This document shows positions 1 through 21,552 of a stretch of 21,552 nucleotides of DNA, piece after piece. The notes under the pieces were generated by a model that worked only from the letters and a program-made list of their open reading frames with translations, did not search any database and was not told the DNA's origin. Location of the stretch: IMG/VR virus record IMGVR_UViG_3300037963_002391, positions 1 through 21,552 of that record; one strand, given 5' to 3'. A program made the position numbers and the translations under genes. Source of the stretch: a virus. The first letter of the stretch is position 1; each line of letters starts with the position of its first letter.

Positions 1-126
1 TGTCAATCCTTTACTTGTTTTTAAAGCATCTTTAATTTCTGTTGCAATGGATAATTCAACTTTATGTGTACCTAATTCAGTTTTATTTGAATTTAGTTTG
101 TTATATACTGTTTGTATTGTTTTCAT
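1..126 (-). CDS. Partial coiled-coil-like protein, paralog of the 129-aa neighbour (cut by window edge)
   Basis: Only the first 42 codons are inside the window; the 3' end lies beyond position 1. The start ATG is at 126-124. The N-terminus begins MKTIQTVYNKLN and matches the 129-aa protein at 194-583 at 25 of its first 32 residues, including the shared TELxTHKVELS stretch, so the two are tandem duplicates. The leader before the ATG (TTAAAATAAATTAAA) also resembles the leader of the upstream copy. Function unknown. Position downstream of the portal suggests a minor virion or morphogenesis protein, but that is inference from context only. Confidence 0.75.
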   Translation of the reverse strand, partial: MKTIQTVYNKLNSNKTELGTHKVELSIATEIKDALKTSKGLT

Positions 127-132
127 TTTAAT

Positions 133-180
133 TTATTTTAATAAATCTTGTTTTGTTATGAATAATGCTTTTTTTGCCAT
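133..180 (-). CDS. 15-codon micro-ORF between the two paralogs
   Basis: The ATG at 180-178 opens a 15-residue frame, MAKKALFITKQDLLK, that stops at TAA 133-135. It lies exactly between the tandem paralogs. Its start carries the same 19-bp leader (catatcttaatttatttta, plus-strand reading, 178-196) that precedes the 129-aa gene (581-599). The peptide looks like the N-terminus of the MAKALFIT-type head-tail connector proteins I remember from Bacteroidota phages, so it may be a remnant of a lost gene. It may instead be chance or a coupling peptide. Its existence as a gene is uncertain. Confidence 0.25.
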   Translation of the reverse strand: MAKKALFITKQDLLK

Positions 181-193
181 ATCTTAATTTATT

Positions 194-583
194 TTAAGAA
201 ATTTTTTGGTCAATTAATTTATATAATTCTTTTTCACCTTTATTTACATCATCCATTAAATCTAATAATTCATTTAAACCATCAATACTTTTAGGATTTA
301 TTCCAAGTTCTTTTGCAATTTTTTCAGCATTATTTACAACATCTACTTGCTTATTATAAAAATCTGAATTTTGTATTACACCTCTTGTTCTATCAAGTGC
401 ATCCTCAAAAGTGTCTTGAGCTTTTCTTAAAAATTTTTCAGCTGAATCAAGTTTTTTTAATTGTGCTTTACCTTGTGTGATACCTTTTTTTATGTCACTT
501 GCTACTGATAATTCAACTTTATGCGTTGCTAATTCTGTTTTAGCATTGTTTAATTTATTGTATACTGTTTCTATTGTTTTCAT
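194..583 (-). CDS. Hypothetical coiled-coil-like protein, tandem paralog 1
   Basis: A 129-aa, charged, helix-rich protein with many Lys and Glu and no signal peptide or membrane segment. Residues 1-32 match the truncated gene at 1-126. The C-terminal half (about 75-127) has heptad-like Leu/Ile spacing (ELGINPKSIDGLNELLDLMD), which suggests a helical bundle or coiled coil. It starts 8 nt after the portal stop with the leader TAAATTAAGATATG and no Shine-Dalgarno sequence. It belongs to the structural transcription unit, so a minor structural or assembly role is possible. I do not recognise a family and assign no function. Confidence 0.8.
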   Translation of the reverse strand: MKTIETVYNKLNNAKTELATHKVELSVASDIKKGITQGKAQLKKLDSAEKFLRKAQDTFEDALDRTRGVIQNSDFYNKQVDVVNNAEKIAKELGINPKSIDGLNELLDLMDDVNKGEKELYKLIDQKIS

Positions 584-591
584 ATCTTAAT

Positions 592-2418
592 TTATTTTAC
601 TCCTGGATAATGTCCGTTATTTGGCATATTAATTGGTGCTACTTTTGCTTTATTGCTTCCAGCTGGTGAACGTCTGTAACTCTTAGGTATTTCTTTAACT
701 CTTTTGTAATCATCTAAATTTTTACTGCCTTTTTTTCCTTCAAGTGCTTCTTTTGTTTTCATTTTGTATAATACTTGCACCCACTTGTGTTTGCAATATA
801 CACCGCCTTTGAATTTAAACAATGAATATGATTGCCCATTGTGCATAGGTAATTTAGCAGATTTTTCAAAAGCTACTGTACTGGCTTTATCTATATCTTC
901 AATTCTATATACAATGCCTTGCGCAGTTCTTGCCATCATTGCTTCACAAAATGGCCTTGATTTATTGCCTTTTTTATTTGGTTTATTAGAACCCTTAGTA
1001 TATTTAAATCTAATCTTATAATATGATTTATCTAAAATACTAAATCCACTTGGCCTATCATCAATACTTGCTAAATCAGTTTTAATTAAACTATTCGCCC
1101 AATCTTCTTCATCATTAGTTTCTAAATAATCACGTTCTGCAACTTCTTCCCAATCTTCATCCATTACTTCACCTTGTAAACCATCTAAAATAACTTCATA
1201 ATCTTCATCACTTAATTCTTGTTTACTTAGTTTAGATTTACTAATGATTTCTTCTATTTGTTGGTATTCATCATCTTCTTTAAAATCTTGGTCTTCAACA
1301 TCAATACCAGTTTCTTCTTCTATCACTTCAGCATCCATATCTTTATCAATTTCAATGAATTCTAAAGGTTCAATAGTTTGGAAATAAAGATTTAATGAAA
1401 TACCATTTACTGCAAACATTTCATCTAAAGCATCTATCAATAATTCTTGATATGGTTTTATAACTACATTATCAAATAATAATGAAGCATTTTTAATTTC
1501 ATCAGCATTACTTGAAAAGCCATTAGCTGAGTTTAAACCAATTAAAATTGGTGAAGTAACCCTATGTGTTACCATTATCTTTTTAGAGCATTCTTCACTA
1601 AGATATGAGTAATGTGCTGGTGCATCATTTAAAGGTACATCATCAATAGTTGTTTTACTTTCTGCATCATTGTTAAAAGCAATTATAACTTTTTCTCCAT
1701 GACTGCCTGTTAACTTATTCATGACATCATTTTTGATGCTTAATTGTTTTTCCCTATCTGGTACACCATTGTTAAAGTTCACCACTTTAGTGCCTGAAAA
1801 ACCATTTTGGCAATCATTAATTAAATAGTCAGCAATTTCTTTTTCTAATGTTGCATAAGAAATCTGATAATCTGCTGGACTGTAATAATGGAAACCGCAC
1901 ACATATCTTCTAACTATAAATATTTCATTTTGCGCGCCTGAACCAAAAACTGGAAATCTTTTTAATTTAGTATTTCTTGTTACATCTTTCCAATCAGCAC
2001 TATAGTAATATGCTTCAATATCACCTTCTTCATTGCATTTTTCAGCTCTTAATGTTTCCCTTGGAAAATGTGTAATGCTTTTTATTTTTTTACCTTGATA
2101 TGTAACCTGAAAAGCACCTTCACCTAATAATTTTAAATCTTGACAAACCCTTCTTAAATCTTTCTTCTTTAAGATAGATTTCATGTTTGCATATTCTTCT
2201 GGCTTTTTATGACTATCAGTAGCATCTAAACCTTTACCATAAATTCTATCTACAATACCATTTATTACTGCATTGTTAGTAGTTGAATCCATGAACGCAT
2301 CTATCAAATTCTGATAGTAATCATTGTTTTCACCAATACCAATCCAATCTCTGTTTTTTTCCTCAGTTATTACTGGTCTTTGATATTCGTTTAATTGTAT
2401 TAAATGTAAATTATCCAT
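592..2418 (-). CDS. Portal protein with C-terminal MuF-like domain
   Basis: 608 aa. Residues 1 to about 355 read as a siphophage portal: the DYYQNLIDAFMDSTTNNAVINGIVDRIYG block near 33-61, a GEGAFQVTY strand near 99-107, and the THRVTSPILIGL segment near 284-295. The portal forms the dodecameric ring at one capsid vertex through which DNA passes. A very acidic linker follows (about 355-445, rich in E/D). Residues about 465-552 form a separate basic module with SRPFC (487-491), YRIEDI (504-509) and CKHKW (542-546), the pattern seen in Mu gpF-like minor head proteins. So this is probably a portal-MuF fusion, longer than a plain portal of 400-500 aa. It lies after the capsid genes, not beside the terminase, which is unusual. 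Portal assignment is fairly firm; the MuF assignment rests on motif resemblance. Confidence 0.8.
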   Translation of the reverse strand: MDNLHLIQLNEYQRPVITEEKNRDWIGIGENNDYYQNLIDAFMDSTTNNAVINGIVDRIYGKGLDATDSHKKPEEYANMKSILKKKDLRRVCQDLKLLGEGAFQVTYQGKKIKSITHFPRETLRAEKCNEEGDIEAYYYSADWKDVTRNTKLKRFPVFGSGAQNEIFIVRRYVCGFHYYSPADYQISYATLEKEIADYLINDCQNGFSGTKVVNFNNGVPDREKQLSIKNDVMNKLTGSHGEKVIIAFNNDAESKTTIDDVPLNDAPAHYSYLSEECSKKIMVTHRVTSPILIGLNSANGFSSNADEIKNASLLFDNVVIKPYQELLIDALDEMFAVNGISLNLYFQTIEPLEFIEIDKDMDAEVIEEETGIDVEDQDFKEDDEYQQIEEIISKSKLSKQELSDEDYEVILDGLQGEVMDEDWEEVAERDYLETNDEEDWANSLIKTDLASIDDRPSGFSILDKSYYKIRFKYTKGSNKPNKKGNKSRPFCEAMMARTAQGIVYRIEDIDKASTVAFEKSAKLPMHNGQSYSLFKFKGGVYCKHKWVQVLYKMKTKEALEGKKGSKNLDDYKRVKEIPKSYRRSPAGSNKAKVAPINMPNNGHYPGVK

Positions 2419-2430
2419 CTAAAAATATTT

Positions 2431-2781
2431 TTAAGCATAAATGTATTCATTATTGCTTGTTGATTTCTCAATATATACATTATTGCTAATTTCAAAAGTA
2501 GATAGTGTTTGGTCAGTACAAAATAATTTATCTTTAAATATTAAAGTACCATCCGTTGTATTATTAACCTCCACAGTGTAAAAATTAGCTTCTTCAAGGG
2601 CCTGAGTTGTGCTATAAGTGTAATAGTACTTGACTAATGTAAAAGACGCGTTAGAATCCGTTAAAATGACTTTATTTTGTTCTTCACTTTTTATAGTTAG
2701 TTTATACACCTTAGAATTGTCAATAGTTTCCCTGGGCATAAAATTAATTAATCTTGTTCCACTTTTAGTAATTATTTGCAT
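2431..2781 (-). CDS. Small putative structural protein
   Basis: 116 aa, beta-rich and polar, starting MQIITKSGTRLINFMPRE, with a FYTVEVNNTTDGTLIFKDKLFC core around 67-88. I remember similar short proteins (FYTLEV...YKDKIFCTNQ) between structural genes of Bacteroidota siphophages, always without a function. It starts just downstream of an intrinsic terminator, so it is either read through or has its own promoter, and it ends 12 nt before the portal start. No membrane segment or signal peptide. A tail or neck protein is the likeliest role, inferred from location. Confidence 0.7.
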   Translation of the reverse strand: MQIITKSGTRLINFMPRETIDNSKVYKLTIKSEEQNKVILTDSNASFTLVKYYYTYSTTQALEEANFYTVEVNNTTDGTLIFKDKLFCTDQTLSTFEISNNVYIEKSTSNNEYIYA

Positions 2782-2800
2782 TTTTTTTTATTTTACTTTT

Positions 2801-2838
2801 AAAAAAAAAGGAGGATAACAAATTTGTAACCCTCCTTT
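2801..2838 (-). terminator. Rho-independent terminator after the tail-tube-like gene
   Basis: Read on the minus strand, an 8-bp perfect stem (AAAGGAGG at 2838-2831 pairing with CCTCCTTT at 2814-2807) is followed directly by a run of nine T (2809-2801). The 16-nt loop itself contains the palindrome ACAAATTTGT (2818-2827), which can extend the structure. It sits 54 nt after the stop of the gene at 2893-3441 and ends 19 nt before the start codon of the 116-aa gene. It therefore probably limits expression of the portal relative to capsid and tail protein. Confidence 0.85.
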
Positions 2839-2892
2839 AGCCAACTTAAACTATATATTGAATCACACTAAACTATGAATTTTGTGCCTATT

Positions 2893-3441
2893 TTAGCTAT
2901 TTGTACCAACAACATATGTAATAGTTGCAGTACTCATTCCTAAATATGGAGCTGCCGAAGTTCCACCAGCTACAAAGTTAGCAAATGTATTTTCTTGCCC
3001 CACCATTGTAATTGTGTAACCTGATAAATCACCCATTGCAGTACCAGTATTGGCTGCAATAGAGGTTACTTCCATTCCATTTTTTAAGCCACATTGGAAG
3101 AAATTCCCGTTATAGTCCTCAACTACTACATGGGGCCTTCCGTATGCCATAAGCTTAAATTCTTTGTGGAACTCTTTTTCCATTTTAGGAAATGTTAACG
3201 TTAAAGTTTGTTCTGCAAAAGTAGTTCCATTTTCTCTTGAACTATTCATTGTCTGGTCTAAACTGTTAGTGCCTTTTAAATCATATTGGTATGCTGTAAA
3301 TGTTCCAGCTAAATCAGTAATCTCATCATTTGATTCTGTTACTGCTCCTAAATCTCCAAAATCCACAAACCAACATCTTACAATGCCCCCGACAATATCT
3401 TTGCATGGTACTTTCCTTCCTATACTTAAATCACAAGCCAT
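2893..3441 (-). CDS. Putative major tail (tail-tube) protein
   Basis: 182 aa, no Lys-rich tail, beta-rich, starting MACDLSIGRKVPCKDIVGGI. The length, the position directly after the major capsid gene and the glycine/threonine-rich strands (TLTLTFPKM, GYTITMVGQENTF) fit a siphophage tail-tube or closely related abundant virion protein. Proteins with the MACDL...PCKD start are, from memory, common in flavobacterial phages and usually annotated as structural. It is framed by a hairpin upstream (3458-3485) and a strong terminator downstream, as expected for a highly expressed unit. Three Cys residues lie in the first 23 positions. A minor capsid or decoration protein is the alternative. Confidence 0.6.
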   Translation of the reverse strand: MACDLSIGRKVPCKDIVGGIVRCWFVDFGDLGAVTESNDEITDLAGTFTAYQYDLKGTNSLDQTMNSSRENGTTFAEQTLTLTFPKMEKEFHKEFKLMAYGRPHVVVEDYNGNFFQCGLKNGMEVTSIAANTGTAMGDLSGYTITMVGQENTFANFVAGGTSAAPYLGMSTATITYVVGTNS

Positions 3442-3457
3442 ATTGAATTTGTTTTAA

Positions 3458-3485
3458 TTAAGGGGGGAAATTAATCCCCCTTTAA
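3458..3485 (-). other. GC-rich hairpin between capsid and tail-tube-like genes
   Basis: TTAAGGGGG (3458-3466) and CCCCCTTTAA (3476-3485) form a strong stem with an 8-9 nt AT loop, in the 67-nt gap between the capsid stop and the next start. On the minus strand it is followed by TTAATTAAAAC and not by a clean T run, so it may be a leaky terminator, an mRNA-stabilising 3' hairpin for the capsid message, or a processing site. Confidence 0.6.
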
Positions 3486-3508
3486 TGGTTAATTAATTAA
3501 TTTATTTT

Positions 3509-4450
3509 TTAGGTGTAATAAGTTACCTCACCTAAAAGTCCGATTTGTACACCAGCTTTCCATCTTGCAACAAATCTTACATTTTGATCACCTAAAGTAT
3601 CTGAAGTATCAATTAATCTTAATTCAGATAAATCACCAAGAATACCACATCCAAAAAATAAATTTGAAATTTGTGTACACATCATTTTGTTAGCTGGCAT
3701 ACCAGGTGCTAAGAAAATTGGAATACCATCAAAAGTAAGTCCACCACCGTTATACCATTGTGTCATTTTATCATCAGTACCAGCTGAACCAGTTAATGCA
3801 AAACCACCAAGGGCTCTTACATAAGCTTGGAATACTGCGTTACCAACGTAAATTCTTAAATCTTCTTTATCTAAGATTGCTGGTGTGTTAGTAGCAACAT
3901 GGTCAACTACTTTTCCTAATTCTGTGATAACATTTGATGCAGTAACAGTTGTACCAACTACAATAGCACCACCAGCTAAATCAGAGATGTTATTTCCAGC
4001 AATAGTTGTAAAACCGTCAAACTCACCAGCATTGGCATTAACACCAGCCCAAATGTTCGTTTCTGTCTTAGCTGCGATTTTAGCAACATACTGTTGTACA
4101 ATAAAATCTGCAAATGATTTTGGTAAACTCTGATTAATTACAGAATAACCCATTTCAGCTGATTGCCAAGATTGAGCAAATGTTTTTTTACATTCTGTTT
4201 TATTTACTTGGAATTCTTCTACTTCAAGTACTCTTTCAGTGAGTGTTAAAGTTCCAGCATCAGTGTAATCACATCCTGCGTTTACTATTAAATCATCACC
4301 CATTACTGATTTTTGCATTACTTCTTTATAAGCAATGTTTGGAAGTATTGTTACACCCCCGTTGTCAAGTGTTTTTCCACTTGTTAATGCTGCTGCTATG
4401 TATTTATCCTTAAATTCACCAGCATATGTAGTTGTTAAACTTGTTGCCAT
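3509..4450 (-). CDS. Major capsid protein
   Basis: 313 aa, Ala/Gly/Thr-rich, starting MATSLTTTYAGEFKDKYIAAAL. The size, the composition and the place immediately after an acidic scaffold-like gene and near an XkdF-type protease identify it as the shell protein, which would adopt the HK97 fold. Typical features are a long segment around residues 30-120 (PNIAYKEVMQKSVMGDDLI, then a KTFAQSWQSAEMGYSV stretch) and a C-terminal strand region ending NVRFVARWKAGVQIGLLGEVTYYT (about 290-313). Leader AAACAAATAAAAATG, shared with the Cys-rich gene at 5125-5271, is probably a strong initiation signal for this host type. No clear cleavage site is visible to me. Confidence 0.85.
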   Translation of the reverse strand: MATSLTTTYAGEFKDKYIAAALTSGKTLDNGGVTILPNIAYKEVMQKSVMGDDLIVNAGCDYTDAGTLTLTERVLEVEEFQVNKTECKKTFAQSWQSAEMGYSVINQSLPKSFADFIVQQYVAKIAAKTETNIWAGVNANAGEFDGFTTIAGNNISDLAGGAIVVGTTVTASNVITELGKVVDHVATNTPAILDKEDLRIYVGNAVFQAYVRALGGFALTGSAGTDDKMTQWYNGGGLTFDGIPIFLAPGMPANKMMCTQISNLFFGCGILGDLSELRLIDTSDTLGDQNVRFVARWKAGVQIGLLGEVTYYT

Positions 4451-4462
4451 TTTTATTTGTTT

Positions 4463-5068
4463 TTAGTTATTTAATTTTTCGTATATCCTTTGTTGTAATG
4501 TCTTAGGATAATTAGTTTTCTTTAATGTAAACTTACTTTCATTTGTTGCTTCTGGGTTGTGTTTAACTGGTTTAGTTACTTCTTCTTTAGTTTCTTCTGA
4601 AAGTTCTGCTGATGCTTCTTCTTTTACATCTTCAGGTGCATCAACTTTATCTGCTTTAAGGTCAGCAATGGCATCTTCTAAATTTTTGATACGCTTCTCC
4701 ATTCCTCGCCAATCAAAAACTGCTGCTTCTTCATCTAATTTTTCTTCAGCCATTTCTTCTTTTGTTTCTTTCATATCTTCTTCTTTTGCGGGTACATCAT
4801 CAGACACGTCTCTCATGTCTGCTATAATTCCTTCTTCTTCAACTACTAAAAGTTTACCATCTTCAAGTTGGTATTCACCAACTGGCATTGCAATTCTTTC
4901 ATCATCTGATTTAATAAATACTGCTTCACCTTTTTTAAATTCTTCAGCTTCAATTATTGTTCCATTGTCAAGTTTCATTTGAGTTAATTCAACTTCTCTA
5001 ACTTCTTCAGTTAGTTCAATTCCACCAATAATGGTTTTAATTTTATTTAACATGTCATTTGCTTTCAT
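4463..5068 (-). CDS. Scaffold-like acidic protein
   Basis: 201 aa, strongly acidic. The N-terminal third has short strands (LTQMKLDNGTIIEAEEF, then AMPVGEYQLEDGKLLVVEEEGII around 60-82). The middle (about 90-175) is Glu/Lys-rich, low-complexity and contains a short coiled coil (MEKRIKNLEDAIADLKADK near 123-141). The C-terminus is basic (KFTLKKTNYPKTLQQRIYEKLNN). It lies just upstream of the capsid gene, 12 nt away, which is where capsid assembly scaffolds sit. It would hold capsid subunits during procapsid assembly and then be removed, perhaps by the neighbouring protease. It is the first gene after one copy of the candidate late promoter. Confidence 0.7.
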   Translation of the reverse strand: MKANDMLNKIKTIIGGIELTEEVREVELTQMKLDNGTIIEAEEFKKGEAVFIKSDDERIAMPVGEYQLEDGKLLVVEEEGIIADMRDVSDDVPAKEEDMKETKEEMAEEKLDEEAAVFDWRGMEKRIKNLEDAIADLKADKVDAPEDVKEEASAELSEETKEEVTKPVKHNPEATNESKFTLKKTNYPKTLQQRIYEKLNN

Positions 5069-5103
5069 ACTATATAAATGTTTTTTTTTTCAACTTGTTA
5101 TAC
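5069..5103 (-). promoter_or_regulatory. Candidate late promoter, copy B (upstream of scaffold-capsid)
   Basis: Read on the minus strand the element is TATAACAAGTTG, then ten A, then CATTTATATAGT directly before the scaffold ATG. It matches the element at 13712-13746 at all but five positions over 38 bases including the ATG. Both copies sit in intergenic gaps at the head of a structural gene block. It does not show the usual Bacteroidota TAnnTTTG -7 box, so recognition by the phage sigma-like factor is plausible but inferred. It could instead be a translation-enhancing A-rich leader. Confidence 0.5.
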
Positions 5104-5124
5104 CTTTTTTTTATTTTTTTTTAA

Positions 5125-5271
5125 TTATGCTTGTGTTTTGCCTATTCCTTGCGCCCTTAATGAGCCATCACAACATTTAACACTATATGTATTGTCTTTA
5201 CATAAACAACCTCTTTTACCGCCCTTTGGTGAGGTTCTACTTTTTTCACCTCTTTTTAGTTTATTTCTCAT
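5125..5271 (-). CDS. Cys-rich 48-aa microprotein
   Basis: The start ATG at 5271 opens a 48-aa frame ending at TAA 5125-5127. It is 2 nt after the stop of the protease gene, so it is part of that operon. The N-terminal half is basic (MRNKLKRGEKSRTSPKGGKR). The C-terminal half contains GCLC (21-24) and KCCDGSLRAQGIG (32-44), giving four Cys in a CxC...CC layout that could bind a metal. I remember close GCLC...YSxKCCDGSLxxQGIG microproteins beside structural genes in several flavobacterial phages, without known function. Leader AAACAAATAAAAATG is the same as for the capsid gene, suggesting high expression. Confidence 0.75.
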   Translation of the reverse strand: MRNKLKRGEKSRTSPKGGKRGCLCKDNTYSVKCCDGSLRAQGIGKTQA

Positions 5272-5273
5272 TT

Positions 5274-6356
5274 TTATTTGTTTATATGTTTTTCACATGG
5301 CATATACCAAGTTTTATTTTCTAATTCATGTGTATGAAATCCAGAACACCCAATATTAATTGCCATTTCTTCTGCTTTTTCTTGTGTACTATAAGCTAAT
5401 CTATCATCAATAATTGCATAATTTTCATCAATAACCATTGATTCTAAATTAACTTCATCAAGTTCTTTTAGTTTACTTAATGACCATCTTAAACCAGCTT
5501 TGCCACCCCATAATAAATATGATATTGTTCCACATGCTTTAGTATCACTTTCATCATAATATGTTTCTGCCCTACTTAAATAACTATACATTCTTTTAAT
5601 AGTATCTAAACTTATATTTTTTTTATCTGCTAACTGTTGCGCCCTTACTTTTCCAACTTGTGTAGCACATTTATTATTTACTTTTTTATTTAGTTCTATT
5701 CCCCTTTTAGCATTATTACTAACTGCATCAGGATAATCATTATAAGTTTCTAATTCAATCTTTTTTTTTTTAAATAGATTTCTAATTTCTTCTATTTTTT
5801 CTTCTGCTTTTTTTTCAGCAATATGTTCTACACTTGCTTTTATGTTTGCTCGGTCAGCAAAAAAACCTTCAATGCTAAAACCCCGAACTTTATTTTCCCG
5901 AACATAATTATTCCAAACATCATCATTGTTTACTTTCATAGATACCATCCATGTACCAAGAGGAACATCCAAACCATATTTTTTAGTTTTATCCATTTCA
6001 GCATCTTCTACTATCCATGATTCAACAACAGTCAAACCATTTAATGCCATATTATGCTCTAATGTTGTATTGTTTTGATTTCCATTCATAAAGAATAATT
6101 CACTTGCTTTTCTTACTGTATCAGCAGAAAAATAAACATAGTATTCTTTGTTTTCATCCTTTCTGTATATAGGTTTGTTAGGAATCAAAGCTGGTCCCAT
6201 TAAAATACGTTTTTCATCATCTATTTTTGCAAATTTGATTTCTTGTGATTTTAGTTTTATAAAATCTGATTCAATGGCTGGTGATGATACAATACTAATT
6301 GCATCTATTCCAGCAGTTTCATTTTCTTCATCTAATAAAAGTTCTATTATTTCCAT
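5274..6356 (-). CDS. Prohead maturation protease, XkdF-like, with two extra C-terminal domains
   Basis: 360 aa. Residues about 45-165 match the XkdF-type phage serine protease pattern: KRILMGPALIPN (49-60), His101 in LEHN, ESWIVED (112-118), GTWMVSMKV and RGFSIEGFF (158-166) with Ser161 the likely nucleophile. It should process scaffold and capsid during maturation. Residues about 200-298 form a second module (YPDAVSNNAKRGI ... GKVRAQQLADKKNIS ... LWGGKAGLRW) that I have seen attached to phage head proteins. Residues about 311-358 form a third with a Cys337, His341, His343, Cys354, His357 cluster that could hold a metal. It starts 12 nt after the tape measure gene. Function of the last two domains is unknown to me. 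Confidence 0.75.
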   Translation of the reverse strand: MEIIELLLDEENETAGIDAISIVSSPAIESDFIKLKSQEIKFAKIDDEKRILMGPALIPNKPIYRKDENKEYYVYFSADTVRKASELFFMNGNQNNTTLEHNMALNGLTVVESWIVEDAEMDKTKKYGLDVPLGTWMVSMKVNNDDVWNNYVRENKVRGFSIEGFFADRANIKASVEHIAEKKAEEKIEEIRNLFKKKKIELETYNDYPDAVSNNAKRGIELNKKVNNKCATQVGKVRAQQLADKKNISLDTIKRMYSYLSRAETYYDESDTKACGTISYLLWGGKAGLRWSLSKLKELDEVNLESMVIDENYAIIDDRLAYSTQEKAEEMAINIGCSGFHTHELENKTWYMPCEKHINK

Positions 6357-6368
6357 TTTGTTTTGTTT

Positions 6369-8126
6369 TTAAAAAGTTGCTGTTTCTATTATTGCGTTGT
6401 CTAATTGTTGTGCGGTTGTAACATCTTGAGATACTACATAAGCTTGTATTGGCGGTTGGCCTTGGCCTAATGCGGTTGCTATCTGATTAAATCCTGATTG
6501 CCCTACTACGTTAAATGCTGGTGGTTGCGTTGTTGCTCCAGTTCCACCACCTATTCCACCACCTAAATTTGGCCTTGGTGATGTAGTAGCTTGGCTTCCT
6601 TGAAATTCTGTTTTTGATATGGTTGCTATTTGAGCTGCCCCAGTTGCTGCAACTATACCAGCTTTTATAAAGTTTGCACCAGTCAAAGCATCTTGAGGTA
6701 CTGCAAGTTGTGCTATTATACCTTGAGCAGTTGAAACAATTGCTTGTGCTATTCCTACTGCTTTATTTACATTAAATGCTTTTCTTGCACTTTCTTCATC
6801 TTCTTTTGCAAATGCTTGCACTAAATCATTTATAGCACCCAATGCATCAGATGCAATAGATAATCTTTGTTGCATTAATTGGGTTTCTTCTTCTAAATCT
6901 TTTTTTCTTAGTTCATCCAATGATTCATAATACAACATATTAGCTCGGTTTCTTTCTTCTAAGCTAATTTCTTGTATTTCACTTATTCTATCATTAATAT
7001 TACTTTCAATTTCTAATGTTTTAAGTCCCCTTGTTTCAATTGTTATAATTGAATCTTTAAGTGCTGCTTTTTCCCTTTCTATTCTTCTTTTGTTTCTTGC
7101 TTCTTCTCTTTTTTCTTCATTTGCAGCATATTCATCTTGTGCTGCTTGTTGGTTTTCAATTATTTTTAATTCAATTTTTTGTTCACTTTCTCTTATTGCT
7201 ATTCTGTCATTTGCCAATTTTTCTTCTAACTGTTTCAGTGATTCTCCAACTCCAGCTGAAGCAAAAACAGTTGTCTCTTTTAAATGTTGTATTGCTTTTT
7301 GAGTTTTTTCTTCTTCAGCTATTAAAGCTTGATTTGATTGTTTTAGTTGTTGTAATTGTAATTCTCTTAATTGCTTTGCACTTGCGCCTCTTAATTTTGC
7401 TAATGCTAATTCTTTTTGTTGGTTGTGTTCCATAGCATCAGATAATTCATCAAACGCTTTTTTTTGTGCTTCAATTGCTTTTTGAGTTTTTTCTGACTGG
7501 CTTTCTAATTCTTCAGAGCCAGAAATCCAATCACTGATAGCACTTATTGCCTCCATTATTCCAATGACTAATGCACCAACACCAGTAGCTATTATTGCAG
7601 TTTTTAAAGCTTTAAATGTAAATGTTGTAGTTTTCACAGATTTACTAAATAAACCCATAATTGTTGTAGCAGCAACAGTAGTAGCATTATTAATTTTTTG
7701 TAAAGTGTTTGATGTTGCTAAAGCATTGTTTAATAATTTTCTACCAGCACTAATACCTTCAATTGCGCCTTTAAATGCCATTGATACACCTATAGCAGTA
7801 CTTATTCTTTCACCAGCTTCTGCAATTGGGCTATCTTCACCACCAAGCAAAACAAATGCCCCAGTTAAATCACCAACCGCCCCAGTCAATGCACCAAACT
7901 CACTTGCAACTTGTTCTGAATCTAAAGATTCTAAAGCAAGTTCTGTATTTTTTAATTCTGTTTGTGCCTTGTTTAGTTCACGTGATAATTTTTTAAATTC
8001 TTCACTACCAAATTCAGCTTGCTTTAATTCATCTTCTAATTTACTAATAGCATTTTCTAAGTCATTAATATTTTTAATGGCCTGCGGTGCGCCCTCTACA
8101 TCAATTTCTACTAAGATAGTTTTCAT
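6369..8126 (-). CDS. Tail tape measure protein
   Basis: 585 aa. Coiled-coil segments cover about 20-70 and 210-430 (long Glu/Lys/Ala/Gln runs). A hydrophobic stretch at about 171-200 (KALKTAIIATGVGALVIGIMEA) is the membrane-active segment typical of tape measures. A Gly/Ala-rich region around 455-500 and a GGGIGGGTG linker near 535 lead to the C-terminal QAYVVSQDVTTAQQLDNAI, a tail I associate with flavobacterial tape measures. It sets tail length and helps DNA entry. By the usual 0.15 nm per residue it predicts a tail near 90 nm, so a short-tailed siphovirus. Lacks a visible lytic transglycosylase or peptidase domain. Confidence 0.85.
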   Translation of the reverse strand: MKTILVEIDVEGAPQAIKNINDLENAISKLEDELKQAEFGSEEFKKLSRELNKAQTELKNTELALESLDSEQVASEFGALTGAVGDLTGAFVLLGGEDSPIAEAGERISTAIGVSMAFKGAIEGISAGRKLLNNALATSNTLQKINNATTVAATTIMGLFSKSVKTTTFTFKALKTAIIATGVGALVIGIMEAISAISDWISGSEELESQSEKTQKAIEAQKKAFDELSDAMEHNQQKELALAKLRGASAKQLRELQLQQLKQSNQALIAEEEKTQKAIQHLKETTVFASAGVGESLKQLEEKLANDRIAIRESEQKIELKIIENQQAAQDEYAANEEKREEARNKRRIEREKAALKDSIITIETRGLKTLEIESNINDRISEIQEISLEERNRANMLYYESLDELRKKDLEEETQLMQQRLSIASDALGAINDLVQAFAKEDEESARKAFNVNKAVGIAQAIVSTAQGIIAQLAVPQDALTGANFIKAGIVAATGAAQIATISKTEFQGSQATTSPRPNLGGGIGGGTGATTQPPAFNVVGQSGFNQIATALGQGQPPIQAYVVSQDVTTAQQLDNAIIETATF

Positions 8127-8262
8127 ATTCTTTTATTTTTTTTTGTATTGCACCTTCTTCAAAAGTTTGTGCATATAAGTTTTTACCTAATGCAATATTT
8201 ATGTTTTGATCATATATATTATGTTCCTTGCAAAATTCTAATGCTTCAATTAATTCTTTCAT
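8101..8262 (-). CDS. Small 53-aa protein before tape measure
   Basis: The ATG at 8262 overlaps the stop of the 791-aa tail gene as ATGA, and the frame ends at TGA 8101-8103, 26 nt inside the tape measure gene. The product starts MKELIEALEFCKEHNIYDQN and is helical and charged. The tight overlaps on both sides, with the 132-nt gap between larger genes otherwise empty, support a real translationally coupled gene. No family recognised; a small tail-assembly factor is possible from location only. Confidence 0.65.
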   Translation of the reverse strand: MKELIEALEFCKEHNIYDQNINIALGKNLYAQTFEEGAIQKKIKEYENYLSRN

Positions 8263-10634
8263 GATGTTGGTTCATTTAATAATTCAAGTGATGATTCACC
8301 TGTTTGTAGTTTAGTTGTTATTTTATTTATAGTAAATGCCCTTCCATTTACAAATACTTTATCAGCTAAAGAATACGTCAATAAAAACTTTAATGGCAGT
8401 ATGGCTTTATATTTAAATATTCTTGTTTTAGTATTGAATACTCTTACTATATAATTTTCATAAAACTTTTGAAATAAAGAATTATTATCACCACCATAGT
8501 CAGTTAATGTATAACTATTTATTTCACTTCCAAAGTTTAAATTAAATGCTGGTGCAGTTGATGCAGTTCCTAATTCATTTGCATTGTGTGGCATCCAATA
8601 ATCAGTTAAGGAATATCTTGTACCAGCATCAGCAAGTGTGCCATCATCTTTTCTAACTGTATCAACAAAATTTATAGGGGTGCTTATTGATGTTTGATAA
8701 ACTCCATAAAATAATAATGGTTTTGGTATTACTTCATCATCTGATTCATTTACGCTTAAACCATATTGTACAGATGTATATGAATCATCATCTAAATCTT
8801 GTAACCTTTCATATAACATATGTCCAAATGGTGTTTCAACTTTATATGTTGCGCCCCTACTTGCGTTTGCTTGATAATCTAATTTGCCATATCTATTGTT
8901 GTGAATATTGCTATAAGCTAATGCAAGTTTAGTTTTTGGTTCAGGGTATTCAAGTATTATATCTGAAAATGGAAGTGCTTCACTTACTGTATTTTCATCT
9001 GTTTTAACATATTGGCTAATATCATGAGTAGTAGTAGAATCACCATAAAAATCATCTAATGTTTTAACTACTATTTCATCACTATCATTTAGAAATGCAG
9101 TCAAATTAAATTGTTTAAATATACCTTTTAAAAAATCTAATACTTTTATTTCTGGTATTTCTTGAGTTGGTGCAAATTCTTGCGCAGTAGCAGCAATAGT
9201 TGATGTTGATGTATGTTTTGCAGAATATAAAAAACTTGCAGCGTTATCTAATACAAATGTTTCTATTTCAGATGTAAAAACAAAATTAGAATCACAAGTT
9301 ACTCTTGTTACTAATTCTTTTTTTTCACCTATTGCCATAGGATCAGTAGATAAATCAAAAACTACACCGACATTGTTTGTGCCACTTGTGGTTAAGGTTG
9401 CTTCTATTGTATCTGTTAAAGCATCAATAATTTCAACAGTATAGTTTGTTGATGTATAAGTTGCAGTAGGTATTACTTTAGTAATGTATTGAAAAGTTGT
9501 TAAATCTGGGGTTTTTTCTATTGTATATTTACCATTGTTAAATAAAGCTTGTGATGTTGCGCCAAAATATGTACAAGAACCAGTAGTTACATCAACACAA
9601 TTAAAAGTTGTGTTTCCAGTAATATCAAATACAAAACTATATTTACCTATTTTTCTATTTAGCCATAAATACAAATTACTAAATTCAGTTGAATCAAAAA
9701 ATTCACTTGATTTAAAAGTGATTCCGTATTGTTCTTCAATTGCTTTAATTATTAAACTTGCTTTTATAGCTGGTTTTAAATCTTCTGGGAATACACCCCT
9801 TCTGTTATATGTAGGATCAGAAGAAGCAGCCATAAAAATATTGCCATTATCACCCCTTAAAATTGTGTAATTTTCACCAGTAGACATTATATCACTACTT
9901 AATGTTAAAGTATTGTTATCATCAATAGCAGTTACAGAAGCTATTGTACTATCAGTTGTGTTTTTAACTACATCATTTACTAAAACAACATTAGTAAAAT
10001 TTTCACTTGTATCTTTTAATTTATTTGAAGCTGAAGAAGTTGCAGTACCAGAAAGAATAGTAATATTTTCACTATCATAAATATACCTTTGCTTTCTTGA
10101 TATTAATGGGTGTATAATTGCATCAGTATATGAAACAGAATCAACAGTAAAATCTAAACCTAAATTTAAACCATTTCTTACATTAGTAGTTGAATTAGCA
10201 AAAGTAAAATTATTTAACCAAGCTAAATCATCTAACTGGTCTTCACCAAATGTATTATTTAATGAAACTGTTTTACCAAAAAAAGTAACCTTGTAAACAC
10301 TTGGTTTATTGTTCTTCATCTTAACTTCTTGAAGTTGTATTTTACCGCTTTTAAAAGGTTGATAATTTAGTTCTATAATTGCTTCACTTTGTATGTTGCT
10401 ATCAAAACCATCTATGTCAGGATTGTACCAATGTTGAAATAGTTTATTATTAATCTTAGATGCTGGTAAACTAAATGTTTGTGAAAAATCTGTAAACACT
10501 TTGTCAATATCTCTTACATCTTGAATGACTTGTGTTAGTGTTACATTTTCATCACTAAACATGTCTACTTTCACATAATCTTGTGTAACATTGTTTCTAA
10601 ATTGTGGCCTGATATATAATATTAATTCTTGCAT
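8259..10634 (-). CDS. Large tail-associated protein
   Basis: 791 aa, beta-rich, Ser/Thr/Asn-rich. The N-terminal 110 residues (VTLTQVIQDVRDIDKVFTDF, then SQTFSLPASKINNKLFQHWYN) form the conserved start I know from tail proteins of Bacteroidota siphophages. Residues about 193-259 look like an inserted beta module (TATSSASNKLKDTSENFTN ... TLTLSSDIMSTGENYTI). The middle has IPEIKVLDFLKGIFKQFNLTAF near 500, again typical of these tail proteins. The start ATG shares one base with the previous stop (TAATG), so the pair is coupled. Likely part of the distal tail or tail tip; no enzymatic motif seen. Confidence 0.7.
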   Translation of the reverse strand: MQELILYIRPQFRNNVTQDYVKVDMFSDENVTLTQVIQDVRDIDKVFTDFSQTFSLPASKINNKLFQHWYNPDIDGFDSNIQSEAIIELNYQPFKSGKIQLQEVKMKNNKPSVYKVTFFGKTVSLNNTFGEDQLDDLAWLNNFTFANSTTNVRNGLNLGLDFTVDSVSYTDAIIHPLISRKQRYIYDSENITILSGTATSSASNKLKDTSENFTNVVLVNDVVKNTTDSTIASVTAIDDNNTLTLSSDIMSTGENYTILRGDNGNIFMAASSDPTYNRRGVFPEDLKPAIKASLIIKAIEEQYGITFKSSEFFDSTEFSNLYLWLNRKIGKYSFVFDITGNTTFNCVDVTTGSCTYFGATSQALFNNGKYTIEKTPDLTTFQYITKVIPTATYTSTNYTVEIIDALTDTIEATLTTSGTNNVGVVFDLSTDPMAIGEKKELVTRVTCDSNFVFTSEIETFVLDNAASFLYSAKHTSTSTIAATAQEFAPTQEIPEIKVLDFLKGIFKQFNLTAFLNDSDEIVVKTLDDFYGDSTTTHDISQYVKTDENTVSEALPFSDIILEYPEPKTKLALAYSNIHNNRYGKLDYQANASRGATYKVETPFGHMLYERLQDLDDDSYTSVQYGLSVNESDDEVIPKPLLFYGVYQTSISTPINFVDTVRKDDGTLADAGTRYSLTDYWMPHNANELGTASTAPAFNLNFGSEINSYTLTDYGGDNNSLFQKFYENYIVRVFNTKTRIFKYKAILPLKFLLTYSLADKVFVNGRAFTINKITTKLQTGESSLELLNEPTS

Positions 10635-11668
10635 TAATGTACGTTATTAATTAAATCAAATGCATATTCAAAATTGATAGCATAGTTTATTAATTTATCA
10701 TTTAAACTTGTTTTAAAACTTAGTGAACTATCAGCAACCTTCATTGGAAATACTGTACTATCTTTTGTCATCCATACTGCTTTGCTTACTAATAATTCTT
10801 CAAATGTTGGATTCATGGCTTCATCTACAAAACCTGAATTAATGCTTATTGATTCATTTGCATTTATGTCATATGTTCTTTTAGATGCTTCTGTTGTTGT
10901 ATAGCTTACATTTACCCTATCTAATAAATTCCTATTAAATTCACTTTTAGTTACATTCATGTTTTCTAATGACTTTTTAAAGAACCATAAATCTTGTAAT
11001 GCTCCATTCTTATTTATGAATGTTATTTTAATAGGTGTATATTTACATTCTTCTACTTCTTCAAGTGTTATAGTTGCATCACCAACCGTTCCAGCAATAT
11101 CAATTTTATCAGCAGTACCTGAATATGTAATGTATTGTATTTTTTGGTTAGTGTTTCCATTATCTGTGATTGCAGTACTTTGTACAGTTACACCATTTAA
11201 TTTAAATGATACATTAGTTGCTGATTCTGCATTTATTGCTAATACAATAGTAGTTCCTTTATTATATTGCATATAACTTGCAGTTACTAAATCATCTAAA
11301 TTTAAAAGATGGTTTGCGCCATCCTTAAACTCACTGTATGAATCAAATGCTAAAAATGTACTTGATGAGGTTGTTACCGCACTTGCTGTTGTATATTGAA
11401 AATCAGCAATCACCCATAGAGTAGATCCAGCACCAGAATATGAACCTGTAAAAGCATGTGAAAAGTAATCTTGTATTAATTCACTTATTTCAAATGTTAC
11501 ACTTGTTTCACTATTGATAGGTTTCTTAGTTAGTGTGTATTGAGGTGAAGCTGGTTTATCTCCAATCACACCACTAAAAATATATAACTTTAATTGTGTT
11601 GATAATAACCCAGTTACATTTGCTGGTCTAATATAATATGGGGACCTTGTTTGTATTCTTGTACTCAT
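10634..11668 (-). CDS. Tail protein
   Basis: 344 aa, beta-rich, starting MSTRIQTRSPYYIRPA. The N-terminal 130 residues contain the ISELIQDYFSHAF segment, and residues about 220-245 read KITFINKNGALQDLWFFKKSLE, a stretch I remember as highly conserved in flavobacterial phage tail proteins. It overlaps the previous gene by ATGA and the next by TAATG, so it is in one coupled set with both. Probably a distal-tail or tail-tip subunit working with the 791-aa protein. No catalytic motif is seen and a receptor-binding role cannot be judged from sequence. Confidence 0.65.
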   Translation of the reverse strand: MSTRIQTRSPYYIRPANVTGLLSTQLKLYIFSGVIGDKPASPQYTLTKKPINSETSVTFEISELIQDYFSHAFTGSYSGAGSTLWVIADFQYTTASAVTTSSSTFLAFDSYSEFKDGANHLLNLDDLVTASYMQYNKGTTIVLAINAESATNVSFKLNGVTVQSTAITDNGNTNQKIQYITYSGTADKIDIAGTVGDATITLEEVEECKYTPIKITFINKNGALQDLWFFKKSLENMNVTKSEFNRNLLDRVNVSYTTTEASKRTYDINANESISINSGFVDEAMNPTFEELLVSKAVWMTKDSTVFPMKVADSSLSFKTSLNDKLINYAINFEYAFDLINNVH

Positions 11669-12159
11669 TCTTCTAAATTTAAATTATCTTCTAAAAAACC
11701 TTCTAATATTTCATCTTCAAATAATGGCAAAGCTTCTTCAAATGGTTTAGTAAAAAACATAGTTGCCCTAATTCCTTTTTTATATATGCTTCTTGCTATT
11801 AAAAAGTTTAATGACTTTCTTTTTATAAACCTACCCTTTTTATCTCTTGGTGCTATTCCACTTCTAATGCTCCATTTATCAAATACACTGCTTGGAGGCA
11901 TTTTAGTTGTGTATTTAAATGGCGATGTTCTACTTTCAGGATAAGTTGACTTTGCACCTTTTACACCTTGGTCCTGAAATGCTCCATAATTCTCAGCTAA
12001 AAATGAAACTTTGCCTTTATTAATATTATAACTTAAGCTATTTGATAAAGCACCAGTTTTATCTTGTGAACCATATCTTCCACCTTTAGCTAAATTCTCT
12101 TTAGCTTTTTTAATTACATATTCTGCATACTTCTTTAATGCTTGTTCAAAATTTTTCAT
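11665..12159 (-). CDS. HK97 gp10-like neck/tail completion protein
   Basis: I place the start at the ATG at 12159, which shares a base with the preceding stop (TAATG); an upstream TTG at 12165 is less likely. The 164-aa product has an amphipathic N-terminal helix, DKTGALSNSLSYNI (about 34-47), AENYGAFQDQGVKGAKSTY (about 55-73), and a C-terminal KSLNFLIARSIYKKGIRATMFF region. The DTGxLxxSL... then YGxFQDxG pattern is that of HK97 gp10-type head-tail or tail-completion proteins, which join the tail to the connector. Family call moderate. Confidence 0.65.
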   Translation of the reverse strand: MKNFEQALKKYAEYVIKKAKENLAKGGRYGSQDKTGALSNSLSYNINKGKVSFLAENYGAFQDQGVKGAKSTYPESRTSPFKYTTKMPPSSVFDKWSIRSGIAPRDKKGRFIKRKSLNFLIARSIYKKGIRATMFFTKPFEEALPLFEDEILEGFLEDNLNLEE

Positions 12160-12614
12160 TAGCAATATGTCATATCTGTATAAGTGTTAATAGTAAATGT
12201 AATAGCCCATCCAGCTAACATATTCTCAAATCTTTCTGTAAATGGTTCACATGTTGCATCTCCTACAATTTCAAATTCATCTCTATATGCATCTGCCTTT
12301 TGTAATACCCTCATTATTCTTGTGCCTAATGCTAATTGCGTATTTAGTATATCTTGCCTATTGTCATTTCCTAAAAATAAACTTGCATCTTCTGAGTTGC
12401 TTACATCTACTAAATCCATTAAAAATATTGTCATGTTTTGTTGCACTATGTTATTAGTAATAGTTGCATTATTAACCATTATATGGCACAATGGATATAA
12501 ACTTTGTTTTTGCAAATCAATGTCTGCTATGTCTCCAAATGTAACTTGGTGATTAAATGGTTCAGCACTTATTGCATTTTTAATGTTGTCTATTACTCTA
12601 TAAAAACTATTCAT
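12159..12614 (-). CDS. Putative tail terminator / neck protein
   Basis: 151 aa, starting MNSFYRVIDNIKNAISAEPFNHQVTFGD. The two most telling segments are GNDNRQDILNTQLALGTRIM (about 84-103) and CEPFTERFENMLAGWAITFTI (about 121-141). The size, a mixed alpha/beta layout and its place beside the gp10-like gene fit tail terminator proteins, which cap the tail tube. I remember this family from flavobacterial phages as unassigned. It begins 1 nt after the previous gene, with the leader AAAATATATAGTATG and no Shine-Dalgarno. Confidence 0.55.
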   Translation of the reverse strand: MNSFYRVIDNIKNAISAEPFNHQVTFGDIADIDLQKQSLYPLCHIMVNNATITNNIVQQNMTIFLMDLVDVSNSEDASLFLGNDNRQDILNTQLALGTRIMRVLQKADAYRDEFEIVGDATCEPFTERFENMLAGWAITFTINTYTDMTYC

Positions 12615-12615
12615 A

Positions 12616-12882
12616 CTATATATTTTTTATGTATAGGGGTGAATGTCCGCCCATATCTTCTTTTATAAATTCATTTAAAAAATCTAATGCATCATCAAAA
12701 GACATGTTTTCATCTTTTATTGTAATGTCTAAACATTTCCAAAAGTCATATATTATTCTTAATGGCTTTGTAGCAGTTACCCCAATAATAGCTTCTTCAT
12801 AACCATCTGCAAGAACAATTACATCATCTTCTAAAAATAGTTTCCTTTCTATTAGTTCTTCTATTATTTTATCCTTTTGCAT
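12616..12882 (-). CDS. Small conserved-looking hypothetical protein
   Basis: 88 aa, acidic, starting MQKDKIIEELIERKLFLEDD. The segment EEAIIGVTATKPLRIIYDFWKCLDI (about 29-53) and the C-terminal FDDALDFLNEFIKEDMGGHSPLYIK resemble a small protein that follows the tail-chaperone-like gene in other Bacteroidota phages as I remember them. Its start lies 14 nt inside the end of the -1 frame extension. No membrane segment or motif indicating an activity; function unknown. Confidence 0.65.
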   Translation of the reverse strand: MQKDKIIEELIERKLFLEDDVIVLADGYEEAIIGVTATKPLRIIYDFWKCLDITIKDENMSFDDALDFLNEFIKEDMGGHSPLYIKNI

Positions 12883-13129
12883 TTCTTTTTAAAATACTTT
12901 CTTCTACTTTTGCTTTGTCCTTTTCAAATGATAACATATACAAACATTGATGCAACTTTAATTTAGTTACTTCTGATATGTTTCTAATATCTCCCTTACT
13001 GAGGGCGTAAATGGATTGATACCAACCCCACTTTTTAAGGAAGCTATCAGATGTGGTGGCAATTTCACGTCCTGTTGATTCTGCAAATAGTTCACTATAT
13101 GTGTCAATAATTCTTTTTTTAAATTCCAA
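12869..13129 (-). CDS. -1 frame extension of the tail-chaperone-like gene
   Basis: This open frame of about 86 codons overlaps the end of the gene at 12967-13611 by 163 nt. It has no ATG near its beginning; the only candidate start is TTG at 13129, inside a slippery run, and the frame stays open upstream to a TAA at 13184-13186 without any ATG. The product contains FLKKWGWYQSIYALSKGDI (about 31-48) and LHQCLYMLSFEKDKAKVEE, a well-formed domain. The best explanation is a C-terminal domain reached by a -1 ribosomal frameshift, giving a fusion of about 247 aa, as with lambda G/GT. An independent TTG-started protein is the weaker alternative. Confidence 0.7.
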   Translation of the reverse strand: MEFKKRIIDTYSELFAESTGREIATTSDSFLKKWGWYQSIYALSKGDIRNISEVTKLKLHQCLYMLSFEKDKAKVEESILKRNAKG

Positions 13130-13611
13130 AAAAAAAGTAGTGAAGCCATAACAACATCTAAAGGCATATTCTTCATATTGTATTTACTTGCAGTTTCATA
13201 TTCTTCAATTCTATATTGCCCTTTTCTTTTAAATGATATTGGCCTAAATAAAACGCCCATTGCTTTATCCATTGTTTCCCATTCATTAAGATAATTATCT
13301 AAATCAACATATTCCCCAAAAGTCATATCATCTAATTTAGGAATGAATCCAAATTCTTTTTCATTCATTCTAAACCTATCTTTAAATGCTGGTTTATCTT
13401 CAAATATTTTATTTAAGTCAAAAGTAATTTTATTGATATCTGTTACTTTCATTCTTAAAGCATCTATTAACCTTGTTTTACAAAATATCTCTATCATCTT
13501 CTGTTGGTAAAAAGTATTCATTTCTTTGCCATCAGTTATTTTAAGCCATTTTTGATATTGGCCTAATGTAATTTCATTTAGTGATTCTGGTATAGTTAGT
13601 TTAATTGCCAT
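12967..13611 (-). CDS. Tail assembly chaperone-like protein (0-frame product)
   Basis: 214 aa, starting MAIKLTIPESLNEITLGQYQKWLKI. Segments FGFIPKLDDMTFGEYVDLDNY (about 86-106) and AMGVLFRPISFK (about 117-128) are typical of a conserved Bacteroidota phage protein that I associate with tail assembly. At Trp162 the coding frame crosses the T9 run (13128-13136) and, 8 nt later, an A7 run, where the ribosome can slip into the -1 frame. The 0-frame reading continues for about 53 residues to its own stop. The two-product layout is the hallmark of tail assembly chaperones, which coat the tape measure during tail building. The gene is separated from the tape measure by five genes, farther than in lambda. 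Confidence 0.65.
   Translation of the reverse strand: MAIKLTIPESLNEITLGQYQKWLKITDGKEMNTFYQQKMIEIFCKTRLIDALRMKVTDINKITFDLNKIFEDKPAFKDRFRMNEKEFGFIPKLDDMTFGEYVDLDNYLNEWETMDKAMGVLFRPISFKRKGQYRIEEYETASKYNMKNMPLDVVMASLLFFWNLKKELLTHIVNYLQNQQDVKLPPHLIASLKSGVGINPFTPSVREILETYQK
13114..13136 (-). other. Candidate -1 frameshift site (T9 and A7 slippery runs)
   Basis: On the minus strand, CTTTTTTTTTGG (T9 at 13136-13128) is followed by AATTTAAAAAAAG (A7 at 13120-13114). In the 0 frame the codons read CTT TTT TTT TGG AAT TTA AAA AAA GAA. Slipping back one base at TTT TTT yields TTG GAA TTT AAA; slipping at A AAA AAA yields AGA ATT ATT. Both enter the same downstream open frame. Confidence 0.65.
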
Positions 13612-13612
13612 A

Positions 13613-13711
13613 TTAAAAAAGGTTAGTTGGTGTAAGTGCTTTAATACTTAATTTAAGTTTTTCTTGTTCAATATATTTAATGTATTTAATTATCTTTTTA
13701 ATAAGCTTCAT
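13613..13711 (-). CDS. 32-aa basic micro-ORF after the candidate promoter
   Basis: The ATG at 13711 follows the candidate late promoter directly, and the frame ends at TAA 13613-13615, one base before the ATG of the tail-chaperone-like gene. The peptide starts MKLIKKIIKYIKYIEQEK and is basic and amphipathic. Its exact fit between promoter and next gene favours a real leader gene or a coupling peptide. It could also be chance in AT-rich DNA. Function unknown. Confidence 0.45.
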   Translation of the reverse strand: MKLIKKIIKYIKYIEQEKLKLSIKALTPTNLF

Positions 13712-13746
13712 ATTATATAAATGTTTTTTTTTTGACTTTGTTATAT
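13712..13746 (-). promoter_or_regulatory. Candidate late promoter, copy A (upstream of tail-gene block)
   Basis: On the minus strand TATAACAAAGTC, then ten A, then CATTTATATAAT precedes the ATG at 13711. The element agrees with the copy at 5069-5103 at 33 of 38 positions including the start codon, with identical A-run length and spacing. It lies in the gap between terminase large subunit and the structural genes. It lacks an obvious host-type TAnnTTTG box. Confidence 0.5.
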
Positions 13747-13765
13747 AGGAATTTAATATTTATTT

Positions 13766-14974
13766 TTAATAATAGTGGTATTCACCTTTATTTGGGTTTT
13801 GTAATTGATAGCTAACTGCATATCTTAGTGCATCAATAGCATGATTGAATTTATCTATTGGAGTTTGTGATTTCTTTTCTAACCAACAGTAATTATTAAG
13901 TTCTTTAATTAAATCAGTGCTTTCTTCATCAATAATTAAATCATAATCTTGCAATAAGCTAATGCCATAAGTTATACTGCCTTGGCCTTTTATTGCTGGA
14001 ACAATATTACAACCTCTACTAAGTTCATTAATTAATCTTGGTTCTGCTGAATCACCCACTATTAAATCATCACCAGCAAATTTTTTATTTAATTCTAATA
14101 TTTGACTTGTTGTTAATTTAGGTTTATAAAAACACAATTCAATGTATATAATTTTATTTGCTTTATCTATGCTTGTTTTTACTAAACTTGATTCATCTTG
14201 TGCAAATCCATAATCTTGGCCAAAAATTATTTTACCTACTTGCTTAAACTTTCCTATTTTCCAATTAGTAAATATTACACCTTCTGCTTTATCTAACCAT
14301 GCACCAAGTATAGTGTGCTTGTATCTACTTGGCCTACGTTCTTTCATTCTTTCTATTTGCTCAATATAACTTTTACTAAGGTTTTCAATGTTATCTAAAT
14401 AAGTTGTGTGAATGTATGTTGTATCATCTTTAGTTATGTTGCTTCCAGCTTCTACACCTTTTGCTTCAAACCATCTTTGATATATAAAGTTTTCTTTAGT
14501 TGTTGGATTGAGTATTAATATTACTCTATTGTCTAAACCTTTTTGACGTACTGATAAATCTATTTTATCAAACATATCTTCATCAGTCATTTCTTCTGCT
14601 TCATCAAATACCCATGTTGTTATGCCTTGTAATGATTTAAGATTTGCAGTTTGGTCTCCTGAACTTGTTTTAATACCTCTAAATAGTATTTTAGATTTAG
14701 TTACTTTGTTTAACACTTCATCTTTAGTTATTACAAAGTCATCTGTTTTTCTTAGTAATTCTATTTTTTCTATGAATTCAGGAATAATTGATATTGATGC
14801 AGAACGCAAAGTATATCTTGTAAATAGAATAGTATGTCCAGCTTCATATGTTAGTAATAGTAAAAATGTATTAATAGCAAAGGATTTGCCAGAACCCCTT
14901 CCACCAGTCACAATAAAATAACGTGAATCAGATTTTTCAAATATTTTGTATTTATTGCTTAAACTTAATTGCAC
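13766..14974 (-). CDS. terL: Terminase large subunit
   Basis: 402 aa, PBSX/XtmB-like. The N-terminal ATPase has Walker A GGRGSGKS (24-31), Walker B WVFDEAEE (121-128) and a coupling segment LILNPT (153-158). The C-terminal nuclease of RNase H fold shows the three expected acidic positions in FGQDYGF (Asp254), VGDSAEP (Asp308) and HAIDALRYA (Asp381). It pumps DNA into the prohead through the portal and cuts concatemers. Full length for this family. It overlaps the small subunit gene by 23 nt and ends 54 nt before the first structural gene, in the gap holding the candidate promoter. The most secure call in the window. Confidence 0.96.
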   Translation of the reverse strand: MQLSLSNKYKIFEKSDSRYFIVTGGRGSGKSFAINTFLLLLTYEAGHTILFTRYTLRSASISIIPEFIEKIELLRKTDDFVITKDEVLNKVTKSKILFRGIKTSSGDQTANLKSLQGITTWVFDEAEEMTDEDMFDKIDLSVRQKGLDNRVILILNPTTKENFIYQRWFEAKGVEAGSNITKDDTTYIHTTYLDNIENLSKSYIEQIERMKERRPSRYKHTILGAWLDKAEGVIFTNWKIGKFKQVGKIIFGQDYGFAQDESSLVKTSIDKANKIIYIELCFYKPKLTTSQILELNKKFAGDDLIVGDSAEPRLINELSRGCNIVPAIKGQGSITYGISLLQDYDLIIDEESTDLIKELNNYCWLEKKSQTPIDKFNHAIDALRYAVSYQLQNPNKGEYHYY

Positions 14975-15299
14975 TAACTAATTGTTTAAAGTCATGTGAT
15001 ACAGTTTCAGTTGTGTTTAAATCTACTGTATCTTTTGGTGAACCATAACCTGAATTCATTAATGCATTATAAGCATTTACATCACCTTTTTCAAATGCCT
15101 TTTGTAATACTGCAATAGTCATATGATGTTCAGCACTTAACCATTCTTCTTTGCCTGTTAATGGATTTTTTCTTTTTAATAAAACTTCTAATAATTCTCT
15201 TACTACTGTACTTCTATTCTTACTTCCTTTGGGTCTACCTTTAGGATTGCCACTTTGTCCTTTTGTCCAACTTTTTAAATTTTGTTCATTTGCCATCAT
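14952..15299 (-). CDS. Putative terminase small subunit (DUF5681-like)
   Basis: 115 aa. The basic motif KGQSGNPKGRPKGSKN (13-28) is the DUF5681 signature seen directly upstream of large terminase genes. The remainder is helical (ELLEVLLKRKNPLTGKEE, then MTIAVLQKAFEKGDVNAYNALMNSGYG) and would bind DNA at the packaging site and recruit the large subunit. Two adjacent ATG codons at 15299 and 15296 are both possible starts. Overlap with the large subunit is 23 nt, which suggests coupled synthesis. No classical HTH was recognised, so function is inferred mainly from position and motif. Confidence 0.75.
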   Translation of the reverse strand: MMANEQNLKSWTKGQSGNPKGRPKGSKNRSTVVRELLEVLLKRKNPLTGKEEWLSAEHHMTIAVLQKAFEKGDVNAYNALMNSGYGSPKDTVDLNTTETVSHDFKQLVSAIKFKQ

Positions 15300-15408
15300 T
15301 CATTGTATTTTCATTGTTGATTTGTTCTAACTGTTCTAAATATAATAATAATTTTTCTTCAGTTTGTTTTCTTGTTTTGTGTTCACTTTTCTTTGTTTTC
15401 TTCTTCAT
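15286..15408 (-). CDS. 40-aa basic micro-ORF before terminase
   Basis: The ATG at 15408 lies 26 nt inside the preceding Cys-motif gene, and the frame runs to TGA 15286-15288, 14 nt inside the small terminase gene. The product starts MKKKTKKSEHKTRKQTEEK and is a single charged helix. The gap would otherwise be 83 nt, out of character for this tightly packed region. No family recognised, and AT-rich Lys codons make chance frames likely, so support is moderate. Confidence 0.45.
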   Translation of the reverse strand: MKKKTKKSEHKTRKQTEEKLLLYLEQLEQINNENTMNDGK

Positions 15409-15748
15409 AGGTTTTGTATAAAGTTTTCATTTGGTTTATTAAGTCCCTTACACAACTCCCACAGCTTGATGATTGTTTTTTGGCATTAAATACTCTATTG
15501 AATATTTTTAATAGTTCTTTTTGTTCTATGTTGGTTAATGTGTTTCTATGTTTGCTGAAGAATTCTTTTAAATAGTTGTATTCATCTTCTATTAAGCATT
15601 TAGCATTTTTATATGGAAATAGTTTATTTAATTTTTCTTTTCTGGCTTCACAACCGCAATCTTCACCCAATATGAATTTAGCTACTTTATCTATTCCTGT
15701 TGCTTTAGTTATCTTTTCTATACTGTCTCCTAAACCTTTAGATTTCAT
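15383..15748 (-). CDS. Cys-motif hypothetical protein
   Basis: 121 aa. It starts MKSKGLGDSIEKITKATGID, a stretch I recall as widespread in Bacteroidota phage genomes, then has CGC at 31-33, Cys51, a helical middle and CGSC at 96-99. Together these could form a four-Cys metal site, but no characterised family comes to mind. It lies between the sigma-like factor (11-nt overlap) and the terminase genes. That position, conserved in my memory of related phages, suggests a role in late-gene control or packaging. No function is assigned. Confidence 0.7.
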   Translation of the reverse strand: MKSKGLGDSIEKITKATGIDKVAKFILGEDCGCEARKEKLNKLFPYKNAKCLIEDEYNYLKEFFSKHRNTLTNIEQKELLKIFNRVFNAKKQSSSCGSCVRDLINQMKTLYKTYEEENKEK

Positions 15749-16238
15749 TTTTTAATTTTCTTTTAATTTTTTTTTTACACTTGCTAATGGTGTTTTGTAC
15801 TACTACATGACTAATTTTAGTTGCTTTGCTTAAGCTTCTAATTGTATGAAATTCTTTTCTATATAAATTAAATAGTTTTCTGTCAAACCAATAAAAAGAA
15901 TTTACTATTTCATCTATTTTCTTTTCTATATTGAATTTGTTTATTTCAGGTTCTTTAGTTTCTATTGTATGATTATCTTTTAATTCTGTTTTTAAGCTTT
16001 CTTGTTTTTGTGCTTTTAAGTACATAGTGTACAAAATTTTATTGACATATCCAATATGCGGTTTATTGTTTTGTATTGCTTTTTTAATTACCTCATCTTT
16101 TGAACCATGAATTTTTAAATACATATCTTGTACTATATCTTCAGGATCTATGTTTTCATCATTTATTAAAGCATCAACATTTGAAATCCATTTATTATGG
16201 TATTCAGCTAATAATGATAATACTTTGTTTTTATCCAC
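15738..16238 (-). CDS. Sigma-70-like RNA polymerase sigma factor
   Basis: 166 aa. Region-2-like motif NIDPEDIVQDMYLKIH (29-44) matches the core-binding DxxDxxQxxxLxx pattern of small sigma factors. Residues about 117-160 (FDRKLFNLYRKEFHTIRSLSKATKISHVVVQNTI) give a region-4-like helix-turn-helix followed by a basic tail. The start is a GTG at 16238, because no ATG occurs upstream in frame before the TAA at 16251-16253 and the next Met is inside region 2. It would direct host RNA polymerase to phage promoters. Its place just ahead of terminase and structural genes, and two near-identical candidate promoters at those blocks, suggest a late-gene switch. Promoter specificity is inferred. Confidence 0.8.
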   Translation of the reverse strand: MDKNKVLSLLAEYHNKWISNVDALINDENIDPEDIVQDMYLKIHGSKDEVIKKAIQNNKPHIGYVNKILYTMYLKAQKQESLKTELKDNHTIETKEPEINKFNIEKKIDEIVNSFYWFDRKLFNLYRKEFHTIRSLSKATKISHVVVQNTISKCKKKIKRKLKNEI

Positions 16239-16250
16239 GTTCTTACAAAA

Positions 16251-16616
16251 TTATAATTTTTTTTGATTCCTAAATTCTTGAAGTTCTAATAATAAATTTA
16301 AAAAGTCATTTAATTCTATAGCACAGTAATCTAATTGAAAGTTTTTAGTAAATACTACTAATGGTGTTTTACCTCGTGGCGCATCATTTCTGCTTTGCTC
16401 TAATGCTTTCCAAATGTTAAGCTTTTCTTGGTTCTTACATTCAAAACTAAATTCACTAATAATACTATTATCATCAATACAAATTATATCACCTTTAAAG
16501 TCCATTCCACCCGATAAAGGTGTACGTCTTACTTTAATGTTAAATAATTCTTTTAGTTTATTAGCAATAGATAATTCAAATCTTTTGCCCTTTTGTTGGC
16601 TTGACTTTCCACCCAT
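16251..16616 (-). CDS. Holliday-junction-resolvase-like PD-(D/E)XK nuclease
   Basis: 121 aa, starting MGGKSSQQKGKRFELSIANKL. The pattern Glu14 in KGKRFE, RRTPLSGGMDFKGD (30-43) with Asp43, and FECKNQ (58-63) with Glu59 and Lys61 is the PD-(D/E)XK core of archaeal Hjc-like resolvases and related phage nucleases. It would cut branched DNA, needed to clear recombination intermediates before packaging. It ends 12 nt before the sigma-like gene and starts 2 nt after the methyltransferase gene. The complete catalytic triad is visible; the substrate (Holliday junction, versus VRR-like DNA) is inferred. Confidence 0.8.
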   Translation of the reverse strand: MGGKSSQQKGKRFELSIANKLKELFNIKVRRTPLSGGMDFKGDIICIDDNSIISEFSFECKNQEKLNIWKALEQSRNDAPRGKTPLVVFTKNFQLDYCAIELNDFLNLLLELQEFRNQKKL

Positions 16617-16618
16617 AG

Positions 16619-17236
16619 TTAAAATATTGTTAGTTGTTGTTGATGTTGTTTAATTCTTTTCATTGCAGATTCATAATATTGTTTGTCAAGTTCACAAGCA
16701 GTCAAGTTATATCCTAAATTATAACAAGCAATAGCTATTGAGCCACTACCTAAATGAGTATCAAGTATTTTATCTTTCTCTTTAGCATAGTTCATTAAAA
16801 GCCATTCGTATAATTTTACAGGTTTTTGTGTTGGGTGAAACCTGTTTTTTTCTTGGCTTCTTACTTCATACGTTTTAGCAACCTTGTCAAAAGAAGACCA
16901 AGCCATTTCCCATCTGCTCATTGTAGGCATCATTTGTTTTTTATCCCAACATATAATTCCTCTTGTGTTATATAGGTGGTCAATAAAATAATTGCCACCC
17001 CAAATAATTTGATTTTTACTAACCCTAAATAATTCTTTAAAGTATTTTGCGCTTGGGATTTCCTCATCCCATTGTTTTAATCTATACTCTTCTTTGTATT
17101 TTTTCATTATATCCTTACCACCTCCCTCAACTAATCTACTTCCAAGACCATAAGGAGGGTCAACAATAGCTAAGTCAAAGTAATTGTCTTCATACCTTGA
17201 CATTAGTTCCATATTATCTTCATTAGTTATCTTCAT
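16619..17236 (-). CDS. Orphan DNA methyltransferase (beta-type, N6A or N4C)
   Basis: 205 aa. The catalytic motif DPPYGLG (26-32) precedes the SAM-binding motif LDTHLGSGSIA (158-168) and HPTQKP (134-139), the order of beta-class amino methyltransferases that modify adenine N6 or cytosine N4. No restriction endonuclease gene is adjacent, so it is probably a solitary phage enzyme that protects its own DNA. The target recognition domain is short. It overlaps the previous gene by 14 nt and precedes the resolvase-like gene by 2 nt. Base specificity cannot be read from the sequence. Confidence 0.85.
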   Translation of the reverse strand: MKITNEDNMELMSRYEDNYFDLAIVDPPYGLGSRLVEGGGKDIMKKYKEEYRLKQWDEEIPSAKYFKELFRVSKNQIIWGGNYFIDHLYNTRGIICWDKKQMMPTMSRWEMAWSSFDKVAKTYEVRSQEKNRFHPTQKPVKLYEWLLMNYAKEKDKILDTHLGSGSIAIACYNLGYNLTACELDKQYYESAMKRIKQHQQQLTIF

Positions 17237-17474
17237 TAGCAGTTTGTTTTTGTTCTTCAGCTTTCATTAAATCAATTAGTTCATTTATGTATTTATGCAA
17301 ATCAGGATTAGAAAATAATAATACTGCAATTACACTTAAATTTTTTTGGTTTGGTGCTTTAATTTTAATCTTACTTTTTTCATCCATCATTAATGCACAC
17401 CACATATGCGCCTTATTGATTTCTTTGATTACTTCTTTTGTTAATGCTTTTTTAATTTGTCTATTAGCGTTCAT
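17223..17474 (-). CDS. Small hypothetical protein
   Basis: 83 aa, starting MNANRQIKKALTKEVIKEINKAHMWCALM. Two helical segments flank a moderately hydrophobic stretch (NLSVIAVLLFSNPDLH, about 45-60) too short for a clear membrane helix. The C-terminus is Glu/Gln-rich. Overlaps the methyltransferase by 14 nt and the gene upstream by 11 nt, so it is in the same coupled set. No family recognised and no function assigned. Confidence 0.6.
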   Translation of the reverse strand: MNANRQIKKALTKEVIKEINKAHMWCALMMDEKSKIKIKAPNQKNLSVIAVLLFSNPDLHKYINELIDLMKAEEQKQTANEDN

Positions 17475-17619
17475 ATAATTTTCTTATTTGTTCACCAAGT
17501 TCTTTATCATTTGGGTATAACTCACAATAGTGTTTAATTATGTTTTTATTTATCCTTTGATGTGGATGTGTATAAACACAATCTTTAACTTGCCTATATT
17601 TATTTAGATTTGTTTTCAT
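17464..17619 (-). CDS. Small basic hypothetical protein
   Basis: The start is taken at ATG 17619; an upstream GTG at 17652 would add 11 residues but would increase the overlap with the preceding microprotein gene from 20 to 53 nt. The 51-aa product starts MKTNLNKYRQVKDCVYTH and contains a HPHQRINKNIIKHYCELYPND stretch and a charged C-terminus. Basic and polar. No family recognised. Adjacent genes in the run are also very small. Confidence 0.5.
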   Translation of the reverse strand: MKTNLNKYRQVKDCVYTHPHQRINKNIIKHYCELYPNDKELGEQIRKLYER

Positions 17620-17734
17620 AATACTTAGAGCATATTGCAATGGCTTGGTCACTTTGATAACCTTCTTTTATAACTTCAGGAACACATCTATACATGAAAT
17701 CCTTTTTCTTTTCATTTGGTTTTGGTTTTGGCAT
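17600..17734 (-). CDS. RCxP...QAIAIC phage microprotein
   Basis: The ATG at 17734 opens a 44-aa frame that ends at TAA 17600-17602. The sequence runs MPKPKPNEKKKDFMYRCVPEVI, then KEGYQSDQAIAICSKYYE. The arrangement P-x-P, then DFMxRC, then EGYxxxQAIAICxxxY is a motif I know from phage proteins (DFMSRCM...F...QAVAIC), often as short standalone genes or fused to head proteins. The conserved Cys residues (17 and 35) may pair or bind metal. Starts 3 nt after the stop of the small membrane peptide. Function is not known to me. Confidence 0.75.
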   Translation of the reverse strand: MPKPKPNEKKKDFMYRCVPEVIKEGYQSDQAIAICSKYYENKSK

Positions 17735-17737
17735 AAC

Positions 17738-17854
17738 TTATTTTTTATTGTTTATATATTCATCTATTATTCTAACTATACACATTCCAGCAATTACTGC
17801 TAAAAAATGAGAAACTAACATCAAGTAAAATACATTGTCTATTGTTTCATTCAT
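17738..17854 (-). CDS. 38-aa single-pass membrane peptide
   Basis: The ATG at 17854 follows the preceding stop by 2 nt, and the frame ends at TAA 17738-17740, 3 nt before the next ATG. The product, starting MNETIDNVFYLMLV, has one hydrophobic helix (about residues 8-28) and a charged end DEYINNKK. Probably an inner-membrane peptide with the acidic end out of the helix. The exact packing between two other genes supports it. A holin or superinfection-exclusion role can be imagined but nothing in the sequence decides it. Confidence 0.65.
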   Translation of the reverse strand: MNETIDNVFYLMLVSHFLAVIAGMCIVRIIDEYINNKK

Positions 17855-17856
17855 AA

Positions 17857-18132
17857 TTATAATTCTTTTAATTCTTGTAATTTACTAATTTTTAGTTTTA
17901 ATTCAACTATTTCTTTTGTTTGTATTGCATTATCAACTCTAAGTTTTCTATATGCTTTATCTTTGTTTCTGTTTAATTCAGCTAACTCATTAATGGTCTC
18001 TAAAGTCATTCTAAGCGTTTCTAAGGCCTTCAATTTACTTTTAGGTGGTTTACCCTTTTCAATGTCATGTAAGGCCTTTATAATTAAGATATGTAATTCA
18101 TTCTTTCTTAATATTAATTCTAATTCATCCAT
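17857..18132 (-). CDS. Coiled-coil hypothetical protein
   Basis: 91 aa, almost entirely helical and charged. A first helix (DELELILRKNELHILIIKAL) and a second, heptad-patterned half (LNRNKDKAYRKLRVDNAIQ, then TKEIVELKLKISKLQELKEL) suggest a coiled-coil dimer. It begins 4 nt after the helicase-like gene with the leader CTAAAACTATG and is coupled to the membrane peptide. Two copies of the 8-bp palindrome AAGGCCTT lie in the gene, 48 bp apart (18023 and 18071), in Lys/Ala/Leu codons. Could help a replication complex, given its position, but no family is recognised. Confidence 0.6.
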   Translation of the reverse strand: MDELELILRKNELHILIIKALHDIEKGKPPKSKLKALETLRMTLETINELAELNRNKDKAYRKLRVDNAIQTKEIVELKLKISKLQELKEL

Positions 18133-18136
18133 AGTT

Positions 18137-18997
18137 TTAGTTTTTAGTTTTTAAAGCATTTACACCTCCAATAGTAAAACCCATTCCAGCATTGAAGTCA
18201 AATCTCAAAGGTTCACTAAGATTTGTACATCTACCTCCAGTTTCCTTATCTTTAATTTTTTCTATTCTTATTTCTGTTAGCATCCATAAATCAGGATGGT
18301 TAATTAATCTATGTATGCTTATAAAGTCATCACATCTGTTTGCAAACACTTGGCCACCTTCAACATCAGATTTTTTACAAGGTTGTATGTAACCTTCTAA
18401 TAAGTGTTTAGCTGGATAAACCCTTCTTGCTGATTCTGTTTGTGGATGTGTATTTATGTAAACTGTTTTTTTAGTTTCATTACAAAATTGTCTTACATCA
18501 TTACAAAATTGATAATTACGTTCAAACTGATTAACACTTCTATTGTGATTCATGCCAGTAAAAGGGTCAATTAAACAATTATCAGCACCAGATTCTTTAA
18601 ATAGTTTAAATAATTCTTTATGATCATATACTTTTGAATTATCAATAAAAATAAAATACTTACTTAATAAATTATTATTAAATCTAATTTCTTCTTTAGT
18701 TAATTCATTTAGTTTTTTACCAGTATACATTTGAATTAAATCTCTTATTAATTGACCAGCTTTATTTTCACCTGACCATATAACATGTTTAATATTATGG
18801 TGTTTAGTTAAGCAAAGAAAGTAATATAATATCCAAGCAGTTTTACCAACATTGTCAAGTCCTACAATAACATTAAAGTTTCCTTGCTTATATCTAATGT
18901 AATTATCCAACTCTGTATTAATACCTAAACCAAGTTTTATTTTACCTTCTTGAAACCTAAATAAATAATCTAATGAATCTTTGTTTTTTAAAATCAT
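18137..18997 (-). CDS. DnaB-like RecA-fold helicase/ATPase
   Basis: 286 aa. Walker A reads GLDNVGKT (46-53) and Walker B CLIDPF (141-146) with Asp144. A Glu after the second strand (WSGEN, Glu77) and NTHPQ (182-186) fit the DnaB/RecA superfamily. It has only the C-terminal ATPase part of a replicative helicase; the usual N-terminal DnaB domain is missing, so it resembles phage loader-independent or accessory helicases and the ATPases of some Bacteroidota phages. It overlaps the replication initiator-like gene by ATGA, supporting a paired role in replication. It could also be a helicase loader or a RepA-like ATPase. Confidence 0.75.
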   Translation of the reverse strand: MILKNKDSLDYLFRFQEGKIKLGLGINTELDNYIRYKQGNFNVIVGLDNVGKTAWILYYFLCLTKHHNIKHVIWSGENKAGQLIRDLIQMYTGKKLNELTKEEIRFNNNLLSKYFIFIDNSKVYDHKELFKLFKESGADNCLIDPFTGMNHNRSVNQFERNYQFCNDVRQFCNETKKTVYINTHPQTESARRVYPAKHLLEGYIQPCKKSDVEGGQVFANRCDDFISIHRLINHPDLWMLTEIRIEKIKDKETGGRCTNLSEPLRFDFNAGMGFTIGGVNALKTKN

Positions 18998-19497
18998 TTA
19001 GTTAAAATATTTTTTAATTCATCATCAATATGTAGATTTGGATCAGAAAATTGTTTTTCCCCTACAACCCCTTTTATCTTTTCTTTTTTTATCTTATCTT
19101 TTCTTTTCTGAATGCTTGAGCCATGCTCAAGCCCCACCCTTGAGCCACCCTCAAGCCCCCCTTGGTTTGATGCTCTTAATTCAGCAGATTTTTTGCCACC
19201 TTTTCTGCCATTTTTTACATTAGCTTCATGTCTTTTTTTTCTTTCTTCTAATTGTTCATCTAACCATGATATTATAATAAATTCACCATCTGATTTAATT
19301 AAACCATTATCTAACAATGAATTGTATAATTTTTCATTAATTATTCTTTTGACTTGTTGTGTTTTTAATTTGCAATCTTGCGCCCAATAAAAGCAACATG
19401 CTTTCATAAATGCTCCTTGTTCTTCAAAGCTTAAAAAGCTAATGTTTCCTGTAATCCATTGTGATGGATAAAATTTAAAGTATGGTAGTTCTTTCAT
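18994..19497 (-). CDS. DUF1376-like replication protein with in-gene iterons
   Basis: 167 aa. Residues 1-90 (LPYFKFYPSQWITGNISFLSFEEQGAF, then WAQDCKLKTQQVKRII) follow the DUF1376/YdaU pattern of phage replication initiator proteins with a winged-helix N-terminus. Residues 80-110 are very basic (KKRHEANVKNGRKGGKKSAE). Residues 114-129 repeat GLExGS, encoded by two 24-bp DNA repeats (19115-19155), and the next part is Lys/Glu-rich. Such proteins bind repeats within their own gene at the origin in several phages; whether that happens here is inferred. Leader TAACTAAACTATG. It overlaps the helicase-like gene by 4 nt. Confidence 0.75.
   Translation of the reverse strand: MKELPYFKFYPSQWITGNISFLSFEEQGAFMKACCFYWAQDCKLKTQQVKRIINEKLYNSLLDNGLIKSDGEFIIISWLDEQLEERKKRHEANVKNGRKGGKKSAELRASNQGGLEGGSRVGLEHGSSIQKRKDKIKKEKIKGVVGEKQFSDPNLHIDDELKNILTK
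19072..19110. other. AT-rich pyrimidine tract beside the iterons
   Basis: A 39-bp stretch on the plus strand that is nearly all pyrimidine (repeated TTATCTT and TTTTCTTTT) next to the GC-rich repeats. It codes for the QKRKDKIKKEKIKG segment but could serve as a DNA-unwinding element in an origin; evidence is position and composition only. Confidence 0.35.
19115..19155. repeat. Two 24-bp iteron-like repeats, each an inverted repeat
   Basis: CTTGAGCCATGCTCAAG (19115-19131) and CTTGAGCCACCCTCAAG (19139-19155) start exactly 24 bp apart and are linked by CCCCACC. The first has 7-bp perfect arms (CTTGAGC/GCTCAAG) with a 3-bp centre, and the second 6-bp arms with a 5-bp centre. This GC-rich block stands out in the AT-rich genome and lies in the replication gene. 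Candidate origin sites for the DUF1376-like protein. Confidence 0.6.
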
Positions 19498-19500
19498 AGT

Positions 19501-19824
19501 TTAGTTAAAATTGTGTTTATAGTTTATTCTTTCAGCTTCAAGTTTATAATATAAAAAACTTTGCATACCATTAATATGTGAATCAGTTGGAAAAAAATAT
19601 TTCCATCCTTTTGAAATTCCTCTATTAATATAATAAAAAAAACCAACTGCAACTTTACCAGTATTTTTTTTGAAATATACTACTGCGGTATTATCTGAAG
19701 TTGGTATTATTTCACTGATAACAAATTTTTCATTATTATAGTTGCCTTCTCTTTCTTTATTAGAATATCTATTTGCAATGTGTTTTATAAATGATTTTAA
19801 TTCTTTTGCTATCTCTTTATTCAT
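19501..19824 (-). CDS. Hypothetical protein
   Basis: 107 aa if the ATG at 19824 is used, which overlaps the preceding stop in an 8-nt ATGAATAA junction; an upstream ATG at 19872 would add 16 residues and start within the HTH gene's end, 8 nt after an inverted repeat. The product is mixed alpha/beta with aromatic residues (YFKKNTGKVAVGFFYYINRG, GWKYFFPTDSHI). No family recognised. Between the HTH protein and the replication initiator, so possibly connected to early replication control, by position only. Confidence 0.6.
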   Translation of the reverse strand: MNKEIAKELKSFIKHIANRYSNKEREGNYNNEKFVISEIIPTSDNTAVVYFKKNTGKVAVGFFYYINRGISKGWKYFFPTDSHINGMQSFLYYKLEAERINYKHNFN

Positions 19825-20200
19825 AGTATGCTTTGTGTTTATTGTTATATCTATTATAAGCAAGTATTTCATTATAATCTAAGGATTCCCAAGTATATTC
19901 AGGAATCCTTAAATAATCATCTTCATTATTATAATATGCTATTGTCTTTGAATCAAAATGAACTGGCACAGTATTCTTTTTATATCTGTTTATATATTTT
20001 TTAACAATAGTATATGTTAAATTTAGTTTTTTAGATATTTCTTGCATTGTGTACCCTTGTATCATTAATAGTGTTATTTCATCTTTATTTATTAAATCAT
20101 AAATAACATAGTATTTAACATTATATTTTTTTGCTATTTGTTTTGGTGTTAACCCTTGTTTTAGCAAATCTTTTATAATTTTTGTATTCAAATCCAGCAT
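19817..20200 (-). CDS. Double helix-turn-helix DNA-binding protein
   Basis: 127 aa with two consecutive homeodomain-like HTH units. Residues about 6-38 read IIKDLLKQGLTPKQIAKKYNV, and residues 41-74 read ITLLMIQGYTMQEISKKLNLT, both with the short-helix G-turn pattern of HTH resolvase or sigma-region-4 folds. The C-terminal third is Tyr/Asn/Glu-rich and may be disordered. Probably a transcriptional regulator of the early genes. The 10-bp inverted repeat at 19880-19911, near its own 3' end, could be an operator. It is the only obvious repressor-like protein here, but nothing shows that the phage is temperate. Confidence 0.7.
   Translation of the reverse strand: MLDLNTKIIKDLLKQGLTPKQIAKKYNVKYYVIYDLINKDEITLLMIQGYTMQEISKKLNLTYTIVKKYINRYKKNTVPVHFDSKTIAYYNNEDDYLRIPEYTWESLDYNEILAYNRYNNKHKAYYE
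19880..19911. repeat. 10-bp perfect inverted repeat near a possible start
   Basis: TAAGGATTCC (19880-19889) and GGAATCCTTA (19902-19911) are exact complements with a 12-bp centre. The repeat lies in the last part of the HTH gene and just before the ATG at 19872 that opens the next frame. It could be an operator for the HTH protein or an RNA hairpin hiding the next start; both are untested. Confidence 0.5.
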
Positions 20201-20229
20201 CTTGTAATAGTTTTATAGTTTCTCTATAC

Positions 20230-20559
20230 TTAAAAGGGTAAATCTCCTTCTTCAGCCATTTCTTCTGTTTCTACTGAAGCATTATCATCTCTGAACACTT
20301 TCCAAGCATTTAAAGCGGTATAATAACTTCCCTTCCATTCTTTTGTAACAACATCAAAATCAACTTTTACTGTATCACCTTTACTATTCCATTGTAGAAA
20401 TTTATCTACTTTTTCTACTCCTAAAATATCAAAGCAATATAAGTTGTTATATTTTTCATCTGTTTCTAATAGAAAAGAAGTTTTTTTCCATTCCTTCCCA
20501 TTTTTACTTGTACCAGTTTTAGTATCAAGTATTTTTGTTATTTTACCTTTTACATTCAT
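20230..20559 (-). CDS. SSB-like DUF3127 protein
   Basis: 109 aa. MNVKGKITKILDTKTGTSKNGKEWKK (1-26) is the opening of DUF3127, an OB-fold-like family common in Bacteroidota. The C-terminus is acidic and ends GDLPF, like the DDIPF tip by which SSB recruits partner proteins. It probably coats single-stranded DNA for replication or recombination, in the same operon as a RecE-like nuclease. Leader ACAAATAAACATG has no Shine-Dalgarno. It begins 20 nt after the stop of the 76-aa gene. Confidence 0.8.
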   Translation of the reverse strand: MNVKGKITKILDTKTGTSKNGKEWKKTSFLLETDEKYNNLYCFDILGVEKVDKFLQWNSKGDTVKVDFDVVTKEWKGSYYTALNAWKVFRDDNASVETEEMAEEGDLPF

Positions 20560-20579
20560 GTTTATTTGTTTTTATTGGT

Positions 20580-20810
20580 TTATATTCTATTTTCATCAAT
20601 TAAATATCTATATATTACTAAATTTATATCTTTCTGAATTACTTCTAAAATTTCATAAGAATCTAAAACTTTTTCATTTTTCCATTCATCAAATAAATTC
20701 ACAAACTTTTTACAATCAATATAATCTTTACCATTAATTTTTTTTATGGCATTTGTATTATTTATTTCTTTATAAATTTTATGTAATTTAAATTGCTTTT
20801 GTTTTTTCAT
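20580..20810 (-). CDS. Small hypothetical protein
   Basis: 76 aa, starting MKKQKQFKLHKIYKEINN, basic and helical with DYIDCKKFVNLFDEW and an ILEVIQKDINLVIYRYLIDENRI C-terminal half. The start follows the leader TATAAACTATG. The 16-bp sequence AATATAAACCAATAAA occurs near its stop and again upstream of its start (20571-20586 and 20820-20835). It lies between a RecE-like nuclease and an SSB-like protein. A role in recombination is inferred from position only. Confidence 0.55.
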   Translation of the reverse strand: MKKQKQFKLHKIYKEINNTNAIKKINGKDYIDCKKFVNLFDEWKNEKVLDSYEILEVIQKDINLVIYRYLIDENRI

Positions 20811-20833
20811 AGTTTATAGTTTATTGGTTTATA

Positions 20834-21538
20834 TTAATCTTCTTTAAATGATAGTTCTTCTATTTCTTCTGCATATCCTTGTGGATTGCCATCCCATTCA
20901 TTATACTTTGTAGTTAAATCAATGTAATCTAAATATCCAGCTTCTAACATATTTTCAGCTAATCTAAACACCTTTACATTATATGGAATGTTTTTTTCTA
21001 CTGCAATAATATAATATTTAGTGTTTGGTGGGAAATTCTCTAAATACATTGCACCTTGCATTTTATAATCATTATAGTATATATCTCTTTTGAGTTTAAG
21101 GGCATCATTACATGTTTTTATGTCTGCTATCCATCCATCACCAACCATGTCAACTGAACCTTTAAAATTTACTCCTTGTTCAATCCATTCTACAGATTTT
21201 TCTCTTTTAGTACATTTGCTTATTAAGTCCATAAATATTTTATCATTAGTAACTGCATTTGTTATTTCTAATGCTGCATCTAATTCACTTTGTTTTATTA
21301 TAGTTTTGTTTTTATTTATTTCTGAAAATTCTACCCATTCTTTGCCCCTTCTTGCTTTGCCTTCAAATACTACATATTGATAATTAAATACTTTTGGCTC
21401 TAATAAAATCTTATGAATAAGTGTTCCAAATTTCATTGCATCTGTTGTTTTTTGTTTTCCTTCCCAATATGCAAGTAAATGATTTGGTGACTTTTTAAAT
21501 TGTGTTAATGCTGAATAGCTTAAGTGTTCTTTTTTCAT
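20834..21538 (-). CDS. RecE-like PD-(D/E)XK exonuclease (DUF3799-like)
   Basis: 234 aa, starting MKKEHLSYSALTQFKKSPNHLL. GTLIH (38-42), GSVDMV (127-132) with Asp130, IADIKTC (137-143) with Asp139 and Lys141, and KMQGAMY (159-165) with Gln161 match the exonuclease VIII/RecE-type PD-(D/E)XK fold (H, D, D-x-K, Q). It would resect duplex ends for phage recombination, partnering the SSB-like protein and maybe an annealing protein outside the window. Complete catalytic set. It starts at ATG 21538 with leader CTAAACTATATATT and no Shine-Dalgarno. Confidence 0.85.
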   Translation of the reverse strand: MKKEHLSYSALTQFKKSPNHLLAYWEGKQKTTDAMKFGTLIHKILLEPKVFNYQYVVFEGKARRGKEWVEFSEINKNKTIIKQSELDAALEITNAVTNDKIFMDLISKCTKREKSVEWIEQGVNFKGSVDMVGDGWIADIKTCNDALKLKRDIYYNDYKMQGAMYLENFPPNTKYYIIAVEKNIPYNVKVFRLAENMLEAGYLDYIDLTTKYNEWDGNPQGYAEEIEELSFKED

Positions 21539-21552
21539 AATATATAGTTTAG

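Follow-up and report, generated by a model that had tools for sequence, protein, structure and literature searches.

We conclude that the window, by which we mean the whole 21,552-nt stretch of DNA analyzed here, carries two elements that are phage late promoters of the ECF type, read by the phage's own sigma factor together with the host polymerase to give leaderless or nearly leaderless mRNAs, with a probability of about 0.75. The window is a piece of a tailed phage genome with 28.7% G+C, and essentially all of its genes lie on the minus strand. The phage is one of marine Bacteroidetes. Its TerL is 53% identical to the TerL of Nonlabens phages P12024L/S, and the sole cellular relative found for its MCP-like protein comes from a MAG named Bacteroidetes bacterium. 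The elements and the genes around them are listed in Table 1.

Table 1. Positions in the window of the two candidate late promoters and of the genes discussed
Feature	Position	Strand	Basis
MCP-like gene (313 aa), block 1	3509..4450	-	phrog_11320 match; conserved in relatives; role as MCP putative
Scaffold-like gene (201 aa), headed by site 1, with the MCP-like gene next	4463..5068	-	Lies between prohead protease (Peptidase_S78_2) and MCP-like gene; function putative
Candidate late promoter element, site 1, before the scaffold-like gene: TATAAC - 16 nt - CATTTATATAGT	5069..5102	-	Also precedes this gene in clade relatives
Site 1 downstream (-10-like) box CATTTATATAGT, abutting ATG	5069..5080	-	Sequence
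Site 1 upstream (-35-like) box TATAAC	5097..5102	-	Fixed distance to ATG in relatives
A-rich stretch upstream of site 1, possible UP-like element	5103..5128	-	A-rich in many relatives too; function putative
Post-terminase gene (214 aa, phrog_32199), first large gene of block 2	12967..13611	-	PHROG match
Micro-ORF, 32 aa, beginning at the site 2 ATG	13613..13711	-	Missing from many relatives, in which the element abuts the next gene
Candidate late promoter element, site 2, after the TerL gene: TATAAC - 16 nt - CATTTATATAAT	13712..13745	-	Identity 0.996 in 14 distinct rows
Site 2 downstream (-10-like) box CATTTATATAAT, abutting ATG	13712..13723	-	Sequence
Site 2 upstream (-35-like) box TATAAC	13740..13745	-	Kept in relatives
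TerL gene, upstream of site 2	13766..14974	-	53% identity to TerL of Nonlabens phage P12024L
Gene for an ECF-like sigma factor, the proposed reader of the elements (166 aa, GTG start)	15738..16238	-	PHROG, profile, AlphaFold/PDB fold search, homologues

Site 1 reads TATAACAAGTTGAAAAAAAAAACATTTATATAGT and runs into its ATG at 5066-5068, and site 2 reads TATAACAAAGTCAAAAAAAAAACATTTATATAAT and runs into its ATG at 13709-13711. An earlier note, made from the letters of this DNA, had placed both elements correctly. They lie on the minus strand, and a recount gave the same agreement between them, 33 of 38 positions. The note also held that the window has no third copy, and indeed the next best match to either site is 25/38. 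Agreement does extend over the 38 bp that the note gave as the length, but the element proper is 34 nt plus the ATG. Moreover, a GT that the note counted as a shared part does not line up, as the four letters that follow TATAACAA are GTTG at one site and AGTC at the other. The pair is the joint-best same-strand 36-mer repeat in the window (32/36, versus 27-30 in dinucleotide shuffles), and the other 36-mer pair at 32/36 is a case of coding paralogy. Neither the MCP-like gene nor the window's sigma gene is preceded by an element. Promoters read by the Bacteroidetes sigma-ABfr, which is used in the likely host group, have a -33 TTTG and a -7 TAnnTTTG, and unlike these, the two elements have neither box. 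The misfit with the host TAnnTTTG box that the earlier note remarked on thus holds at both sites, and the box is not enriched in the window (26 occurrences versus 33.6 expected). A scan for sigma-70 TTGACA/TATAAT sites returned fewer than in shuffles. The window by itself supports the pair of elements only moderately.

Relatives settle that the observation is real. Searching IMG/VR with the 3' portion of the element gave 26 loci, every one at the same two gene starts. Exactly two full copies were present in 10 of 12 virus records, and the remaining 2 were short contigs with one copy; because the relatives' contigs are fragments, these copy numbers are minimum counts. The earlier note had named absence from close relatives as grounds for rejection, and the element is in fact found in all relatives that cover the region. 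Over 14 distinct site 2 rows the element has an identity of 0.996, as opposed to 0.62 upstream and 0.66 downstream. The site 1 element has an identity of 0.96 versus 0.75 upstream. The upstream figures are lower bounds, as they were taken from ungapped rows. The contrast is smaller at site 1 because the gene behind it is itself well conserved. Some parts of the region vary: in two relatives (G008 and G011) the A-run is broken (AATTAAAAAA) with no change in spacer length, and the 32-aa micro-ORF is conserved after site 2 in a subset of relatives, the post-terminase gene following directly in the others.

Beyond the closest relatives, the sequence of the element changes by clade and its plan is kept. 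The plan common to the clades is an AAC box, 28 (or 29) nt, and the ATG, with a second box specific to each clade. The clade A set, to which the window belongs, is TATAAC-16-CATTTATATA; clade B has TATAACACTT..TTACATTA, clade B' has TATAACA..TACATTACTATT in three copies, clade C has TATAACGATT..CGTTTATA, clade D has TATATC-16-CGGATTA or CGACTTA, the freshwater clade E has AACAAA..AATTATA, and clade F has AACA..GTTGTATTAGTAAAT. The cultured Nonlabens phage P12024L carries six copies of AAAACA..CGTTAATA, that is, of AAAAC-N16/17-CGTTAWTA with the C 12 nt before the ATG, and its spacers are T-rich. The six ATGs behind these copies are at positions 179, 3031, 5412, 24771, 26011, and 27612 of that phage. 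A phage-specific late promoter class, as the earlier note had suggested, stands as the best explanation, but two of its details, the run of ten A and the exact CATTTATATA, are confined to clade A, where the run is a nonessential part of the spacer. At 78 of 80 post-TerL loci, a matching box lies 27-29 nt upstream of the ATG of the gene or of the micro-ORF. Across 15 contigs, TATA[AT]C lies 27-29 nt before the ATG at 23 of 603 gene starts, all of which belong to one of three genes, namely the scaffold-like gene, the post-terminase gene, and an additional gene of the structural region. Clade B differs in the register of its second box, as CATT is there two bases nearer the ATG and 18 nt rather than 16 from the AAC. 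Thus, for most of the family only the AAC and the overall distance stay constant, with ATC in clade D. At site 1 of clade C and of the relative G031, the same element is found 12-20 nt further from the ATG.

Within a phage, the elements match one another. Box identity within a phage was 0.84 versus 0.56 when permuted, with 0 of 10,000 permutations reaching the former value, and spacer identity was 0.52 versus 0.40. The sample was one phage per clade, seven with elements and 21 elements in all, with clade E left out and P12024L aligned on its ATG. The elements had been chosen by clade-specific patterns, which favors likeness of boxes within a phage, but the choice of sites at the two homologous genes is independent of pattern. 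For example, G017 has TTGCATTA at both sites, and the sister phages G014 and G031 have TTACATTA. As recombination that copied whole elements is unlikely to leave differing spacers, one reader common to the elements of each phage is the simpler account. Sigma and element sets both follow phage descent, however, and parallel divergence alone is therefore no proof of recognition.

The candidate reader is the 166-aa sigma-like protein. The earlier note had put its gene next to the elements, and it is instead separated from site 2, which lies downstream, by about 2 kb that includes the terminase genes. Homologues with 28-99% identity are encoded by 30 of 36 relative contigs and in all clades examined, and the 6 contigs with no match may be fragments. 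The window protein taken alone matches a PHROG sigma weakly (E=0.0027) and has no significant Pfam match; across the family, 17 of 19 members match the PHROG sigma family (phrog_1740), 3 match Pfam Sigma70_r2, and the alignment profile hits a sigma2 structure chain (E=0.0007). An AlphaFold model of the window protein (mean pLDDT 82) has helices at residues 3-88, a low-confidence stretch at 89-101, and helices at 102-165, and hence consists of two helical domains, sigma2 and sigma4 only, joined by a linker of under 50 residues, as in ECF sigmas. The top matches in a PDB fold search were mostly ECF sigmas, and the C-terminal domain (sigma4) fits 2h27, E. coli sigma-E region 4 on -35 DNA, with a TM score of 0.78 and 2.2 A. 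Full-length TM scores in that search were low (0.3-0.4), for which a flexible link between the two domains is a plausible reason. In P12024L, the protein gp35, annotated as a region 2 sigma, aligns to the window sigma at 21%. A tblastn search of 50,697 cultured phage records with the window sigma gave no match, and gp35 matched P12024 phages only. We note that the window sigma is read with a GTG at 16238 and that no ATG is seen at the conserved N terminus of its homologues in several relatives (G014, G016, G022, and G031).

That the elements form a promoter class is well supported; promoter activity itself, recognition by the phage sigma, and a leaderless start are inferred. In each promoter, TATAAC, with its AAC core, would serve as the -35-like box, and 16 nt of A-rich spacer would separate it from a 12-nt box that comprises CATTTATATA and two more bases and runs up to the start codon. 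The phage sigma, with its sigma2 and sigma4 domains, would join the host RNA polymerase late in infection and presumably recognize both sites, such that the capsid block and the neck/tail block are turned on together; the late timing is suggested by the genes that the elements head. ECF sigmas usually start transcription about 28-30 nt from the AAC. With the AAC 28 nt before the ATG, RNA would therefore start at or next to the A of the ATG, and the predicted start is the ATG itself or a position no more than about three bases from it. In relatives, the N termini right behind the element are conserved (MKANDMLNK and MAIKLNIPES), and therefore the ATG is real and the mRNA would be leaderless or nearly so. 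The micro-ORF ends one base before the ATG of the next gene, and thus leaderless initiation at the micro-ORF and translational coupling are possible there. At site 1 of clade C and in G031, a leader of about 12-20 nt is predicted. Most Flavobacterium johnsoniae transcripts are leadered (PMC6847099), and leaderless late mRNAs would therefore be unusual for such hosts, a peculiarity of the phage.

Other readers and other functions were weighed. The elements could be phage-specific promoters read by a host sigma, whether a host ECF or the main sigma with a phage cofactor, or by another phage polymerase, with the sigma-like protein doing something else. ECF-type boxes suit cellular ECF sigmas as well (PMC8103513), the window sigma taken alone is a weak match, and although a search for a T7-type RNA polymerase gave no signal, its controls were equally silent. 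We consider such a reader unlikely, as the boxes differ between clades and yet match within each phage, as expected of a reader that travels with the phage, and as a sigma homologue accompanies all clades examined. Alternatively, the element might be a translation initiation signal, an A-rich leader and start context for highly expressed structural genes. Most copies do run up to the ATG, and in Flavobacterium initiation is helped by adenines that precede the start (PMC6847099). A ribosome-binding signal, however, should not sit 12-20 nt further from the ATG, as the element does in two lineages, and conservation reaches 34 nt upstream with fixed spacing, CGTT is kept in P12024L and clade C, the P12024L spacers are T-rich rather than A-rich leaders, and the MCP-like gene has no element. 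Thus, a role in translation is very improbable as the explanation.

The pair might also be an operator or a DNA site for another phage protein, such as one for repression, packaging, or recombination, given that a short sequence is conserved and repeated in the neighborhood of terminase and head genes. Such a site would hardly be expected to be strand specific and to lie before coding starts with a two-box plan and, at six P12024L genes, a fixed distance to the ATG, and most copies are not beside the gene for the terminase small subunit; we give the idea little credence. Finally, two highly identical copies in one genome could be the functionless product of recent duplication or gene conversion. 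Within a phage, however, identity resides mainly in the boxes and less in the spacer, and relatives whose proteins have diverged carry the element at the same two positions, the flanks varying around a constant element. Family-wide conservation has already largely refuted duplication, which we regard as scarcely credible.

AAC and CGTT boxes separated by 16-17 nt are a published form of ECF promoter. ECF systems are marked by AAC and CGT boxes and by sigmas with sigma2 and sigma4 domains only (PMC8103513). With regard to positive autoregulation, which together with a linked anti-sigma is another mark of ECF sigmas, the window has no element before its sigma gene, and clade C has a copy within the gene. 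Acinetobacter SigAb uses GTCAAC-17-CGTT, its spacer containing a T-tract and an A/T run lying upstream, and B. subtilis SigX uses TGTAAC and CGWC (PMC12153292). Like ECF (group 4) promoters, the elements have AAC in the -35 box, with TATAAC at both window sites and at most post-TerL loci (TATATC in clade D); a spacer of 16 nt in clades A, C, and D and of 16-17 nt in P12024L, the register of clade B differing; and an A or T tract in the spacer with a possible A-rich UP element. The CGT of the ECF -10 box appears as CGTT in clade C and P12024L, which come closest to the SigAb form, whereas the window's clade reads CATTTA. Counting against the preferred reading, clades A and B read CATT and not CGT. 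Unlike known ECF promoters, the elements head phage structural genes directly at start codons.

Phage sigmas that drive late promoters include T4 gp55 and SPO1 gp28 and gp33/34, and in T4 the late promoters consist of one TATAAATA box and depend on gp33 and the sliding clamp. As in T4 and SPO1, a small phage sigma would here redirect the host polymerase to late genes that share a consensus specific to the phage. Unlike T4, there are two conserved boxes, an ECF-like sigma, and only 2-6 sites, and the elements contain no TATAAATA. Phage AR9 has a late promoter, AACA-6N-TA/G, that is attributed to a multisubunit phage polymerase and gives leaders of at least 26 nt (PMC5312081). It resembles the elements in being a phage-specific late consensus with an AAC core, whereas its short spacing, its multisubunit polymerase, and its leaders set it apart from them. 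No late promoter class for Bacteroidetes phages was found in the literature searched, and late transcription in these phages seems little studied.

A broader proposal stands, in our view, at even odds: that this is a phage family in which a phage-borne ECF-type sigma and promoters fused to start codons produce leaderless late structural mRNAs and in which the sigmas have diverged in step with their promoter sets, in seven or more clades, as matched pairs that may not cross-react. If true, the late operons of many uncultured phages, marine and freshwater, would be recognizable by one short pattern, and the family would provide natural matched sigma-promoter pairs from which to read the ECF recognition code and to build Bacteroidetes tools. 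Leaderless translation in a phylum without Shine-Dalgarno sites would also become testable in the cultured phage P12024L.

Further copies and neighbors of the element were noted in relatives. The window has a paralogous gene pair at 1-126 and 194-583 on the minus strand encoding TEL.THKVELS, and homologues of these paralogues in G014, G016, and G022 carry the late element at their head. In the clade C phages G012, G018, G024, G027, and G029, a third promoter-like copy, TATAACGATTCTTTAAATAAAGCGTTTATATATA, lies inside the sigma coding sequence; at locus L186, for example, it spans 9841-9874 in a sigma gene at 9661-10167 and ends 2 nt before an in-frame ATGATG. Synonymous conservation of this copy is high, yet not unique within that gene, and the copy could be an internal promoter for the terminase genes or for a shortened sigma. 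Finally, many clade C phages (L050-L057 and L069-L099) have a terminator-like hairpin with AGTCGGCAAAAGAGCG and a T-run directly before the site 2 element, and after that hairpin comes TATATTTG, a host-like -7 box.
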